This document shows positions 1 through 64,000 of a stretch of DNA of 64,000 nucleotides, piece by piece. How positions within the stretch are numbered: the first letter of the stretch is position 1; every line of letters begins with the position of its first letter. This DNA is from Epilithonimonas mollis (lineage in GTDB: Bacteria; Bacteroidota; Bacteroidia; Flavobacteriales; Weeksellaceae), in the NCBI RefSeq assembly GCF_900142325.1, contig NZ_FRAM01000001.1, forward strand, positions 558,001 through 622,000, written 5' to 3'. The translations under genes and the position numbers were made by a program. The notes below the pieces were generated by a model. It searched no databases, was not told the DNA's origin, and saw only the letters and a program-made list of their open reading frames with translations.

Positions 1-20
1 TTGATTCGGACAAACACATA

Positions 21-52
21 AAAAAAGCTAAAACAATTGTTTTAGCTTTTTT
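21..52. terminator. bidirectional hairpin terminator
   Basis: A perfect 32-nt palindrome with A-run on the left and T-run on the right can terminate on either strand. It lies about 30 nt beyond the stop codon of the ppc gene read on the minus strand, and would also end any gene entering from the left edge. Confidence 0.8.
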
Positions 53-83
53 CACCATTTTAGAATTTGTAAATGATAGAATT

Positions 84-2630
84 TTATGCAGAGTTCCTGC
101 TGGCATTGATATTTCCGAACAGAGATCGCATGACCAGTTTTTCATAAGCTTCGCGATTGCCTTCATTCTTTTGGATCTTCATCAATGCATATTGCTGAAT
201 GCTTAGCAACGGAAGCACAATCCTTTCACGGATCTTGATGGATTTTCTGTTAATAGGCTCTTCCTGCATTAGGATTTTGTATCCTGTCAGCTCCAGCATC
301 ATTTCTTTTGACAATGAGAACTCTGAAAAAAGAATATTCCAGAATTCGCCAAACTTTTCATGATTCCTCATGTAATAAGTCAATGGAAAATAGGTTTTAT
401 TCATACTCATCATAGAGTTAAGAACGAGGGTTTTAAAGAAATCTGATCCTTTGTAAAGTTCTTTCACCTCTTCAAATCTGCCTTCATCTTTCAAGGCTTT
501 TAAGGCAGACCCAAATCCAAAAAATCCGGGAACGTTTTGTTTCAGTTGTGCCCAGGATCCTACAAAAGGAATAGCTCTCAGGTCTTCAAACTTCAGTTCA
601 GAACCTGCACCTCTTTTGCTGGGGCGGCTTCCTATATTCGTCCGTCCATAATATTCTAAAGTACTCATTTCCTGCAGATAAGGGACAAACATTGGATGTG
701 CTTTCAGATCAGAATAAGTTTGATAGCTTTTTTCTGCTAGCTCAGAAATCAGTCCTCTTTCATGATCATTGAGATCTTTTTTGATGCTTTTAAAAACATC
801 ATTTTCAATTCCGGCTGTCAATAACTGCTCAAAATTGAACTTTGCCTGATCCTTATTTCCAAAAACGCTTGTAATGGTTTGTCCTTGTATCGTCAGTTCG
901 ATTTGATTATTAGCGATCGTATTGCCTTGGGAAGCATAAAAATCATGTGTTTTTCCGCCGCCTCTGGCCGGTGGCCCGCCTCTGCCATCGAAGAAAATTA
1001 CCTTTATTTCATTATCCTCGGAAACCTTCGTTAGTTTTTCTTTGGAAGTATAGATTTGCCAGTTTGCTTTCAGATAGCCGCCATCTTTGGTTCCGTCCGA
1101 AAAGCCAAGCATGATAAACTGCCTGCGATTACGTCTTTGCAGATGTTTTTTATAAACCGCATTACTATAAAGGGTTTTCATCACTTCTTCTGATTTGTCC
1201 AGGCCTTCCATGGTTTCGAACAACGGAACAATGTCTATATTCACTTCGTCATCAGAGTAACCACAAAGTTTCATCATGGCATACACATTCATGACATCCT
1301 TCACTTCATCGGAATTGGAGATGATGTAACGGTGCATACCTCTTTCTCCGTTTCTTTCCTGAATCATTTTTATATTATAGATACTCTTCAGAGTTTCGCA
1401 AGTCATTTCATCTTCAAAGTCATCAGGATTGAGAACTCTACCAGACTCCAAAAGATATATGATTTTCTCCTCGTTGGATTTTGAATCTGCTGTCATTCCG
1501 GATACTTTAACAAAAATATCATCAATAACTTTCTGATGAATTCTGCTGTCCTGACGAATGTCCAGAGTTGCAAAATGTGTCCCGAAGATCTTCACCCTGT
1601 CCCTGTAATCATCCAATACATCTCTGAATAAACCGTTATGCTGCTCCACAAGAATATTCTCAGCTTCATCCAGCTGCGAAATAATCTCTTCAGAAGAAAT
1701 TGTAATATCTTTCTGAAAAATAGATGCATACAGTTTTTTACTCAGTTTTTCCAAAATATCAGACACTCCCCGAAAACTAAGTCTTCTCCTTACATTTTTC
1801 AGATGTCCATAATAATCCTTCAGAATAGAAATCCTAAGTTCCTCTGCTACTTTCAGTGTTATGTCTGCGGTTACAAAAGGATTGCCGTCCCGGTCACCTC
1901 CTGGCCAGAAACCTAGCTGAACAATATCTGTACTTGGTGTAAAATTGGAAGTTCCGTAAACTTGCTTAATCTTCCTGTATAACTCGCCAATACTTTGATA
2001 GTAAACATATCTGAGATAATAAATTATGCTCATGGCCTCATCCAGAGGTGTCGGTCTTTCTTTATTGACAAAGGGTGTTTTTCCTAACTGTTGTAGTAAT
2101 GTATCAATCTGAGTAACAGAATCATGGATAATTGCATCTCTAAGGTCATGGATAATTCTCTGAACAGCATTAGGATAGAATTGTGTAGGGTGCGCCGTGA
2201 ATACTATTTTAATCGCAAAATCATCCATCTTTTTGCGGATCGCATTGAGATGATGCTCCTGTGTTGCCCTCTCATAGAGATTCATCACCGTTCCGGAGTC
2301 ACTTTCCTTATGCAGCTGCTGAAAGGCTGCGTCTTCTATACTGTCAAATAATACAACCTGACGTTCTATGTACTGGATGATCTTGAACAGCAATTCCAAC
2401 TTTTGATCCTCGGTTTCCAGCTCAGTATGTTTCTGAAAAAACTCTTCTACAATTTCCTCTGGCGACTTACCCAGCTGATAGCCGTCCTTGCTTTCCTCAT
2501 AAAGAAAAGGTAGCAACATCCCGATATTTGTCATTTTATCATACGGCAAACTCATAAAAAGAGAATTGTAGATCTGGAATTTATTTTCTACAATCTGCCG
2601 GAATTTTTCAATTTTCTGATCGTTTAGCAT
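84..2630 (-). CDS. ppc: phosphoenolpyruvate carboxylase
   Basis: Cytoplasmic anaplerotic enzyme that carboxylates phosphoenolpyruvate with bicarbonate to give oxaloacetate. The 848-residue product is close to the usual family length. The catalytic histidine lies in FTAHPTQ (His147). The glycine-rich GFWPGGDRDGNP segment near residue 245, the GFSDGTKDGGY segment, and the FDGRGGPPARGGGKTH loop that closes over the active site are all intact, as is the C-terminal NINASRN tail. The start is ATG, directly preceded by a TATATTTG -7 box, which suggests an almost leaderless transcript. Nothing appears truncated. Confidence 0.97.
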   Translation of the reverse strand: MLNDQKIEKFRQIVENKFQIYNSLFMSLPYDKMTNIGMLLPFLYEESKDGYQLGKSPEEIVEEFFQKHTELETEDQKLELLFKIIQYIERQVVLFDSIEDAAFQQLHKESDSGTVMNLYERATQEHHLNAIRKKMDDFAIKIVFTAHPTQFYPNAVQRIIHDLRDAIIHDSVTQIDTLLQQLGKTPFVNKERPTPLDEAMSIIYYLRYVYYQSIGELYRKIKQVYGTSNFTPSTDIVQLGFWPGGDRDGNPFVTADITLKVAEELRISILKDYYGHLKNVRRRLSFRGVSDILEKLSKKLYASIFQKDITISSEEIISQLDEAENILVEQHNGLFRDVLDDYRDRVKIFGTHFATLDIRQDSRIHQKVIDDIFVKVSGMTADSKSNEEKIIYLLESGRVLNPDDFEDEMTCETLKSIYNIKMIQERNGERGMHRYIISNSDEVKDVMNVYAMMKLCGYSDDEVNIDIVPLFETMEGLDKSEEVMKTLYSNAVYKKHLQRRNRRQFIMLGFSDGTKDGGYLKANWQIYTSKEKLTKVSEDNEIKVIFFDGRGGPPARGGGKTHDFYASQGNTIANNQIELTIQGQTITSVFGNKDQAKFNFEQLLTAGIENDVFKSIKKDLNDHERGLISELAEKSYQTYSDLKAHPMFVPYLQEMSTLEYYGRTNIGSRPSKRGAGSELKFEDLRAIPFVGSWAQLKQNVPGFFGFGSALKALKDEGRFEEVKELYKGSDFFKTLVLNSMMSMNKTYFPLTYYMRNHEKFGEFWNILFSEFSLSKEMMLELTGYKILMQEEPINRKSIKIRERIVLPLLSIQQYALMKIQKNEGNREAYEKLVMRSLFGNINASRNSA

Positions 2631-2634
2631 ATAA

Positions 2635-2662
2635 CAAATATACGTACAAACTCACATTTCAA
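2635..2662 (-). promoter_or_regulatory. ppc promoter (TTG-N17-TATATTTG)
   Basis: Read on the minus strand, TTG at 2662-2660 is followed after 17 nt by TATATTTG at 2642-2635, matching the Bacteroidetes -33/-7 consensus (TTG-N17-23-TAnnTTTG). The ATG of ppc begins only 4 nt past the box, so transcription probably starts at or very near the start codon. Confidence 0.65.
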
Positions 2663-2698
2663 TCCTATGAGATGCTTTTTTTTATAGTAAATTTATTA

Positions 2699-3139
2699 TT
2701 AAGCATCTCCCAAAATTTCAATGATGTCACTTCCGAATTTTTCTATTTTTAATTTTCCCAACCCGCTGATATATTCCATGTCCTCAATATTGGAAGGCTT
2801 ATATCTTGCGATGGACATAAGATGGGTATTATGAAAAATAATATAGGATGGTATTTTGAGTGCATCGGATTTTTCTGATCGCCACTTTTTTAATTTATTG
2901 TAGATCACCATTTCCTCCTCCGAAAGTTCGCTTTCTGATTTTATTTTTATTTTAGCGGGCTTGGAATTGCCTGCTTTTTCCTGATAATGAAGCAGAACTG
3001 ACCAGAAATTAATGTCGTCGTTGATCAGGTTTGTACTTACATTAATAATGTCGTACCTGTCAAAATAGTCATTCACCACCGCTTCGTCCATATTCTGATA
3101 TTGATCAGAAATCCTGATTTTCAATACTTTAATTTTCAT
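2699..3139 (-). CDS. HRDC domain protein
   Basis: A 146-residue protein whose C-terminal half (from about residue 70) reads as an HRDC fold: helices around LSEEEMVIYNKLKKWRSEKS, then IIFHNTHLMSIARYKP and a final SGLGKLKIEKFGSDIIEIL. HRDC domains bind nucleic acid and occur at the ends of RecQ helicases and RNase D; here the domain is free-standing with a short N-terminal region of unknown role. I prefer the ATG at 3139 (MKIKVLKIRI) over an upstream in-frame start because the extra residues are low-complexity. It lies next to ssb, transcribed in the same direction. Confidence 0.8.
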   Translation of the reverse strand: MKIKVLKIRISDQYQNMDEAVVNDYFDRYDIINVSTNLINDDINFWSVLLHYQEKAGNSKPAKIKIKSESELSEEEMVIYNKLKKWRSEKSDALKIPSYIIFHNTHLMSIARYKPSNIEDMEYISGLGKLKIEKFGSDIIEILGDA

Positions 3140-3199
3140 GACAATAATTAAATAAAAATGGATAAGCCTGAAGCGTATCCACAATACATTAAAATTAAA

Positions 3200-3532
3200 T
3201 TATTTGGATCCCAGCAAAATCAACTCTTCAATTCTGATCTCAGTCAGCATACGCTTTACCCCTTCTTTATCATCGTAAGACCGGTAAGTCAGCTTCCCTT
3301 CTACAGCGATCTCTTTACCCTTTGTAATATATTTCTCCATAATATCAACGGTTTTTCCAAAGGCAACAAGATTGTGCCACTGCGTTTCCTCCACCTTTTC
3401 ACCGGCAGCATTGATATAAAAATCATTGGTAGCCAGGGTAACAGTTGCTTTTCTATTTCCGTTTTCGAAAGTATAAATTTCTACCTCCTTTCCTGTGTGT
3501 CCGATTAATGACACTTTGTTTCTTAATGACAT
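3200..3532 (-). CDS. ssb: single-stranded DNA-binding protein, short form
   Basis: An OB-fold SSB of 110 residues: MSLRNKVSLIGHTGKEVEI at the N-terminus, TQWHNLVAFGKTVDIMEKYI in the core and a LTYRSYDDKEG beta-hairpin. SSBs protect single-stranded DNA in replication and repair. The protein ends at ELILLGSK and has no glycine-rich linker or acidic DDDIPF-type tail, which in typical bacterial SSBs recruits partner proteins. It may therefore be an auxiliary SSB, with the full-length one encoded elsewhere; that is inference. The neighbouring HRDC gene fits a nucleic-acid theme. Confidence 0.93.
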   Translation of the reverse strand: MSLRNKVSLIGHTGKEVEIYTFENGNRKATVTLATNDFYINAAGEKVEETQWHNLVAFGKTVDIMEKYITKGKEIAVEGKLTYRSYDDKEGVKRMLTEIRIEELILLGSK

Positions 3533-3898
3533 AATAGTAATATTTTTATAATTAAACTTCTAAAGCCAGGACGTCCATGCCTGTTTCCTGATTTTACTGT
3601 TACAAATTTTCATCAAACCCGTAATCTGATTCGGTTAAAAAGTATTTATATCCGTTTGTAATCGTTTGTAATTGGATAAGAAATTTTATTTGAATGGTTA
3701 TGGAAAAATTTATAATTTAGAAACATTGAAAAACATCTTCCGTGTTATAATTATCAATTCGGAATTGACGGTTCTTGTTCACTGATTGTTCGCAGCCCGA
3801 CCTGAGTGGAGCTCTTTTTGCGGAGCGGAGCGGAACAAAAAAGCGGGAACGGAGGGCGGAAAAAGCTGCCCAAAAAATTAAATAGAAAAAAAACACAA
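3533..3898. other. intergenic region with direct repeat and class B element
   Basis: This 366-nt gap separates ssb (minus) from a zinc-ribbon gene (plus). It holds an exact tandem 10-bp repeat, CGTTTGTAAT at 3653-3662 and 3663-3672, a small 7-1-7 palindrome at 3754-3768, and the GC-rich dispersed repeat described separately at 3792-3870. I see no convincing small gene and no clear TAnnTTTG box for either flanking gene. Confidence 0.6.
3792..3870. repeat. dispersed intergenic repeat, class B copy 1
   Basis: Begins GCAGCC and ends AGCTGCC, with AGCTCTTTTT in the first half and a GGGA-rich GGCGGA core before the end. The same beginning, internal box and end are present at 61568-61670. The element is much richer in G than the surrounding AT-rich sequence and carries no gene. 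Its right edge lies 28 nt before the start of the downstream zinc-ribbon gene. Confidence 0.6.
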
Positions 3899-4252
3899 AT
3901 GGAACACCTGACCTGCCCGGAATGTGGCGACAAAATCATCGGAAGATCCGACAAGAAGTTTTGCTCTGATGCCTGCCGAAATGCCTTCAACAACAAGCAA
4001 AATAAAACCAAGACCAACTATATGCGGAATGTGAACAATAAGCTCCGCAAAAACTACCGTATACTTTCGGAATATAATTTTGAAGGAAAAACAAAAGTCA
4101 ATCGTCTTAAATTGCAGAATGCCGGTTTTGATTTTGATTACGTGACACAGATCGTGACTTACAAAAACGGTTCGCAATATCTTTTCGTGTACGACCAGGG
4201 TTATAAAGTCCTGGACCACGACTGGATTTTAATTGTAAAAAAGAACGACTGA
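3899..4252 (+). CDS. small zinc-ribbon protein
   Basis: A 117-residue protein starting MEHLTCPECGDKI with a CxxC pair at residues 6 and 9, followed by FCSDACR, which together make a zinc-ribbon of the DUF2116 type. The rest is a basic region (KQNKTKTNYMRNVNNKLRKNY) and a short alpha/beta tail of unknown role. The ATG at 3899 is chosen because an upstream in-frame ATG lies inside a dispersed repeat and would add low-complexity, charged residues. The stop is 2 nt before the next start, so it is probably cotranscribed with the MBL hydrolase. Confidence 0.75.
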   Translation: MEHLTCPECGDKIIGRSDKKFCSDACRNAFNNKQNKTKTNYMRNVNNKLRKNYRILSEYNFEGKTKVNRLKLQNAGFDFDYVTQIVTYKNGSQYLFVYDQGYKVLDHDWILIVKKND

Positions 4253-4254
4253 TT

Positions 4255-5340
4255 ATGATTTTTATTTTTCTGGTTTTATTACTCGCAGTGTCCATTTATC
4301 TTTATAATCTACCGGTTTTTGGCGGGCATTTTTCCGGCAAACGGCTGGTCCGGATGAAACTCTCTCCCAATTACATGGACGGTGTTTTTCAGAATCTCAG
4401 TGATACACCATCACTGGCTGAGGGATTCACGATGAGAAAGGTTCTTTGGGAATTTCTGACGGACAAAACCGAAAATAAAAAACCCAAGCATCCGTTGTCC
4501 TCTCAGAAAACTGATTTAAAAGACCGACCCGAGACAGAAAATTTTCTGGTTTGGATGGGACATTCTTCTTATTATTTTCAGCTTGGTGGGAAAAGATTTT
4601 TGGTGGATCCTGTTTTCAGCGGCAATGCCTCTCCTATTCCGGGAACTACGAAGGCTTTTGCCGGAAGTGATATTTACTCTGCCGGTGATTTTCCGGAAAT
4701 TGATTTCCTTATTATTTCCCACGACCATTATGACCATTTGGATTATAAAACAATAATGCTACTTAAACCAAAAATTGATCACATCATCTGTGGTCTCGGT
4801 GTTGGTTCTCATTTTGAAAAATGGGGCTTTGATGAAGATCAGATTACAGAACTGGACTGGTACGATGAATCGGAAATCGCTAAGGAATTTAAAATAACAT
4901 CTACACCTGCAAGACATTTTTCCGGTAGAAGATTCAGGAGAAACAATACACTATGGTCATCTTACGTGTTGGAAACACAGGAGCAAAAGATCTTTCTGGG
5001 TGGTGACAGCGGTTATGATTATCATTTCAAAGAAATTGGTAAAAAGTTCGGTCCTTTTGACTGGGCAATCCTGGAAAACGGACAGTACAATGAAAAATGG
5101 CGGTACATCCATACTCTGCCGGAAGAATTTGTAAAAGCTGCAGAAGATCTTAACGTCAGAAACGTATTGCCTGTACACTCCGGGAAATTTTCTCTTGCTC
5201 AGCATGCATGGAATGAGCCTTTACAAAAAGTTACTGAAAACAGCAGAGGTAAAAATTTCAGGATCGCAACACCGATGATTGGTGAAAAAGTAAATCTGAA
5301 TGATGATTCTCAAAATTTTTCTGAATGGTGGAATGCTTAA
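4255..5340 (+). CDS. membrane-anchored MBL-fold hydrolase (NAPE-PLD-like)
   Basis: A 361-residue metallo-beta-lactamase-fold hydrolase with an N-terminal hydrophobic anchor (residues 1-20). The metal-binding motif HxHxDH is seen as SHDHYDHLD (His156, His158, Asp160, His161). Downstream, ARHFSGR, GGDSGY and LENGQYN are as in the N-acylphosphatidylethanolamine phospholipase D/UlaG-like branch. This suggests hydrolysis of a phospholipid-like or phosphodiester substrate at the inner membrane; the substrate is not deducible. It starts 2 nt after the zinc-ribbon gene. Confidence 0.88.
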   Translation: MIFIFLVLLLAVSIYLYNLPVFGGHFSGKRLVRMKLSPNYMDGVFQNLSDTPSLAEGFTMRKVLWEFLTDKTENKKPKHPLSSQKTDLKDRPETENFLVWMGHSSYYFQLGGKRFLVDPVFSGNASPIPGTTKAFAGSDIYSAGDFPEIDFLIISHDHYDHLDYKTIMLLKPKIDHIICGLGVGSHFEKWGFDEDQITELDWYDESEIAKEFKITSTPARHFSGRRFRRNNTLWSSYVLETQEQKIFLGGDSGYDYHFKEIGKKFGPFDWAILENGQYNEKWRYIHTLPEEFVKAAEDLNVRNVLPVHSGKFSLAQHAWNEPLQKVTENSRGKNFRIATPMIGEKVNLNDDSQNFSEWWNA

Positions 5341-5354
5341 TTGAACTGATTTTT

Positions 5355-6008
5355 TTAGATCAATGCCAATGATTCTACTTTCAACTCATCAAAATGGTTG
5401 ATGACCAAATCTGCGGATTCATAATTCTGATTTTTACTGTTTTCGCTTTTGTAGCCAATGCAGAAAATCCCGGCTCCGTTTGCTGCCAGGATTCCGTTTG
5501 TGCTGTCCTCTATCACGATGCAATCGGATTTGTCATTTCCAGAAAGTCTTTGTGCCTCTATGAAAATTGCTGGATTCGGTTTAGATTCCGGGAAATCTTC
5601 GCCACTTACGAGATGTGAGAAAAAAGGAAATAAATTGAATCTTTTGAAAACGCGGTCAATTGTAGATTTGGCAGCAGAAGATGCCAATATTAATTGAAAA
5701 TTGGCGGAATGCAGATTCTTAATCAAAACCTCGACACCATCTAATAATTTCAAAGCCGGATCGGAATCAAATAAACCGTAGAAAATGGTTCTTTTTCTTT
5801 CCGTTAATTCCTCAACATTGGTTTGGATTCCGAAAATATCTTTGATCATTTGATAGACATTTTTGGTAGATTTTCCTGTAAATTTTGAGAATAATTCTGA
5901 GTCTACATCAATATTCAGTTCTGCGAAATGCTGATAGTAAGCTGTTTTATGAAGCGGTTCTGTATCCACTATCACGCCGTCCATATCAAAAATAACCGTA
6001 TTTTTCAT
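5355..6008 (-). CDS. HAD-superfamily phosphatase/phosphomutase
   Basis: A 217-residue haloacid dehalogenase-like protein. The FDMDGVIVDTEPLH motif supplies the nucleophile and acid/base aspartates (Asp8, Asp10), LASSAAKSTI is motif II, and IVIEDSTNGILAA is the metal-binding motif IV. The helical cap between motifs I and II places it with beta-phosphoglucomutase/phosphoglycolate phosphatase-like enzymes; the substrate cannot be read from sequence. I start it at ATG 6008 rather than the TTG two codons upstream. Convergent with the MBL gene, 14 nt apart. Confidence 0.88.
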   Translation of the reverse strand: MKNTVIFDMDGVIVDTEPLHKTAYYQHFAELNIDVDSELFSKFTGKSTKNVYQMIKDIFGIQTNVEELTERKRTIFYGLFDSDPALKLLDGVEVLIKNLHSANFQLILASSAAKSTIDRVFKRFNLFPFFSHLVSGEDFPESKPNPAIFIEAQRLSGNDKSDCIVIEDSTNGILAANGAGIFCIGYKSENSKNQNYESADLVINHFDELKVESLALI

Positions 6009-6084
6009 CTGCAAATTGTTCTGCCAGTTTCATTAATTCGGTGCAAAAATAGGGATTGATAATTAAATCAGGACGATTTAAAAA

Positions 6085-7116
6085 TTATTGAAATGTTAAT
6101 TTGATAATTTTATCCTTTCCTGCCAGAATCAAAGTATCGTGATTCAGCCATTCGCAGGCGTAGAGATTCTTTTCGCCGGAGATTTTCGTCCACGTTTTTC
6201 CGTAATCTGAGGAGAAACTGATGTGCTGATCTCCAACCGAAACAATCTCTTTCCCTTTGGTTTTTGGACGAAATTTCACACAGGTCATATAGCCTGCATT
6301 CTGTCCGCTGGCCTGGATTTGCCACGTTTTTCCACTGTCTTTGGTTGTCGCAATGTTATTGCTATTATCAGATTGCATAGTGTAATCTCCACCGACTGCA
6401 ATGCCAAACTTTTTGTCGTAAAAATCTATTGAGTAAATTCCTTGAGAAGATGTTCCCTGAACGAAAGGAGTTTCAAAAACTTGCCATTTCCAATCACATT
6501 TTTTGTTTTTCATCCTGTAAATTCTGGATTTGGAACCGCCAGTTGCGATCCAAATGAAATTTCCCGCACTTGCAATATTAGTATTACTCGCTGCAAAAGC
6601 GGCTTCTCCTTTTTCCAGTAATGGAAAATTTTTACAATTACTACAATGTTCCCAACCTTCTCCTCCATTTCTAGTCTGCGATATATTGAGCTTCTGATTT
6701 TCTGAAGGGTCGCTAAATGCAATTGCAAAAGAATCATCAACGAATTTCAATGCATCGTAGAAAGCAGTTTTTGTATTATCGTAAAATACCAGTTCATCTC
6801 TCAGAGTGTTTTTGTCTATTTGAAAAAAATAAGCCGGACTTTCGATATTGATTGCATAAAAATATTCATTATTCTGAGCTAAGGTTCGAAACTGCAGTTT
6901 TTTTTCTTTCAATAAGAATATTTGTTTTTTATCAGATTTATCTTCAAGATTGACATAACCAAACTTAGAATCAGTTCCTGCATACCAGACTTTCCCATCC
7001 CAGATTTGAATAGCCCGGATACTGATTTTGTCGGTCAATAAGGTATCAATTTTGATTTTTTGAGACAGTAAAAATGTAGAGATAATTACGAAAGTAAAAG
7101 TGATTAGTTTTTTCAT
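6085..7116 (-). CDS. secreted Ycf48/BNR-type beta-propeller protein
   Basis: A 343-residue protein with an N-terminal signal peptide (MKKLITFTFVIISTFLLSQ). Repeated BNR-like units follow, for example ATTKDSGKTWQI and FSSDYGKTWTKI, where the S/D-x-G-x-T-W asp-box is clear. This is the pattern of sialidase-fold or Ycf48-like propellers, common in flavobacterial exported proteins annotated as oxidoreductase or sortilin-like. No catalytic residues are evident and no C-terminal sorting domain follows, so it is probably periplasmic or surface-attached with a binding role. Confidence 0.8.
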   Translation of the reverse strand: MKKLITFTFVIISTFLLSQKIKIDTLLTDKISIRAIQIWDGKVWYAGTDSKFGYVNLEDKSDKKQIFLLKEKKLQFRTLAQNNEYFYAINIESPAYFFQIDKNTLRDELVFYDNTKTAFYDALKFVDDSFAIAFSDPSENQKLNISQTRNGGEGWEHCSNCKNFPLLEKGEAAFAASNTNIASAGNFIWIATGGSKSRIYRMKNKKCDWKWQVFETPFVQGTSSQGIYSIDFYDKKFGIAVGGDYTMQSDNSNNIATTKDSGKTWQIQASGQNAGYMTCVKFRPKTKGKEIVSVGDQHISFSSDYGKTWTKISGEKNLYACEWLNHDTLILAGKDKIIKLTFQ

Positions 7117-7180
7117 TTTATAAAATTAATGAAAGTTTGGGAATTTTGATTTGACAAAGTTTGATTTTGCAGGCAAAATC

Positions 7181-7261
7181 TATAGCCCCGATAGTAGCGG
7201 CATCCTTTTTCTTTTTTCCCAAAAAAAGAAAAAGATATAGCGGATAGCGGGATTAGGCTCC
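7181..7261 (+). repeat. dispersed intergenic repeat, class A copy 1
   Basis: The left core TATAGCCCCGATAGTAGCGG and right core GATATAGCGGATAGCGGGA flank a T-run/A-run stretch. An inverted copy with only one mismatch in the left core lies at 62821-62932. The element occupies the space between the propeller gene and the permease terminator. Confidence 0.7.
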
Positions 7262-7291
7262 AAAAAAAATTCCGCTGTTGAAAGCGGAATT
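7262..7291 (-). terminator. terminator of the amino acid permease gene
   Basis: AATTCCGC at 7268-7275 pairs with GCGGAATT at 7284-7291, and on the minus strand the stem is followed by a run of eight T residues. It sits 7 nt past the permease stop codon. Confidence 0.85.
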
Positions 7292-7297
7292 GTATGA

Positions 7298-8941
7298 TTA
7301 ATGTTTGTTGTCTATGTCGATATCCACATCTTGCAAGGGCTCCTGTTCTGCTTTGAAAGTTTCTCCAAATCCTCCGTTCTGAAGTTTTGAATTTCTCTTA
7401 CTGTACAAGAAATAGATTATAAATCCTAGAACTAACCAAGCGATTGAATATTTCTGAGCTTCAGGGCTTAAGTTAATTATCAAATAAACGTTGATTAGAA
7501 TCCCCAATGTTGCAATAACGGGTAAAGCCGGAACTCTGAAGTTTCTCTGAAGATTCGGTTCTTTTTTTCTTAGAATCCAAACCGCTACACATACCATTGT
7601 AAAGGCAAACAAAGTTCCGAAACTGGTCATATGTGCCAAATCGTTAATCGGGGTAAATGCCGCAACAACTGCAATCACCGCTCCTAAAATGTATAAATTC
7701 TTTTTAGGAACTCCAGCTTTGGCATCTACTTTTGAGAAAGTGGAGGGAATCAAACCATCTTTTGACATTCCCAGAAAAATTCTGGATTGTCCCATAATCA
7801 TTACCATTAGTACAGAAATTAAACCAACTGTCGCCGCAATCGTAATAATATAACCAGCCCAAGCCTGTCCGGCAATATCGAAAGCGTAAGCTACAGGCGC
7901 TTTGATGGCGTCAGGATATTTACCCAATGGATTGAAGTCTGTATAATGCATCATTCCTGTCAGAACCAAAGAAACCAAAATGTATAAAACGGTACAAACC
8001 ACCAACGATGTGATGATAGCGAAAGGAACATCTTTCTTAGGGTTAATTGCTTCACCAGCCTGAGTAGAAACGGCATCGAAACCAACATAAGCAAAGAAAA
8101 TAGCGGCGGCTCCTGCAATAATCCCTCCATAACCGTAGGCTGGTTCAGCTTTTCCGTTTTCGATGATTGTTGTAGCTTCCGGAATAAATGGTGTCCAGTT
8201 ATCAACATTGATGAAAAATACACCTGCAATAATCACAAAAATAATGGCTGAAACTTTCAGAATTACAATCGCATTGTTAGCTTTTGCTGCACCTTTTGTT
8301 CCTCTAACTAAAATCGAAATTACCAATAAAACGATAACCAATGCAGGAAGATTCAGGAACAATTTCATGTTTAAAAGTTCCGGTGCAGCATTGAAGTTAT
8401 TGATTGTTTCCTGAAAAGCCTGTAATTTTTCTAATGGCAAACCGCCTTTCGCAATTTGAGAAGTCGCTTCTCCAAAAGCTTTCTTAGCCGTTCCCGGGTC
8501 TGTAGTCATCCAATATGGCAAATGCAGACCAAACATCTTGAGTAATTTCCCAAAATATCCGGACCAGGAAACTGCAACTGTCATGGAACCCATTGCATAT
8601 TCCAGAATCAATCCCCAACCGATTATCCATGCAAAAATCTCTCCTACAGTTCCGTAGGCATAAGCGTAAGCCGAACCTTCCACCGGAAGTATGGATGCAA
8701 ATTCGGCATAGCAAAGTGCCGCGAAAACACAGGCAATGCCAGCAACCACAAAAGAAAGTGCTAAAGCAGGACCAGCGTTGTAATAAGCACCTGTACCCGT
8801 TAAAACAAAAATACCACCTCCAATGATGGCACCAATCCCGATAGCTGTTAAACTCCATTTTCCCAATACGCGTTTCAGCTGACTTTTCTTGATGTCCGCT
8901 TCGTACGCTTCCATTGGCTTTTTAATCCAAATATTTGACAT
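7298..8941 (-). CDS. APC-family cationic amino acid permease
   Basis: A 547-residue inner-membrane transporter with about 12-14 hydrophobic segments. The first helix contains GIGAIIGGGIFVLTG, the glycine-rich substrate-binding break typical of the APC superfamily. YVGFDAVSTQAGEAINPKKD in the middle is the hallmark of the CAT/YfnA amino acid permease branch. It likely imports amino acids by proton symport; specificity is unknown. Its own terminator follows, and the gap upstream separates it from a divergent sensor kinase gene, so it appears monocistronic. Confidence 0.92.
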   Translation of the reverse strand: MSNIWIKKPMEAYEADIKKSQLKRVLGKWSLTAIGIGAIIGGGIFVLTGTGAYYNAGPALALSFVVAGIACVFAALCYAEFASILPVEGSAYAYAYGTVGEIFAWIIGWGLILEYAMGSMTVAVSWSGYFGKLLKMFGLHLPYWMTTDPGTAKKAFGEATSQIAKGGLPLEKLQAFQETINNFNAAPELLNMKLFLNLPALVIVLLVISILVRGTKGAAKANNAIVILKVSAIIFVIIAGVFFINVDNWTPFIPEATTIIENGKAEPAYGYGGIIAGAAAIFFAYVGFDAVSTQAGEAINPKKDVPFAIITSLVVCTVLYILVSLVLTGMMHYTDFNPLGKYPDAIKAPVAYAFDIAGQAWAGYIITIAATVGLISVLMVMIMGQSRIFLGMSKDGLIPSTFSKVDAKAGVPKKNLYILGAVIAVVAAFTPINDLAHMTSFGTLFAFTMVCVAVWILRKKEPNLQRNFRVPALPVIATLGILINVYLIINLSPEAQKYSIAWLVLGFIIYFLYSKRNSKLQNGGFGETFKAEQEPLQDVDIDIDNKH

Positions 8942-9092
8942 AGTTTGTAAATTTTTTACCCTTTTAATAGAAAGGGCCCTTTCTTCGTTTATTTATTTTT
9001 GAATTACGAAAATATTAAAAAAATATCATCCTTAACATTTTTTAACTAATTTATTTTGATTTTCGTTACCAGTAATTATTATTAGCAGGATG

Positions 9093-9123
9093 TTTTCTAT
9101 CCCAGAAAAGACTTTTCTGTCCC
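9093..9123 (+). promoter_or_regulatory. paired direct-repeat operator, probable LytTR site 1
   Basis: TTTTCTATCCC (9093-9103) and TTTTCTGTCCC (9113-9123) are direct repeats with a 20-bp period. Their end lies exactly 29 nt before the TAAATTTG -7 box of the kinase/regulator operon. LytTR-type regulators bind two short direct repeats about two helical turns apart, and a LytTR regulator is encoded in this operon, so autoregulation is the simplest reading. That link is inference. Confidence 0.6.
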
Positions 9124-9131
9124 AAAGAATA

Positions 9132-9160
9132 TTGATTAGTGAAGAGATTTTTTAAATTTG
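9132..9160 (+). promoter_or_regulatory. promoter of the kinase/LytTR operon
   Basis: TTG at 9132-9134, an 18-nt spacer and TAAATTTG at 9153-9160 match the Bacteroidetes -33/-7 consensus. The start codon at 9180 leaves a leader of roughly 10-14 nt. Confidence 0.7.
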
Positions 9161-9179
9161 GCGTGTTGATAATATTTTC

Positions 9180-10885
9180 ATGAAATTATTGTATAGATTA
9201 TTGGTTTTCTGTCTTTTGTTAAGTGGATATATTGTTGTGGCTCAAGATATTTCTGTAGCAGAAGAAATTAAGAAAATCGATAGTCTTATTGAAAATTATC
9301 AATTTGAACTTGCTCAGAAAAAAACAGACAGCCTTTACAAGACAAAAACAGGTAAAAGTCAATTTTTAGAAGTCCGTTTCCGACAAGCCTTGTTACTTGA
9401 CAAACAAGAAGAATCTTCCGTAGAATCTCTAAAGGTTTTATTAAGCATAATAGATGATTCTGAAAATGCAGGTTTACATTCGCTCTCCTGCAGAATATAT
9501 TTATTAACTGCTTTAGCTTATGAAAAGTCGCAGAATTTTGAATTGACAAACCTCTAAACAAAGCTTATAAAACATATAAAGCTTATCATTTGGAAGAATT
9601 GTATAGTACTTATTGTATCAGAAGAAGCTCACTTTATCGATTTGTAGGCAAGTATGATTTAATGTATTCTTATGCAAGGCTGGCAGAAAAGTATGCGGAA
9701 AAGTATCAGAACAAAAAGGATCTGGAAGATTCTTATCTGTTAATGGGTGTTTATATGTCCAAAAATAAAAATTATGCAAAAACCTTAGAGTATAATTTCA
9801 AAATTTTAAAACTTAACAATAAAAATTATCAGCGCAGTAAAATAGCACTTGACTATAATAACATATCTTATGTCTATGTCATAATGAAAGATTATCCAAA
9901 AGCATTGTTATACAGTGACTCTGCGTATGTTTTTTATAATGATGCAGATTTAATGTATAAAGATTATCTATCGGAGTCCAGATATAAAGCATTTGAAGGC
10001 TTGGGAAATACGGATTCTGCATATCATTATTTCAAACAATACCACGATAATGTTCAGGCTCTGACTGCAAAAGAAGAAAAACTGAAGATTAAAAAATTAG
10101 AAAATCAATATCAAAGTGATAAAAGAGAAGACACTATAAAAGATAAGGACAACCAAATGATTCTGATTGGCAGTTTGTTAGCAGTTATAGCAATTGCCAC
10201 AATCCTTTTATTTGGGAAAAACAGACAAATCAACCATCGGAATAAAATCATTAATCAGCAATTAGGTGAATTGACCCAACTTCTGAAACAAAAACAATTT
10301 CTATTATCCGAACTTCAACACAGAGTTAAAAATAATCTACAACATGTCATTAGCATTCTGGAAATCCAAAAAGAGTCGGCGGATTTCAATAATATTGAGG
10401 AATTGATAAGAGGCAATCAGAACCGCATCCACTCTATGGCATTGCTCCACAAAAAACTGAATGTCTCTGATAATGTAAATGATGTAGATTTTACAAGATA
10501 CATCACCGAGCTTTCTGAAATCGTGAAAGAATCTTACGATAATCATCAGAAAAAAATCAATCTCAATATCAATTGTGATATAGAAACCATAACCATCGAG
10601 AAAGCATTGCCAATTGGATTCATTCTAGTGGAACTTATAAGCAATAGTATGAAACACGCTTTCAAGAACCGAAATATTGGCATCATCAACATCGAGATTA
10701 CTGAAGGAAAAAATGGACAAAAAAATAAGTTTTATTATTCCGACAATGGTAATGGATTTGATTTTAATCAAAAGAATGAAAAAGGATTAGGCCTTGAGAT
10801 CACGAAAGGTTTGATAGACCAAATTGACGGAATTGTAGAAACAAAAACAGACAATGGATTCGAATTAATAATATATTTCAAATAA
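9180..10885 (+). pseudogene. TPR sensor histidine kinase (HisKA_2), frameshifted
   Basis: Two reading frames together encode one sensor kinase. Frame one (9180-9557) has a signal peptide ending VVAQ and helical repeats. Frame two (open from 9542 to 10885) continues the TPR-like repeats, then a membrane helix (ILIGSLLAVIAIATILLF), a HisKA_2 dimerization domain with the phospho-acceptor in ELQHRVKNNLQH (His codon at 10319), and a HATPase domain (ELISNSMKHAF, DNGNGF, GLGLEI). The intact form would be an inner-membrane kinase with a periplasmic TPR sensor that phosphorylates the adjacent LytTR regulator 6 nt downstream. As written, a minus-one shift separates sensor from kinase. It could be a true mutation or a sequencing error. 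Confidence 0.85.
9542..9554 (+). other. frameshift site in the kinase gene
   Basis: The first frame stops at TAA 9555-9557, and the second frame is closed by TGA at 9539-9541, so the shift must fall within these 13 nt. Restoring one A in the short run of ACAAACC (or in GAATTGAC) gives continuous protein reading ...FE(L/I)(T/D)KPLNKAYKTYKAYHLEEL. There is no slippery heptamer in the right phase, so programmed frameshifting is unlikely. Confidence 0.8.
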
Positions 10886-10891
10886 AAAACT

Positions 10892-11581
10892 ATGACCAAC
10901 AAATCAATTTTAATAGTAGAAGATGACTTTCTCAATCGGCGGATTTCCAAAAAAGTATTAGCAGAAAACGGATATGAGGTTTTCGAAGCCAAAAATGCCA
11001 AGGAAGCTTTGGAAATATTGCAAAAAGAATCATTGGCACTTATTGTTTTAGATATTAATCTTGGGGAAAATGAGCAAGACGGAATTTCTCTGGGACAACA
11101 TATTAAAGACAAATATTCTGTTCCGTTTATCTATCTCACGGCTTATGAAAATCCGGAGATCATAGAAAAGGCAGTTTCCACCTCGCCGTATTCTTACCTC
11201 ACAAAGCCATTCAAAAGCAGTGACTTGATTGCCTCTGCAGAAATTGCAATTCGCCAATCTTCGGATATTCCGAAACATAAACCTTTTATCTATGTAAAAG
11301 ATGGGGATTACAATGTAGAATTAGCGACAGAAAACATCAATTATATTGAATCTGATGGCAATTATCTTTTGTTTTATACCGATGAGAAAATTTACAAATG
11401 CAGATCAAGTATAAAAAACATTTTAAATGAACTTTCTAATTCGAATTTTGTGCAGACACACAGAGCTTATATTGTAAATAAGAATAAGATAAAAAAATTC
11501 AGCAATAAAAATGTTATGATCAAGAATAACTTGATTCCGGTTTCAGAAAATTATTTAGAAATACTAAAGCAATTTCTTTGA
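10892..11581 (+). CDS. LytTR-family response regulator
   Basis: A 229-residue two-component regulator. The receiver domain (residues 1-120) has the acidic pocket ILIVEDD, the phospho-acceptor Asp54 in IVLDINLG, the conserved threonine in YLTAY and the lysine in LTKPF. The C-terminal LytTR DNA-binding domain (about 130-229) shows INYIESDGNYLLFYT and FVQTHRAYIVNKNKIKKF. It starts 6 nt after the kinase gene, so the two form one operon. LytTR domains recognise paired short direct repeats; two such pairs with identical spacing lie upstream of this operon (9093) and upstream of the next gene (11689), making those the likely targets. Confidence 0.93.
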   Translation: MTNKSILIVEDDFLNRRISKKVLAENGYEVFEAKNAKEALEILQKESLALIVLDINLGENEQDGISLGQHIKDKYSVPFIYLTAYENPEIIEKAVSTSPYSYLTKPFKSSDLIASAEIAIRQSSDIPKHKPFIYVKDGDYNVELATENINYIESDGNYLLFYTDEKIYKCRSSIKNILNELSNSNFVQTHRAYIVNKNKIKKFSNKNVMIKNNLIPVSENYLEILKQFL

Positions 11582-11688
11582 TAATTTCAGGATTATTTTT
11601 TTTTAATTATAAAGAGTAAAGCGTTTTGATATTAATATTAGAACGCTTTATTTTTTGACAAAATTCATCAATAAATCAATACAATTCA

Positions 11689-11719
11689 TTTTCTATCCCA
11701 AAAATCGCCATTCTATCCC
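11689..11719 (+). promoter_or_regulatory. paired direct-repeat operator, probable LytTR site 2
   Basis: TTTTCTATCCC (11689-11699) and an ATTCTATCCC copy (11710-11719) repeat with the same 20-bp period as at 9093-9123. The second copy ends 29 nt before a CATATTTG box (11749-11756), exactly as at the kinase promoter. No -33 TTG is present here, which fits an activator-dependent promoter for the T9SS-secreted protein. Confidence 0.6.
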
Positions 11720-11748
11720 AGAAATTTCAAAATGCAAAGGCAGGTTTC

Positions 11749-11756
11749 CATATTTG
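11749..11756 (+). promoter_or_regulatory. candidate -7 box of the T9SS protein gene
   Basis: CATATTTG differs from TAnnTTTG at one position. The resulting leader would be about 58 nt. Support comes mainly from its position relative to the direct repeats, which matches the kinase promoter exactly. Confidence 0.45.
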
Positions 11757-11819
11757 TGATACAATAACGCAGGTAGCCGAAAATGCGACCCTAGAGTAGG
11801 CAAAAAAAAATTAATCACT

Positions 11820-12686
11820 ATGAAAAAAATCTATTTCAGAAAAACAAAAACTGCATTAGCAACTTTAATGCTTCTACCATTTTTCTCATTTGCTCAGATC
11901 AATCTGCTACAAACTACCAACAATGTTGTTGCAGCAAATGGTGTTCAATCTTGTGGTGCAGGAGGTAATGCTACCAATGCAACTTCCTTTGCGCGCTTGT
12001 ACAATCTTACTTCTTTGGGTTACAGCAGTTTTGCAGTTACTAAGGTAAGTTTTGCGGTTCAAGGTTTTCAACTGGGAACAGCAACTACTTTCCCTGTTAA
12101 TGTAGAGGTTTACTCTAGCACAGGAGGAGCTGTTACCAATAATCTTACTTTAAGAGCTACAGCTACAGTTAATATAACAGCTTCTATGGTAGGTACAGTT
12201 GTTGAGGTTCCTCTGGCTGCCCCAGTATCTGTTTCATCACCAGAGATGTTGATTGTAGTTTCTGCACCAAATGGTGGACCGACTTCAACAGGCTTTTACC
12301 TTGGCGGTAACTCGAATGGTCAAACAGCAACGGGCTACATAAAAGCAAGTGCTTGCGGAGCAAACGATTATATGACTTTTGCGGCTATAGGAAATGCAAA
12401 TGCTCATATCGTGCTATTCCCTACAGGAAATGCAACATTAGGTGTAGAAAATTTGGATTCTTCTAATAAAAATATTTCACTTTATCCAAATCCTGTAAAA
12501 TCTATTGCTAATTTCTCCGAAGAAGTTTCCAATATCAAAATCACTGACTTATCAGGAAGAACAATAAAACAAATCTCAACTTCTGCAAAATCTGTTGATG
12601 TGGCAACTTTGGAAAACGGAACTTACGTCATCACAGCAACCACAAAAGCTGGTAATATGGTAACTAAAAAATTAGTAAAAGAATAA
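11820..12686 (+). CDS. T9SS-secreted surface protein
   Basis: A 288-residue exported protein with a signal peptide (MKKIYFRKTKTALATLMLL, cleavage near SFAQ) and a beta-rich middle domain that I do not recognise (threonine- and valine-rich strands, two cysteines around residues 44 and 180). A type A type-IX sorting domain of about 75 residues follows: ISLYPNPVKS, IKITDLSGRTIKQ, LENGTYVITATTKAG. The protein would be exported by Sec, then moved across the outer membrane by the gliding-associated T9SS. The upstream paired repeats suggest control by the neighbouring LytTR regulator. A hairpin terminator follows. Confidence 0.88.
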   Translation: MKKIYFRKTKTALATLMLLPFFSFAQINLLQTTNNVVAANGVQSCGAGGNATNATSFARLYNLTSLGYSSFAVTKVSFAVQGFQLGTATTFPVNVEVYSSTGGAVTNNLTLRATATVNITASMVGTVVEVPLAAPVSVSSPEMLIVVSAPNGGPTSTGFYLGGNSNGQTATGYIKASACGANDYMTFAAIGNANAHIVLFPTGNATLGVENLDSSNKNISLYPNPVKSIANFSEEVSNIKITDLSGRTIKQISTSAKSVDVATLENGTYVITATTKAGNMVTKKLVKE

Positions 12687-12713
12687 TTTTAGTTAAAAAA
12701 ACATTCATCCATC

Positions 12714-12753
12714 AACCCTGTTAGAGTTTCGGACTTTGACAGGGTTTTATTTT
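12714..12753 (+). terminator. terminator of the T9SS protein gene
   Basis: AACCCTGT at 12714-12721 pairs with ACAGGGTT at 12739-12746, the arms can extend inward with wobble pairs to a TTCGG loop, and TTTTATTTT follows. The pnuC promoter begins just beyond it. Confidence 0.85.
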
Positions 12754-12764
12754 GGAAACATCAC

Positions 12765-12772
12765 TACCTTTG
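12765..12772 (+). promoter_or_regulatory. pnuC -7 box adjoining the start codon
   Basis: TACCTTTG fits TAnnTTTG and ends 5 nt before the ATG at 12778. Transcription would begin at or beside the start codon, implying a leaderless or nearly leaderless message. No -33 TTG at standard spacing is visible. Confidence 0.55.
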
Positions 12773-12777
12773 AGACT

Positions 12778-13440
12778 ATGAATTTCCTCGAAACCCTCAC
12801 CGCACAATACAGTTCTTACGAAACTTACCTGATTTATCTAGAAGTTTTTGCAGTTTTATTTGGATTATTGAGCGTTTTCTTTTCAATCAAAAAAAATATT
12901 TGGGTCTATCCAACAGGAATTATCTCCACAATACTTTTCATCTACATTATGTTTGTTTTCGGACTTTTGGGAGATATGCTCATCAATGTTTATTACACCG
13001 TGATGAGTATCTATGGCTGGATTCTCTGGTCAAAAAGCTCCGATGACAACATCCACGTCGACGTCAAAAAGGCAAGTGCAAGAGATTGGAAAATTGGAAG
13101 CATTTTGTTTGTGGCCAGTTTATTTTTCGTGGGAACTGTTTATTATTATAAACCATTCATTGACAACCAGTTTTCTATGGAGAATGTCAAACTTGGACTT
13201 TATCATCTCGATTGGGCGAACTATACGGACATTGTTACCACTTCCTTATTTCTTGTCGGGATGTATTTTATGGCAAAACGAAATATTGAGAATTGGATAT
13301 TCTGGATTGTTGCCGACTTCATTTGCATTCCGATGATGTTCGAAAAAGGATTGGCATTGACAGGCTTACAATATTTAGTATTCACAGCAATGGCGATCAT
13401 CGGCTACATTGCGTGGAAGAAAAGCTTGGCTATGGATTAA
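12778..13440 (+). CDS. pnuC: nicotinamide riboside transporter PnuC
   Basis: A 220-residue inner-membrane protein with about seven hydrophobic helices. NIWVYPTGIISTILFIY, INVYYTVMSIYGWILWSK and the C-terminal YLVFTAMAIIGYIAWKK are typical of PnuC, where WxxW-type aromatic residues line the substrate path. It imports nicotinamide riboside for NAD synthesis by facilitated diffusion coupled to cytoplasmic phosphorylation. The ATG at 12778 is chosen over an upstream in-frame ATG because the latter lies within the terminator and before the -7 box. No kinase (NadR/NRK) gene is next to it. Confidence 0.93.
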   Translation: MNFLETLTAQYSSYETYLIYLEVFAVLFGLLSVFFSIKKNIWVYPTGIISTILFIYIMFVFGLLGDMLINVYYTVMSIYGWILWSKSSDDNIHVDVKKASARDWKIGSILFVASLFFVGTVYYYKPFIDNQFSMENVKLGLYHLDWANYTDIVTTSLFLVGMYFMAKRNIENWIFWIVADFICIPMMFEKGLALTGLQYLVFTAMAIIGYIAWKKSLAMD

Positions 13441-13461
13441 ATTCCTCGTTTAAGGAGTTAT

Positions 13462-13698
13462 TCAATTTAGTCCTGAAATTTTTTCTGCATATTCTTTAGC
13501 AAAAAGGACTTTATCTTCATTCAATTTCTCAAGAGTTGCCGGCAAAACATAATGGAAAAGATATTGATTATCATCATTCAGAAAAACAATCTCTCTCTCT
13601 TCACCATCGATCATCTGTGCAAAAATATCCCACATCGACTGGTCTTTTAACTTTAGTAACTCAAAAAAATCCGCCGCTTTTATTGTAATGTTTTTCAT
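13462..13698 (-). CDS. small hypothetical protein
   Basis: A 78-residue acidic protein (MKNITIKAADFFELLKLKD...) that I do not recognise. It has no signal peptide or membrane segment. It ends 22 nt from the convergent pnuC gene and is followed upstream, in the same direction, by an Imm32-like and a DUF4268 gene with gaps of 5 and 18 nt, so the three probably form one operon. Small acidic proteins in such clusters are often immunity or modulator proteins, but nothing here shows that directly. Confidence 0.6.
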   Translation of the reverse strand: MKNITIKAADFFELLKLKDQSMWDIFAQMIDGEEREIVFLNDDNQYLFHYVLPATLEKLNEDKVLFAKEYAEKISGLN

Positions 13699-13703
13699 TG
13701 TAA

Positions 13704-14024
13704 TTAATCTCTATTTTTCGGTTCATACCTATCGTAAAAATCGCCCTTTCCTTTTGCATCCAATCTTCCGACTATCACCTCATCTGAACTTTTTGCCAAT
13801 TCTATATTGGGTCTCAGATGATAATGTTCTCGAGCGCCAATAGGCAAATATTTCTCATCAACATCATCTTGGTTTAAATCTGCAATTTGTAAAAGCAATA
13901 TAGCCAATGATCTTAAACCCTCCGGATTACCGTGAATCATTATTTTACTTTCATCATCATTTTGATAACTGAAAATATCTAAATGACCATCAATCTCATT
14001 TCCTGTCTTCGGTTTATATTCCAT
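13704..14024 (-). CDS. Imm32-like immunity protein
   Basis: A 106-residue protein. The central IMIHGNPEGLRSLAILLLQIAD followed by EHYHLRPNIELAKSSDEVIVGRL resembles the Imm32 family, which protects cells from polymorphic toxins, with the GxPEGLxxLA helix and the HxHL/SSDELII strands in order. No toxin gene lies beside it. It is the middle gene of a probable three-gene operon. An alternative is a general conserved protein unrelated to toxins; confidence in the family is moderate. Confidence 0.6.
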   Translation of the reverse strand: MEYKPKTGNEIDGHLDIFSYQNDDESKIMIHGNPEGLRSLAILLLQIADLNQDDVDEKYLPIGAREHYHLRPNIELAKSSDEVIVGRLDAKGKGDFYDRYEPKNRD

Positions 14025-14042
14025 TTTTTCAATTCTTAATAA

Positions 14043-14471
14043 TCAGATATTCTTGATAAAATCTTCGTACTCGTAGAAAAATCGCTCAAAACCATCCATT
14101 TTCCCGACAAAAAATTCAAAAATATCCGGCCAGGTTTTTTTATTGAAAATACTCACATCTGTTTTTTCCACCCAAATTCTGCTAATGACTTTTCCGTTGT
14201 CCAAAGGATAAAATTCTTCCTTTGTAAAATCACCAACAAAATCTTCAAGTATCGATTCCAAAGACCAAATCTTTTCATAGTAAGCATTCCTAAACAATTC
14301 ATCTTTCATTTCGATGTCCAGAGAAACCTCGGCTTTTTTATTGTCTGCATAAAACTTGAAAGAAAAATCTTTGATTTTTGTATCATACAACAACCATTTT
14401 CTCGGAAAGGCTTTACCAAAAGCCGTCCAGAATTCTGTTTTCAATTTTTGAGCTTCCTGTTTTGAGAACAC
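14043..14471 (-). CDS. DUF4268 family protein
   Basis: A 142-residue protein with the opening FSKQEAQKLKTEFWTAFGK and internal WLLYDTKIKDFSFKFYADN typical of the DUF4268 family, common and uncharacterised in Bacteroidetes. It starts with GTG; homologues, as I remember them, begin at the same MFSK. It is first in the small minus-strand operon with the Imm32-like gene. The function is unknown; a resemblance of the fold to nuclease-like restriction proteins is sometimes suggested for the family, but no catalytic motif is visible. Confidence 0.75.
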   Translation of the reverse strand: MFSKQEAQKLKTEFWTAFGKAFPRKWLLYDTKIKDFSFKFYADNKKAEVSLDIEMKDELFRNAYYEKIWSLESILEDFVGDFTKEEFYPLDNGKVISRIWVEKTDVSIFNKKTWPDIFEFFVGKMDGFERFFYEYEDFIKNI

Positions 14472-14477
14472 GTTGTT

Positions 14478-14511
14478 AATTATAAATGATTAATGATGAA
14501 TTATAAATGAT
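14478..14511. repeat. short direct repeat pair
   Basis: AATTATAAATGAT occurs at 14478-14490 and 14499-14511, a period of 21 nt, immediately upstream of the DUF4268 gene. Just beyond it, GTCAGGCTGAGGCTCTCGAAG (about 14554-14574) resembles the inverse of the CTTCGACTTCGCTCAG segment at 61576, which suggests remnants of a dispersed flavobacterial repeat. Confidence 0.5.
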
Positions 14512-14600
14512 GAGCAATTCGCCTCTATTCTTTTTGGTCTAATGTTAACATTTGTCAGGCTGAGGCTCTCGAAGTTATTCAAATACTTATTTCCTTAATT

Positions 14601-15536
14601 TTATAAGGTCAAATCAACTTTAGCTTCATTGAATTCCCGGATTAAATTTTCAAAAACTTTTTCAACCGGCAGGATTTTATCGATCAAAGCAGAAACCTGC
14701 CCAATTTCGAGTTCGCCTTCTTCCAAATCACCTTCGAACATTCCTCGCTTAGCGCGAGCTCTGCCTAAAGTTTCCTTTAACGCTTCGACATTTCTGCCAG
14801 ATTCGTAAAGACTCTCCAGATCGTGGAAAAATTTATTCTTAACAAGACGAACCGGTGCCAATTCTTTCAAAGTCAATTGTGTATCACCTTCTTTCAGTTC
14901 AACGATTTTATTTTTGAAATTATCGTGGGAACTCGCTTCAACCGTTGCTGCAAAACGGGAACCGATCTGTACGCCGTCTGCGCCAAGGATCATTGCTGCT
15001 TTCATCTGGCTACCAAGTCCAATTCCGCCTGCCGCAATCAACGGTATATCAATGTGCTTTCTTACATTCGGAATCAAACACATGGTTGTTGTTTCATCTC
15101 GTCCGTTGTGTCCTCCCGCTTCGAAACCTTCGGCTACAACAGCATCTACACCTGCTTCCTGACATTTTACCGCAAATTTCACACTCGAAACAACGTGAGC
15201 AACTTTGACGCCTTCTTTTTTAAGCGTTTCTGTATAAGTTTTTGGATTGCCAGCCGATGTAAAAACGATTTTCACACCCTCCTCTATAATGATATTGATA
15301 ATTTCTTCAAGATTCGGGTAAAGCAAAGCAACGTTTACACCAAATGGTTTATCTGTTGCTGCTTTACATTTTCTGATATTCTCTCTCAAAATATCTGGAT
15401 ACATGCTTGCAGAACCAATCAGGCCCAATCCGCCATTGTTGGAAACTGCGGAAGCCAATCGCCATCCGGAATGCCAGATCATCCCACCCTGGACAATAGG
15501 ATATTTTGTACTGAAAAGCTGTGTAATTCTATTCAT
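14601..15536 (-). CDS. nitronate monooxygenase / FMN-dependent oxidoreductase
   Basis: A 311-residue TIM-barrel flavoprotein of the 2-nitropropane dioxygenase/FabK superfamily. The start MNRITQLFSTKYPIVQGGM is the usual N-terminus, NNGGLGLIGS follows, VAEGFEAGGHNG carries the catalytic-position histidine, and PLIAAGGIG plus GADGVQIGSRFAAT form the phosphate/flavin-binding loops. It oxidises alkyl nitronates or acts as an enoyl-ACP reductase; sequence alone does not decide. The ATG at 15536 is chosen over one 48 nt upstream. A TATTTTTG -7 box (minus strand, 15602-15595) fits this start. Confidence 0.88.
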   Translation of the reverse strand: MNRITQLFSTKYPIVQGGMIWHSGWRLASAVSNNGGLGLIGSASMYPDILRENIRKCKAATDKPFGVNVALLYPNLEEIINIIIEEGVKIVFTSAGNPKTYTETLKKEGVKVAHVVSSVKFAVKCQEAGVDAVVAEGFEAGGHNGRDETTTMCLIPNVRKHIDIPLIAAGGIGLGSQMKAAMILGADGVQIGSRFAATVEASSHDNFKNKIVELKEGDTQLTLKELAPVRLVKNKFFHDLESLYESGRNVEALKETLGRARAKRGMFEGDLEEGELEIGQVSALIDKILPVEKVFENLIREFNEAKVDLTL

Positions 15537-15753
15537 CTTATATTGTTTCTGGGCAATTCCAAAGTCTATAAAGCTTGACATCAATTATTTTTTTCAAAAA
15601 TATGAAACATTTTTTCTTTGACAGTTTATTTTAAACCTAATTAAAACATAAAACAATAAATTTATATATTTAAAAAAAATTAACACTACAACAATAGTAA
15701 TATTAAATATTTATTCATAAGTTTACATCAATAAATAAAAATTAATATCAATT

Positions 15754-17529
15754 ATGAAAAAACCTCTACTGTCTTTAGCAATAACTAGTTTTCTTGCTAT
15801 TAACCTTCAAGCTCAGGTAAGTGTGGATGCCACAGCAGGAACCACTACTGCAACTTACACTACGTTAAAAGGTGCATTTGATGCCATCAATGCAGGAACC
15901 CATCAAGGAGCGATTACGATTAGCCTAACCGCAAACACAACAGAAACCTCAAGTGCTATACTGAACGCAAGCACAGGCACAGCAAGCTATACTTCTGTAT
16001 TGATAAAGCCTGCAACAGGAGTTACTGCCTCTATTACAAGTGCAGACACCGTGGCCACTATCAAATTTAACGGAGCCGACAATGTAACTATCGACGGAAG
16101 CAACAACGGCTCTTCTTCAAGAAACTTAACGATCAACAATACTTTTGTTGCGACAGCAGGCACTACACCCGTTGTTCTTTGGGTATCAAGTACGTTAACA
16201 GATGGAGCAGAAAATATCACCATCAAAAACACCAATGTTGCAGGATCTTCAGGAACAGGAACAATCGGAGGCGTAATAGTTTCTGGAACAACTTTAGCAG
16301 CAGCTGAATTTCCTAACAATAATTTTTCCGCCATCAACAATACATTTGTAAGAGCTCAGAACGGTATTTTTGCTATAGGAAATGCTGCAAATACTGATAC
16401 AGGATGGATCATCAGGAATAATGAAATCGGCTCTACAGTAGCAGCAAATAAGATGCTGTACAGAGGAATTGCCGTACAAAATGCCAAAAACTTCGAGGTA
16501 AGTGGTAACGTTATCAAAGGTGTAGCTTTGCCTGCAACTTCCACTAATACAACACAAGGTATATTACTAGGCGCAGCAGTGACCAATGGAAACATCTTTA
16601 ACAACAGAATCTCCGACATCAAGCAACCAAACACTTCCGGCTACGGAGCCGTAGGGCTCTATGTCAACTCTAGTGTTGCCGCATCTAACTTATTAATTTA
16701 CAACAACGTAATCAATGACGTTGCTGGTACAGGATACTCTCTAAGTGGAGGATTAGCTGATAATGGTAATGGTATTGTCCTTGCCAATGGTGGTGGTTTT
16801 AAATTATATTACAACACAGTAGTTATGGATACCAACCAGACCAATGCCGGGCGACCTTCTGCTTTAAATATTCTTAGCACAGTTACTGCAGCTGCGTCAA
16901 TCGACGTCAGAAACAATATCTTTGTCAACAAACAAACACAGGCAGGAGACAGATATACGATCTATTCCGGCGGTACAAACACTGTTTTCTCTAATATTAA
17001 TTACAACGATTACTATAGCACAGGTGCCAACCTGGCATACATCGGATCTGCAAGAGCTACCTTAGCAAACCTGCAGACTGGATTCGGGGGCAATGCTAAT
17101 TCGATCAACGTTCTTCCAGTGTTTGCGTCTGCAACTACTCTGGATATCGCAACCACAGGCAATGCGGCACTTGACAACAAAGGAACACCTGTAGCCGAAG
17201 TTACTGTAGATATCAATGGTAATACAAGAAGTTCTACAACACCGGATCTTGGTGGTTATGAATTTACAGACATCACTTTAGCAGTTCAGGATATCAGAGG
17301 CACTAAGATCTCTTATCACCCTAACCCAGTTATAGACTATCTGCAGATCAGCAATGACAATAAGATCAAGAATGTAGAAGTTTACAACGCATCCGGACAG
17401 GCACTGAGCAATGTTAGCATCAATTCTGAAAAAGGTTCTGTTGACATGAAGCAATTACCTGCTGGTGTTTATATGCTGAAAGTAAATTCTGAAAAACAAT
17501 CAGAAACTATAAAAGTTATCAAAAAATAA
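15754..17529 (+). CDS. T9SS-secreted right-handed beta-helix protein
   Basis: A 591-residue secreted protein. A signal peptide ends near LQAQ. TYTTLKGAFDAINAGTHQGAITI is the start of a pectin-lyase-like parallel beta-helix, whose coils appear as repeated NVTIDGSNNGSS, NITIKNTNV, NWIIRNNEIG-like and NVINDVAGT units rich in Asn and Thr. An Asn-ladder fold of this type usually binds or cleaves polysaccharide, but no catalytic residues stand out. The end is a type A T9SS sorting domain (ISYHPNPVIDYLQIS, VEVYNASGQ, LPAGVYMLKV). A strong terminator follows. Confidence 0.88.
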   Translation: MKKPLLSLAITSFLAINLQAQVSVDATAGTTTATYTTLKGAFDAINAGTHQGAITISLTANTTETSSAILNASTGTASYTSVLIKPATGVTASITSADTVATIKFNGADNVTIDGSNNGSSSRNLTINNTFVATAGTTPVVLWVSSTLTDGAENITIKNTNVAGSSGTGTIGGVIVSGTTLAAAEFPNNNFSAINNTFVRAQNGIFAIGNAANTDTGWIIRNNEIGSTVAANKMLYRGIAVQNAKNFEVSGNVIKGVALPATSTNTTQGILLGAAVTNGNIFNNRISDIKQPNTSGYGAVGLYVNSSVAASNLLIYNNVINDVAGTGYSLSGGLADNGNGIVLANGGGFKLYYNTVVMDTNQTNAGRPSALNILSTVTAAASIDVRNNIFVNKQTQAGDRYTIYSGGTNTVFSNINYNDYYSTGANLAYIGSARATLANLQTGFGGNANSINVLPVFASATTLDIATTGNAALDNKGTPVAEVTVDINGNTRSSTTPDLGGYEFTDITLAVQDIRGTKISYHPNPVIDYLQISNDNKIKNVEVYNASGQALSNVSINSEKGSVDMKQLPAGVYMLKVNSEKQSETIKVIKK

Positions 17530-17555
17530 TCATAAAGCAATTAAACGTTAATCCG

Positions 17556-17581
17556 AAAGGCTGTCTCTGACAGCCTTTTTT
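17556..17581 (+). terminator. terminator of the beta-helix gene
   Basis: AAAGGCTGTC (17556-17565) pairs with GACAGCCTTT (17569-17578) around a TCT loop, followed by a T-run. Confidence 0.9.
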
Positions 17582-17656
17582 GTTATAGAAGCACACAATA
17601 CGGGTAAGCGCGAGCAAATCTCAAACAAATCCCTTATTTTTACTGAAAATTACACA

Positions 17657-18445
17657 TTGGACTTATCTTTAAGAACAGTTACCGTCACACGCTACATCCT
17701 GCCATTGCGGGAAGGTGGCTCTTTGCCGGCTTTGGCAGAGGCAGATGACAACTTCAAATATGTACTGAAATTCCGTGGCGCAGGGCATGGTGTCAAAGCT
17801 TTGATATCAGAACTAATCGGCGGCAAAATAGCTCAGATATTGGGATTTCGAATCCCTGAGTTGGTATTTGCCAATCTCTCTGAGGACTTCGGGAGAAGCG
17901 AGGCTGATGAGGAAATCCAGGACTTACTGAAGAACAGTTGCGGACTGAATCTCGCTTTGCATTACCTCTCGGGCGCCATTACTTATGACCCCGGCGCAGT
18001 GAAAACCGACCCAAAACTGTCGTCTGAGATCGTCTGGCTGGATGCTTTTCTTACCAATATAGACCGTACCTTCCGCAATACCAATATGCTGATGTGGCAT
18101 CAGGAACTGTGGCTGATAGACAATGGCGCTTCCCTCTACTTCCATCATAACTGGGACAACTGGGAGAAGAATGCCGTGAGTCCGTTTGTGATGATCAAGG
18201 ATCACGTGCTGTTGCCCCAGGCTTCTGAACTGGATGAGGTGAATACTCGATTCAAAGCGTTATTGTCGGACGAGATTTTGAGAGATATTGTAGAACTGAT
18301 ACCTATTGATTGGTTGCATTGGAACGATACAGACCTTACCCCAACCGAAATAAAGGCAGTGTATTACCAATTCCTGATCCTGAGACGAGACCATTCTGAT
18401 AACTTTTTAAATGAAGCCAAAAATGCAAGAGCAAAAGTTATATGA
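17657..18445 (+). CDS. HipA-like kinase
   Basis: A 262-residue protein beginning (TTG start) MDLSLRTVTVTRYILPLREG, with DNFKYVLKFRGAGHG carrying the probable ATP-binding lysine. LDAFLTNIDRTFRNTNM has the catalytic Asp and the Asn of a HipA kinase active site, and LWLIDNGASLYF the metal-binding Asp. It is shorter than HipA (about 440) and lacks an accompanying HipB. It overlaps the next gene, DUF3037, by 35 nt; this pairing is known in many bacteria, but its role is not. The codon use is GC-richer than in the flanking genes, suggesting transfer. Confidence 0.85.
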   Translation: MDLSLRTVTVTRYILPLREGGSLPALAEADDNFKYVLKFRGAGHGVKALISELIGGKIAQILGFRIPELVFANLSEDFGRSEADEEIQDLLKNSCGLNLALHYLSGAITYDPGAVKTDPKLSSEIVWLDAFLTNIDRTFRNTNMLMWHQELWLIDNGASLYFHHNWDNWEKNAVSPFVMIKDHVLLPQASELDEVNTRFKALLSDEILRDIVELIPIDWLHWNDTDLTPTEIKAVYYQFLILRRDHSDNFLNEAKNARAKVI

Positions 18446-18806
18446 GTATGCGGTAATCCGCCTGGTACCGAAGCCGGAGCGCGAGGAGTTCTTCAATGTC
18501 GGATTAATCCTGTTCTCCAAAAGAGCGAAATATATCGCCGTGCGCATCCATCTTTGTGAGGATAAGTTCCGCGCCATCCACTCCCAACTGGATTATGATG
18601 ATGTAAAACGTCATCTGGAATCCTTCGTCAGTATTGCCAAGGGCGAGAAGTCGGCAGGTTCTATTGCGCAACTTGATATTCCGGAGCGTTTCCGATGGCT
18701 GACGGCGGTGAAGAGCTCCATCATTCAGACCTCAAGACCTCATCCGGGTGCCAGTCCGGATCTGGACAAGACCTTCGAAAGGCTGTTTGAGGAGTTGGTA
18801 CTCTAG
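18411..18806 (+). CDS. DUF3037 family protein
   Basis: A 131-residue protein (YEYAVIRLVPKPEREEFFNVGLILFSK at the start) of the DUF3037 family. It overlaps the HipA-like kinase by 35 nt. A second in-frame ATG at 18423 (MQEQKLYEYAV) also lies in the overlap and could be the true start. The tight overlap implies translational coupling, and the family is usually found next to this kinase, so the two probably act together; the partner could be a substrate or inhibitor, which is inference. Confidence 0.85.
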   Translation: MKPKMQEQKLYEYAVIRLVPKPEREEFFNVGLILFSKRAKYIAVRIHLCEDKFRAIHSQLDYDDVKRHLESFVSIAKGEKSAGSIAQLDIPERFRWLTAVKSSIIQTSRPHPGASPDLDKTFERLFEELVL

Positions 18807-18837
18807 CCTGTCACTAATTATAAAAATAAAAACACAA

Positions 18838-18999
18838 ATGACGACATTACACAAAATCAAAGCGTATCTCTACAATAACGTTTTCGCCAAGGACAACCCG
18901 AATGACTGCATCGCCCGCACCGTGAGCGAGCAGTCTCTGAATGTGAAACAAATCTGCGAAATGGCAGCCAGCCGTTACCCAGTCGTTGTGCAGGATTGA
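18838..18999 (+). pseudogene. truncated HU-like DNA-binding protein
   Basis: A 53-residue reading frame starting MTTLHKIKAYLYNNVFAKD, continuing ARTVSEQSLNVKQICEMAAS and ending abruptly. The beginning matches, from memory, the N-terminus of Bacteroidetes HU-like proteins of the DUF4469-linked type (start TLHKIKAxLYDN, then NPNDxIARVxSERSLN), which run to over 120 residues. The ORF stops 11 nt before the end of a convergent cupin gene, so the C-terminal two-thirds is missing. It is probably a remnant left by a rearrangement at the border of the accessory stretch. Confidence 0.45.
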
Positions 19000-19009
19000 T
19001 CAACGAAAG

Positions 19010-19366
19010 CTACTCTCGGTTTACCAATTCCATAGAGAATGCAGGCAGGCAGATGGCAATATATTCGCAAGGTTCAGCAAATGGGTTGGAATAGCGGATG
19101 CGCGCGCCTTTTTCGATAAGGATGCTTTGGCCTTTCTCGAGAATGACAGAATCCCCGTCTATCTCGAAGTGCTTTTTGCCGGATATGACCAAGGTGAACT
19201 CATCGAACTCCGGCGTCTGGTGTGGCTCACTCCAGTTGGGCGGTGCGACCATATGCGCAATGGATATTGCTGAATTTCCTGTTGATTGTCCCCAATGTTC
19301 CTGAATCAACTTTCCATCTGCTGTTGGAACAACGAAAGGGCTGGTCTGGATTCTGTATTTCTTCAT
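19010..19366 (-). CDS. cupin domain protein
   Basis: A 118-residue single-domain cupin. PNWSEPHQTPEFDEFTLVISG holds the first metal-binding motif (His and Glu), and GQSILIEKGARIRYSNP the second half of the barrel, where the usual second histidine is not obvious. It may bind a small ligand rather than catalyse. The ATG overlaps the stop of the GNAT gene by 4 nt (19363-19366), indicating an operon with translational coupling. Confidence 0.82.
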   Translation of the reverse strand: MKKYRIQTSPFVVPTADGKLIQEHWGQSTGNSAISIAHMVAPPNWSEPHQTPEFDEFTLVISGKKHFEIDGDSVILEKGQSILIEKGARIRYSNPFAEPCEYIAICLPAFSMELVNRE

Positions 19367-19887
19367 AATTGATAATTTTGTTTAGTGATTTCGAAGACCA
19401 CGTTCAGCTTTTGCGGTTCGCCGAAGTAGGCGACATTCAGCTCATTTACCCTCTTGGCACCAAGCTTTTCCATAGCCCTTTGGGACCGGATATTATTTTT
19501 CCCTACATGGAAATAGACCGTGTCCACAAACAGGAAGATATAATCTAGCATCAGCTTTTTGACCTGCGGATTCAGTTTAGATCCCCAGAACTTCCTCGCG
19601 TAGAAGGTATAGCCAATGAAAACAGATCCTGTCCCGGAATTATAATCATAGAATCTTGTGCTCCCGGCGGTTTCGCCTGTTTTTTTTTCTATGATCCTGA
19701 ATGCCCCTTTGCTTTCCATGGCACCCTGGAAGAAGGTTTGAAAAACCCCTCTTTTGTAGCGGTCTTTGTTCGGATGCTGTTCCCAGACCAGCGGGTCGGA
19801 AGCCACAGCAAACAGTTGCTCAAAATCGTTATGCTGCAGCGGAACAAGCATTACAGAATCGTTCTCTAAAGTGGGCTGGAGGTTCAT
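19363..19887 (-). CDS. GNAT acetyltransferase, RimJ/RimL-like
   Basis: A 174-residue N-acetyltransferase with MLVPLQHNDFEQLFAVASDP at the start, GYTFYARKFWGSKLNPQVKKL as the acetyl-CoA region (the family pattern Q/RxxGxG/A is altered here) and FHVGKNNIRSQRAMEKLGAKR, the typical end. This group usually acetylates ribosomal protein N-termini or small amines; the substrate is not known. It is upstream of and overlaps the cupin gene, and is transcribed the same way as the SnoaL-like and Ada genes. Confidence 0.86.
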   Translation of the reverse strand: MNLQPTLENDSVMLVPLQHNDFEQLFAVASDPLVWEQHPNKDRYKRGVFQTFFQGAMESKGAFRIIEKKTGETAGSTRFYDYNSGTGSVFIGYTFYARKFWGSKLNPQVKKLMLDYIFLFVDTVYFHVGKNNIRSQRAMEKLGAKRVNELNVAYFGEPQKLNVVFEITKQNYQL

Positions 19888-19943
19888 TGGTTGTAAGAAT
19901 TAGATGATTGTCATAGGGTTTAATTGGTTATTCTTGATTCTCT

Positions 19944-20306
19944 TTAGCCATGATAGACTCTGGAAAAGACAATCTTCCCGTCTTTGATTTCCAGCACCTC
20001 TCCTACCTTCAGATCGGCCTCACCATCGGCTTTTCTTGTATATTCCATAAAGACCTGTTCAGAATCGGCCGTCAGCTTATCGACCTGATAGCGTAGCGTC
20101 GGCAGTCTTTCGAAGCAATCCTGCCACCAGGCTCTCAATGCTTCCTTTCCTTCTATCAAGCCGTCGGTTTGCGGTTCCCTGACTTTGAGCTTGGGGCTGT
20201 AATGCTGAGCAGAATGATGATACAATGCCAATAAATCTTCCAAATTCTGCTCATTGAAAGCCTTGAACCAAAGTATTGCTATATCTTTTAAATCTTGCGG
20301 TGTCAT
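19944..20306 (-). CDS. SnoaL/NTF2-like protein
   Basis: A 120-residue protein with the alpha+beta cone shape of the NTF2 family: LKDIAILWFKAFNEQNLEDLLALYHHSAQHYSP, then EALRAWWQDCFERLP and VFMEYTRKADGEADLKVGEVLEIKDGKIVFSRVYHG. Such proteins are polyketide-cyclase-like enzymes or ligand-binding domains. The ATG at 20306 is used because upstream in-frame residues are low-complexity. Part of the GC-richer stretch with cupin, GNAT and Ada. Confidence 0.82.
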   Translation of the reverse strand: MTPQDLKDIAILWFKAFNEQNLEDLLALYHHSAQHYSPKLKVREPQTDGLIEGKEALRAWWQDCFERLPTLRYQVDKLTADSEQVFMEYTRKADGEADLKVGEVLEIKDGKIVFSRVYHG

Positions 20307-20467
20307 AGTTTGTTTAATACTAATTTTTGTTTGTTCAACACGAATGCACAAAGTATTATTAAAAATATTAAATTCTTTAGAGCACAAGGTTTGACTTCGT
20401 CAATGCATAAAAATCTTAAAGTTGTTTTCAATAAATATTTTCTTGTGCTTTTATGATTAACTTAGGT

Positions 20468-21511
20468 TTAAAACAAGATGGCTTTTTCCAGTTCCAGGAG
20501 TTTCTGTTTCCGCCATATACCGCCGCCATAACCGGTCAGTGTTCCGTTGGTTCCGATGACTCTGTGGCAAGGGATGATAATGGATATTTTATTAAGGCCA
20601 TTAGCGTTGGCCACAGCCCGCACAGCCTTAGGATTGCCAAGGATGTCAGCCTGCTGCTGATAGCTTCTTGTGGTGCCATAAGGGATTGTTCTCAATATCT
20701 CCCAGACCTTTTTCTGAAATTCAGTTCCCACAGGTGCAAGCGGAACGCTGAAATGCAGCCTTTTTCCATCAAAATACTCAGCCAGTTCCTTCTGTAATGT
20801 TTTGAAGTGGGGGTTCTCGCCCTGGATTATATTGGCATTGAAGTATTTTGAAATCTCTTTCAGTTCCGTGGGCAAAGCTTTTCTGTCAGAGAACTCAAGC
20901 ATGCATATTCCGTTTTCATTGGCACAGGCAATCATTGTTCCCAGTGGCGTTTCGATTCTTTTCAGATCAACGATCTTTTCCAACTTTGAATTTTTAGGGG
21001 ACACTCCGAACACATTTCTGAAGCTGTCGCTGAAGCCACTAAGGCTTTCATAACCGTTATCCATAGCAACATCCAGCACAGGCTCACCCTGCCGGAGCTT
21101 CTTGAAAGCAGAATTGATCTTGAACATCCTCTGGAACGCATGGAAAGTCATCCCGTGATGTTTGAGAAACCAGCGTCTAACAGATGCCGGCTCCAGACCT
21201 CTCTGCACCAGATCATAATCCCTGAATTTGAGTCCGGGATCTCCGGCCAGTTCATCCATGACTTTCTGAATTCCGGACGGGGTTTCGTCAGGATTTTCTA
21301 ACGGCTTGCAGACTTTGCAAGGCCTGTAGCCTTTCAGGATCGCCTCTTTTGTGCTGTCAAAGAACTCTACATTCTCCGGCTTTGGTTTTCTGGCCGTACA
21401 GGTTGGACGGCAAAAGATACCTGTTGTTTTCACGCCCATCCAGAAAACGCCTTCAAAATCGGGACTCTTTTCAAATGATGCCTGATACATCTGTTCGAAA
21501 CTTAAATTCAT
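20468..21511 (-). CDS. ada: bifunctional Ada: DNA methylphosphotriester/O6-alkylguanine repair and regulator
   Basis: A 347-residue protein with three modules in the classic order. The N-terminal zinc domain has Cys34, Cys38, Cys65 and Cys68 with the same spacing as the E. coli protein. The middle AraC-type HTH (VRRWFLKHHGMTFHAFQRMFK) binds DNA after methylation. The C-terminal methyltransferase has active cysteine 315 in IIIPCHRVIG. It repairs alkylated DNA and activates its own regulon. Length is close to E. coli Ada (354), and no residue of the active sites is missing. Confidence 0.95.
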   Translation of the reverse strand: MNLSFEQMYQASFEKSPDFEGVFWMGVKTTGIFCRPTCTARKPKPENVEFFDSTKEAILKGYRPCKVCKPLENPDETPSGIQKVMDELAGDPGLKFRDYDLVQRGLEPASVRRWFLKHHGMTFHAFQRMFKINSAFKKLRQGEPVLDVAMDNGYESLSGFSDSFRNVFGVSPKNSKLEKIVDLKRIETPLGTMIACANENGICMLEFSDRKALPTELKEISKYFNANIIQGENPHFKTLQKELAEYFDGKRLHFSVPLAPVGTEFQKKVWEILRTIPYGTTRSYQQQADILGNPKAVRAVANANGLNKISIIIPCHRVIGTNGTLTGYGGGIWRKQKLLELEKAILF

Positions 21512-21603
21512 AGTCGCATAGGATAATTGATGAATGATAAACTATCTCTACAAATGTAAAATGTATTCCTTATTAAAAACAACCGAAAAATGAACATGTA
21601 TTT

Positions 21604-23508
21604 TTACTCCGGAAGTGCTTTCCATTTTCTGATGAAACCTGTATAAAGATATAAAAACACAAAAGTAAACATGATCATTGCATAGCTGATTTTCAACCCG
21701 AAATCATCCAGAACTCCACGGCAGTTCAAATAAGTATCAGACACATAAACCTGACTCCTGCAACCGGCAACCTGATGCTCATTCACAATCCCGAAAATCA
21801 GCCAGATGAATAACGGGAAAGCCATCATCGAGATGATCATAAAAACTGATGAAACAACCTTCGGAAACCTTCCGGCAGTAATAAAAGGCATCAGCAAAAT
21901 CAAAAGACCCACCACAAGAATGGTATAAAGAATGAAGAAAGTACCTTTGAAACCAAACGTAAAAGCAACGGCAACACAGAATAGAGTAACTGCCAGAATA
22001 ATAACGCCCGCAGAAATCACACTGAACAAAAGCGAACGCAGATCCGTCACCCTGAAACTGAATATAAAAACAGACAAAGCAAATGCAATCCAGATGTAAA
22101 GATGAACAGCATCCCAGAAAAAATCATCCGTCTTTATCGTATCCACATTCCCAAGAAAGGTTTCGAGATCCGAAGTGTAATAATAGAAGCCTGATATATT
22201 ATTTTTGAAATAATCTTTTGGAGATACTTCCCTGTCCAGATTCGGATTAAAATCTCTGGCACTGATGGTATCTTGCATTATTTCGCCATTCTCGTTCAGG
22301 TAATTATCCGAAGAGACCGCCGCCGAATCCACGACAACGGTTTTTGTATAATCACCATATCTGCCTTCCGGCGCTTTATTCGGGTCATAAATTTCATTCG
22401 GTTTGGTTTGGTACAACTTAATAAAACTCCTGACCTCGAATGTATCCGGATGATAAACCATGGCAGACCAATCTCTTGCATTCAGATTATTAGCTATATC
22501 AAAATCCCTGGAAACAGCAAGAAAATCTTCCATGAGCTTTTCAAGTTCCTTTGAGCTTTTTTTCTCAAGAATCCGAATGGTTTCCCTGTTGATTACAATC
22601 TGCTTTTGCTTATAGATCTCCTTGTTGTTAAGATTGTTAATATCATTCTCATACCGATACTTTCTGATATCGGTTGACGGGTTATTTGCATTGTCATAAA
22701 AAACGGCAGAATAATTATAATAACTCGGAGCCGCAGTTTTGATATATTGTGACAAATCCTCGACTTGCTGCTTAAAATAATAGGTTCTGGATTTATCATC
22801 ATTATTGTTTTCGAAATAAGCCAATGCAGTTTTGTTCTTCTTTTCCTCTTCCGGATAGATAAACTGACCACGCTCATCAGTCTGTTTTACCGTTTTCGGA
22901 TACAGCCTGAAATACTGATAAACCCTGTCGTGATAAACAAAATATTTCTTGGTTTTGTCAATTTTGTTAATGTCTGTCTCGCAGTAAAAATCGACAAAAG
23001 GTTTTGGAGACAGTCGGTTTTCCAAAGTATAATCTTCTATATTCTGCGAAAGAAACGGGACCGAACGATTGATAATGTCCACATTTTTCGCCATTGTCTC
23101 GTCATCGTATTTATAATTGATAAACAAACGAAACCCTGTCATGTACGAGAAATAGAATGTTGTAGAAACAAAAACAATGATAAAATACTGTAAAAATTCT
23201 AAGAAAAGCTTATTCCGGGAACCTGGATAAAAATTCTTAAAAGCATTGTTCTTGAACATAAAAATTAGCCAGCCGACAATCAGCAGGACAGAAATGATGA
23301 TATGCACAAAAACTAGTCCTGTAGAGAAATAATCGTCAATAGCTCTTGTATGCTGCAATGTGGATGGACTGCCATGAGACACGAAGCCTATGAAAAAGAA
23401 AATAATATGAATGGCGATTCCCAACAGCAGCATCCAGACAAGTCTTGTATTCCAGATGCTGGGATAGTTTTCCAGTAGGTATTGATTGATTTTATTAATT
23501 TTTTGCAT
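21604..23508 (-). CDS. large membrane protein paired with an ABC ATPase
   Basis: A 634-residue polytopic protein with three N-terminal hydrophobic helices (about residues 22-45, 65-85, 105-125), a long soluble region (about 140-450, rich in Asp, Asn and Tyr, many RxxY segments), and five or six C-terminal helices. No recognised permease motif is visible. It starts 13 nt after an ABC-type ATPase gene, so it probably acts as the membrane partner of that ATPase. The large soluble insert suggests ligand or peptide recognition. Confidence 0.72.
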   Translation of the reverse strand: MQKINKINQYLLENYPSIWNTRLVWMLLLGIAIHIIFFFIGFVSHGSPSTLQHTRAIDDYFSTGLVFVHIIISVLLIVGWLIFMFKNNAFKNFYPGSRNKLFLEFLQYFIIVFVSTTFYFSYMTGFRLFINYKYDDETMAKNVDIINRSVPFLSQNIEDYTLENRLSPKPFVDFYCETDINKIDKTKKYFVYHDRVYQYFRLYPKTVKQTDERGQFIYPEEEKKNKTALAYFENNNDDKSRTYYFKQQVEDLSQYIKTAAPSYYNYSAVFYDNANNPSTDIRKYRYENDINNLNNKEIYKQKQIVINRETIRILEKKSSKELEKLMEDFLAVSRDFDIANNLNARDWSAMVYHPDTFEVRSFIKLYQTKPNEIYDPNKAPEGRYGDYTKTVVVDSAAVSSDNYLNENGEIMQDTISARDFNPNLDREVSPKDYFKNNISGFYYYTSDLETFLGNVDTIKTDDFFWDAVHLYIWIAFALSVFIFSFRVTDLRSLLFSVISAGVIILAVTLFCVAVAFTFGFKGTFFILYTILVVGLLILLMPFITAGRFPKVVSSVFMIISMMAFPLFIWLIFGIVNEHQVAGCRSQVYVSDTYLNCRGVLDDFGLKISYAMIMFTFVFLYLYTGFIRKWKALPE

Positions 23509-23521
23509 GGATCAGAAGTTT

Positions 23522-24673
23522 TTATTCCACAAAGAAGCGACGTGTGGAAGTTGAAATATTACGGATGTAAGTTACCTTGATTTTTGAATTTCCAAGCGCA
23601 GACAGAACATTGGAAAATTCGGTATCCGGACGGAAATAAGCTACGAAAATCCCACCATTAAAATTCATTTTTTCCAGGTTTTCGTTCTGCAATGCCTGTA
23701 GCAATTCTTCCCTGGAGCTGTCCGTGTCTATCTCTACAATGAGATTCAGATTTTCATTGGTTGATTTTCTTTCATTGTCCTGATATTTTCCGTTCTTTAG
23801 AAAGATGACTTTATCCGAAATCTTTTCCACCTCATACAGTTGCTGGGAACTGAGGATCAAAGCAATTGGATTATTGACTGAATTCGAAATTGCTTTCAGA
23901 TCTTCCAGGATTACTTGCTGAGCAAGAACATCGAGATTCGCCAGAGGTTCATCCAGCAAAAGGATTTCCGGCTGTCTCAGCAAAGTTCTGGCAAGTTCAA
24001 ATCGCATTTTGTAACCAGAAGACAACTCACTCCATTTCAAATGTTTATAATTCCAAAGTCCGAGACGTGCAATCATCATCAAGGTTCTGATTTCATTTTC
24101 TTCAGGACTGACGCCATAATTTGAAAGCACAAATTTCAGATTATCCTTCAGGCTTCCATACCATTTTTCCGTCCTTTGCGGGATGTAAATCAGTTTTGTT
24201 CTCAGATCGAATTCATCCTTCGGAACGGAATCGAATTGATATTTGAGATTTCCTTTGTTATAAGAAATTTCCTTAGCAAGAATCCTGAGTAGGGTTGTTT
24301 TACCGTTTCCGTTTTCGCCAACCAGTCCATAGACTTGGCCTTTTTTGATTTCCAGAGAAACAGGACCAAGCGAAAAACGGTTGCTTCCGTAAGACTTCTG
24401 AATATCGTTCGCTTTCAAAACGGCAATTTCAGTCGGATATTCTTTTACCTCTACCATTTCGATCTCCGCAAGAAAACGTCTGCTTTTTTCTGTTAAATCA
24501 TAAGTATTGTCAGGATTCTTCTCTTTCCAGTCCGTAAGTTCGACTGCCGTTTTATAAATACCCATATCCTGAGTATCCATCGCACAATCCAGTAACTTCC
24601 GGAATCCCAAAACCGTATCATTATTATCAAAAAAGTGAAAAACATCTCTCACCCGTTGCTGATGTTTCGTCAT
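23522..24673 (-). CDS. ABC transporter ATP-binding protein with N-terminal extension
   Basis: A 383-residue ATPase: an N-terminal domain of about 85 residues (helical, MTKHQQRVRDVFHFFDNNDT) is followed by the ABC cassette, with Walker A GENGNGKT (119-126), signature SELSSGYKMRFELARTLL, and Walker B EILLLDEPLANLD. The C-terminal 70 residues (after about 310) form an added alpha/beta unit. It probably drives export or ligand-gated work with the 634-residue membrane protein that follows 13 nt downstream. Confidence 0.88.
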   Translation of the reverse strand: MTKHQQRVRDVFHFFDNNDTVLGFRKLLDCAMDTQDMGIYKTAVELTDWKEKNPDNTYDLTEKSRRFLAEIEMVEVKEYPTEIAVLKANDIQKSYGSNRFSLGPVSLEIKKGQVYGLVGENGNGKTTLLRILAKEISYNKGNLKYQFDSVPKDEFDLRTKLIYIPQRTEKWYGSLKDNLKFVLSNYGVSPEENEIRTLMMIARLGLWNYKHLKWSELSSGYKMRFELARTLLRQPEILLLDEPLANLDVLAQQVILEDLKAISNSVNNPIALILSSQQLYEVEKISDKVIFLKNGKYQDNERKSTNENLNLIVEIDTDSSREELLQALQNENLEKMNFNGGIFVAYFRPDTEFSNVLSALGNSKIKVTYIRNISTSTRRFFVE

Positions 24674-24812
24674 AGTTATTCGTTTTGAACTTTTTAAAGA
24701 TAACTAAATTCTGAATGTCTTTATTATTTAAACCAAATAAAGATGTATAAAAATTAAATGCCTATTAATTTGAAAAAATATTTATCTTCAAAAACAGAAA
24801 ATCAACTGCTAT

Positions 24813-26402
24813 ATGGATAAGAGAAAACTACGTGAATCTATTTTCAGACATTTGGACGGCATCGTTACTGCCCCTGTAATCTCGGCATTATCAAAGAAAA
24901 AAGTTTTGGATTTCATACTTACAAAAGACCATCACGAACTTTCTGAAATCAATGAAAAATCTGATGCTAACGAAGGTTATCTGAATGTTGCGTTACGGGT
25001 TTTGGCATCTCAGGGTTTTCTGGATTATAACCTTGTTAATAGTGCTGACCTTGTTAAAATTAAAACAAACTCCAAAACAAAAGAAGCATTTTCTTATCAG
25101 AACATCTATTGTGACTTAGCTGATTTTCTGGCCGACGATGACGTTATCAACTCAAAAGAACTGACAGAAAATCTATGTAAAAAATGGATTAAGCTGTTTG
25201 AAAAATATAATTCTTTTCTGAATGAAAATACAGAAGAGACCTCTCTGAATTATCAAATTCAAAAACATATCGAAGGTGCTTTGGTAGGTCCCATCATCAT
25301 CAAGCTGGGAATGAGCGGCATGTTTCATAAATACTTCATGGAAGCGAGTTTCAGCGCCGAAGAATTTCATAAAAACCCGGACTATTTTGGGAAAATCCTT
25401 GACTATCTTGCAAAGCTCGGCTGGTTTTCTAAAAAAGGAAATAATTTCCAGTTCACAGAAACAGGATTGTTTTTTGCAAGGCGTGCAACTGCTTATGGCG
25501 TGACGGTTTCTTATCTGCCGATGTTTTCAAAGCTGAATAACCTGATCTTCGGAAAAGCATCAGAAATCCGGGAAATTGAAGATGGCGAAGACGAAATCCA
25601 CGTCAACCGAGAGATGAACGTTTGGGGAAGCGGCGGTGCACATTTGACTTATTTCAAAGTAATCGATGAATTTATCATCGAGATTTTTAACCGTCCACTG
25701 AATGTTCAGCCAAAAGGAATCCTGGATATGGGATGCGGAAATGGCGCACTTTTGCAGCATCTGTATGAAGTAATAGAAAGACAGACCTTGCGAGGCAAAC
25801 ATCTTGAAGAAAATCCGTTGTTTCTGGTTGGTGCAGATTATAACCAGGCAGCACTGAAAGTCACCAGAGCCAATCTTATCAAAAATGACATCTGGGCAAA
25901 AGTGATCTGGGGCGATATCGGAAATCCGAAACAATTGGCGGAAGATCTTCAGTCAGATTATAATATTGAACTGGGCGATTTGCTGAATATCAGGACTTTC
26001 CTGGATCACAACCGGATTTGGGAAGAAGTATTGGAAATCAGAACTGATAGAGTCAGCACATCAACCGGTGCTTTTGCTTTCCGGGGAAAACGATTATCTA
26101 ATCAAGATGTTGAAGAAAACCTTATGAATCATCTCAAAAAATGGACACCTTATGTAGAAAAATTCGGGTTGTTATTGATTGAATTGCATACGCTGTCGCC
26201 GGAAATCACTTCCAAAAACATAGGGTTAACCGCAGCAACAGCTTATGATGCAACGCACGGATTTTCTGATCAATACATTGTGGAAGTGGATGTTTTTCAC
26301 AGGATATGCAAAGAATCCGGACTGGAACCTGACACAAATCTTTTCAAGAAATTTCCGGAGTCTGAACTGGCAACCGTGAGCATCAATCTTTTAAAGAAAT
26401 AA
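24813..26402 (+). CDS. SAM-dependent methyltransferase with duplicated N-terminal domain
   Basis: A 529-residue protein. The N-terminal half has two similar units: RHLDGIVTAPVISALSKKKV (residues 12-31) with LRVLASQGFLDYN, and KHIEGALVGPIIIKLGMSGM (151-170) with LDYLAKLGWFSKKGN. Each looks like a helical/winged-helix lid. The catalytic half (from about 300) has ILDMGCGNGALLQHL, the SAM-binding motif, then GADYNQAALKVTRANL and a long C-terminal helical region. The methyl acceptor is unknown; the lid arrangement resembles small-molecule O- or C-methyltransferases. The 3-prime end overlaps the convergent DinB gene by 20 nt. Confidence 0.75.
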   Translation: MDKRKLRESIFRHLDGIVTAPVISALSKKKVLDFILTKDHHELSEINEKSDANEGYLNVALRVLASQGFLDYNLVNSADLVKIKTNSKTKEAFSYQNIYCDLADFLADDDVINSKELTENLCKKWIKLFEKYNSFLNENTEETSLNYQIQKHIEGALVGPIIIKLGMSGMFHKYFMEASFSAEEFHKNPDYFGKILDYLAKLGWFSKKGNNFQFTETGLFFARRATAYGVTVSYLPMFSKLNNLIFGKASEIREIEDGEDEIHVNREMNVWGSGGAHLTYFKVIDEFIIEIFNRPLNVQPKGILDMGCGNGALLQHLYEVIERQTLRGKHLEENPLFLVGADYNQAALKVTRANLIKNDIWAKVIWGDIGNPKQLAEDLQSDYNIELGDLLNIRTFLDHNRIWEEVLEIRTDRVSTSTGAFAFRGKRLSNQDVEENLMNHLKKWTPYVEKFGLLLIELHTLSPEITSKNIGLTAATAYDATHGFSDQYIVEVDVFHRICKESGLEPDTNLFKKFPESELATVSINLLKK

Positions 26403-26946
26403 TACTTAAAATATTTTCAGCCTGTCTGACATGTCTCCAATTGTGATAAATCACAAAGCGGAAAGTATCGCCTAATTTTAGTTTAATCAGCTTTGAAATG
26501 CTGATAGATGTTTTTGTTTTTTCCAGATCGATTGTTTTTGCTTTTTCTAATAGTTGCAGCATTGTATGTTGTTGACCAATGAACTCAGCGATTACCGATT
26601 TGTCCAACAGTTTATGAATCGGATTGGCAGTTTTCAATGTTTTCATTTTTTTTAGTTTCTCTTTAGGGCGCATCATATCAGTAAAATAGTTACCAACAAT
26701 TCCTGCTTTAAAGTCAGGACTCTTTGATGGAAACTGGCTTTTCCTGATTCTGTTTTCGATTTCCGGGAGATAGAATTTTCCGTAAAAATTGAGGTGTTCC
26801 AGGCATTCCAAAACAGTCCAGCTATTTTCGGATTTTCTGGTATTCAGATTTTCATTACTCTGACTGAGCAATGTTTCGGCAGCTTTAATATTATTTTCTG
26901 TCATTGTTTTCAGCTCGCTAAGTAATTGATTAACCTTGATTTTCAT
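26383..26946 (-). CDS. DinB family protein
   Basis: A 187-residue four-helix protein with NSWTVLECLEHLNFYGKFYLP near residue 43 and a late VIYHNWRHVRQAENIL, giving the His/His/His metal site expected of the DinB/YfiT-like fold. It is a metal-dependent hydrolase or thiol transferase of unknown substrate. It converges on the methyltransferase gene, with the last 20 nt of each overlapping. Confidence 0.85.
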   Translation of the reverse strand: MKIKVNQLLSELKTMTENNIKAAETLLSQSNENLNTRKSENSWTVLECLEHLNFYGKFYLPEIENRIRKSQFPSKSPDFKAGIVGNYFTDMMRPKEKLKKMKTLKTANPIHKLLDKSVIAEFIGQQHTMLQLLEKAKTIDLEKTKTSISISKLIKLKLGDTFRFVIYHNWRHVRQAENILSIISLKD

Positions 26947-27001
26947 TATCAGTAATTTTTACAAAAGTCTAAAAACTCATGAGTAAAAAGATTGACTGAA
27001 G

Positions 27002-27517
27002 TCAAGATTTTTTCAGTCTCGATAATGTTTCCGGTGACATTCTGAGATAGTTTGCGATATATTTGTTCGGGATTTCCTGAAACAGCTTTGGACTTCGTTT
27101 CAGCACTCTTTCGTAGCGGATCTTCGGAGAAGCATACAAAAGATCTTTTTCACGCTCGATCTGCTGCAGAACCAAATCTTCAAGAACCGAATTCCAGAGT
27201 TTTAAGTTCTCGTTATTTGATTGGATAAACTCATACAGATCTCTTTTAGAGGTCACCTTAACCGTTGTAGTTTTAATAGCCTGAATATAAAATTCCGAAG
27301 GTTTCCCGGACAAAAAAGAATCCAGTGAAACGATAATATTCCCTTTATATCCAAAACGGATAATCCGTTCTTCGTTTTCATCTTCAATGAAAATCCTTAT
27401 ACTTCCTTCTTTTACGAAATAAACATTGGTATCAATAGTTCCAGAAATTTTCAGGAATGCATTGCGTTTCAGTATTTTGGTCTCCCAGAAAAGTTCAGTT
27501 TGTAAAAACTCCAGCAT
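27002..27517 (-). CDS. Crp/Fnr-type cNMP-binding protein, short form
   Basis: A 171-residue protein: a jelly-roll effector domain (FLKISGTIDTNVYFVKEGSIRIFIEDEN, GNIIVSLDSFLSGKPSEFYIQAIKTTTVKVTSKRDL) followed by YERVLKRSPKLFQEIPNKYIANYLRMSPETLSRLKKS. The C-terminal helix-turn-helix is reduced to one recognisable helix pair, ending in the RMSPETLSRL helix without the usual following wing, so DNA binding may be altered. It lies divergent to the YceI operon and is a plausible local regulator. Confidence 0.8.
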   Translation of the reverse strand: MLEFLQTELFWETKILKRNAFLKISGTIDTNVYFVKEGSIRIFIEDENEERIIRFGYKGNIIVSLDSFLSGKPSEFYIQAIKTTTVKVTSKRDLYEFIQSNNENLKLWNSVLEDLVLQQIEREKDLLYASPKIRYERVLKRSPKLFQEIPNKYIANYLRMSPETLSRLKKS

Positions 27518-27945
27518 CAGTAAAAATTATAGTATTCAAAGTAAAGCTATTTATCATTATCAGCCAATACACACTGAAGCTGAGCCTAACCGTCTTAATA
27601 ACATGATATCCGTCATACAAAATTAGCAAATCCTCAACAAATTAACAAATTTTATAAATATTCAAAAATATTGATACTGATTTTCATCATTAATTAATAA
27701 CCTAACAAATGTCATGTATGTTTTTTAATCATTCTTTACTTATAAACAATATTCTGTTATCAAATAAATAATTTGAAATAAGATAAAATCAATAAGTATT
27801 ATTTAAAAAACTTATCAATATCATAATGAAAGATAATGATAAGATTTTTGTCATCCAAATAAAATTGTTATATAATTATTATCCTTCTACCTTTGTCCTA
27901 TCAATAATGAAAGATACACAATTATAACAATTAAAATTTACGAAA
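27518..27945. promoter_or_regulatory. AT-rich divergent intergenic region with YceI promoter
   Basis: This 428-nt region separates the Crp/Fnr-like gene from the YceI operon. It includes a good promoter for the operon (TTG at 27865-27867, 20-nt spacer, TACCTTTG at 27888-27895), then a leader of about 45 nt. The rest is low-complexity A+T with no reading frame, tRNA or strong hairpin. Confidence 0.65.
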
Positions 27946-28491
27946 ATGAAAACAATGAAAAATCTAATCAAGTTGACTTTAGCAATAGGAACTTTAGGTT
28001 TTGCACAATTATCAAATGCTCAAAAATTATCCATCCAAAGTTCTAATATAAAAATCGACGGAACTTCTACACTTCACGACTGGAATATGACCTCTACGCA
28101 GGCAACATTCTCCGGCAATGCAAGCGGAACCACGATCAACGATGTAAAGTTCGTATTGAAGACAACATCCCTGAAAAGTAAAGAAACCGCAATGGATAAA
28201 AACGCTTACAAATCGCTTGAAGCTTCAAAATATCCTGACATTACTTTCACCACAGCGTCTTTGCCAACAAGCGGAACTGCAACGATCAGTGGAAACCTTA
28301 CCATCACAGACGCAACTAAAAACATCAAGTTTCCTGTGACAGTGACCAAAAACGGTAATTCTTATATCATCAAAGGAAGCACAAAATTAAAAATGTCTGC
28401 TTTCGGGATCAAACCACCAAGTTTCATGATGGGAACCATCAAAACAGGGGACGAAATTACCATTAATATTAATATCAGTGCAACAAATTAA
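27946..28491 (+). CDS. YceI family periplasmic protein
   Basis: A 181-residue protein with a signal peptide (cleavage near SNAQ) and a YceI lipocalin-like barrel: STLHDWNMTSTQATFSGN, KETAMDKNAYKSLEASKYPDITF, and ATISGNLTITDATKNIKFPVTVT. YceI proteins bind isoprenoid or other amphiphilic lipids in the periplasm; some sit with respiratory quinone chemistry. First gene of the YceI-barrel-YceI set. Confidence 0.9.
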   Translation: MKTMKNLIKLTLAIGTLGFAQLSNAQKLSIQSSNIKIDGTSTLHDWNMTSTQATFSGNASGTTINDVKFVLKTTSLKSKETAMDKNAYKSLEASKYPDITFTTASLPTSGTATISGNLTITDATKNIKFPVTVTKNGNSYIIKGSTKLKMSAFGIKPPSFMMGTIKTGDEITININISATN

Positions 28492-28518
28492 TTATACAAA
28501 TATTAAAATTCTGTTATC

Positions 28519-29832
28519 ATGAAAAGAAATCTTTTAAAAGCCGGCTTCATCGCAGCTTTAGCAATCACAAATCTTGGCTTTGCACAAGAGTATCAACTGG
28601 ACAATTTCAATCCTAGTGATAAAAGATCCATCAATGCCTTTGAACCTAAAAAAGATTCAGTAACCAATTTTGACCATTTAAGAGTAAAAATAGGCGGGGC
28701 ATTTGCATTACAGTTTCAAGGACTTAGCCATAAAAACACTGCTGTTCCTGTAATTACCCCTTCTACAGGTGTGAATGCGAATGAATTGTTCAAAATCAGC
28801 AATAACTTCAATTTACCAACAGCCAATTTGGATATCGATGTCGCATTATATGACGGTGTTAACTTGCACCTGCGTACTTTTCTTTCTTCCAGACACCATA
28901 ATGAAACTTATGTAAAAGGAGGATATTTGCAGATCGACAAGTTAGACTTTATCAAAAAAGACTTCTTGAAGGACGTCATGAAGTATGCAACAATCAAAAT
29001 AGGGCAAGACGAAATGAATTATGGTGATGCCCACTTCAGAAGAACAGACAATGCTTATTCCATAACCAATCCATTTATAGCAGGTAACATTCTGATGGAC
29101 GCATATGCTACTTTCCCTTTCATGGAAGTATATTATAGAAGAGATGGTTTCATAGGAATGGTGGGTGCTTCCAATGGAAGACTTAATCAGACAGCGACTA
29201 GCGGAACAGCTCCATCATTATATGCAAAACTAGGCTATGACAAACAGATCAATCCTGATCTGAGAGTCAGACTAACAGGATCTATCTACAACAACGCTAA
29301 TAGTTCAAGATTGGATTTCTACAACGGAGATAGAGCAGGTTCTAGATATTATTTCGTACTGGAAAGTGAAAAAGTGGCTTCTACAGGTGCAGCTAACACA
29401 GGTGCAGCAACTTTGAACTCAGCCAAAGTGGTTCCGGATTTTGTCAACAAAATGACAGCGATCATGATCAACCCGTTCGTACGCTATAAAGGATTAGAAT
29501 TCTTCGGAACTTATGAAACAGTATCAGGAAGAAACCTGACTGAACAAGACCGAAGAACATACAATCAATATTCAGCAGAATTACTATACCGTTTCGGAAC
29601 AGAAGACAGCTTCTATTTTGGAGGACGTTATAACCAAGCAGATGGTAAGCTAATTACAGGAGAGGACATTACTGTCAAAAGATACAACATCGGAGGTGGT
29701 TGGTTCATGACTAAAAACATCCTTGCAAAAGCAGAATATGTCAACCAGAAACATGACGGATACCCTGCCAAAAGTATTTTTAACGGCGGAGAATTCAAAG
29801 GATATGTGATAGAAGCAGTGATTTCTTTCTAA
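28519..29832 (+). CDS. outer-membrane beta-barrel (porin-like) protein
   Basis: A 437-residue protein with a signal peptide (NLGFAQ) and alternating strands throughout, such as LRVKIGGAFALQFQGL, IKIGQDEMNYGDAHFRRTDN, SAELLYRFGTEDSFYFGG and a final C-terminal aromatic (VIEAVISF). The strands and terminal phenylalanine fit an outer-membrane porin; its substrate is not known. It begins 27 nt after the YceI gene. Confidence 0.82.
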   Translation: MKRNLLKAGFIAALAITNLGFAQEYQLDNFNPSDKRSINAFEPKKDSVTNFDHLRVKIGGAFALQFQGLSHKNTAVPVITPSTGVNANELFKISNNFNLPTANLDIDVALYDGVNLHLRTFLSSRHHNETYVKGGYLQIDKLDFIKKDFLKDVMKYATIKIGQDEMNYGDAHFRRTDNAYSITNPFIAGNILMDAYATFPFMEVYYRRDGFIGMVGASNGRLNQTATSGTAPSLYAKLGYDKQINPDLRVRLTGSIYNNANSSRLDFYNGDRAGSRYYFVLESEKVASTGAANTGAATLNSAKVVPDFVNKMTAIMINPFVRYKGLEFFGTYETVSGRNLTEQDRRTYNQYSAELLYRFGTEDSFYFGGRYNQADGKLITGEDITVKRYNIGGGWFMTKNILAKAEYVNQKHDGYPAKSIFNGGEFKGYVIEAVISF

Positions 29833-29841
29833 TATTCAGTT

Positions 29842-29883
29842 AACAGGAGCAGAGGAAGCTCTCGGGTTTTCTCTGTTTTTTTA
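29842..29883 (+). terminator. candidate terminator after the barrel gene
   Basis: AACAG (29842-29846) and CTGTT (29873-29877) form the base of an imperfect stem-loop followed by T-run at 29876-29882. Because it lies between the barrel gene and the second YceI gene, read-through may be partial. Confidence 0.55.
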
Positions 29884-29894
29884 AAAACAAGATT

Positions 29895-30395
29895 ATGAAA
29901 CTTCTTTATTTGCTTTTCGGATTCATTACTTTTTTCGCAAAAGCTCAGGAAAACTTTGTTCAGATCAACGGCAGCACCAATGTCAACAAGTTTCAGTGCA
30001 TCAATAACAAGTTCAAACCGGAAGCCGGTGCATACACATTCTCTGACAAAAACCTTCCCAACATCATTTTAAAGGTAACCGACTTCGACTGCGGAAACAG
30101 AATGATGACGAAAGATTTTCAAAAAATACTGAATGCTGATAAATATCCCGATATGATAATCAGATTCATCAACTTCATCAAAACACAAAAAAGCATTGTT
30201 GCTGTTGTAGAAGTCAGGATGATGAACCAAAGCAAAAGATACAATATAGAGTTTGATGTAGAGAATAACCGGCTGGTCGGCAGGAAGAATGTAAAATTCA
30301 GTGATTTCAATATCACACCACCGAAGAAAATGGGCGGAATGATCGTTGTGAAAGACGATCTGAACCTCATCTTCAGCTTAGCCACAAAGATTTAG
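29895..30395 (+). CDS. second YceI-like protein
   Basis: A 166-residue protein with a signal peptide (FAKAQ) and a divergent YceI barrel: FVQINGSTNVNKFQCINNKF, MTKDFQKILNADKYPDMIIRF and SKRYNIEFDVENNRLVGRKNVKF. It contains two cysteines (around residues 37 and 62), absent from the first YceI protein. It is third in the YceI-barrel-YceI set, with a terminator after it. Confidence 0.82.
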   Translation: MKLLYLLFGFITFFAKAQENFVQINGSTNVNKFQCINNKFKPEAGAYTFSDKNLPNIILKVTDFDCGNRMMTKDFQKILNADKYPDMIIRFINFIKTQKSIVAVVEVRMMNQSKRYNIEFDVENNRLVGRKNVKFSDFNITPPKKMGGMIVVKDDLNLIFSLATKI

Positions 30396-30468
30396 AACCA
30401 ATAACTTTTTTCATATAATTAGATTTTTCAATGTAGCAATATCGCGCTAGAAGGATATTGTGAATCGG

Positions 30469-30503
30469 GGAACTTGCAGACTCAGCTGCGGGTTCCTTTT
30501 TTT
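30469..30503 (+). terminator. terminator of the YceI operon
   Basis: GGAAC (30469-30473) pairs with GTTCC (30492-30496), with an inner GCAG/CTGC stem, then seven T residues. Confidence 0.82.
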
Positions 30504-30524
30504 ATAGTGCTCCATAAAACACAG

Positions 30525-30548
30525 ATGCGGGATATCTCTATCCCGCAT
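30525..30548. terminator. hairpin beyond the S74 gene
   Basis: ATGCGGGATA and TATCCCGCAT form a perfect 10-bp stem around TCTC, 30 nt past the S74 gene stop on the minus strand. The T-run after it on that strand is short, so termination may be weak. Confidence 0.6.
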
Positions 30549-30578
30549 GCTGCAATTGTATATTTAGAAAACACCTGC

Positions 30579-32564
30579 TTATTTCTTCGCAAGCTCATCG
30601 ACCTTCTGCTGAAGCTTCAGGATCATTGCCTGCTGGTCTTCGATCAGCTTTTGTTGTTCCTGTACCGCTTTTACAAGAGGTGCAAAGAGATCATTGTAAC
30701 GTACACTAAGTGTAGAATCATCTGCTTCGCTAACGATACCACTGCTGGTAACGCCATTATTTTTAAGTGTTTCCTGTAACTCCTGTGCGATGAAGCCGTA
30801 CTCTGGCTTTTTGCTTTCATCATTTTTACGGACATAGGAAACCGGCCTTAGTTGATTGATAAAGTTCAATCCCAAATTAGAATCCTTAATATTATCTTTC
30901 AGTCTTCTGTCAGAAGTTACCGTCCAAGCTACTTGAACGCCCGCATAGGTAACCGCAGTATTGCCTATCCTTACCTGGTTGCTACCTGTAGCAGATGGAA
31001 CACCAGCATTACTTCCTATAGTAGTATTATTGCTACCCGTGGTAATGTTTGCTCCACTAGTGTTTCCTACTGCAGTATTTGAATTACCTGTTGTTAATCC
31101 AAGCAAAGAATCGTGTCCAATAGCTGTGTTATCATTTACACCGTTTGCAACGGACATAGTTCTATTTCCAATACTAATATTTCTACTACCTGAAACAATA
31201 CCATTTCCAGCAACGCTGCCAATTGCAACATTTGCTAATCCGGTTTGATTATTTGCTAAAGCATCTACACCAAAAGCTGTGTTTCCACCTCCAGTAGTAT
31301 TATCCATAAGCGCTCTTATACCAAATGCTGTATTGGCAGAACCAGTAGTGTTTGTGCTCAAAGCATTTAAACCAAAAGCTGAATTTCGGTCACCCGTAGA
31401 GGTAAGAGGAAGAGATCCCACACCATAACTAGTTGATGTAGATTTTAATACTCCAGACACTACGTTATTTCTTTTAAACACCAAATCTACGTCATCAGTA
31501 GTGCCCAGAAAATTAGTTCCCGCTGTGGTTCCTGCATTTCCTGTGATATGCCAGTCATTGGTTTCTCCGGCAGGAGTCCCCCAATAAAGCTGAGCACCTG
31601 TAGCCGCTACTGCTCCGTCTGTCATCAGCACCTGTCCTGCGGTACCGTTGGTACGCGGGAAGATGTAGTTACCCTGGATCCCGGTGTTGGTGTAAAATTT
31701 AAAACTATTACCTAAAGTTTTGTTCAGAAAGATTTCCGAAGACCATCTGTTATCACCGGAACCTGAAGCCTGCCTGTGTTTAAATCTCAAATGGTCTTCT
31801 CCATCTGCCCCTATTTTTCCGTACATCTCCCAGTTGGAATCGGTCGTCGAGTTGGTACCGTAGAAGTCGAAATGCCCGTCATCATACATCTGATGAAAGA
31901 TATTGGACTGGCCTGTCTTGACAATAGAGTTAAGAATAGTAGCAGGAGCCAGGCTTGTCAACGCTGTGTTAGTGGCATTCCCACTGTATGTGGAAATAGC
32001 CTTGGAGGCATCTGTAGACATGGTACCAAATGTAGAAGTACCGTCCGATGTCTGCATCCTGTAACCTCCTGCTACCTCGAACTGGTAACCGGAAACTGCA
32101 GCATCAAAGCCGGTTCCGACGGCTACTTTCCCTGCCTGGTAGATATTCTGGGTGTTTGCAGTAGCTTCCGTAGCTGTATTCTGCACCCTCCATGGTTCTG
32201 CTCCGCCTGCACCACCGGATTTGAGAGCTACCCACTGCACGCCGTCAAAATAGAAATAGCCGACAGCCGTCACATTCACTGTTTTAGCAGTGGTGGCTGC
32301 CGGTAAAAGAGCTTCGTTAACATACACGATCGCCCCGGTCTGGGGAGCTGTATAGAGTGCATCCTTCGCCTTCAGCTCAGACCCCTTTAGTCTCGGCGCT
32401 ATGAGACCGTCTGTCTTGGTAATGTCTGCTGGTACCCCTGCAACATCAAGAGTGGCATTGGGGATATCCGTATTGATTCCCACACGCCCGGTCTGTGCGC
32501 GGACGATGGTTGTAGCAGAAAGCATAACGCCAATTGCTGCTATGATAATAATATTTTTTTTCAT
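30579..32564 (-). CDS. surface fiber-like protein with S74 intramolecular chaperone domain
   Basis: A 661-residue secreted protein. It has a signal peptide (VRAQ), VGINTDIPNATLDVAG as in flavobacterial fiber proteins, and a central stretch of YadA-head-like repeats (NSAFGLNAL, NTAFGIRAL, NTAFGVDAL, NVAIGSVAG). The C-terminal peptidase S74 domain includes TSDRRLKDNI, which keeps Ser and Lys of the self-cleavage dyad, and a final coiled coil (VKAVQEQQKLIEDQQAMIL). S74 domains fold the trimer, then cleave themselves off. The ATG at 32564 is used rather than TTG 12 nt upstream. A GC-rich leader precedes it. Confidence 0.85.
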   Translation of the reverse strand: MKKNIIIIAAIGVMLSATTIVRAQTGRVGINTDIPNATLDVAGVPADITKTDGLIAPRLKGSELKAKDALYTAPQTGAIVYVNEALLPAATTAKTVNVTAVGYFYFDGVQWVALKSGGAGGAEPWRVQNTATEATANTQNIYQAGKVAVGTGFDAAVSGYQFEVAGGYRMQTSDGTSTFGTMSTDASKAISTYSGNATNTALTSLAPATILNSIVKTGQSNIFHQMYDDGHFDFYGTNSTTDSNWEMYGKIGADGEDHLRFKHRQASGSGDNRWSSEIFLNKTLGNSFKFYTNTGIQGNYIFPRTNGTAGQVLMTDGAVAATGAQLYWGTPAGETNDWHITGNAGTTAGTNFLGTTDDVDLVFKRNNVVSGVLKSTSTSYGVGSLPLTSTGDRNSAFGLNALSTNTTGSANTAFGIRALMDNTTGGGNTAFGVDALANNQTGLANVAIGSVAGNGIVSGSRNISIGNRTMSVANGVNDNTAIGHDSLLGLTTGNSNTAVGNTSGANITTGSNNTTIGSNAGVPSATGSNQVRIGNTAVTYAGVQVAWTVTSDRRLKDNIKDSNLGLNFINQLRPVSYVRKNDESKKPEYGFIAQELQETLKNNGVTSSGIVSEADDSTLSVRYNDLFAPLVKAVQEQQKLIEDQQAMILKLQQKVDELAKK

Positions 32565-32576
32565 GTTAATCTTCAA

Positions 32577-32778
32577 ATGTTTATAAAAATTCTTGTTAAT
32601 GAGGAGGTGCTCCTCACGGGCGTCTGCAGTGCTCCTTCCCTGGCATCTGCACCGCCCGCAGCCGCTATGCTACTGTGAGTGGCTTATCCGACAAAGCGGT
32701 GCGGGCTCTTTCAGCAGAGTTCCGCTGCTTGCATATTGAGTTACAACCTCCACCCTTTGCCAGTGCAGGTATCATATA
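32577..32778 (-). promoter_or_regulatory. GC-rich structured leader before the S74 gene
   Basis: About 200 nt that is much more GC-rich than its surroundings, with palindromes (GAGGAGGTGCTCCTC on the plus strand at about 32600) and no reading frame of its own. On the minus strand it lies between the 203-residue gene and the S74 gene. It could fold into an RNA structure or be a decayed coding segment; the sequence does not decide. Confidence 0.4.
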
Positions 32779-33390
32779 TCAGGCCCGGCCCGGAGGGCCT
32801 CTGTCAGTGCATAGAACCGGAGAGGCCTGCGCACCCTTCATCTCGTAAAAGAAGCGGCCGACTCCGGAAGTGCATATACCAGATATATTATAGGGGCATG
32901 AGAAAACAGGTTTGGAAAGAAAGTATTTTTTCGCAGGATTCTGATTCTGTATCAGAATAATTGAAAACGCAGACCGGAACGATGATTTCTCCAGCGTATG
33001 GCTGGGGAGATATTTGGGCAAGTTATCGACGGGAGGTGTTGAAGAATACCGTTTGGTGATAGGCTTATCATCTTTCGGTTTGAGTTTTGGCTTTATTTTT
33101 TTGTGCCGGCTTGCAAAAGAGACCTGCTGGGAATCAGCATTAATTATTCTTGCATTGTAAAGTTTGTCTCCGCCAACAAGTGTAGCACCGGATGAGATAT
33201 ACATGATCCCCGGCTCCTGCTTCGGGATATCAGCGGAATCCTTTTTAATAGACGTCTCTGTCGTATTGAAGTTATTAGCCAATAATGGATTAGAGAAGAG
33301 AACTGACAACACAAAAAGAAGAGACACTACAAAATTATTTGCAGCACCTCTACTTGACGGCGGGATCATTGTGTTTTTATCAATTGACAT
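32779..33390 (-). CDS. hypothetical exported protein near the S74 gene
   Basis: A 203-residue protein with an N-terminal hydrophobic segment (VVSLLFVLSVLFSNPLLA) and then a short YISSGATLVGGDKLYNARI region and a basic, proline-rich stretch (KPKLKPKDDKPITKRY). I do not recognise it. The last 50 residues (from about FLSKPVFSCP) are GC-rich in coding and unlike the rest, so the end may be a run-on into decayed sequence. It lies upstream of the S74 gene in the same direction and probably belongs to the same unit. Confidence 0.55.
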   Translation of the reverse strand: MSIDKNTMIPPSSRGAANNFVVSLLFVLSVLFSNPLLANNFNTTETSIKKDSADIPKQEPGIMYISSGATLVGGDKLYNARIINADSQQVSFASRHKKIKPKLKPKDDKPITKRYSSTPPVDNLPKYLPSHTLEKSSFRSAFSIILIQNQNPAKKYFLSKPVFSCPYNISGICTSGVGRFFYEMKGAQASPVLCTDRGPPGRA

Positions 33391-33524
33391 TTGTGCGTGT
33401 TGCCCTTCTCTGAAAAGACGGAAACAAATGTATCATCGATGTGTGTCTCTAAAACAATTATAAACACAATGATAACCCTCATCAAGCTAACAATAACCCT
33501 CGATTTTCTTTAACCAGATCAGTA

Positions 33525-34994
33525 TCAGACATTTAAAAACCACTGATAAATATTCTCATCTGCATTGATATTTAGTTTTTTTCTGATTCTTCCTTTTTTA
33601 GCAGTTACGGCTGCTACGGACATTTTTTTTGCTTCTGCTATCTGTTTGGCCTGCAGATTCAGCTTCAGTAAGGCACAAAATTCGATATCAGACACTTTGA
33701 TATTAGAATTGATCTTTATCAGCTTATCCCCAAAATCCGGAAACTCATCCAAAAAATGAATGAAGAATGCTTTATCACCATTCAAAGCCTGATGGGTGAG
33801 CTCTGCTATTCTATAATTATTGTCGTCCTGAATAACGTTCCGACTTTGTTGTCTTTTAGCTTTTCTGCTAGCCGATCGTCTTAATAAAAAACAAAGGGCA
33901 AGCAACGATGCAACCAGAGCAACAATAAACAGATAAATAGTTCGAAAGGTATAAGATTTCATTTTATAAGAATCTATCATTTCCTGATCGAACTCCGGAA
34001 TTAGCAAATCCGCATTGATGATATGGTTTACGTTTGTTTTTCGTACATACTTTGAACCTTGGTTTATTTTTTCTGAGTATGTCATGTACAAAAGGCTATT
34101 GTCTTTGTCTTTCTTCGCCTGATACACTTCAGCAATATCAGAATATAGGTCAGCTAGAACTAAGGAACTCTTCTCTATATGAATATGTTTTTCCGCAAGT
34201 GTGAGATGGTAAAGTGCAGTATCCAGATTACTTTCATTCCTGAACTTACTATCAAGGATCAATTTTGCGTAGGTCTTATGATACATTCCTATATCAAATG
34301 AATTACTAATTATTTTGAGGTATTTCTCCTGTACCTTCAAATAATATACTGCTTTTGAAAACTGTTTATTCTCAGTATAAATACCCGTTAGAACTCTAGC
34401 AGCAACAGCCACGAGATCAACTTTTTGGGGACTGTTATCAGGCAGTTGCAATGCAGTGTCATACATTGCTCTGGCATAAAAAAGCGTAGAATCTTTCTTG
34501 TTTTGCAAAGCATAAAGATTGATATATCTGGCATAATAATATGCTTTAATAGCAATTTTTCTATCCTTTTGCCGTATCCTATTAAAAAAAGCAGAACTTT
34601 TTTCCAGCATTTCGGCGGATTCATGATATGATGACTGATTAGCTAGTATACCTGCTCTCAATGCTTTAGCTTTACAATAATAAAAGTAATCGTTCTTTTC
34701 TAACGCAATCTTTTCCGCTTCGTCCAGATTGGATTTTACCCTTTCAGGATTCTTATCTGCGTTCAGATAGAATGCTGACAGCCTCAATAAAGATTCCAGT
34801 TTTCCTTTAGGATAATCTATTTCTCTGGATTTATAGTAAACTTCTGTCAATAGTGGCTCCAGATAATTAATATCGTGTATCTTGGAGGTATAATGAATGT
34901 TCAGCATACTGTCTATCTGCTTTTCATTGACCTGATTTTGAGAAAACAGACAGAAATGCGAGAGCATTAATATGAGCAATAAGTATCTTTTCAT
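33525..34994 (-). CDS. membrane-anchored TPR/HTH regulator, full-length paralog
   Basis: A 489-residue protein: a signal sequence (MKRYLLLILMLSHFCLFSQ), about 330 residues of TPR-like helical repeats (for example KQFSKAVYYLKVQEKYLKI), a membrane helix (TIYLFIVALVASLLALCFLL), then a cytoplasmic LuxR-like HTH (DIEFCALLKLNLQAKQIAEA, VAAVTAKKGRIRKKL). Largest of three tandem paralogs transcribed in one direction; a one-component sensor that joins a periplasmic TPR to a DNA-binding domain. Confidence 0.85.
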   Translation of the reverse strand: MKRYLLLILMLSHFCLFSQNQVNEKQIDSMLNIHYTSKIHDINYLEPLLTEVYYKSREIDYPKGKLESLLRLSAFYLNADKNPERVKSNLDEAEKIALEKNDYFYYCKAKALRAGILANQSSYHESAEMLEKSSAFFNRIRQKDRKIAIKAYYYARYINLYALQNKKDSTLFYARAMYDTALQLPDNSPQKVDLVAVAARVLTGIYTENKQFSKAVYYLKVQEKYLKIISNSFDIGMYHKTYAKLILDSKFRNESNLDTALYHLTLAEKHIHIEKSSLVLADLYSDIAEVYQAKKDKDNSLLYMTYSEKINQGSKYVRKTNVNHIINADLLIPEFDQEMIDSYKMKSYTFRTIYLFIVALVASLLALCFLLRRSASRKAKRQQSRNVIQDDNNYRIAELTHQALNGDKAFFIHFLDEFPDFGDKLIKINSNIKVSDIEFCALLKLNLQAKQIAEAKKMSVAAVTAKKGRIRKKLNINADENIYQWFLNV

Positions 34995-35010
34995 TAACTT
35001 TTAACTACAA

Positions 35011-35895
35011 TTATAATCTGAACATCCAGATATACATATCCGTATCTGTAGGGATATATAGTTTTTTCCTTGTTCTGTATTTTTTACATTCTACAGATTT
35101 TACAGAAGTTTCTTTTACCTGAGCAATCTGCTTGGTATCCAGATTCATTTTTATCATGGCACATAGTTCTATATCAGAGGCCTTCATAGAAGGATTAATC
35201 TTCATGAGCTTTTCAGAAAACTCCGGATTAGCCTGCAAAAAAGCTCTATAAAAAGAGTCATCATTTCTTTTCAATAGTTCCAGAAGATCTGTAACAGAAA
35301 TATTTTCTGACAGAGACCTGTTTTTATCTTGAATGGTTTGATAAACAGTTTTCTTAGAAAAAAAGCTTTTCTTAAACAGATGTATAACAGAAACTAAGGA
35401 TAAGACGATAATCAGCCCAATGATAATTGTTTCTGAAATATTAAATCTGTCAGTAATCGCTTCTTTAATTTTTGCTTTATTATAATGTTCAGAATCTCCT
35501 GTTATTGTATTATAATCAGATGCAGGAATTATATTCCCTCCAATAAACTCTCCTTTCATTAATAACCAATGCATTATATGTATTGTAGGAAATAATATTT
35601 TTTTTGCCCGAAAATCTAAACTTTCCAGCAAACTATTAACCCGGTCATATGTTTTAGAATAGCGGATTGAGCGGGTTGCAAAGTTTTCAAACACATTTAT
35701 TTGTTTTTTCTTACAGTTAATATCTGTGGATTTGTAATAAATTTCTGAGTATTTTTTGATTCCTTCAGTATTATAATAGTCATTGCTTATCAGGATGTTA
35801 TAAGCAATATTTATTTGTTCTCTAGAAAATCTAACCTGACCATAACCAATCTGATATAATATAAAGAAAATAAAAATAAAAACAGATCTTCTCAT
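35011..35895 (-). CDS. membrane-anchored HTH regulator, shortened paralog
   Basis: A 294-residue member of the same family: a signal-like N-terminus (MRRSVFIFIFFILYQIGYG), about 130 periplasmic residues of which only the first repeats resemble the full-length paralog (SEIYYKSTDI versus TEVYYKSREI), a membrane helix (ETIIIGLIIVLSLVSVIHLF), and an HTH domain closely matching the others (DIELCAMIKMNLDTKQIAQ, ECKKYRTRKKL). The ATG at 35895 is used; an ATA-rich upstream extension is less likely. It ends 16 nt before the full-length paralog begins. Confidence 0.82.
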   Translation of the reverse strand: MRRSVFIFIFFILYQIGYGQVRFSREQINIAYNILISNDYYNTEGIKKYSEIYYKSTDINCKKKQINVFENFATRSIRYSKTYDRVNSLLESLDFRAKKILFPTIHIMHWLLMKGEFIGGNIIPASDYNTITGDSEHYNKAKIKEAITDRFNISETIIIGLIIVLSLVSVIHLFKKSFFSKKTVYQTIQDKNRSLSENISVTDLLELLKRNDDSFYRAFLQANPEFSEKLMKINPSMKASDIELCAMIKMNLDTKQIAQVKETSVKSVECKKYRTRKKLYIPTDTDMYIWMFRL

Positions 35896-35978
35896 CAAAT
35901 TAATTATTTTTTCAGTTAATATCCTTAAAAATAACACAAAACTCTCAATTTTGATATAATATTATCAATAATTTAAAA

Positions 35979-36482
35979 TTAAAATTTTGACATCCAGATA
36001 TACATATCAATATCAGAGGGAATAAGAAGTTTTTTGCGTATGCGGTATTTTTTGCTCTCTATTGATTTCACAGAGACCTGTTTAGCCTGAGCTATCTGTT
36101 TGGTATCAAGGTTTAGCTTTATCATAGCACACAGTTCAAGGTCAGAAGATTTAACTGCGGCGTTTATACTCAGGAGCTTACTACTAAAAGCGGGAAATAC
36201 TTTAATAAATTCAAAATAAAATAGCTGGTTATTTTCCAATGCCATTTTTATCAGTTCAGAAACCGAAACAATGTCATTCTCTTCATGACTGCCCTTAGAT
36301 AAAAGATCAGAAGCCGTTTCAGAAGCGCTATTGTTTAAAAATCCTGATTTGTTTTTTATGACTAAAAAAAGAAATATTATCAATAATAACATGATGATTG
36401 ATGACATAACAACAAGAACATGAGAATTATCTTCAGAATCAATAAGTAACATCCGGTAAGTAAAAGTGAGTAGAATAAGCAT
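35979..36482 (-). CDS. membrane-anchored HTH regulator, minimal paralog
   Basis: The third and shortest family member, 167 residues. It has only a brief N-terminus (MLILLTFTYRMLLIDSEDNS), one membrane helix (VLVVMSSIIMLLLIIFLFLVI) and the HTH domain (DLELCAMIKLNLDTKQIAQ, ESKKYRIRKKL). No periplasmic sensor is left. First of the three in transcription order. Start at ATG 36482 rather than TTG 36512. The three genes form a graded series in which the output domain is kept and the sensor is progressively lost. Confidence 0.78.
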   Translation of the reverse strand: MLILLTFTYRMLLIDSEDNSHVLVVMSSIIMLLLIIFLFLVIKNKSGFLNNSASETASDLLSKGSHEENDIVSVSELIKMALENNQLFYFEFIKVFPAFSSKLLSINAAVKSSDLELCAMIKLNLDTKQIAQAKQVSVKSIESKKYRIRKKLLIPSDIDMYIWMSKF

Positions 36483-36693
36483 GGTTTTTCTATTGTGTTT
36501 TTTAGGGAACAAAAATAAATCAAGTGAGAAACACTCGTTTTACAGACATGCAATAATCCCACTCGAAACACAAACATTACCCCTCGAAAAACATCCAGTA
36601 AGCTGTTTGTCAGATTTATTCAATTATTTTTCTAATTATAGTAAACGTAAATCATAAAATCAGTTGCTTGAAAGTTTTTACCTTTCAAATTCG

Positions 36694-36701
36694 TAAATTT
36701 G
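36694..36701 (+). promoter_or_regulatory. mutS2 -7 box adjoining the start codon
   Basis: TAAATTTG fits TAnnTTTG and ends 4 nt before the GTG start at 36706, suggesting a leaderless message. TTG at 36668-36670 is 23 nt upstream of the box. Confidence 0.55.
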
Positions 36702-36705
36702 CATT

Positions 36706-38847
36706 GTGAATATTAATCAAACCGACCTTAACGAATTAGAATTTCCTGAACTTCTTTCGGAAATTGCACCTTTTGCTTACTCGCCAAAAACGGCAGATAA
36801 AATAATGGCACTTCGTCCAATGGAAATTGACGAGGCTGAAATATCTTTGAAGAAAACCTCCGAATTCCTGACCAGTTTTGAAAGTTCCAATGCTATACCT
36901 TTTGATGAATATGAGGATATCGAAGAAGAGTTGAAACTAATGCTAATCGAGAATTATCGGTTAGAAAACAAATCGTTTATCAAAATAAAGACTGTAACGG
37001 AACAGATTGGAAAATTACAGAAGTTTTTTCCTCAGCTTTCAGAAGCATTTCCTACACTGTTGGAAGAAATCAAAGACCTGGAATTCCGGAAAGAGATTAT
37101 TGATAAGATTGACAAAGTCTTTAACCGATTCGGAGAAATCAAGAGTGAGGCCTCAGCAGTTCTGAAAATATTAAGAACAGAAATCCAAAATGCCAGAAAA
37201 GCTATTGATGAAAATTTCAACCGGGCGCTTTCCACTTATTCCGATTTTCTGGAAGATATCAGAGAAAGCATTGTAGAAGATCAGAGAGTTCTGGCGGTGA
37301 AGTCGGGCTTCAAAAAAAGAGTCAACGGAAGAGTTCTGGGAATCTCAAAAACAGGTTCCATTACTTTCATTCAGCCGGAAAGTGTAGTAAAGCATTATTT
37401 TAAACTTAGAGAAAATCAGGAAGAAGAGAAAAAAGAAATTGACAAAATTCTTCGTCAGCTTACTGCAGAATTATCAGAATTCCAACCCCAGCTTTCGGAT
37501 TATCAGACTTACATCTTTGATCTGGACTTAGTAAGGGCCAAAGCAAAATTCGCTGAAAAAGTCAATGGGATTTTACCAAAAATCAACAGGCATCAGACCT
37601 TGCGTTTGAAAGATGCATACCATCCTCTTCTCTGGATTCGGAATAAAAATGAAAACAAAGAAATTTTCCCTCAGACTTTAACCTTAACAGAACATAATCG
37701 AATCATCTGTATATCCGGCCCAAATGCGGGAGGAAAATCCATTACTTTGAAAACTGTAGGTTTACTGCAACTGATGATCCAGAGCGGGATTCTTGTTCCT
37801 TGTCATCAAAAATCAGAGATGTTTTTCTTCGAAACTATCATGACCGATATCGGCGATAATCAGTCGATAGAAAATCATCTTTCTACTTATTCTTCCCGAC
37901 TGAAGAAAATGTCCGGAATGATCCGTGAAGCCGACAACAAGACTTTGCTTCTGATTGACGAATTCGGAACCGGTTCCGATCCTGAACTGGGTGGTGCACT
38001 CGCAGAAAGTTTTATGGAATATTTCTATGACAAAAAAAGCTTTGGAATCATCACGACCCATTATACCAATATCAAACTGGTGGTGGAACAACTCCCTGCA
38101 GCAACTAATGCGGCAATGCTTTTTGATGAACATTCCCTCGAACCGCTTTATAAATTGGAAATCGGGCAAGCCGGAAGCTCTTTTACTTTTGAAGTGGCAG
38201 AGAAAAATAAGATTCCGAGATTTATCATTAAAAATGCGAGAAAGAAAGTAGAACATGACATCGTGAATCTTGATAAAACGATTGTGAAACTTCAGCAGGA
38301 AAAATTCGAGGTCGAAAAGCTTAAATCCAATCTGGCAGAAACCAAAGAATCTGTAGAAGACAAGCGAGACAATCTTCAGAAACTGAACGAACAGCTTCAG
38401 CAAAAACTGTTTAATTTTCAGAAATTATATGAAGAAGAACACAGAAAGCTGCAATTCGGGAACAAGATAGAAACCTTTATCGACAGCTACGTAAAAGGTA
38501 AGTCCAGAAAAGATGTTGTAAAAGATTTTGTAAAAATTCTTGAGCAGGAAAAATTCCGGAAACTGGGAGCCGACAAAGATGAAAGCAAACGTCTGCAAGT
38601 CGTAAAACGAAAAATTACTCAGCAATTGAAAAAGGAAGAAGTCATAGAAAAAATTGCTGAAACCAACGAAAAAATTGAAGAAAAGCGCAAAGCAGAGCGC
38701 GCTGTCTGGATGAAAATCGGGCAACGTGTCCGAATCGCAGGAAGTACCAGCGTTGGAACCATTGAAAAAATTTCTAAGAATAAAGTCATTGTGAATTACG
38801 GAACTTTCAAAACCACAATTGATTCTGATGAACTGGAGAGAATCTAA
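36706..38847 (+). CDS. mutS2: MutS2-like DNA repair ATPase lacking the Smr domain
   Basis: A 713-residue protein. Walker A GPNAGGKS (338-345) lies in the ATPase core (ISGPNAGGKSITLKTVGL), followed by LLLIDEFGTGSDPELGGALAESFMEY and IITTHYTNIKLV, the usual MutS ATPase motifs. A coiled-coil region follows (VKLQQEKFEVEKLKSNLAE), ending in a KOW-like tail (GQRVRIAGSTSVGTIEKISKN). Bacillus MutS2 carries a C-terminal Smr nuclease after this; here the protein stops short of it. MutS2 suppresses homologous recombination and acts on stalled ribosomes. Start is GTG. Confidence 0.93.
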   Translation: MNINQTDLNELEFPELLSEIAPFAYSPKTADKIMALRPMEIDEAEISLKKTSEFLTSFESSNAIPFDEYEDIEEELKLMLIENYRLENKSFIKIKTVTEQIGKLQKFFPQLSEAFPTLLEEIKDLEFRKEIIDKIDKVFNRFGEIKSEASAVLKILRTEIQNARKAIDENFNRALSTYSDFLEDIRESIVEDQRVLAVKSGFKKRVNGRVLGISKTGSITFIQPESVVKHYFKLRENQEEEKKEIDKILRQLTAELSEFQPQLSDYQTYIFDLDLVRAKAKFAEKVNGILPKINRHQTLRLKDAYHPLLWIRNKNENKEIFPQTLTLTEHNRIICISGPNAGGKSITLKTVGLLQLMIQSGILVPCHQKSEMFFFETIMTDIGDNQSIENHLSTYSSRLKKMSGMIREADNKTLLLIDEFGTGSDPELGGALAESFMEYFYDKKSFGIITTHYTNIKLVVEQLPAATNAAMLFDEHSLEPLYKLEIGQAGSSFTFEVAEKNKIPRFIIKNARKKVEHDIVNLDKTIVKLQQEKFEVEKLKSNLAETKESVEDKRDNLQKLNEQLQQKLFNFQKLYEEEHRKLQFGNKIETFIDSYVKGKSRKDVVKDFVKILEQEKFRKLGADKDESKRLQVVKRKITQQLKKEEVIEKIAETNEKIEEKRKAERAVWMKIGQRVRIAGSTSVGTIEKISKNKVIVNYGTFKTTIDSDELERI

Positions 38848-38850
38848 ATA

Positions 38851-38879
38851 AAAAGCACCCATTTCTGATGGGTGCTTTT
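38851..38879. terminator. terminator after mutS2
   Basis: AAAAGCACCCAT and ATGGGTGCTTTT form a perfect 12-bp stem around a 5-nt loop, with T residues after it. Confidence 0.9.
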
Positions 38880-38926
38880 CTTTATACAATCGATACTAAT
38901 AAAAGCTTTATTCCTTTTTTGTTTCT

Positions 38927-38934
38927 TAACTTTG
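38927..38934 (+). promoter_or_regulatory. aroB -7 box adjoining the start codon
   Basis: TAACTTTG fits TAnnTTTG and ends 5 nt before the ATG at 38940. An ATG at 38949 is the alternative start. No -33 TTG at normal spacing is visible. Confidence 0.5.
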
Positions 38935-38939
38935 TTAAA

Positions 38940-39995
38940 ATGTTAGCTATGATAAAAGAACTTGACAAAGATTTCAGCAGTCTTAATGAATATATCCGCC
39001 AACTCGACCCTAGCAAAATCTTCATTCTTGTAGACGAAAACAGTCACAATTACTGCCTGCCAATCATGCTCCCTAATCTGGAAATAGAAGTACCATTTGA
39101 AGTGATCGAAATAGAAGCCGGCGAAGAAAATAAAACCATTGAAACAGCCACCCAGCTGTGGGAAATCTTTTCCGAAATGGAAGCCGACCGAAAATCCCTG
39201 CTGATCAATCTTGGCGGTGGCGTTATCACGGATCTTGGCGGTTTTGTAGCTTCCACTTACAAAAGAGGATTCCGGTTCGTGAACGTTCCAACCACGCTTT
39301 TGTCTATGTGTGATGCGTCTATTGGCGGAAAAACAGGAATTGACCATCAGTATCTTAAAAATATCATAGGAACATTTGCTTTGCCGGAAGCGATCTTTTT
39401 TTATCCTAAATTCCTGGAGACACTAAAGTTTGAAGAGCTGCGAAGCGGCTTTGCCGAGATGCTGAAGCATGGTTTGATAGCAGATGAAAAACACTGGAAC
39501 GATTTAATCAGTATTGAAAAGATTACTCCGGAATTCATTGAACCATATATACAAAGAAGTATGGAAATCAAAAATGAGGTTGTTTCCAAAGATTTCAAAG
39601 AACAAAATGTAAGAAAGACGCTCAACTTCGGCCATACAATCGGTCATGCTGTGGAAAGTCTCTTTCTAAAGAATGGAAATCTGATTCCTCATGGCGAGGC
39701 CGTTGCCATGGGAATGATCTGTGAAACGCACCTTGCACTTCTTTGCGGACTGATAGAAGTGGATGTTTCTTCCGTTATTATCAGCAAAATCAAAAGACTG
39801 TTTCCTTACATTGACATTTCGGAATTTAAAAATGCAGCAATCATGGATCTGATGTTCAATGATAAAAAAAATGAAGACGGAAATATCAATTTTTCTTTGA
39901 TCAACAGCATCGGATCTTGTCTTTTTGACCAAAAAGTGAATGCAGAACATATTATTCTGACCTTGGATTTCTATAAAAATATGGGGAAAATATAA
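38940..39995 (+). CDS. aroB: 3-dehydroquinate synthase
   Basis: A 351-residue enzyme (from ATG 38940; ATG 38949 is also possible) that converts DAHP to 3-dehydroquinate in the shikimate pathway. NLGGGVITDLGGFVASTYKRG and NVPTTLLSMCDASIGGKTG carry the NAD- and substrate-binding loops, and NFGHTIGHAVES with HGEAVAMGM supplies zinc ligands. All are intact. Its own -7 box follows the mutS2 terminator, so it is transcribed separately. Confidence 0.95.
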   Translation: MLAMIKELDKDFSSLNEYIRQLDPSKIFILVDENSHNYCLPIMLPNLEIEVPFEVIEIEAGEENKTIETATQLWEIFSEMEADRKSLLINLGGGVITDLGGFVASTYKRGFRFVNVPTTLLSMCDASIGGKTGIDHQYLKNIIGTFALPEAIFFYPKFLETLKFEELRSGFAEMLKHGLIADEKHWNDLISIEKITPEFIEPYIQRSMEIKNEVVSKDFKEQNVRKTLNFGHTIGHAVESLFLKNGNLIPHGEAVAMGMICETHLALLCGLIEVDVSSVIISKIKRLFPYIDISEFKNAAIMDLMFNDKKNEDGNINFSLINSIGSCLFDQKVNAEHIILTLDFYKNMGKI

Positions 39996-40154
39996 TCTTA
40001 TTATGCATTAAACAATATTTTTAAACAATTGAAAATAAACGCTTTATTTTAAAAATCACGACAGAATAACAGTTTATCATTATCGAAATTTTATTTTTTG
40101 GCAAAGAATTTGAAACTATCCAAACCGTAAAAACAAAATTTAAAATTTGAAATT

Positions 40155-40844
40155 ATGAAAAAGTTATTTTTAGGATTAGGTTTAGTAGCAGGAACATTTG
40201 CATTTGCACAGACTAGTCCAAAATTCGGGTTGAAGGCAGGTGTTAACATTTCATCTATTTCTGATGACGGTTATGAAGATGCAAAATCCAAAGCAGGTTT
40301 CTATGGTGGTGTTTTCATGAATGCGCCATTGTCTGAACAGTTCAGCATCCAGCCGGAGGTATTATACAGCCAGATGGGCGCAAAAACTGTTGGGACGTAC
40401 ACTTCTAGCATCGGGGGAAACACATCTACAACAAAAAATTCTGCCAGTCTAAATCTGGATTACATTGCAGTACCGGTAATGTTTCAATTCCATGCGACGC
40501 CAAACTTTTATCTCGAGGCAGGTCCTGAATTCGGATTTCTAATAGGGGCAAAAGCAAAAGGTGATACTACTACCACTACGACTATTGGAGGTTCCTCCAG
40601 CACAAGCACAGAATCATACTCTTCAAGAGATATGAAGGATAACTTCAGCAGCTTCAACATGGGAGCAGGTCTTGGTCTAGGTTTTAACTTCACAGAAAAC
40701 TTTGGCGTTAATGCGAGATATGTTGCAGGTTTTACCGACATCAATAAGAAAAATGACGGTTCCGACGGAACAACATCTACAAATAATGATAACAACAAGA
40801 ACAGAAACAATACGTTTCAGGTTGGTCTATCATATAAATTCTAA
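40155..40844 (+). CDS. outer-membrane beta-barrel protein (PorT-like)
   Basis: A 229-residue protein with a signal peptide (GTFAFAQ) and the pattern of small OMP_b-brl barrels: FGLKAGVNISSIS, GFYGGVFMNAPLSEQFSIQPEVLYSQMGAK, NLDYIAVPVMFQFHATPNFYLEAGPEFGF and a C-terminal TFQVGLSYKF. Low-complexity Thr/Ser loops (TTTTTTIGGSSSTST) are exposed. No function is known. A terminator follows. Confidence 0.85.
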   Translation: MKKLFLGLGLVAGTFAFAQTSPKFGLKAGVNISSISDDGYEDAKSKAGFYGGVFMNAPLSEQFSIQPEVLYSQMGAKTVGTYTSSIGGNTSTTKNSASLNLDYIAVPVMFQFHATPNFYLEAGPEFGFLIGAKAKGDTTTTTTIGGSSSTSTESYSSRDMKDNFSSFNMGAGLGLGFNFTENFGVNARYVAGFTDINKKNDGSDGTTSTNNDNNKNRNNTFQVGLSYKF

Positions 40845-40869
40845 TCACCGAAATCACAAAATATTAATG

Positions 40870-40899
40870 AAAGACTGTCTTCAGGGGCAGTCTTTTTTA
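40870..40899 (+). terminator. terminator of the barrel gene
   Basis: AAAGACTG (40870-40877) pairs with CAGTCTTT (40888-40895), followed by a T-run. Confidence 0.88.
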
Positions 40900-40965
40900 T
40901 TATCAATTTAATTATATAAATGCTTTTATGATCCGAATTATGTAATTCCATAAGTTTTTCAGCTC

Positions 40966-40985
40966 ATTCTAATTTTATATTTTTG
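40966..40985 (+). promoter_or_regulatory. response regulator promoter with one ATTYTAATYT site
   Basis: ATTCTAATTTT (40966-40976) is followed by TATTTTTG (40978-40985), a good -7 box. The site sits where RNA polymerase binds, so an occupying regulator could repress; this is inference. A GTG at 40985 overlaps the box and is not used as a start. Confidence 0.5.
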
Positions 40986-40996
40986 TGGAGTTAGTT

Positions 40997-41698
40997 ATGA
41001 AAAAAATTATTCTTATAGAAGACGAGTCCAGCGTGGTTTCCTTTATCAAGAAAGGGTTACAGGAATTGGGTTATGAGATTTCCGTAGCTTTTGATGGTAA
41101 TACAGGTATCAAGTTAGTTGGTGATAATGATTTTGATCTGATCATTCTCGACATTATGCTGCCCGATATCAACGGTCTGGAAGTCTGCAAAGAAATCCGG
41201 AAAAAAAATAAAACCGTACCCATTCTTTTTCTGACAGCTTTGGATTCTTCTGAGAATATTGTATTGGGACTGGAAAGCGGCGGCGATGATTACCTTGTAA
41301 AACCATTCAAGTTTATCGAACTGGTTGCCAGAATTAAATCTTTATTAAGAAGGAGCAGTCACAATAACGGAACCGATTCCAGTGAAGCTGACAATGAAAA
41401 TATCTATCATTTTTCTGATCTCACTGTAAATGATTACACCAAAAAAGTAACCCGTGCAGGAACAGAAGTTTCCCTGACGTCAACAGAATATAAGCTCCTG
41501 CTCTATTTTCTGAATAACCCTGAAAAGGTTATTTCAAGAGCAGAAATCCTGGAAGCCGTCTGGGGTGTGAATTATGAACTGGGAACCAATGTTGTGGATG
41601 TATATGTCAATTATTTAAGAAAAAAACTCGACTATCAGGAAGATGACAAATTGATCCATACTGTTATCGGAATGGGTTATGTTCTGAAAAAATCTTAA
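40997..41698 (+). CDS. OmpR/PhoB-family response regulator
   Basis: A 233-residue two-component regulator. The receiver has IILIEDESSVV, the phospho-acceptor Asp52 in LIILDIMLPDING, FLTALDS and LVKPFKFIEL. The C-terminal winged helix (about 125-233) has VSLTSTEYKLLLYFLNNPEKV, RAEILEAVWG and NVVDVYVNYLRKKL. OmpR-family domains bind direct repeats with an 11-bp period. The ATG at 40997 is used, because upstream starts overlap the -7 box. The kinase gene starts 2 nt after its stop. Confidence 0.94.
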   Translation: MKKIILIEDESSVVSFIKKGLQELGYEISVAFDGNTGIKLVGDNDFDLIILDIMLPDINGLEVCKEIRKKNKTVPILFLTALDSSENIVLGLESGGDDYLVKPFKFIELVARIKSLLRRSSHNNGTDSSEADNENIYHFSDLTVNDYTKKVTRAGTEVSLTSTEYKLLLYFLNNPEKVISRAEILEAVWGVNYELGTNVVDVYVNYLRKKLDYQEDDKLIHTVIGMGYVLKKS

Positions 41699-41700
41699 CA

Positions 41701-43092
41701 ATGCTGAAAGGAAATCCTACCAATCAAACTAAAACCATGCTTCTGCTGATGCTCGTCTTTACAGTTGTTATTCTTCTGTTCAGCGGATTGGTGTATTTTT
41801 CCATCGTCAATTTTTCTCACCAGCGATTCTATGAGCTATTAAAAATCCGGGCAACAACCATTGTCCAGATCGAAAAAAGCAAAGAACATCTTGACATCCC
41901 GGAAAATCATATCCTTAATAGCCTGAATGATGAAGAGCTGCCAATGGAAAAAGATTATGTTTTTGAAGTGCCGAAGGATTCCAATTACAGTAAAATCTCT
42001 CATCAGATCCATATTCCCGATACATTTTTTAAGAATATCGTTAAAAAAGGCGAAGACAATTATAATGACAAAGAGTTTTATTATATCGGGCAGTCTTTCA
42101 GAGCCAACAACAAAACCTATATTGCGATTGCTTCTGCCCAGAACCATTATGTTGTCTATTACCTTGGTTATCTGAAAAGAACGCTGATCACCTGCATGAT
42201 CCTTGCTTTATTCTTTTCGATGATTTTCTCTTTTTACCTTTCGAAAACACTCTTTAAACCATTGTTGAAAATAACAGGAAAAGTAAAAGAAATCAGTTCA
42301 GAAAACCTGCATCTCAGATTAGAACCTCAGCCGGGAAATAAGGAACTGAATGAGCTGGTGGAAACTTTCAACGATATGCTGAACCGAATCGAAACGTCCT
42401 TTGAAACTCAGAATCACCTGATCGGAAATGTCTCTCATGAGCTGAGAACTCCTTTGACATCTATCATGGGCGAAGCGGATGTGGCATTATCAATCCGGAG
42501 ATCTGAAGAACATTATCAGGAAACATTACAGATCATCCTGAACGAAGCCGAAAAACTGGACAAAAAAATCAAGGCATTATTAATGATTGCCCAAACCGGA
42601 TTTGACGGCAAAATCCAGAAAATGGATAAGGTCAGAATGGATCAGCTGCTTTGGGATGTTATAGAAACAGCCACAAGAATCAATTCCAAAAATAATGTTT
42701 TTATGGACATCAGCATGCTTCCGGAGAATCCGAAGAAACTGAAAGTCCAGGGCAATGAACAGCTCCTGCATCTTGCAATGGCAAATATCATTAACAACGG
42801 TTGCAAATATTCCAATTTTCAGCAGGTCAAAGTGTCTCTTGGCGCCACAGACAATCACGTTTACATCATCATCAAAGACAGCGGAATCGGGATTCCTGAT
42901 TCTGAAATGGATAAGATCTATGATCCGTTTTTCCGGGCTTCCAACACAAAAAATTATGAAGGTTACGGAATTGGCTTGCCTCTCGCACGAAACATCATCA
43001 GAATCCACAATGGTGAGTTGATTGTAAATTCCAAAGAAAATGTCGGAACTACGGTTCAGATTCGTTTTCCTATTTATGTTCCGTCAGAATAA
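41701..43092 (+). CDS. sensor histidine kinase (HisKA)
   Basis: A 463-residue kinase with two membrane helices (about residues 13-35 and 160-180) around a periplasmic sensor of roughly 120 residues, then a HAMP linker, HisKA (phospho-acceptor His246 in GNVSHELRTPLTSIMGEADVA) and HATPase (NIINNGCKYS, DSGIGIPDSEMDKI, GYGIGLPLARNI). It phosphorylates the preceding OmpR-type regulator. The sensor shows no recognised domain. It is cotranscribed with the regulator and followed by the gene pair that the 11-bp array appears to control. Confidence 0.93.
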   Translation: MLKGNPTNQTKTMLLLMLVFTVVILLFSGLVYFSIVNFSHQRFYELLKIRATTIVQIEKSKEHLDIPENHILNSLNDEELPMEKDYVFEVPKDSNYSKISHQIHIPDTFFKNIVKKGEDNYNDKEFYYIGQSFRANNKTYIAIASAQNHYVVYYLGYLKRTLITCMILALFFSMIFSFYLSKTLFKPLLKITGKVKEISSENLHLRLEPQPGNKELNELVETFNDMLNRIETSFETQNHLIGNVSHELRTPLTSIMGEADVALSIRRSEEHYQETLQIILNEAEKLDKKIKALLMIAQTGFDGKIQKMDKVRMDQLLWDVIETATRINSKNNVFMDISMLPENPKKLKVQGNEQLLHLAMANIINNGCKYSNFQQVKVSLGATDNHVYIIIKDSGIGIPDSEMDKIYDPFFRASNTKNYEGYGIGLPLARNIIRIHNGELIVNSKENVGTTVQIRFPIYVPSE

Positions 43093-43183
43093 AACGCAGA
43101 TTTTCTCGAAGGCGACGTAGATCGAAATCCATTTTTGCATGTCTGAAACTGGTTTTTTTATTAAAATTAATTTTTTAATTGAA

Positions 43184-43247
43184 ATTCTAATCTCATTTTA
43201 ATCTCTTTAATTACATTTTAATTTCATTCCAAAAGCATTCTAATTTG
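43184..43247 (+). promoter_or_regulatory. 11-bp phased repeat array, probable OmpR-type regulator binding site
   Basis: ATTCTAATCTC (43184), ATTTTAATCTC (43195), ATTTTAATTTC (43215) and ATTCTAATTTG (43237) are direct repeats with start spacings of 11, 20 and 22 bp; a degenerate unit at 43226 restores the 11-bp phase. The array ends 7 nt before the -7 box at 43255, covering the place of the -33 element. This matches the architecture of PhoB-type activators. Confidence 0.6.
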
Positions 43248-43254
43248 GTCAATA

Positions 43255-43262
43255 TAGTTTTG
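43255..43262 (+). promoter_or_regulatory. -7 box of the Usp-like gene
   Basis: TAGTTTTG fits TAnnTTTG. No -33 TTG is present at the usual distance; the repeat array lies there instead, so this promoter is likely activator-dependent. Confidence 0.6.
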
Positions 43263-43299
43263 TATCATAAAAATAACAAAACCTATAAAACAAAATATT

Positions 43300-43791
43300 A
43301 TGACCAAAACCATTTTAATTGCTACCGATTTTTCTCTTGAGTCTCTGGATATATTAAAAAAAGTTCTGAAGAGCAAAACGGAACAGAATGATCAGAGCCG
43401 TTACAACATTCTCTTTGTTGCCGGATATGACATGGGTGACTCTATCAGAGAACTTTTGTTTACTACCAAGAGTTCTGTTTTTGGAAAAATAAGATCTCAG
43501 GAGTTTTGTGATGCCTACAGCATTATCAACAACAAATATCCGAACCTGATCAACAAGATCTCCTGCGATATTTTCACGGGAAGCTTTCAGAGAACATTCG
43601 ACAGTTATATAGAAACAATGGCTGTGGATGAAGCTTATTTCTCTTCCCGAAAAAGCATCGGTCTTAAGAAATGTCAATTCGACATTATACCTTATCTGAA
43701 AAAGTGCAGACATATCAATGCTGTAGAAGTCGTAACTCAAGTTCCGGAATTTTTTCCTGAAAAAGGAAGACTGGCAGAGGTTTTCATGTAA
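43300..43791 (+). CDS. small cytoplasmic protein, universal-stress-like
   Basis: A 163-residue protein beginning MTKTILIATDFSLESLDILKK, which resembles the start of a universal stress (UspA) fold, but the usual ATP-binding GxxGxxxxxxxxS pattern is not evident. YNILFVAGYDM follows as a second strand. I do not recognise the family more closely. It is first in a probable operon with a DUF1275 membrane protein, preceded by the repeat array, and thus a likely target of the adjacent OmpR-type system. Confidence 0.65.
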   Translation: MTKTILIATDFSLESLDILKKVLKSKTEQNDQSRYNILFVAGYDMGDSIRELLFTTKSSVFGKIRSQEFCDAYSIINNKYPNLINKISCDIFTGSFQRTFDSYIETMAVDEAYFSSRKSIGLKKCQFDIIPYLKKCRHINAVEVVTQVPEFFPEKGRLAEVFM

Positions 43792-43832
43792 GATTTGCAC
43801 AAATTATCATCAATCACTAAATTAAAATAAAA

Positions 43833-44681
43833 ATGTTAAGAAATTATAGTAACAGCAGAACGTTGGGAGACAACATCAGACTGGGAACGCTGACTGCCTT
43901 CACGGCAGGTACTATAAACATAGCATCCCTGTTGATATTTCTATCTTTCACATCCAATGTAACCGGACATTATGCGATTCTGGCAGCCGAAATCAGCCAG
44001 GGAAACTGGACTCAGGTTTTGGTGGTTGCGGGATGGATTTTCCTGTTCTTTTTCGGTGGATTTATCGCAAATCTAAGCGTTATCAACTTCAATAAGAAAA
44101 GCAAATATTTTGCGCATGCGCTCCCGATTATATTAGAAATCCTTTGTCTTTTGGCAGTAGGAATCTACGGACAGTTTTACTATAAAAAGACCCTGGAAGA
44201 GACAGAAATGCTTGTAGCACTAATGCTATTCGCAACAGGTTTACAAAACGGTCTGACGGCGAGCATATCAAACTTCTCTGTAAAAACGACACATCTGACA
44301 GGAACAACCACCGATCTTGGAATCCTGTTCTCCATGTTTACGCAGAAAAAATTCAGGAAAAACCCCGAACTTATAGGAAGAGCCAAGCTATTGATGAGCA
44401 TTATGACGGCTTATCTTTTAGGTGCTGTGTTTTCAGGACTCACATACTATCATCTGGAATTCCGGGTATTTTATGTAATAAGTGTCTGTCTTCTGGTAGT
44501 AATCGGATATGATTTTTATAAAATCAACCTCAGACATTTCCAAACAGAATACAGATATTACAAGATCTATCACAAGCCTACCCTGTTGGCATTTTTATAT
44601 TACAGAATCCACAGCAAAGACGAAAAAAGAACTGTAAGTAGACCTAATACAAATGCAAAATTGGTCTTTAGCGAAAAATAA
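43833..44681 (+). CDS. DUF1275 (YoaK-like) membrane protein
   Basis: A 282-residue inner-membrane protein with six or so helices. TLTAFTAGTINIASLLIFLSF, SNVTGHYAILAAEI and MLFATGLQNGLTASISNFSVKTTHLTGT are the conserved family segments. DUF1275 proteins are uncharacterised; the fold looks like a small transporter or channel. It starts 41 nt after the Usp-like gene. The ending is a cytoplasmic basic tail. Confidence 0.85.
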   Translation: MLRNYSNSRTLGDNIRLGTLTAFTAGTINIASLLIFLSFTSNVTGHYAILAAEISQGNWTQVLVVAGWIFLFFFGGFIANLSVINFNKKSKYFAHALPIILEILCLLAVGIYGQFYYKKTLEETEMLVALMLFATGLQNGLTASISNFSVKTTHLTGTTTDLGILFSMFTQKKFRKNPELIGRAKLLMSIMTAYLLGAVFSGLTYYHLEFRVFYVISVCLLVVIGYDFYKINLRHFQTEYRYYKIYHKPTLLAFLYYRIHSKDEKRTVSRPNTNAKLVFSEK

Positions 44682-44737
44682 TTCATTTTCCAAAAACCTC
44701 CATACAAATCAAATTTTGTAATAGTTCTTTATTAAAA

Positions 44738-44768
44738 AAACCGTCCCTGAAAAATTCAGGGACGGTTT
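44738..44768. terminator. shared terminator between DUF1275 and trxB genes
   Basis: A 14-bp perfect stem (AAACCGTCCCTGAA with TTCAGGGACGGTTT) around AAA. On the minus strand it is followed by seven T residues, so it serves trxB best; on the plus strand the T-run is short. Confidence 0.88.
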
Positions 44769-44788
44769 GCTATGATATAGTCATTTCT

Positions 44789-45757
44789 TTATTGTTCTAC
44801 CCAAGTGTGGTTTTCCCCGGCTAACTCACCAAGGTATTTTTCCGCATCCATAGCTGCCATACAACCGCTTCCTGCTGCAGTAATCGCTTGTCTGTAATGA
44901 TGATCCTGAACATCGCCAGCTGCGAAAACGCCTGGAAGATTAGTCCTTGCAGATTTCCCTTCTGTGATGATGTAACCATTTTCATCCAAATCTACTTGTC
45001 CTTTGAAAAGATCTGTGTTGGGTTTGTGTCCAATCGCAATAAAAATCCCGTGAACATCAATTGTGGAAATCTCATCTGTCAGGTTATTGACAACTTTTGC
45101 TCTTTCCACCAAAAAGTTTTCGCCTTCGATCCCGATTAACTCATGGTTGTATTTAACCTCGATATTTGATGTGGTCAATACCCTGTCCACCATCACTTTT
45201 GATGCACGGAAGTGATCCTTTCTTACCAGTAAAGTTACTTTATTACATATCTTAGAAAGGTAAGTTGCCTCTTCCGCAGCTGTATCTCCTGCTCCTACCA
45301 CAATCACGTCCTTTCCTCTGTAGAAAAATCCATCACAAGTCGCACATGCGGAAACACCGCCACCCGCATATTTTTTCTCATCAGCCAGACCCAGATACTT
45401 TGCAGCAGCACCTGTAGAGATAATCACACTTTTTGCAAGAATCTCCCGGGAACCCGTGCTAAGTTTATGAATCCCTCCTCTTTCCTTGGCCAATTCTACT
45501 TTTGAAATCATTTCATAATGAACCTTGGTTTCGAATCGCTCTGCCTGTTTTTGAAGCTGAAGCATCATTTCCGGTCCTGTAATGCCGTCAGGATAACCCG
45601 GGAAATTCTCTACTTCCGTTGTAGTGGTTAATTGTCCGCCAGGTTCCAGCCCGGTAAAAAGTTCGGGTTTCAGATTTGCTCTTGCTGCGTATATTGCGGC
45701 TGTAAAACCGGCTGGTCCAGATCCTACAATAACACAGTCTAAGATATTATTTTCCAT
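44789..45757 (-). CDS. trxB: thioredoxin-disulfide reductase
   Basis: A 322-residue FAD/NADPH flavoprotein that reduces oxidised thioredoxin. FAD-binding VGSGPAGFTAAIYAARA is at the N-terminus, the redox motif CATC (Cys138, Cys141) reads SACATCDG, VVGAGDTAAEEATYL is the NADPH fold, and GVFAAGDVQDHHYRQAITAAGSG is the last FAD motif. Length is typical. A TATATTTG -7 box lies upstream on the minus strand at 45834-45827. Confidence 0.97.
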   Translation of the reverse strand: MENNILDCVIVGSGPAGFTAAIYAARANLKPELFTGLEPGGQLTTTTEVENFPGYPDGITGPEMMLQLQKQAERFETKVHYEMISKVELAKERGGIHKLSTGSREILAKSVIISTGAAAKYLGLADEKKYAGGGVSACATCDGFFYRGKDVIVVGAGDTAAEEATYLSKICNKVTLLVRKDHFRASKVMVDRVLTTSNIEVKYNHELIGIEGENFLVERAKVVNNLTDEISTIDVHGIFIAIGHKPNTDLFKGQVDLDENGYIITEGKSARTNLPGVFAAGDVQDHHYRQAITAAGSGCMAAMDAEKYLGELAGENHTWVEQ

Positions 45758-45941
45758 TTTTATGATTGAATTATTTTACTCTTGAGATATTATTTCGTTT
45801 TTGATTTTTCAAAAAATTGGCATTTTCAAATATAATTCTTTGTACCAAAAAGCGATTACAAATTTCGGAAATTAATTATTCAGAACCTATCTAAACTGTC
45901 GATGTGACTTATATGGATGATAAATAATTAATCTTTTTGAA

Positions 45942-45992
45942 AACCACCCATCAAAAATTTCTTTGAAATTTTCGACACCCCTCCACTGAGGG
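45942..45992. repeat. REP-like palindromic element
   Basis: CCACCCATCAAAAATTTC, then TTTGAAATTTTCGACACCCC, then CTCCACTGAGGGGAAT: two inverted units (CAAAAATTTC/GAAATTTTcG and CCCCTC/GAGGGG) in a row, close to sequences I recall as common intergenic repeats in flavobacteria. It lies 7 nt beyond the holA stop and may stabilise or end its transcript. Confidence 0.5.
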
Positions 45993-45998
45993 GAATAT

Positions 45999-47036
45999 TT
46001 AAACTGTCACTTTTAGTTCATCCACTTTTATGATTTTATAAACCATTTCTTTATAGATTTCTTCATCTTCCATCTGTCTCACACCCAGTCCTTTAGATTT
46101 CAAATCCATTTCACGAAGAATGGAAATCACCCTGGTAGCGTGCTTTAAAGGATAAAATCTGGCCGCTTCCGAATAATCTTTGATAGCATAAGGATTAACG
46201 CCCATTGTCGAGGCAATCGTCTGGGGAGATTGACCTGATAAAGTATGATAAATAATGATATTTGAAAAGAAATTATAAAGTGCGCCAAAAGCCATTTGTA
46301 CGGGATTTGACTTCTTGTTCTTTCCCATATAATAAGCAATGCTAAAAGCTTTCGCCTGATCTTTTGTGGCCAGGGCTTTCTGAAGTTCAAAAATATTGAA
46401 ATCTTTGCTGATTCCCACATGCTCCTCTATGATTTTGCCGTCCAGTACTGCATCATCTTTAAGAACGATTTTCAGTTTACTCAGTTCATTGGCGATCCGG
46501 GAAAGATCATTTCCCAAATATTCTGCTAAAAGATGACTGATATTGGGTGCGGATTTGATTCCCATGACAGACATTTCTCCCTGAATCCAAGTTGGAAGCT
46601 GATAATCTTTCATCTTCTCGCTTGTGAAAAGCATTCCGGATTTTGCCAGAGTTTTGGCTATTTTTTTTCTGGCATCCAGTTTCTTGTGCTTATGTGCAAT
46701 CACTAAAATGGTAGACGGAACAGGGTTTTCCAGATAAGTTTCCAAAGCTTTAGATTCCTCATCATTCAGTTTCATATCCTGTGCTTCTTTCACGATAATG
46801 AGCTGCCTGTCTCCCATCATCGGATATTGTCTGGCTAAGGAAAGAACCTCGAGATAACCTGTATCGCGACCATAAGCAATGGTTTGGTTGAAAGCTTTTT
46901 CATCCTCTTCCAAAACGTCCTGCTCGAAGTGTTTGACAGCCAAATCAATATAGAAAGCTTCATCGCCCTGAAAAAAATAAACCGGTAAGAGTTCTTTATT
47001 TTTAATATTTTTGAGGATAATATCTATTTCTTTCAT
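45999..47036 (-). CDS. holA: DNA polymerase III subunit delta
   Basis: A 345-residue clamp-loader subunit that opens the sliding clamp. The N-terminal LLPVYFFQGDEAFYIDLAVKHF and DRQLIIVKEAQDMKLNDEESKALETYL are typical of HolA, as is the later FNIFELQKALATKDQAKAFSIAYYM. A Walker A lysine is absent, as is normal for delta. The start codon is 8 nt from that of the divergent HSDR_N_2 gene. A TATCTTTG -7 box lies at 47108-47101 on the minus strand, within the neighbouring gene. Confidence 0.93.
   Translation of the reverse strand: MKEIDIILKNIKNKELLPVYFFQGDEAFYIDLAVKHFEQDVLEEDEKAFNQTIAYGRDTGYLEVLSLARQYPMMGDRQLIIVKEAQDMKLNDEESKALETYLENPVPSTILVIAHKHKKLDARKKIAKTLAKSGMLFTSEKMKDYQLPTWIQGEMSVMGIKSAPNISHLLAEYLGNDLSRIANELSKLKIVLKDDAVLDGKIIEEHVGISKDFNIFELQKALATKDQAKAFSIAYYMGKNKKSNPVQMAFGALYNFFSNIIIYHTLSGQSPQTIASTMGVNPYAIKDYSEAARFYPLKHATRVISILREMDLKSKGLGVRQMEDEEIYKEMVYKIIKVDELKVTV
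47006..47013 (+). promoter_or_regulatory. -7 box of the HSDR_N_2 gene inside holA
   Basis: TATTTTTG fits TAnnTTTG and lies in the first codons of the opposite-strand holA gene. It gives a leader of about 25 nt. Confidence 0.5.
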
Positions 47037-47044
47037 TTTAAAAT

Positions 47045-47479
47045 ATGCAGGTTCCGAAGCTCAATTTTGATAGCGTGTTCAATTTTCAGATCAAACAAGA
47101 CAAAGATACATTTTTTATCTATGATCTGGTACGGAAAATCTGGCTCGTACTCACACCGGAAGAATGGGTAAGACAGCATTGGCTGCATTATTACAGGTTC
47201 GTTAAGAAGAAAAACCTGTCTTCATTAATTATTGAAAAAAAATTGGAACTGAACGGAACAACAAAGCGCATCGACCTCCTCATTACAGAAAAAACAAAAC
47301 CAAAAATACTGGTTGAATGTAAAGCTCCGAATATTGCTTTAAAAGAAATACATTTTGAACAAATTGCACGTTACAATAGTTTAATTGGCGCAGAACAAAT
47401 CATCATCAGTAATGGTTTGCATCATATTTTTGCAGATTATAAAGATGGGAGCTATCAGTTTTTAAATATGAAAGTTTAA
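47045..47479 (+). CDS. HSDR_N_2-type restriction endonuclease-like protein
   Basis: A 144-residue protein with a PD-(D/E)xK nuclease core: GTTKRIDLLITEKTKPKILVECKAP gives the Asp, Glu-x-Lys signature, preceded by the conserved EEWVRQHWLHYYRF. This resembles the N-terminal nuclease domain of type I restriction R subunits, but it stands alone without helicase or HsdS/M genes, so it is not a restriction system. It is a conserved flavobacterial gene next to holA; a repair or processing role is possible. Divergent from holA by 8 nt. Confidence 0.85.
   Translation: MQVPKLNFDSVFNFQIKQDKDTFFIYDLVRKIWLVLTPEEWVRQHWLHYYRFVKKKNLSSLIIEKKLELNGTTKRIDLLITEKTKPKILVECKAPNIALKEIHFEQIARYNSLIGAEQIIISNGLHHIFADYKDGSYQFLNMKV
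47101..47108 (-). promoter_or_regulatory. -7 box of holA inside the HSDR_N_2 gene
   Basis: On the minus strand, TATCTTTG fits TAnnTTTG. The resulting holA leader is about 58 nt, and the two divergent promoters overlap each other's coding sequence. Confidence 0.5.
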
Positions 47480-47489
47480 AATTAATTTT

Positions 47490-50400
47490 CTAAAAAGTTC
47501 CGCCAATTCCTATTACCAATCTGCCACCATCAGAAGATCGAAAATAAGACAGATTTGCAGATACAGCATCAACGGCATTCACCCAGAATCCACCGCCATA
47601 GGAATTGTGCCATTTATTCGATGCTTCACCCGGATTCCAAACCCTGCCCAAATCAAAACCTCCAAAAAAACCGTAACTCAGTGGCAAAACTGAGTTTTTG
47701 ATTTTGCCTACCTCATAACGCAGATCTGATGACTGATAAAAAGAATTCTTGCCATAAAAACGGTTAAACCGGAAACCTCTCAGGTCTTTATTTCCTCCCA
47801 AAGTTGCCATCTGGTAAAACTCATAGCCATCTCCCAGCAACCATTTTGCCTTGACATAAGAAGACCATACAAGTTTCTGATTATGAGTCAGATAATGTAA
47901 AAAACCAAGTCCTGTTTCTATAGAAGCATAGTTCCTATCCGTATTTTGAAGATTCATATTATAAACTGTTCTGATATCGAATTTCATGCCTATCCCCGGG
48001 TTCGCTTTGTTGTCATAATTTTCATAACTGAAAGATACATCTGCACTTCCAAATTGCTTTGAACTGAACACATCATCATTGACAACACCTGGTATGGACA
48101 CATAACGGTTGGCAGTCCTGTCAATTTTGAGAATTTCATAATTCAGTTTTGCCGAAAATGTTGACGCATTTTTATTCCAGTTGATAGACGGAGAAAAAGC
48201 AAATTCCCTGGCTCTGACGTTGTTAAAATTATCACCAATTTCCTCTTTCGTATTAATGGTTTCATTCCCGACTCCGAAGAAATTCCGGATGTAATGTGAA
48301 CTTGTGATTCTGGTGTCCAAACCATAAAACCAGCCTCTGCTGAGCAACGGAAATTCAGCCTTGTAAGCCAGTTCATATCCTTTGGTTCCTGTAAAATAAT
48401 TGGCAGTGAAGTGATGTCTCTGCAAAAATGGATTTTTGATAAAATCATTAACCGTATAAACGGCATTGCCGCCGATTGCAATATCGTCATCAGGATTGAA
48501 ACCGAAATTCATAAAAGTGGTAAATACATTATATTTTGCATTCCTGTAATTGTATTGATTAACATCATAATCGTCCGTCAGTTTTAAGGTTGCATTCCCT
48601 GAATTTTCAAAATTATTTTTTTTGCTTTTATAATCATAAACAGTTATTTTTCTGGAATCTGAAATTGTATATTTATCATTATCAAGACCACCTAAAAGCT
48701 TAACACTGATTGTTGATCTCTCATTTCCTTCCACTACAAATTCATCCTCATCAGCCAAGCCGTAAAGAAGAATTTCTTTTGTAATCAATCCCGTATATAA
48801 TTTGGAAGACTGTAATTCTTCACCCGATTTTTTTAATCTGATAACCTTGATTTCGGTTTCATTATTGGGTAATCTGGTGACGACAAATTTGTCTTTTTTA
48901 TCAGTTCCCGTGAGCATCACTTTCTCCTGAAGGAATTTGAAATATACAGATGCATACATTTGAAGATCACTTTTTCTGGTCAGCAATTTCTGAATTAGAT
49001 CTTCGGAAACTTTGTCCTGGACTTCTTTTGGAAGATTTCTGAATGCTTCTCGAATATCATTTTCTGTCAACTGGTTCTGAATAAACGCCGCAACATCCAG
49101 CCAGTCTTTCTGAACAGAATTCTTGGCAAAAACCAAGTCCAGCGGATAAGGTTCTCGGTTGAACCATTTGACACTTTCTATCTGATTATCAAAAGTCTGC
49201 ATATGTTTCAGCTCCGGAAACTCCATCAGAATCCCGGTGATGAAACCGTCATATTTTGCAAAAGCCTGATCTCTGTCTTTTGGAATCGGGCTGTAGATTA
49301 CATTCCCGTTTTGCTTCTTGGATTCGAATTTCCATTGGTCATGATGCCTGTCCCAGTCGCCAATCAGCATATCAAATAACCTTGCCTTTATCCAGGCTTT
49401 TTCATCCACTTTGTATTTTTCGTCTTTGGCAAGATTTAGGATTACTTCATCTGTTCCGATAACCTTATTTGGATTTTCCTCGGTTTCCATTGGCCGGTCT
49501 TCGAGATAATACATTTCGTCACCAAAATTTTCATTAAAGTTTTTCAGCGTTTTTTGTTTCGGAATATAAAAAAGTTGGGGTGTTGTGTGACGAATTCCCA
49601 GTTTATCAGCCATTCCGCCTACTGCCAAAGGCATGTACGGATGCGAAGTCGTATAGAAATCGAGCAAAAATTTATCCGCATAACTTCCTGAAAAATCATC
49701 AATAACATATTGATTTTTGAACGCAACAGATTGCAAAAAACGAACGCCGCTTTTTTTCAAAGCACGGATCACATATTCGTTTCCGGATTTGGTTTCCAGA
49801 CGAAGCGATTTGGTTTGATGCCCGCCTCCTGCTCTATCGGTTTTCACGCCTCCGAAAAGCGTATCGAGCTCCAGATTTTTAACTTTGATTTTTCTGGAAT
49901 AATAGTCGCGGTAATGTTTTCCCCAAAGAAATTCATACAATTTGCTTTTTTTCGTCATTGCAGCATCGTAAACTGAAGCTTCTGAATAGTCCGGGAATTT
50001 GTTTGGATATTCTCCTGAAGTTTTCTGTTCATTTTTCAGAACTGTTTTTCTGAATAACAACTCCGGTTTTTTGGGATCAAGATTATAAAAACTTACTTCT
50101 GCATTTCCCGATTTTGAAATTCTAAGTTCTGCATAACCATTTTTCCCGAAAGAAAAATCATCAGGTCCAACAGCCTTGGCAGATTCGGTTTTTGAACCGG
50201 CGCCGCTGATGATCTGTCTGATGTCTGACTGTTGTATGTATTGCAGATTATGATCATGACCAGAAACGACAACCACATTTTTCCTGCCGCCAATCAGCGT
50301 TTTGATCCTGTCAGCCATGGTTTTGTAATTCTGATTGCTAATGTCCTGATGTGTGATTCCGCCGGTTGCTCTCATAAGATTGATTCCGGTTCCGATGACC

Positions 50401-51167
50401 GGCAAAGGAATCTTCCGTTCCAGAGGAAAAATCTGCTTTTCCAAAGAATAATATCCGCCGTGTGAACCATGCGTGATGAGCGGATGATGTGTGGCTACAA
50501 CAATTGTTCTATTCTGATTTTTATTCAGTTGATCTTCGAATTCTGTATAAAAGTCCTCTCTGGTTTTGATATCACATTTCTCATTGATTGCGGGATTTTT
50601 GTTCCAGTCAGCTAAAACCCATTCGGTATCAACCATTATCAGCGTCAGCCTTTTATTGACTTTTCTCGTTTCAATGGCACAGCCATTTTTCGGAGCGAAT
50701 GCTGCATTATCACCAAGCTTTTCAGTGACGTAATCTTCCTCACGTTTCAGTCCTTTGATTCCGTTGCTGTACCAATCGTGATTGCCCGGGATGAAAATAG
50801 TTTTTCCGCGGAACTGGCCGAATAATGAGAATTGGTTATCCATCTTTTTTTCTGCCAAACCTCTGTTTTTGTTTTCTTTTTCCGGCATCCCGACAGGATA
50901 GATGTTATCACCAAGAAACAAAAGCGTGCTGTTTTGAGAAGCTTTTGAAAGGGAATCTTTCAGGATGTTCATATTTTGAAAAGCAACTTCATGATCCAGG
51001 TTGCCGGCATCGCCGACCAGGTAGAATGTATGGATAATACTATCTTTCATGATTGAATTCTTATCAAAATGCCTGACACTTTTTCCGTAATCAGCATTCT
51101 GAACTGCACAGGAAACAGCCGTAAGCGACATTATAATTAGAAGATAAATAGAATATAATGATTTCAT
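47490..51167 (-). CDS. lipoprotein metallophosphoesterase fused to an outer-membrane barrel
   Basis: A 1225-residue protein. An N-terminal lipoprotein signal ends at SLTAVSC (Cys20). The calcineurin-like phosphoesterase domain follows: LVGDAGNLD, LFLGDNIYP, FIPGNHDWY, VVATHHPLITHG and VVSGHDHNLQYI supply the metal ligands. A middle region of about 500 residues (with DKYTISDSRKITVYD) leads to a C-terminal beta-barrel of the surface-antigen/BamA-like type (GYEFYQMATLGGNKDLRGFRFNRFYG), ending in an aromatic (IGIGGTF). The phosphatase would sit on the outer-membrane surface or in the periplasm. Confidence 0.88.
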   Translation of the reverse strand: MKSLYSIYLLIIMSLTAVSCAVQNADYGKSVRHFDKNSIMKDSIIHTFYLVGDAGNLDHEVAFQNMNILKDSLSKASQNSTLLFLGDNIYPVGMPEKENKNRGLAEKKMDNQFSLFGQFRGKTIFIPGNHDWYSNGIKGLKREEDYVTEKLGDNAAFAPKNGCAIETRKVNKRLTLIMVDTEWVLADWNKNPAINEKCDIKTREDFYTEFEDQLNKNQNRTIVVATHHPLITHGSHGGYYSLEKQIFPLERKIPLPVIGTGINLMRATGGITHQDISNQNYKTMADRIKTLIGGRKNVVVVSGHDHNLQYIQQSDIRQIISGAGSKTESAKAVGPDDFSFGKNGYAELRISKSGNAEVSFYNLDPKKPELLFRKTVLKNEQKTSGEYPNKFPDYSEASVYDAAMTKKSKLYEFLWGKHYRDYYSRKIKVKNLELDTLFGGVKTDRAGGGHQTKSLRLETKSGNEYVIRALKKSGVRFLQSVAFKNQYVIDDFSGSYADKFLLDFYTTSHPYMPLAVGGMADKLGIRHTTPQLFYIPKQKTLKNFNENFGDEMYYLEDRPMETEENPNKVIGTDEVILNLAKDEKYKVDEKAWIKARLFDMLIGDWDRHHDQWKFESKKQNGNVIYSPIPKDRDQAFAKYDGFITGILMEFPELKHMQTFDNQIESVKWFNREPYPLDLVFAKNSVQKDWLDVAAFIQNQLTENDIREAFRNLPKEVQDKVSEDLIQKLLTRKSDLQMYASVYFKFLQEKVMLTGTDKKDKFVVTRLPNNETEIKVIRLKKSGEELQSSKLYTGLITKEILLYGLADEDEFVVEGNERSTISVKLLGGLDNDKYTISDSRKITVYDYKSKKNNFENSGNATLKLTDDYDVNQYNYRNAKYNVFTTFMNFGFNPDDDIAIGGNAVYTVNDFIKNPFLQRHHFTANYFTGTKGYELAYKAEFPLLSRGWFYGLDTRITSSHYIRNFFGVGNETINTKEEIGDNFNNVRAREFAFSPSINWNKNASTFSAKLNYEILKIDRTANRYVSIPGVVNDDVFSSKQFGSADVSFSYENYDNKANPGIGMKFDIRTVYNMNLQNTDRNYASIETGLGFLHYLTHNQKLVWSSYVKAKWLLGDGYEFYQMATLGGNKDLRGFRFNRFYGKNSFYQSSDLRYEVGKIKNSVLPLSYGFFGGFDLGRVWNPGEASNKWHNSYGGGFWVNAVDAVSANLSYFRSSDGGRLVIGIGGTF

Positions 51168-51328
51168 ACTGGTTTTTGATTAAAGCCGTTTCGTTTCTTA
51201 AATTTTCTAATTTAATATCAATTTTGAAATTACCTAGAAAGTCAATGATTATTTATTAAAAATTTAAAAATACTGAAACTCTAACAATATTTAACAAAAT
51301 TAAAATTTATAAGCTATAAATACTTTCT

Positions 51329-51336
51329 TAAATTTG
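51329..51336 (+). promoter_or_regulatory. -7 box of the HD-PycTM gene
   Basis: TAAATTTG fits TAnnTTTG, giving a leader of about 10 nt before the ATG at 51352. An upstream TTG (51334) overlaps the box and is not the start. Confidence 0.6.
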
Positions 51337-51351
51337 TTTCAAATTGCTTTT

Positions 51352-52554
51352 ATGGATATTTTAAAAATCTCAGAAGATTATGTCAAAAATTTGTTCAAAG
51401 ATAGATTATCTTCTGATTATACTTATCACAATCTTGATCATACAATTCAGGTTGTTGACAGAATAAAAATCCTTGTAAAAGAAGAAAACATTGCTCCGGA
51501 AGACACGGAAAACCTGATTCTGGCTGGCTGGTTTCACGATTTGGGTTACATCAGTGACTGCCAAAATCATGAAGAAGAAAGTAAAAAAGAAATTCAGGAT
51601 TTCCTTAGACAGAACCACTTCAGTGAGGAAAGGATCAGGAAAATCGGAGACCTGATATTGGCAACGGATAAGTTTTATAAGCCCCAAAACCATCTGGAAG
51701 AAATTATTAAAGATGCCGATCTGTATCATCTGGCTTCCGAAGATTATTTCCGGATTTGCGAGAATCTGAGACAGGAAATCAAGGAAGTTCATCATCAGAA
51801 ATTCAGCAAGCTCAAATGGGCAGAACTGAATGTGAGTTTTTTTTCAAAGCACCAGTTCTATACTCAGTATGCTAAAAAGCACTGGCAGCCCGAAAAAGAA
51901 AAAAACCTTGAAAGAATCCTGAAATCCATCAAAGAATTAAAACAGGAAAAATCTGAAAAAAATGCGCAGAATAAAGACAAAGTCCTTCTCAACAAGAAAA
52001 AACTGGAAAAGCTGGAATCCCCGGAAAGAGGCATTGAAACGATGTTCCGTGTGACGCTGAACAATCACACAAAACTGAGCCAAATCGCTGACAGCAAAGC
52101 GAATATCCTTCTTTCTGTAAATGCAATCATTATCTCGATTGCGCTATCTTCACTGATTCCGAAGCTTGATGCTCCCAGCAACTCACACCTGATCATACCG
52201 ACTTTTGTAATGGTCATGTTCAGCGTGATTTGTATTATTCTGGCGATAATGTCGACAAGGCCAAAGGTTTCCAGCGGAACGTTTACCAGAAAGGAAATAG
52301 AGGAAAAAAAAGTGAACCTGTTATTCTTTGGGAACTTCTATAAAATGCCTCTGGAAGAATATCTTTGGGCCATGAAGGAAATGATGACGGACAGGCAATA
52401 TCTTTACGATACAATGATCAAAGATCTTTATTATCTCGGTGTAGTTCTGAACAGAAAATATAAACTTCTGAGGCTGACTTACACGGTTTTCACTGTCGGG
52501 ATTATTGTTTCTGTAGTAGCATTTGTCCTAGCTTTCAGGAGTGTAACAACATAA
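51352..52554 (+). CDS. HD phosphohydrolase fused to a PycTM-type membrane domain
   Basis: A 400-residue protein. The N-terminal HD domain keeps metal ligands: His26 in YHNLDHT, His62-Asp63 in WFHDLGY and Asp121 in KDADLYHL, consistent with cleavage of cyclic nucleotide or phosphate esters. A charged linker (about 190-225) leads to a membrane domain with LSVNAIIISIALSSLI and IPTFVMVMFSVICIILAIM, then a C-terminal helix LTYTVFTVGIIVSVVAFVLA. This resembles the Pycsar effector (PycTM) family. No cyclase gene is nearby. Start at ATG 51352. Confidence 0.82.
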   Translation: MDILKISEDYVKNLFKDRLSSDYTYHNLDHTIQVVDRIKILVKEENIAPEDTENLILAGWFHDLGYISDCQNHEEESKKEIQDFLRQNHFSEERIRKIGDLILATDKFYKPQNHLEEIIKDADLYHLASEDYFRICENLRQEIKEVHHQKFSKLKWAELNVSFFSKHQFYTQYAKKHWQPEKEKNLERILKSIKELKQEKSEKNAQNKDKVLLNKKKLEKLESPERGIETMFRVTLNNHTKLSQIADSKANILLSVNAIIISIALSSLIPKLDAPSNSHLIIPTFVMVMFSVICIILAIMSTRPKVSSGTFTRKEIEEKKVNLLFFGNFYKMPLEEYLWAMKEMMTDRQYLYDTMIKDLYYLGVVLNRKYKLLRLTYTVFTVGIIVSVVAFVLAFRSVTT

Positions 52555-52569
52555 AAATGTCCCATTTAA

Positions 52570-52956
52570 ATGAATAAAACAATTAAAACAGGAATGAATA
52601 GAACGATTTTATTATCAATCAGCATTTTAATACTCTCAATCTTTTCAATATATTTTGAACAATCTGGAAAAATGGATTTGGATATCAAAAAACTGATTCG
52701 TCAGGTAATTCGATTCTTTCTTACAATTGGATTGCTTTATTGTGTTTATATCGGAAAAAACTGGGCTCGCATTTTAATGTTAATTTTACTTGGTTTTTCG
52801 ACAATAATTTCCATTGGGGGAATTTTATTTATAAACAAGGATCTTATAATAAAGACACCTATTTTTGCTATGTTGATTATTTATTCCTTAGCTATTTATC
52901 ACTTTGCTTTTTCAAAAAAATTTCAAGCTTTCAGCAATTATCAAAAACAGATCTGA
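52570..52956 (+). CDS. small membrane protein of unknown function
   Basis: A 128-residue protein with four hydrophobic helices (ILLSISILILSIFSIYF; VIRFFLTIGLLYCVYI; ILMLILLGFSTIISIGGI; IFAMLIIYSLAIYHFAF). No motif is recognised. It begins 16 nt after the HD-PycTM gene and may be cotranscribed with it; a functional link is not shown. Confidence 0.7.
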   Translation: MNKTIKTGMNRTILLSISILILSIFSIYFEQSGKMDLDIKKLIRQVIRFFLTIGLLYCVYIGKNWARILMLILLGFSTIISIGGILFINKDLIIKTPIFAMLIIYSLAIYHFAFSKKFQAFSNYQKQI

Positions 52957-53022
52957 AACTCAAATAGATCTTATAAAAAAATCAATAATCTAAAATACTA
53001 AATTCAATTAATACATAAAACT

Positions 53023-54648
53023 ATGAGTTCACTACAACAAACATTTAATGATATATTCAAAAAAGAAAATAACATCCCCGAAGAATACAAAGTTCCGGTC
53101 ATACATCAGCGGGAATATCTTCTGAATGGCGAATTAGTTCCATGGAATGGTGATGTTCAGGAAATTTATTCGCCGGTCTGTATTCCTACAGAAAACGGGT
53201 TGGAAAGAAAACTGCTCGGCAGCGTTCCAAGTATCGGCCCGAAAGAAGCTATGGATGTTCTGGATGCATGCGTAAAAGCTTATGACAACGGACTTGGAGA
53301 ATGGCCCACGATGTCTGTTGAAAACCGTATCAAATGTATGCAGAAGTTTGTTTACCTGATGATCAAAGAGCGTGACCTCATCATCAGACTTTTGATGTGG
53401 GAAATCGGGAAAACGTTGCCGGATTCTACAAAAGAATTTGACAGAACGGTAGATTATATCAACCAGACAATCGATGCACTTAAAGATCTGGACAGAGAAT
53501 CTTCCCGATTCCAGCAGGCTGAAGGAACTATTGCCCAAGTTAGAAGAGCACCGCTGGGTGTGGTATTGAGTATGGGTCCTTTCAACTATCCTCTGAATGA
53601 GATTTTTACCACTTTGATTCCGGCATTGATAATGGGGAATACAATTTTGTTCAAGTTACCAAAACATGGTGTTCTTGCGCATTATCCTTTATTGAAAGCA
53701 TTCCAGCAAGCCTTTCCGAAAGGAACTGTAAATACACTTTATGGAAAAGGATCAGAAATCATTACACCAATTATGGAAAGCGGAAAAGTCAACGTCTTGG
53801 CTTTCATCGGATCCAGCAAAGTGGCGAATGGACTGAAGAAGCTACATCCGAAAGTTAACCGTCTGAGAGCGATTCTCAGTCTTGATGCAAAGAATGCGGC
53901 CATCGTCACCAAAAATGCCAATCTGGATGTTGCTGTCAGCGAATGTATTCTGGGGTCGCTTTCATTCAACGGACAGAGATGCACCGCTCTGAAACTGATA
54001 TTCGTACAACAAGATGTTGCAGAGGAATTTACAAAAAAACTGACTGCTGCTGTTTCTGCTATGAAAGGCGGCCTGCCTTGGGAAAAAGATGTGAAGATCA
54101 CACCACTTCCTGAATTAAATAAACCAAATTATCTGAAAGAATGTCTCGATGATGCATTATCAAAAGGTGCAAAAATCCTGAACGAAAATGGGGGCTATAA
54201 TGAAGAATCTTTCTTTTTCCCTGCAGTTGTGTATCCTGTAAACAGCGATATGAAGCTATATCATGAAGAGCAGTTCGGACCAGTAATTCCAGTTGTCCCT
54301 TTTGAAACCATAGAAGAACCTATTGATTATCAAGTAAATGCCGATCACGGTATGCAGGTTAGCATTTTCAGTGAGGATGCTTTGGAAGTTTCTAAGCTCA
54401 TTGATCCTTTCGTAAATCTTGTCAGCCGGGTGAATATCAATTGCCAGGCACAGAGAGGTCCTGATGTGTTTCCTTTCACAGGAAGAAAAGACAGTGCAGA
54501 AGGAACTTTATCTGTTTTTGACGCATTGAGATCGTTCTCAATCCGCTCTCTTGTAGCGGCGAAAATCACCGATTCCAACAAAGAATTGCTGAATACGATT
54601 GTAAGAGATCACGATTCTAATTTCCTCAGTACGGATTATATTTTTTAG
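53023..54648 (+). CDS. NADP-dependent glyceraldehyde-3-phosphate dehydrogenase-like ALDH
   Basis: A 541-residue aldehyde dehydrogenase superfamily protein similar to GapN. The catalytic Cys320 lies in FNGQRCTALK. The general-base position, 34 residues earlier (Glu in the usual ELGGKD motif), holds Ser286 in LSLDAKNAAIV, and an Asp follows at 288. GSSKVANGL and MGPFNYPLNEI mark the NADP fold. The enzyme may oxidise glyceraldehyde-3-phosphate to 3-phosphoglycerate; the changed motif leaves the base uncertain. A terminator follows. Confidence 0.85.
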   Translation: MSSLQQTFNDIFKKENNIPEEYKVPVIHQREYLLNGELVPWNGDVQEIYSPVCIPTENGLERKLLGSVPSIGPKEAMDVLDACVKAYDNGLGEWPTMSVENRIKCMQKFVYLMIKERDLIIRLLMWEIGKTLPDSTKEFDRTVDYINQTIDALKDLDRESSRFQQAEGTIAQVRRAPLGVVLSMGPFNYPLNEIFTTLIPALIMGNTILFKLPKHGVLAHYPLLKAFQQAFPKGTVNTLYGKGSEIITPIMESGKVNVLAFIGSSKVANGLKKLHPKVNRLRAILSLDAKNAAIVTKNANLDVAVSECILGSLSFNGQRCTALKLIFVQQDVAEEFTKKLTAAVSAMKGGLPWEKDVKITPLPELNKPNYLKECLDDALSKGAKILNENGGYNEESFFFPAVVYPVNSDMKLYHEEQFGPVIPVVPFETIEEPIDYQVNADHGMQVSIFSEDALEVSKLIDPFVNLVSRVNINCQAQRGPDVFPFTGRKDSAEGTLSVFDALRSFSIRSLVAAKITDSNKELLNTIVRDHDSNFLSTDYIF

Positions 54649-54692
54649 TAACATAAATATACGAAAAGAGACTTTCCAGTCTGTAAATAAAG

Positions 54693-54719
54693 TCCGCAAT
54701 TCATTATTGCGGATTTTTT
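54693..54719 (+). terminator. terminator after the GapN-like gene
   Basis: TCCGCAAT (54693-54700) pairs with ATTGCGGA (54706-54713), followed by six T residues. Confidence 0.88.
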
Positions 54720-54842
54720 CATTAATAAAAATCAACCTGTTTTTCGGACAAAGTTTTAGCTATCCAAATAAAAACTAAAAGATTAAATTCTAAAATATTC
54801 CCAAAATTCCTGAATCGGATTTCAGTATTGCTTTTTTTGCAG

Positions 54843-54850
54843 TATTTTTG
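54843..54850 (+). promoter_or_regulatory. -7 box of the LptF/LptG gene
   Basis: TATTTTTG fits TAnnTTTG, with a leader of about 12 nt before the TTG start at 54868. No -33 TTG is present at the standard spacing. Confidence 0.5.
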
Positions 54851-54867
54851 AAGTCTAAATTTCTGAA

Positions 54868-56319
54868 TTGAAAAAATTAGATAAATATATCATCAAGACT
54901 TTTTTCGGGCCGTTTCTCTTCATTTTCAGTGTATTATTCTTCATTTTCATTGTGAATATAATCTGGACACAGATGTCACAGCTGACGGGAAAAGGTCTGA
55001 GTTACTGGGAAATCACGAAATTCCTTTTCTACCTGGGGATCAGCGTTATAAGCATGGTTTTACCGCTTACGATCCTGTTGTCTTCGATTATGACGTTCGG
55101 AGATTTCGGTGAGCGTTATGAGCTTGCAGCGATGAAGGCTGCAGGTATCTCTCTTGTCCGTGTCATGATGCCACTTTTTGTCACGGTCAGCCTTCTTTCC
55201 GTAGCGCTTTTCTTTTTTTCGAACAATATTATTCCCGACTTTCAGCGGAAGGCAAAGAATATGATGTTTAACATCATCTCATCCAAACCTGCGATCAACT
55301 TTACGCCGGGGGTTTTCATCGATCAGATTTCGGGTTACTCTGTCAAATTTGATAAAATATATGGGGAAAAAGGGGAAAAACTGGAAGGTGTTTTTCTTCA
55401 TAAAAATGCAAGTTCCTATGACGATCAGCAAACCATAATCGCTAAAAGCGGAAAGTTCGCACCGGCTGTAGACCGGAATTATCTCAAGCTGATTCTTTAT
55501 GATGGTTATGTTTTTACCGATGATATCTCCAATAAAAATTACAACGAACGCCTGAAGCAACCCAATCAGTCTGTGAGATTTGACAGCCTAGTAAACCATT
55601 TTGACATCAGCGAACTGATTAATAATGCCATCGAAAAAGAAAAGATCACGGATGATTACCGTTTTCAGAATTATGGAGAAGTTCAGCAAACTTTGGAAAA
55701 AAACAGAAAAGCGAACGTGGTCACACTCAACTCCATCGCTTCACCAATCATCTCTCAGACCAACAGCTATGTGGAATATATTGACAAGATCAAGACTAAG
55801 GATAAAATCACCCAGCCTTACAAAATCGACACTTTAAAAAATGAAAAAAAACTGGATGTCCTCTGGAATGCCTATAACAAAATCGAATCTCTGAAAACAG
55901 GCATAGATTCTAATGAAACAGGAATAAGAGATACTATAAAACAATATAACAAAATCGTGATCTACCAGCAGAGAATCATTTCATATTCCTTCACCTGCAT
56001 CATTTTCTTTCTGATCGGAGCCAGCCTCGGATCTATTATCCGTAAAGGCGGAATGGGATTGCCTGTGGTGATCGCCATTATCATTTTCATCATTTTCTAC
56101 GTCCTGAATCTCTCTGTAGAAAACCTGTCCTGGAAAGGAGCTCTCAATCCTTATCTTGCCACCTGGATTCCGAATATTGTTCTGTTTCCGTTCAGCGTCT
56201 GGTTGACTTACAAGGCACTGACAGACTCACAATTATTCGATATCGAAAAATACAAAGCGCTTTTCAAACCTTTTATTGAAAGATTTTCCAAACCAAAAGA
56301 ACATCAGCGTTATCAGTAA
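54868..56319 (+). CDS. LptF/LptG-family permease
   Basis: A 483-residue inner-membrane protein of the YjgP/YjgQ family that, with LptB, extracts lipopolysaccharide for transport to the outer membrane. Helices: LFIFSVLFFIFIVNIIW, ISVISMVLPLTILLSSIMTF, PLFVTVSLLSVALFFFS, then a periplasmic beta-jelly-roll-like region (about 130-340) and three C-terminal helices (SYSFTCIIFFLIGASLGSII, VVIAIIIFIIFYVLNL). Start codon TTG. It is unclear from this gene alone whether it is the F or G paralog. Confidence 0.9.
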   Translation: MKKLDKYIIKTFFGPFLFIFSVLFFIFIVNIIWTQMSQLTGKGLSYWEITKFLFYLGISVISMVLPLTILLSSIMTFGDFGERYELAAMKAAGISLVRVMMPLFVTVSLLSVALFFFSNNIIPDFQRKAKNMMFNIISSKPAINFTPGVFIDQISGYSVKFDKIYGEKGEKLEGVFLHKNASSYDDQQTIIAKSGKFAPAVDRNYLKLILYDGYVFTDDISNKNYNERLKQPNQSVRFDSLVNHFDISELINNAIEKEKITDDYRFQNYGEVQQTLEKNRKANVVTLNSIASPIISQTNSYVEYIDKIKTKDKITQPYKIDTLKNEKKLDVLWNAYNKIESLKTGIDSNETGIRDTIKQYNKIVIYQQRIISYSFTCIIFFLIGASLGSIIRKGGMGLPVVIAIIIFIIFYVLNLSVENLSWKGALNPYLATWIPNIVLFPFSVWLTYKALTDSQLFDIEKYKALFKPFIERFSKPKEHQRYQ

Positions 56320-56322
56320 AAT

Positions 56323-56356
56323 AAAACCTCTGAGAATGACTTTTCAGAGGTTTTTT
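56323..56356. terminator. terminator between lptF/G and cinA
   Basis: An 11-bp stem (AAACCTCTGA with TCAGAGGTTT, with extra A/T pairs) around a 10-nt loop, flanked by T-run on the right and A-run on the left, serving both converging genes. Confidence 0.85.
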
Positions 56357-56375
56357 ATCTTTATTCAGAAAAATA

Positions 56376-56882
56376 TCAGACGCTTATCGGCAAAGGGTGT
56401 TTTTTGACCTCACAACGCAGATTGCTTAAGATACATTCTGTAAAGTAATTCTGTGCATCCAAAGCTTTTGTGAGAGGATGCAGCTCTATCTTATCAGAAA
56501 GGACAACCTCCCCACGATAGGAAATACTGTAATAGGCAAAAATCTCGTGTCCTGATTCCGGAACAGGTGTTGCGTAACCAGTGGTGGCAATAGACCAGTC
56601 TGATCCAAATTTTTCAGCCACATTCAGAGCCATGATTTCCGTAACAGTCTGCGAAACGCAGTTTACTGCTTTTGCTTCCTCTGCATCGATGTCAAGAAGC
56701 TTTACTTTTTCTTCCAAGGTATAAGCGGTCAATCCTCTAAAGAAAAACTGAGATGCTTCCGGCATCTGCGAGAAAGCCAGCTGCACAAACCCCGATGTGA
56801 CACTTTCTGCTATAGAAATGGTTTCATTCCTGTCCAGCAGATAGTAACTGATTTTTTCTAATAATATTTTTGGGAATTGCAT
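56376..56882 (-). CDS. CinA-type nicotinamide-nucleotide amidohydrolase (PncC-like)
   Basis: A 168-residue protein equal to the C-terminal domain of CinA. ISIAESVTSGFVQLAFSQM carries the catalytic serine, and SIATTGYATP is the second conserved strand (classical GIAGP is altered). PncC hydrolyses nicotinamide mononucleotide to nicotinate mononucleotide and ammonia, recycling NAD. With pnuC 43 kb upstream it hints at NAD salvage, but they are not linked. Confidence 0.85.
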   Translation of the reverse strand: MQFPKILLEKISYYLLDRNETISIAESVTSGFVQLAFSQMPEASQFFFRGLTAYTLEEKVKLLDIDAEEAKAVNCVSQTVTEIMALNVAEKFGSDWSIATTGYATPVPESGHEIFAYYSISYRGEVVLSDKIELHPLTKALDAQNYFTECILSNLRCEVKKHPLPISV

Positions 56883-56959
56883 AAGATTTTGTTTAGGTAT
56901 TTTAATTTTCTATTTCAGTCCAGTAATCTGACCCTAACAAAAGTTCTGCCAGTATTATG

Positions 56960-57259
56960 CTAAATCAAAACATTAACATATTTTTCGAGATATTGAAAAT
57001 CTTCTTTCTTTTTAATATCAAGATGAAACATCACCTGCAAAGGATCTTTGACTCCAATACTTTCCAGAGCATCAAAACTTGCTATAGAAGCATAGATTTT
57101 AGTGATTTTCAGATTATCCAGTATCACAAACAACAGAAATATGTTATGGCTGATTTCTTTAGCGTAAACACAGGCTCCTTTTTCAAATTTTTTTCCGGTG
57201 TTTACAATTTTTACAAAACGTTCGTACCTGAGAGAATTCTGTAGTTTTTCACAGTTCAT
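56960..57259 (-). CDS. small conserved hypothetical protein
   Basis: A 99-residue protein (MNCEKLQNSLRYERFVKIVN) that I judge real because it reads as a compact alpha/beta protein with VYAKEISHNIFLLFVILDNLKI and KDPLQVMFHLDIKKKEDF. The overlapping plus-strand frame is poor in structure. Function unknown. Upstream is a Crp/Fnr gene in the same direction, 120 nt away. Confidence 0.6.
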   Translation of the reverse strand: MNCEKLQNSLRYERFVKIVNTGKKFEKGACVYAKEISHNIFLLFVILDNLKITKIYASIASFDALESIGVKDPLQVMFHLDIKKKEDFQYLEKYVNVLI

Positions 57260-57379
57260 AGTATAATTTTAGAGTTGGACGATGCTCAGAAATTATGTTC
57301 TGATCAAGATATGGGTTTAAAATTTAACCAAATCTACATCGTATGGCTTTTAAAATTTTATGACTGGAATCATATACCA

Positions 57380-57976
57380 TCAATACAATATTTTTCGGTT
57401 TTTGATCCTAAGAATTTTTTTCTTTTCCATTGTTTTAAGTGTTCTGATAGTTGTTTCCACGCAAAGTCCTGTCAAATTTGCCATCTGCTGTCTGGTTAAA
57501 GGAATTTGATAGCAAAACTTCTCCTCTACCTCATGGGAATTTTTGAGGTAATCCATCAGGATTTTCAGTTTTGAAGCCGGGCTCTTAGAACAAAGATTCA
57601 TTGTCATTACCTGTTTGAAATACAGACTTTCGGAGATAAATTTGTTGATATCTATCCAGACATCCGGATATTTTTCCAGCAGCCGGAAGAATTTTGGCTT
57701 CGACAACTTTATAATACTACACAATCTTGTTGCGATAGCATTAACAGGATATTTTTTATCCATAAAAAGAAGAGATTCTCCAATACTTTGTCCCTTTTCA
57801 AGAATATTCTGGAGAATCTCTTTTCCTTCCTCGCTGTAATTATTAAGCTTTACCTCGCCATCGATAATCTGGTAATAGTAACCTGGGACATCACCTTCTG
57901 AAAAGATAATTTCGGAAACATTGTAAGTATCAACTTCCGCTCCCATTGCCCGTAAAATGCTTTCTTTTATAATCAT
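57380..57976 (-). CDS. Crp/Fnr-family transcriptional regulator
   Basis: A 198-residue regulator: the cNMP-binding jelly roll (IIFSEGDVPGYYYQIIDGEVKLN, KGQSIGESLLFMDKKYPVNAIATR) and a winged-helix domain at the end (IPLTRQQMANLTGLCVETTIRTLKTMEKKKIL). No cysteine cluster for an iron-sulfur centre is visible. Starts at ATG 57976 rather than one 45 nt upstream. Unlike the shorter protein at 27002, the recognition helix and the following wing are complete. Confidence 0.92.
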   Translation of the reverse strand: MIIKESILRAMGAEVDTYNVSEIIFSEGDVPGYYYQIIDGEVKLNNYSEEGKEILQNILEKGQSIGESLLFMDKKYPVNAIATRLCSIIKLSKPKFFRLLEKYPDVWIDINKFISESLYFKQVMTMNLCSKSPASKLKILMDYLKNSHEVEEKFCYQIPLTRQQMANLTGLCVETTIRTLKTMEKKKILRIKNRKILY

Positions 57977-58081
57977 AATAAAGTGTCTAAATTTTCTTAT
58001 GATTTTAGAATTCTTCCACAAATTGTGAAACCAGGAGAAAATATGTAATTTAACGTCTAGGTCTGATGTAACTCCAGCATA

Positions 58082-58288
58082 TTAACGTCTCTGGACAGAG
58101 TCGATACGTGTTGTTGCAGTATCGTTTCTCATAGCGCTTGTATCTGGAGTGGCCAAACCATTTGTTGTGGTGCTATCCTGATTCATTGTGCTGGAATCAA
58201 TACCACTATTCTGATAACTTGTGTCTTTTTTCGAACAACTTAATCCCAGAAATGCAATTCCGAGAAGGGTAAACATAAAATTTTTCAT
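58082..58288 (-). CDS. small lipoprotein
   Basis: A 68-residue protein with a lipoprotein signal (MKNFMFTLLGIAFLGLSC, Cys18) and a disordered tail rich in Ser, Thr, Asp and Asn (SSTMNQDSTTTNG). A cell-envelope lipoprotein of unknown role. Upstream is the long AT-rich intergenic region. Confidence 0.75.
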   Translation of the reverse strand: MKNFMFTLLGIAFLGLSCSKKDTSYQNSGIDSSTMNQDSTTTNGLATPDTSAMRNDTATTRIDSVQRR

Positions 58289-58632
58289 AACAATTATTTT
58301 TTTTAGATTTTAATATGAACCACCAATAATCATTCCATAAAACATAATCATATTTGTTAAATAGTTACAATAAATCATATTTATTGAATATTAAATAAAT
58401 AAAAATTAATTTTAACATCAATAAATTAACAATAATAAAATTAAAAAAACAGTTTAGATAAGTCTGTAAAAAGGGGGAACTTACAATTAAATGAATTGTA
58501 TTCAATTCAATTAATTGTAAGCATTATAAATTTAATATTATATTTATTTTTAATTTTTTTTTATATTTTAATTAACTGATATTTAAATAATAAAAACACA
58601 AAAAGAAAATGACAAATAACAAAACCTAGCGT
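58289..58632. promoter_or_regulatory. AT-rich intergenic region with a long palindrome
   Basis: This 344-nt region between two divergent lipoprotein genes contains a 42-nt palindrome (58480-58521, described separately) and otherwise only runs of A and T. No clear TAnnTTTG box, tRNA, or reading frame is visible. Confidence 0.55.
58480..58521. repeat. long AT-rich palindrome
   Basis: CTTACAATTAA (58480-58490) pairs with TTAATTGTAAG (58511-58521), a single A-A mismatch follows, then TGAATTG pairs with CAATTCA around a TATT loop. In RNA this is an 18-bp stem with one mismatch, lacking a T-run, so it is not a normal terminator. It lies 111 nt upstream of the plus-strand lipoprotein gene. Confidence 0.75.
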
Positions 58633-59178
58633 ATGAAAAAAATAATTTTGTCTTTTTGCGCCATTGCTGTTTTACAATCCTGCATTGTTTCTACAGCTGC
58701 AAAAGCAGTTAAAGGTGTTGCAAAAGTTAGCTATAAAGCCGTAAAAGGAACCGTAAAAGGCGTCAGCTGGGCAGTAAGCAAAACCAATGGGAAAATAGAT
58801 GAAGACCGCATCGACGGAACCTGGAAAGTCGTTGGTGTCTATAAAGGTTCATTTGAGACTTTTACCAACGATCAAAACCCCGACACTTCTTTTGAAAGTG
58901 AATGCACTGATGGTTTTGATCAGATTATATTCAATGCCAGGAAGTCAAAATTCCGGCAGGTGCATTGCGGCACAGAGAAAGAAGACTGGCAAAAATATGA
59001 CTTTGAATTCGGGAAAAATCCTTTAACCAAAGAAAAGGAAAACTACATCGAATATAATTCTAATAATTACATCTCTATCATTGACATCAATAGTAAAACT
59101 ATGATTCTGGAAGGCAATCTGATGCCCAAACTGGCATTTTCCGGCGGAAAACTATACTTATTGGAAAAAGTAAATTAA
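58633..59178 (+). CDS. lipocalin-like lipoprotein
   Basis: A 181-residue lipoprotein with a lipobox (AVLQSC, Cys17), an amphipathic helix rich in Lys and Ala/Val (KAVKGVAKVSYKAVKGTVK), then a single-domain lipocalin-like barrel (DGTWKVVGVYKG, DQIIFNARKSKFRQVH, NSKTMILEGN). It may bind lipid or another hydrophobic ligand in the envelope. The downstream S41 peptidase may be cotranscribed, 78 nt later. Confidence 0.78.
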   Translation: MKKIILSFCAIAVLQSCIVSTAAKAVKGVAKVSYKAVKGTVKGVSWAVSKTNGKIDEDRIDGTWKVVGVYKGSFETFTNDQNPDTSFESECTDGFDQIIFNARKSKFRQVHCGTEKEDWQKYDFEFGKNPLTKEKENYIEYNSNNYISIIDINSKTMILEGNLMPKLAFSGGKLYLLEKVN

Positions 59179-59256
59179 AAACTTAGCATATGTAAAATTT
59201 AAATTTAGAATTTTGAGTAATAAATTCAAATAAACCGAGTAAAAACCAAAATAACT

Positions 59257-60324
59257 ATGCAACATATAAAAATAATCAGCCAAAAATTATGTTTTATTTC
59301 TTCTTTCTTGCTAATAACCCTGAGTATCTTCTGTTCTCCGGTTCATGCACAGATGCCGGATTCTGTCCGTGTGCATCTTGATTCATGTTTTTCCATTCTG
59401 AAAGAAAACTCCCTCTACACCAATCGTGTGGACTGGAACACTACACGCAAGAAAGTATTTGAAAAAGCAAAAACAGCAAAAAATAAATCGGACGCATTTG
59501 AAGCTATGAAAATTGCCTTTGATGCTTTAGGAGATATGCACGCCGCATATTATCATCTTGATAAGTCCTACATTTTGGAGAATAAAAAACTTATCAGCAG
59601 ATATTCTGATTCCATCAAAGCCGGATGGAAAAGCGGACCACGCATTGAAGGTAAAATGATTGGAACCACAGCTTACCTCCGTGTTCCCTATATTGGCGTT
59701 ACTAAGCAGGAACAAATAGAAAGTTATGGAAATTGGATTTATAAGGAAGTGAGTCAGCTGAAGAGTCAGAATCCAAAAGCATGGATCATTGACCTCCGAT
59801 TAAACGGCGGCGGGAACATACGTCCGATGCTTGCAGGATTGGCACCATTTTTCAAAGACGGAATTATAAGCTATTACATCAATAATAAAGGAAAATCTGA
59901 AGATAAATCTTCTTTCAAAGGAGGCGATTTTCTTATGGACGGAGAGATACAGGCTCATATCAAGAATAAAATTACCAGCTTTCCTGATGCGAAAGTAGCA
60001 GTACTTGTTGGTCCCGGCACAGGCAGTTCAGGAGAGATTACTGCAGCGGTTTTCAGTAAAAGAAGCAATACTGTCCTTTTAGGAGATGACACGGCCGGTC
60101 TTGCGAACGCTACAAACGGTTTTGTTTTCAATGACAATAAAACCTATTTCCGTATGTCTAACGCTTATATCGCAGATTCTAATAAGAAAAAATTTCCGGA
60201 AATTATAAAACCAGATATCTATGTCAAGGATCAGGAAAGCTTTAACAATATCAGCAATGATCCTGCTGTTCAAAAAGCAATTGACTATCTGAAACAGAAA
60301 AACAGCATGAATAAATTACCCTAA
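59257..60324 (+). CDS. S41 family serine peptidase
   Basis: A 355-residue secreted protease with a signal peptide (SPVHAQ) and the C-terminal-processing protease fold: AWIIDLRLNGGGNIRPMLAGL, then GPGTGSSGEITAAVF with the catalytic serine and SKRSNTVLLGDDTAGLANA following. No PDZ domain is visible between signal and catalytic domain, so it is a short form. Cleaves periplasmic substrates; which ones is unknown. A bidirectional hairpin and the tRNA-Ser gene lie downstream. Confidence 0.86.
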   Translation: MQHIKIISQKLCFISSFLLITLSIFCSPVHAQMPDSVRVHLDSCFSILKENSLYTNRVDWNTTRKKVFEKAKTAKNKSDAFEAMKIAFDALGDMHAAYYHLDKSYILENKKLISRYSDSIKAGWKSGPRIEGKMIGTTAYLRVPYIGVTKQEQIESYGNWIYKEVSQLKSQNPKAWIIDLRLNGGGNIRPMLAGLAPFFKDGIISYYINNKGKSEDKSSFKGGDFLMDGEIQAHIKNKITSFPDAKVAVLVGPGTGSSGEITAAVFSKRSNTVLLGDDTAGLANATNGFVFNDNKTYFRMSNAYIADSNKKKFPEIIKPDIYVKDQESFNNISNDPAVQKAIDYLKQKNSMNKLP

Positions 60325-60354
60325 ATAAAAATTCATTTCTATCTATAAATAAAA

Positions 60355-60382
60355 AAACGTTCAGAATATTCTGAACGTTTTG
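60355..60382. terminator. bidirectional terminator between S41 gene and tRNA
   Basis: AACGTTTCAGAAT and ATTCTGAACGTT pair with one bulged base, flanked by runs of A and T, so it can end transcription from the tRNA on the minus strand and from the peptidase gene. Confidence 0.8.
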
Positions 60383-60388
60383 ATTTGC

Positions 60389-60475
60389 AGAGAGGAAGGG
60401 ATTCGAACCCTCGATACAGTTACCCGTATACTACCTTTCCAGGGTAGCTCCTTCAACCACTCGGACACCTCTCTA
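60389..60475 (-). tRNA. tRNA-Ser (GGA)
   Basis: An 87-nt class II tRNA. The acceptor AGAGAGG pairs with CCTCTCT, the anticodon arm reads CTACC-CTGGAAA-GGTAG with anticodon GGA, a long variable arm is present, and the T loop is TTCGAAT. The discriminator base is G. CCA is not encoded. Confidence 0.93.
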
Positions 60476-60521
60476 ATTGAGGTTGCAAATATAATGAAAT
60501 ATCTGAAATCTCAAAAGAATA

Positions 60522-61538
60522 TTAAAAGTCTTCTGTGATTTCTCCACAAATATTTTCCCCAAAAATCTCTGAAAAATTTTTATCATACGCCGGGTTACCA
60601 AGAATATGCATCACTTTTGTGATGGCCGCTTCCGCTGTCATGTCTTTCCCGCTGATAGCACCGATCTGAGTAAAAACATTACTGTTGCTATATTTTCCGA
60701 AATTGATTCCACCAGATATACACTGGCTGATTACCACAATTTCGATCCTGCGTTCCCTAAGTTGCTGGAGGACAGACTTGGTTTTATCACTGTTAAAGAT
60801 GGTTCCTGAGCCGAAAACCTGCAAAACAATAGCTTCCGGCGTTTTGAGTTCCAATAAGGATTCAAATTTCATTCCCGGGAAGATTCTGTAAAACAAAACA
60901 TTTTCATTGAGATAAGTATCCAATTCAAATTCGCCATTTGGTTTATGAAGTAAATCTTTTTCGATGTTAAGATGAACACCTGATTGCCCAAGAATAGGAT
61001 AATTCGGACTTTGATAAGCATCAAAAAACTCAGCGGAATATTTCAAACTTCGGTTTCCACGCAACAGTTTATATTCAAAATAAACCGCAACTTCTTTTAT
61101 GACCGTTTCATCATTTTCATAAAGACTGGCGTAATAAAGACTTGTTAAAAGATTTTCTTTCGCATCAGTTCGCAAATCTCCAATTGGTAACTGAGAACCT
61201 GTCAGTATCACTGGTTTTCCTAGGTTTTTCAACATAAAACTAAGCGCAGAAGCTGTGTAAGACATGGTATCTGTGCCATGAAGAATCAGAAAACCATCAA
61301 AAGCATGGTAATTTTTATGAATCCATTCTGCGATCAGCCGCCATTCTTTCGGGCCCATGTCGGAAGAATCTACAGGATTTTCAAACGGATGAACCGAAAC
61401 TTCACATTCCAGTAGATTCATTTCCGGGATTCTTTTGAAAATCGTGGAGAAATCAAACGGGACAAGACTTCCCGTTGCATAATCTTTTTCCATCCCTATG
61501 GTTCCGCCGGTGTAGATAAGCAGGACTTTTCTTTTCAT
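60522..61538 (-). CDS. ansA: type I L-asparaginase
   Basis: A 338-residue cytoplasmic hydrolase converting asparagine to aspartate and ammonia. The first catalytic loop LIYTGGTIGM has Thr13, the second HGTDTMSYTASALSFML has Thr and Asp of the triad, and SQLPIGDLRTDAKENL follows. Length and the order of motifs fit the type I (AnsA) group; no signal peptide. One repeat element lies upstream. Confidence 0.93.
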   Translation of the reverse strand: MKRKVLLIYTGGTIGMEKDYATGSLVPFDFSTIFKRIPEMNLLECEVSVHPFENPVDSSDMGPKEWRLIAEWIHKNYHAFDGFLILHGTDTMSYTASALSFMLKNLGKPVILTGSQLPIGDLRTDAKENLLTSLYYASLYENDETVIKEVAVYFEYKLLRGNRSLKYSAEFFDAYQSPNYPILGQSGVHLNIEKDLLHKPNGEFELDTYLNENVLFYRIFPGMKFESLLELKTPEAIVLQVFGSGTIFNSDKTKSVLQQLRERRIEIVVISQCISGGINFGKYSNSNVFTQIGAISGKDMTAEAAITKVMHILGNPAYDKNFSEIFGENICGEITEDF

Positions 61539-61567
61539 AGACTGATATTGATTCGAAGGTGTAAACT

Positions 61568-61670
61568 GCAGCCAACTTCGACTTCGCTCAGCGTAAACAT
61601 TTTGAATGTAGCTCTTTTTCTTTTTGCTAAAAAAGAAAAAAATCGGGAGTGGAAGGCGGATTAAGCTGCC
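61568..61670. repeat. dispersed intergenic repeat, class B copy 2
   Basis: Begins GCAGCC, ends AGCTGCC, contains AGCTCTTTTT and a GGGAGTGGAAGGCGG core as at 3792-3870. Its first part includes CTTCGACTTCGCTCAG, similar to a sequence near 14565 in reverse. It lies between ansA and the serA terminator. Confidence 0.6.
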
Positions 61671-61714
61671 ATAAAAATTCTCAGCAAAAGTAAAATTTTA
61701 ATCTGAATCAGGAA

Positions 61715-61743
61715 AATAAAAAACACCCGTTGAAAAACGGGTA
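61715..61743 (-). terminator. terminator of serA
   Basis: On the minus strand, ACCCGTT and AACGGGT pair around an AAAA-type loop, followed by a T-run (TGTTTTTTATTT). Confidence 0.82.
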
Positions 61744-61765
61744 TTAATCATATATTTAAGTTAAA

Positions 61766-62722
61766 TTATTTAACCAAAAGAATACTGGCGATCTGATTTG
61801 CCAATTCTGTGCCGATTCTGTCCTGAGCTTCTTCGGTTGCTGCACCAGTATGCGGCGTCAAAGATATTTTTGGATGGTTCAGTATTCTTTCAGAAGGTGT
61901 CGGTTCATTGTCAAAAACATCAAGACCGGCAAAAGCCAATTTTCCGCTGTCAAGCGCTTCTATCAATGCATTCTCATCAATCACGCCTCCTCTGGCACAA
62001 TTGACGATCGCTGCTCCGGTTTTCATGTTTTCCAACTCCGCTTTCCCAATGATCGGTCCATCCTGAGCCGGAACGTGAAGCGTGATAAAATCAGCATGCT
62101 GAATCAGCTGTTCAAGCGGTTCCGTTTCGATTTCTACATTGATATACTGACTGTTATAAAAATCAACCCGCACACTAGCCTTTCCGATTCTCGTGTCAGA
62201 AGCAATCACTTTCATCCCAAGTCCAAGTGCAATTCTTGCAACCTCCTGCCCGATTCTTCCGATGCCCACGATACCGATGGTTTTCCCTCTAAGTTCTATT
62301 CCGGCTTCGTATCTTTTTTTCAGTTTTGCAAACTCGGTGTTGCCTTTAACAGGCATTTCCCGGTTAGAATCCTGAAGGAATCTACAGCCGGAGAAAAGGT
62401 GCGCAAAAACCAGTTCCGCCACTGATTCCGAAGATGCTGCAGGCGTATTGATAACATGTTTGCCTTTTTCTCTTGCATACGCTACCTCAATATTATCCAT
62501 CCCAACGCCGCCGCGTCCTATGATTTCCATACTCGGGCATTGGTCAATCATTTCCCTGGTCACTTTCGTTGCGCTTCTCACCAGCAATACCGTCACCTGA
62601 TTTTCGTTGATATAAGTGATCAGATTTTCCTGAGGCACTTTATCCGTAATCACCTCAAATCCGTTTTGTAATAGAGCATTAATTCCGGACTTTGTCAGGC
62701 CGTCATTTGCAAGTACTTTCAT
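61766..62722 (-). CDS. serA: D-3-phosphoglycerate dehydrogenase
   Basis: A 318-residue NAD-dependent dehydrogenase that oxidises 3-phosphoglycerate to start serine synthesis. GKTIGIVGIGRIGQEVARIA is the NAD fold; NCARGGVIDENALIEAL, LDVFDNEPTP and LTPHTGAATEEAQ provide the catalytic Arg/Glu/His. No C-terminal ACT domain is present, so feedback inhibition by serine is unlikely. The terminator follows on the minus strand. It lies between repeat elements of both classes. Confidence 0.93.
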   Translation of the reverse strand: MKVLANDGLTKSGINALLQNGFEVITDKVPQENLITYINENQVTVLLVRSATKVTREMIDQCPSMEIIGRGGVGMDNIEVAYAREKGKHVINTPAASSESVAELVFAHLFSGCRFLQDSNREMPVKGNTEFAKLKKRYEAGIELRGKTIGIVGIGRIGQEVARIALGLGMKVIASDTRIGKASVRVDFYNSQYINVEIETEPLEQLIQHADFITLHVPAQDGPIIGKAELENMKTGAAIVNCARGGVIDENALIEALDSGKLAFAGLDVFDNEPTPSERILNHPKISLTPHTGAATEEAQDRIGTELANQIASILLVK

Positions 62723-62820
62723 TATATATTATATTTTTTTGAAGAACAGAATCTGTTCATTAATTAATTGGTTTAAGAGCTGTTTGACTATCGTGGAACA
62801 GTCTTTTTTATTATTAGTCT

Positions 62821-62932
62821 GGAGCTGTTTCCCGCTATCCGCTATATCTTTTTTGTTTTTAGAATATTTGTATTTCTCAAAGAAAGTGAGGCATAAAAAA
62901 CAAAAAAAGAAGCCGCTTCTATCGGGGCTATA
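62821..62932 (-). repeat. dispersed intergenic repeat, class A copy 2 (inverted)
   Basis: Read on the minus strand: TATAGCCCCGATAGAAGCGG, a long A/T-rich centre, and GATATAGCGGATAGCGGGA. The outer parts match copy 1 (7181-7261) with a single difference in the left core. A reading frame of 72 residues across it is an artefact of the repeat. Confidence 0.7.
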
Positions 62933-62997
62933 GGTTTTATCATCCAATCAAAAATTCCCGAAAATAGAAACTTCGGGAATTGAATTTTTAAAATATT

Positions 62998-63399
62998 TCA
63001 ATCACGGAAAACCTCTATGGTTACTTGTTTTTCAACCATATCCGTGAATTTACCTTTGTATCTTGTTGCTTTTACAAGATGGTTGTCTATCCAGTGGTAG
63101 TTTCCGCCCCTCGGTTTACCAAGCAAAACGCTGTGATACTTGAAACCGTGTTTGTTCAGCCAGGTTTCTGTGATTTCTCGTAAATCTTCTGTTCTGGAAG
63201 TGAAGAAACAAATCTGGTGACCTTCATCATACCATTTATTGATTGTCGCCAAAGCGTCCGGAAATGGCTCACAAGTTACCATTCTTTCCGGTTCTTCATT
63301 AGGAACATCTTCTGTAATCGTTCCATCGATATCGATCAGATAATTCTTGATATCACCTTTCAGCATTGGGCTCAGATGTTCTATATATTCTAATTCCAT
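62998..63399 (-). CDS. HAD-like phosphatase
   Basis: A 133-residue single-domain HAD protein: NYLIDIDGTITEDVPNEEPERMV carries the nucleophile Asp, CFFTSRTEDLREITETWL is motif II, and LGKPRGGNYHWIDNHLVKAT is motif III/IV. It lacks a cap domain. Such small proteins are named phosphoheptose isomerase in some genomes, but the fold is that of a phosphatase of unknown substrate. Confidence 0.82.
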   Translation of the reverse strand: MELEYIEHLSPMLKGDIKNYLIDIDGTITEDVPNEEPERMVTCEPFPDALATINKWYDEGHQICFFTSRTEDLREITETWLNKHGFKYHSVLLGKPRGGNYHWIDNHLVKATRYKGKFTDMVEKQVTIEVFRD

Positions 63400-63559
63400 C
63401 AGGTTAAATTTAAGTTGGCAAAATTACACTTTTATCCTGACCGTAGCAAATCATTATTAAGAGCTTAATAAAATCTTAATTTTAAAGAATATTTTTCAGA
63501 ATTTTATTCTTTTAGATTTATCTAAATAATCTTTCAAATTGATATTTTTAATCCTGATC

Positions 63560-63595
63560 AAAAAAAACAGAGACTTCTTTGCAAAAGTCTCTGTT
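63560..63595 (-). terminator. terminator of the partial C1q-like gene
   Basis: On the minus strand an 11-bp stem (AACAGAGACTT with AAGTCTCTGTT) is followed by eight T residues. Confidence 0.88.
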
Positions 63596-63651
63596 AGTAT
63601 TAATTATTGCAGAAAACAAAAAAACCTGTTTTCTCTGAGTTTTTTATTCAA

Positions 63652-64000
63652 CTAGTTCAGTTTTGTAACAACCATTCTTGAAGAACCATCTGTTGTAAGC
63701 GTATTATTAGAATTATTACTTACTCCCTCAGCAGTTATGACATCTCCCGCAGCACCTTGTACTACCATAGAAATGGAACATCTTGTGGTTGGCGATGGAA
63801 CAAGGCTATTTAACGGTCCACTTCCATATGCAACAGCAACTCCATTTTGTTTGATTGCACCAAATAAAACTGCGGTGTTAACAACTCCAGCCATACTAAC
63901 ATTAATTAAAAACACACCTGCCGACGGTAAAATATAGGTAAATACGCTTGATGGTGTATTAGTAATTGTAACTGAAGAAGTTATGGATTGCGTAGAAACA
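63652..64000 (-). CDS. C1q-like surface protein, C-terminal part (runs off the edge)
   Basis: The frame is open to the right edge, so at least 115 residues are visible. It ends with a C1q/TNF-like jelly roll: YILPSAGVFLINVSMAGVV, FGAIKQNGVAVAYGSGPLN, CSISMVVQGAAGDVITAEGVS and a final SSRMVVTKLN. Bacteroidetes secreted fiber-like proteins often end with this domain. The N-terminus lies outside the window. Downstream is a strong terminator. Confidence 0.75.
   Translation of the reverse strand, partial: VSTQSITSSVTITNTPSSVFTYILPSAGVFLINVSMAGVVNTAVLFGAIKQNGVAVAYGSGPLNSLVPSPTTRCSISMVVQGAAGDVITAEGVSNNSNNTLTTDGSSRMVVTKLN

Follow-up and report, generated by a model that had tools for sequence, protein, structure and literature searches.

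Two pairs of direct repeats with the same period flank a kinase/lytTR operon in Epilithonimonas mollis. This locus raises the question of whether the repeats are operators of the regulator encoded between them, and whether that regulator controls its own operon together with a secreted protein. The window examined here is a 64,000-nucleotide stretch of contig NZ_FRAM01000001.1 (positions 558,001 to 622,000 of the forward strand). All coordinates below are window positions. Judged from sequence, the locus is very probably an autoactivated REC-LytTR module that is accessory in the genome, with the repeat pairs as putative operators and a secreted protein as an exchangeable cargo.

The first pair, operator A, has the form TTCTATCCC-N11-TTCTGTCCC and lies on the + strand at 9095-9123 (repeats at 9095-9103 and 9115-9123), upstream of the kinase/lytTR operon. 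A pair is found in the same position in loci L050, L043 and L045. The -7-like box of the kinase promoter, TAAATTTG (9153-9160, +), begins 29 nt past operator A. The second pair, operator B, has the form TTCTATCCC-N11-TTCTATCCC (11691-11719, +; repeats at 11691-11699 and 11711-11719) and precedes the cargo gene. The -7-like box of the cargo promoter, CATATTTG (11749-11756, +), is off-consensus and lies 29 nt past operator B. Both operators have a period of 20, and the distance from the second repeat to the -7-like box is 29 nt at both promoters. A sequence-only reading of the region had placed pairs with a 20-bp period at 9093/9113 and 11689/11709; these pairs are present, and the starts given there take in two flanking bases. 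Its distance of 29 nt to the boxes at 9153 and 11749 is exact at both.

When up to one mismatch is allowed, the window contains two matches to the pair where 0.02 are expected, and none of 100 shuffles reaches two. With up to three mismatches there are three matches (0.82 expected). Across the 3.7 Mb genome, operators A and B are the only zero-mismatch matches to TTCTRTCCC-N11-TTCTRTCCC. Seven matches appear with up to two mismatches, and the five beyond operators A and B all have two. The genome-wide count and the window shuffles therefore exclude a chance origin of the pairs in the window.

The sensor kinase gene downstream of operator A is split into two frames. The N-terminal piece (9180-9557, +) has a signal peptide by eye and no Pfam match, and it ends at a frameshift. 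The C-terminal piece (9590-10885, +) contains a transmembrane stretch by eye, a HisKA_2 match above the cut-off and a HATPase_c match of 23.1 bits, which is below the cut-off of 26.4. In alignment with three orthologues the gene lacks 4 nucleotides. The loss may be either a real mutation or an assembly error. Because the gene is frameshifted, signalling may be lost or altered in this genome. The intact kinase orthologue of L050 contains a weak TPR match. The kinase gene is followed by a REC-LytTR response regulator gene (10892-11581, +; 229 aa), whose product matches Response_reg at 80.7 bits and LytTR at 64.9 bits (cut-off 22.6). The operon proposed earlier is thus correct in its content, a sensor kinase and then a REC-LytTR regulator, but the kinase is not one open frame.

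The product of the cargo gene (11820-12686, +) is 288 aa long and has a C-terminal type IX sorting domain of type A (Por_Secre_tail, PF18962, 48.1 bits; TIGR04183, 45.1 bits), which fits the earlier description of a T9SS-secreted protein after the second pair. The genome encodes SprA, the one secretion component searched for, in a 2362-aa frame with an SprA_N match of 519 bits. The AlphaFold2 model of the cargo is poor (mean pLDDT 49.5). The regulator gene, its own promoter and the target promoter all lie within 3 kb.

Orthologues of the LytTR regulator with high identity are present in L050 (Flavobacteriaceae bacterium PS02293; 84% by tblastn), G001 (77%), G012 (76%) and G074 (68%). More distant orthologues occur in L051, from a Saprospiraceae MAG (57%), and in G146, a genome from another family (42%). 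The window's module and its relatives are referred to here as clade I. Of 395 genomes sampled from the order, three match the regulator at E 1e-40, namely the window's own, G012 and G146, and the clade I module is therefore rare. To our knowledge, the TTCTRTCCC repeat does not match the commonly quoted LytTR consensus, which counts against the operator reading.

The exact repeat pair follows the regulator. Among the 320 family genomes, all four with a LytTR orthologue of at least 68% identity (the window's own included) contain one or more zero-mismatch pairs, versus two of the 316 without a close orthologue (G236 and G343). A failure of the repeats to be conserved with the regulator, which the sequence-only reading had named as evidence against its proposal, is not observed in this comparison. 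With up to one mismatch, 67 of the 320 genomes match the clade I pattern and the backward-read control also yields many matches. These looser matches are mostly background across the family, and only zero-mismatch matches and synteny are therefore counted.

The twin arrangement is also conserved. In the window, L050, L043 (in G012) and L045 (in G001), one pair lies before the kinase operon and one before the gene after lytTR. A third pair occurs in L050, 5' of a further type IX gene. The gap to the -7-like box is 29 nt in nine of 11 clade I pairs and 30 nt in one; no acceptable -7-like box is found for the pair of the second G012 locus (L044). In G074 there is a single pair, 5' of a three-gene cluster upstream of the kinase whose first product is lipoprotein-like by eye, and there is no pair directly 5' of the kinase. 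G146 contains a degenerate pair with three mismatches in the slot between lytTR and the next gene (the cargo slot) and no pair 5' of its kinase. Within 12.7 kb around the Saprospiraceae regulator gene (57% identity) no such pair is found. These three loci speak against the operator reading.

A second group of loci has the same layout with a different repeat. The layout was sought de novo in another 80 REC-LytTR loci, which comprise 264 upstream regions and 165 boxes, as 9-mer direct repeats at lags of 12-32 that end 26-32 nt before a [TC]AnnTTTG box. With 21 lags allowed, seven of the nine matches fall at 20 or 21. The control, made up of 102 loci and the rest of the window (206 regions), gives two matches, at lags 16 and 22; it is imperfect, as its loci were collected through near-miss motif matches, DUF805b matches and receiver-domain relatives, are in part similar to one another, and contain 122 boxes versus 165. 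When other distances to the box are allowed, the LytTR loci yield at most three matches at lags 20-21, versus seven at 26-32 nt. The promoter-anchored scan was preferred to a generic scan of lags in 247 upstream regions, in which the lag-21 excess is inflated by simple repeats (L182 and L193).

Five of the seven matches at lag 20 or 21, in four loci, share the repeat TTCAGAACA and belong to a second clade, clade II; the remaining two are L210 and L232. The clade II regulators are 26-28% identical to the window's, and their LytTR domain scores above the cut-off in all four tested. Seven clade II loci were examined (L194, L206, L208, L211, L239, L282 and L286). Each contains one pair before the kinase operon and one before the gene after lytTR. 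All 14 pairs have a lag of 20 or 21 and end 28 nt before a -7-like box, which is loosely defined in this count and in that of clade I (CAnnTTTG, AAnnTTTG and T/CAnnTTTA also accepted). They are not 14 independent events, because six of the seven loci are from the window's genus. The exact clade II pattern has eight matches in the 320 family genomes, seven of them adjoining the clade's kinase/regulator genes; the backward control has one.

Among 23 kinase-LytTR loci that have a downstream gene on the same strand, a strict test recovers the same repeat on both sides in eight, always at lag 20 or 21. No shared pair is recovered in the other 15. One of these, L239, has pairs by pattern: it was lost to the G+C filter of the strict test and regained by the pattern search. 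The permuted-pair null kept same-clade loci. In this null 11% score at least 30, almost always at lags 20-22, which reflects shared motifs and not noise.

These comparisons bear on whether an unlinked regulator other than the LytTR protein could control both genes through the repeats. The status of the repeats as candidate sites is read from their sequence, and an orphan copy of the cargo promoter exists in G170 (L068), with one mismatch, a gap of 29 and a similar leader, in a genome that has no LytTR orthologue at E 1e-25. Such a regulator is nevertheless very unlikely. The presence of the motif follows the LytTR gene, and two LytTR clades have two motifs in nearly the same geometry. A third copy of the pair in G012 lies about 100 bp past a stand-alone LytTR-domain frame. 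The association points to the linked LytTR protein as the factor that would bind the pairs.

The promoters themselves suggest how such binding might act. In the window, the kinase promoter has a -33 TTG with an 18-nt spacer and the cargo promoter has no TTG. The sequence-only reading had taken the missing -33 element of the second promoter as fitting activation. The absence is real in the window, but it is general: the TTG is also missing from three of the four clade I kinase promoters, the window's being the only one with it. It occurs in two of the seven clade II kinase promoters and in none of the cargo promoters compared. Because nearly all of these promoters lack it, a missing TTG is not a mark of the cargo promoter.

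A TAnnTTTG -7 box is present in all four clade I and six of the seven clade II kinase promoters (10/11 consensus). Clade I promoters after lytTR have the CATATTTG box, and those of clade II have TAnnTTTA in six of seven loci. The kinase/cargo pattern is reversed in L194, and the G074 promoter has a consensus box. Kinase and cargo promoters thus tend to differ in the -7 box, and cargo boxes are mostly off-consensus. Given its weaker -7 box, the cargo promoter should rely more on an activator. The flavobacterial -7 box is placed at -12 to -5 (PMC9723704). With the box there, the clade I repeats would lie near -70 to -42, a position that suits activation.

The same pairs could be LytTR operators at which the regulator represses, with the kinase signal lifting the silencing. 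A consensus -7 box, joined in the window by a -33 TTG, could let a kinase promoter work unaided, and position by itself is no proof of activation. Repression is still improbable, since the pairs stop 28-30 nt short of the -7 box, with no overlap. In both clades most promoters lack the -33 TTG, and most cargo promoters have an off-consensus -7 box, which is what activated promoters would show. At such sites in Streptococcus mutans, LytTR autoregulation is positive (PMC6193735).

Activation is therefore the preferred reading, and it would proceed as follows. The HisKA_2 sensor kinase, which has weak TPR-like matches, would respond to a signal and phosphorylate the REC-LytTR regulator. A dimer of the regulator would occupy both repeats of a pair, which at a period of 20, about two helical turns, would present the same face of the DNA. 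Bound immediately 5' of the -33 position, where the element is weak or absent, the dimer could recruit RNA polymerase. At operator A this would result in positive autoregulation. At operator B it would turn on the adjacent cargo gene, and the type IX-sorted product would be displayed or released. Over evolution, the promoter and regulator would stay and the cargo would be exchanged, the whole being an accessory module. The self-regulating LytTR circuit for a surface protein that was proposed earlier is supported in that the exact pair tracks close orthologues of the regulator and the twin layout recurs, with a different motif, in a second clade.

The likeness of the two pairs within a locus could also be the trace of a recent duplication of one promoter segment, with one of the two places lacking regulatory meaning. 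Cargo promoters of different loci are indeed alike over their full length, leader included. Within a locus, however, what the kinase and cargo promoters have in common is mainly the repeats, the spacing and the -7 position. Orthologous loci also retain both pairs, and clade II shows the same arrangement. A mere duplication is thus most unlikely, and two functional sites for one regulator remain the favoured interpretation.

The leader shared by the cargo promoters contains a candidate RNA element. In the window, a DUF805b-like cis RNA element (Rfam RF02914) is located in the 5' leader of the cargo gene (11767-11802, +) at 32.1 bits, below the gathering score of 35.6. The leaders in G001 (40.1) and G012 (39.7) score above this cut-off. 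The window's element would begin some 5 nt downstream of the transcription start predicted from the -7 box. DUF805b was considered as a common factor and rejected, as it is present in 262 of the 320 family genomes. The window's cargo leader resembles this widespread RNA, but among 60 elements listed a TTCTRTCCC pair lies upstream only in L135, L141 and L156 (by eye), all of which belong to this module. RNA folding of the leaders gives no clear gain over shuffles (z 0.22, -0.27 and -1.88). No literature on DUF805b was found.

The genomic site bears on the history of the module. The gene order HAD-YCF48-APC permease-pnuC-...-NMO-HipA, in which the names are labels by resemblance, is widely kept in the genus. 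In the window, G012 and L050, the permease gene and pnuC are separated by the clade I module. In G001 only the kinase side is visible and the contig ends. In all 20 other congeners examined the site is empty, with the permease gene and pnuC adjoining, 134-154 bp apart, and the module is therefore accessory. No target-site duplication is evident by eye. Clade II modules are found a few genes away, after NMO, in G005, G007, G009, G016 and G022, with HipA on their far side in G009 and G022, where the stretch reaches that far. G015 has a kinase frame alone at the clade II site, and in G004 the module is elsewhere.

The cargo varies behind the conserved promoter. Within clade I the gene after lytTR is not conserved and differs between the window, L050 and L043. 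In L050 it encodes a 615-aa protein with PI-PLC-X and B_lectin matches, both below their cut-offs, and in L043 a 972-aa leucine-rich type IX protein. In L045 it extends past the contig end. The second G012 locus encodes a 648-aa C39-peptidase-like protein. The 288-aa and 972-aa cargo proteins align significantly in the C-terminal region only, and their promoters and leaders align closely. Among the five clade II loci tested for cargo, L206, L208 and L211 have type IX proteins, L194 has a class 3 lipase with a type IX gene behind it, and L239 has a PI-PLC-C1 protein. The exchange of type IX, class 3 lipase, phospholipase-like and C39-like proteins behind one type of switch suggests a route by which surface and secreted proteins are re-equipped.

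On balance, we lean towards a broader view in which flavobacteria possess a series of exchangeable cassettes. Each would contain a HisKA_2 kinase, a REC-LytTR regulator and at least one secreted or enzymatic cargo. Twin operators with a period of 20-21 would lie 28-29 nt before the -7 box, in a clade-specific word matched to the cassette's own LytTR domain. The cargo would be swapped behind the conserved promoter, and different cassettes would occupy neighbouring sites of one genomic hot spot. If this is true, a LytTR DNA-recognition code could be read from natural regulator/operator pairs. LytTR regulators are reported to lack a common consensus site (PMC4847170). Here the regulator, its own promoter and the target promoter fit into 3 kb, and each of two distant clades has its matched operators; predictions of operator, dependence and specificity can therefore precede experiment.

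The layout is congruent with that of known LytTR operators. Such sites consist of two 9-11-nt repeats with 11-13-nt spacers (PMC4847170). The repeats here are 9 nt long, with spacers of 11 nt in clade I and 11 or 12 nt in clade II. The pairs are upstream of a core promoter, and a LytTR-domain gene lies between the sites. Among open-licence full texts, no title or abstract start announcing LytTR control of type IX cargo or a twin-operator module was found.

The closest likeness is to the LytTR regulatory systems (LRS), HdrRM and BrsRM of Streptococcus mutans and the LRS-like operons of Bacteroides (PMC6193735). They share with the window's module a LytTR regulator and, immediately 5' of the promoter of their own operon, direct repeats of 9-11 bp separated by 11-13 bp. 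In LytTR operons of this type the upstream paired repeats mediate positive autoregulation, and in Bacteroides 11-bp repeats lie upstream of TATCTTTG boxes (PMC6193735). LRS combine positive autoregulation with control of other genes, and the counterpart of this is proposed here. In an LRS, the regulator is a LytTR protein held by a membrane inhibitor, whereas here it is a REC-LytTR response regulator with a HisKA_2 kinase. The repeats before the promoter of the own operon are present in the window, and the makeup of an inhibitor plus a receiverless regulator is not. With a receiver domain in its regulator and a kinase as partner, the window's module is not an LRS. The second operator here precedes a secreted cargo, the repeat sequence differs, and the distance to the -7 box is 29 nt versus 34 nt in LRS (calculated from Table 3 of PMC6193735).

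AgrA, at agr P2/P3, and YpdAB-type systems also have a LytTR-domain response regulator and two direct repeats upstream of target promoters (PMC4227749, PMC4847170). AgrA feeds back on its own operon, as is proposed here. The YpdA kinase is LytS-type, unlike the HisKA_2 kinase here, and the cargo here has a type IX sorting domain. LytTR operators built from repeat pairs are thus familiar, and the twin-operator module with a secreted cargo appears to be a previously undescribed form of them.

The sensor kinase gene of the window lacks 4 nt between positions 9540 and 9600 in an alignment with three orthologues, and the gene is split as a result. This loss may be either real decay or an assembly error.

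A DUF805b-like RNA element lies in the leader of the cargo gene (11767-11802). This RNA family has matches in 262 of the 320 family genomes, with up to 20 per genome. Two Flavo-1 RNAs are also present in the window, one on the forward strand (7180-7258; 76.7 bits) and one on the reverse strand (62824-62933; 65.4 bits). Near the cargo gene, a second type IX protein is encoded at 15754-17529, identified by a sorting-domain match. In the motif scan of the window, the operator pair is absent at this gene.

The second module copy in G012 (L044, contig C6; 8117-11941) contains a stand-alone LytTR-domain frame, the operator, a 648-aa C39-like protein and a shortened homologue of the 288-aa cargo.

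At locus L232 (G057), a AAATAGACG pair with a period of 20 sits in a divergent region (3420-3584), with a type IX gene on one side and a LytTR-kinase operon on the other. Two REC-LytTR loci carry repeat pairs that are unlike the operator repeats of the window in sequence: TTTGCGTATCA with a period of 22 in the first 237 bases of L236 (identical to L035), and ACCGTTCGCAACA with a period of 21 at about 4280-4320 of L164. The L164 repeat resembles the AlgR box, which is given as CCGTTCGTC in PMC4064291.
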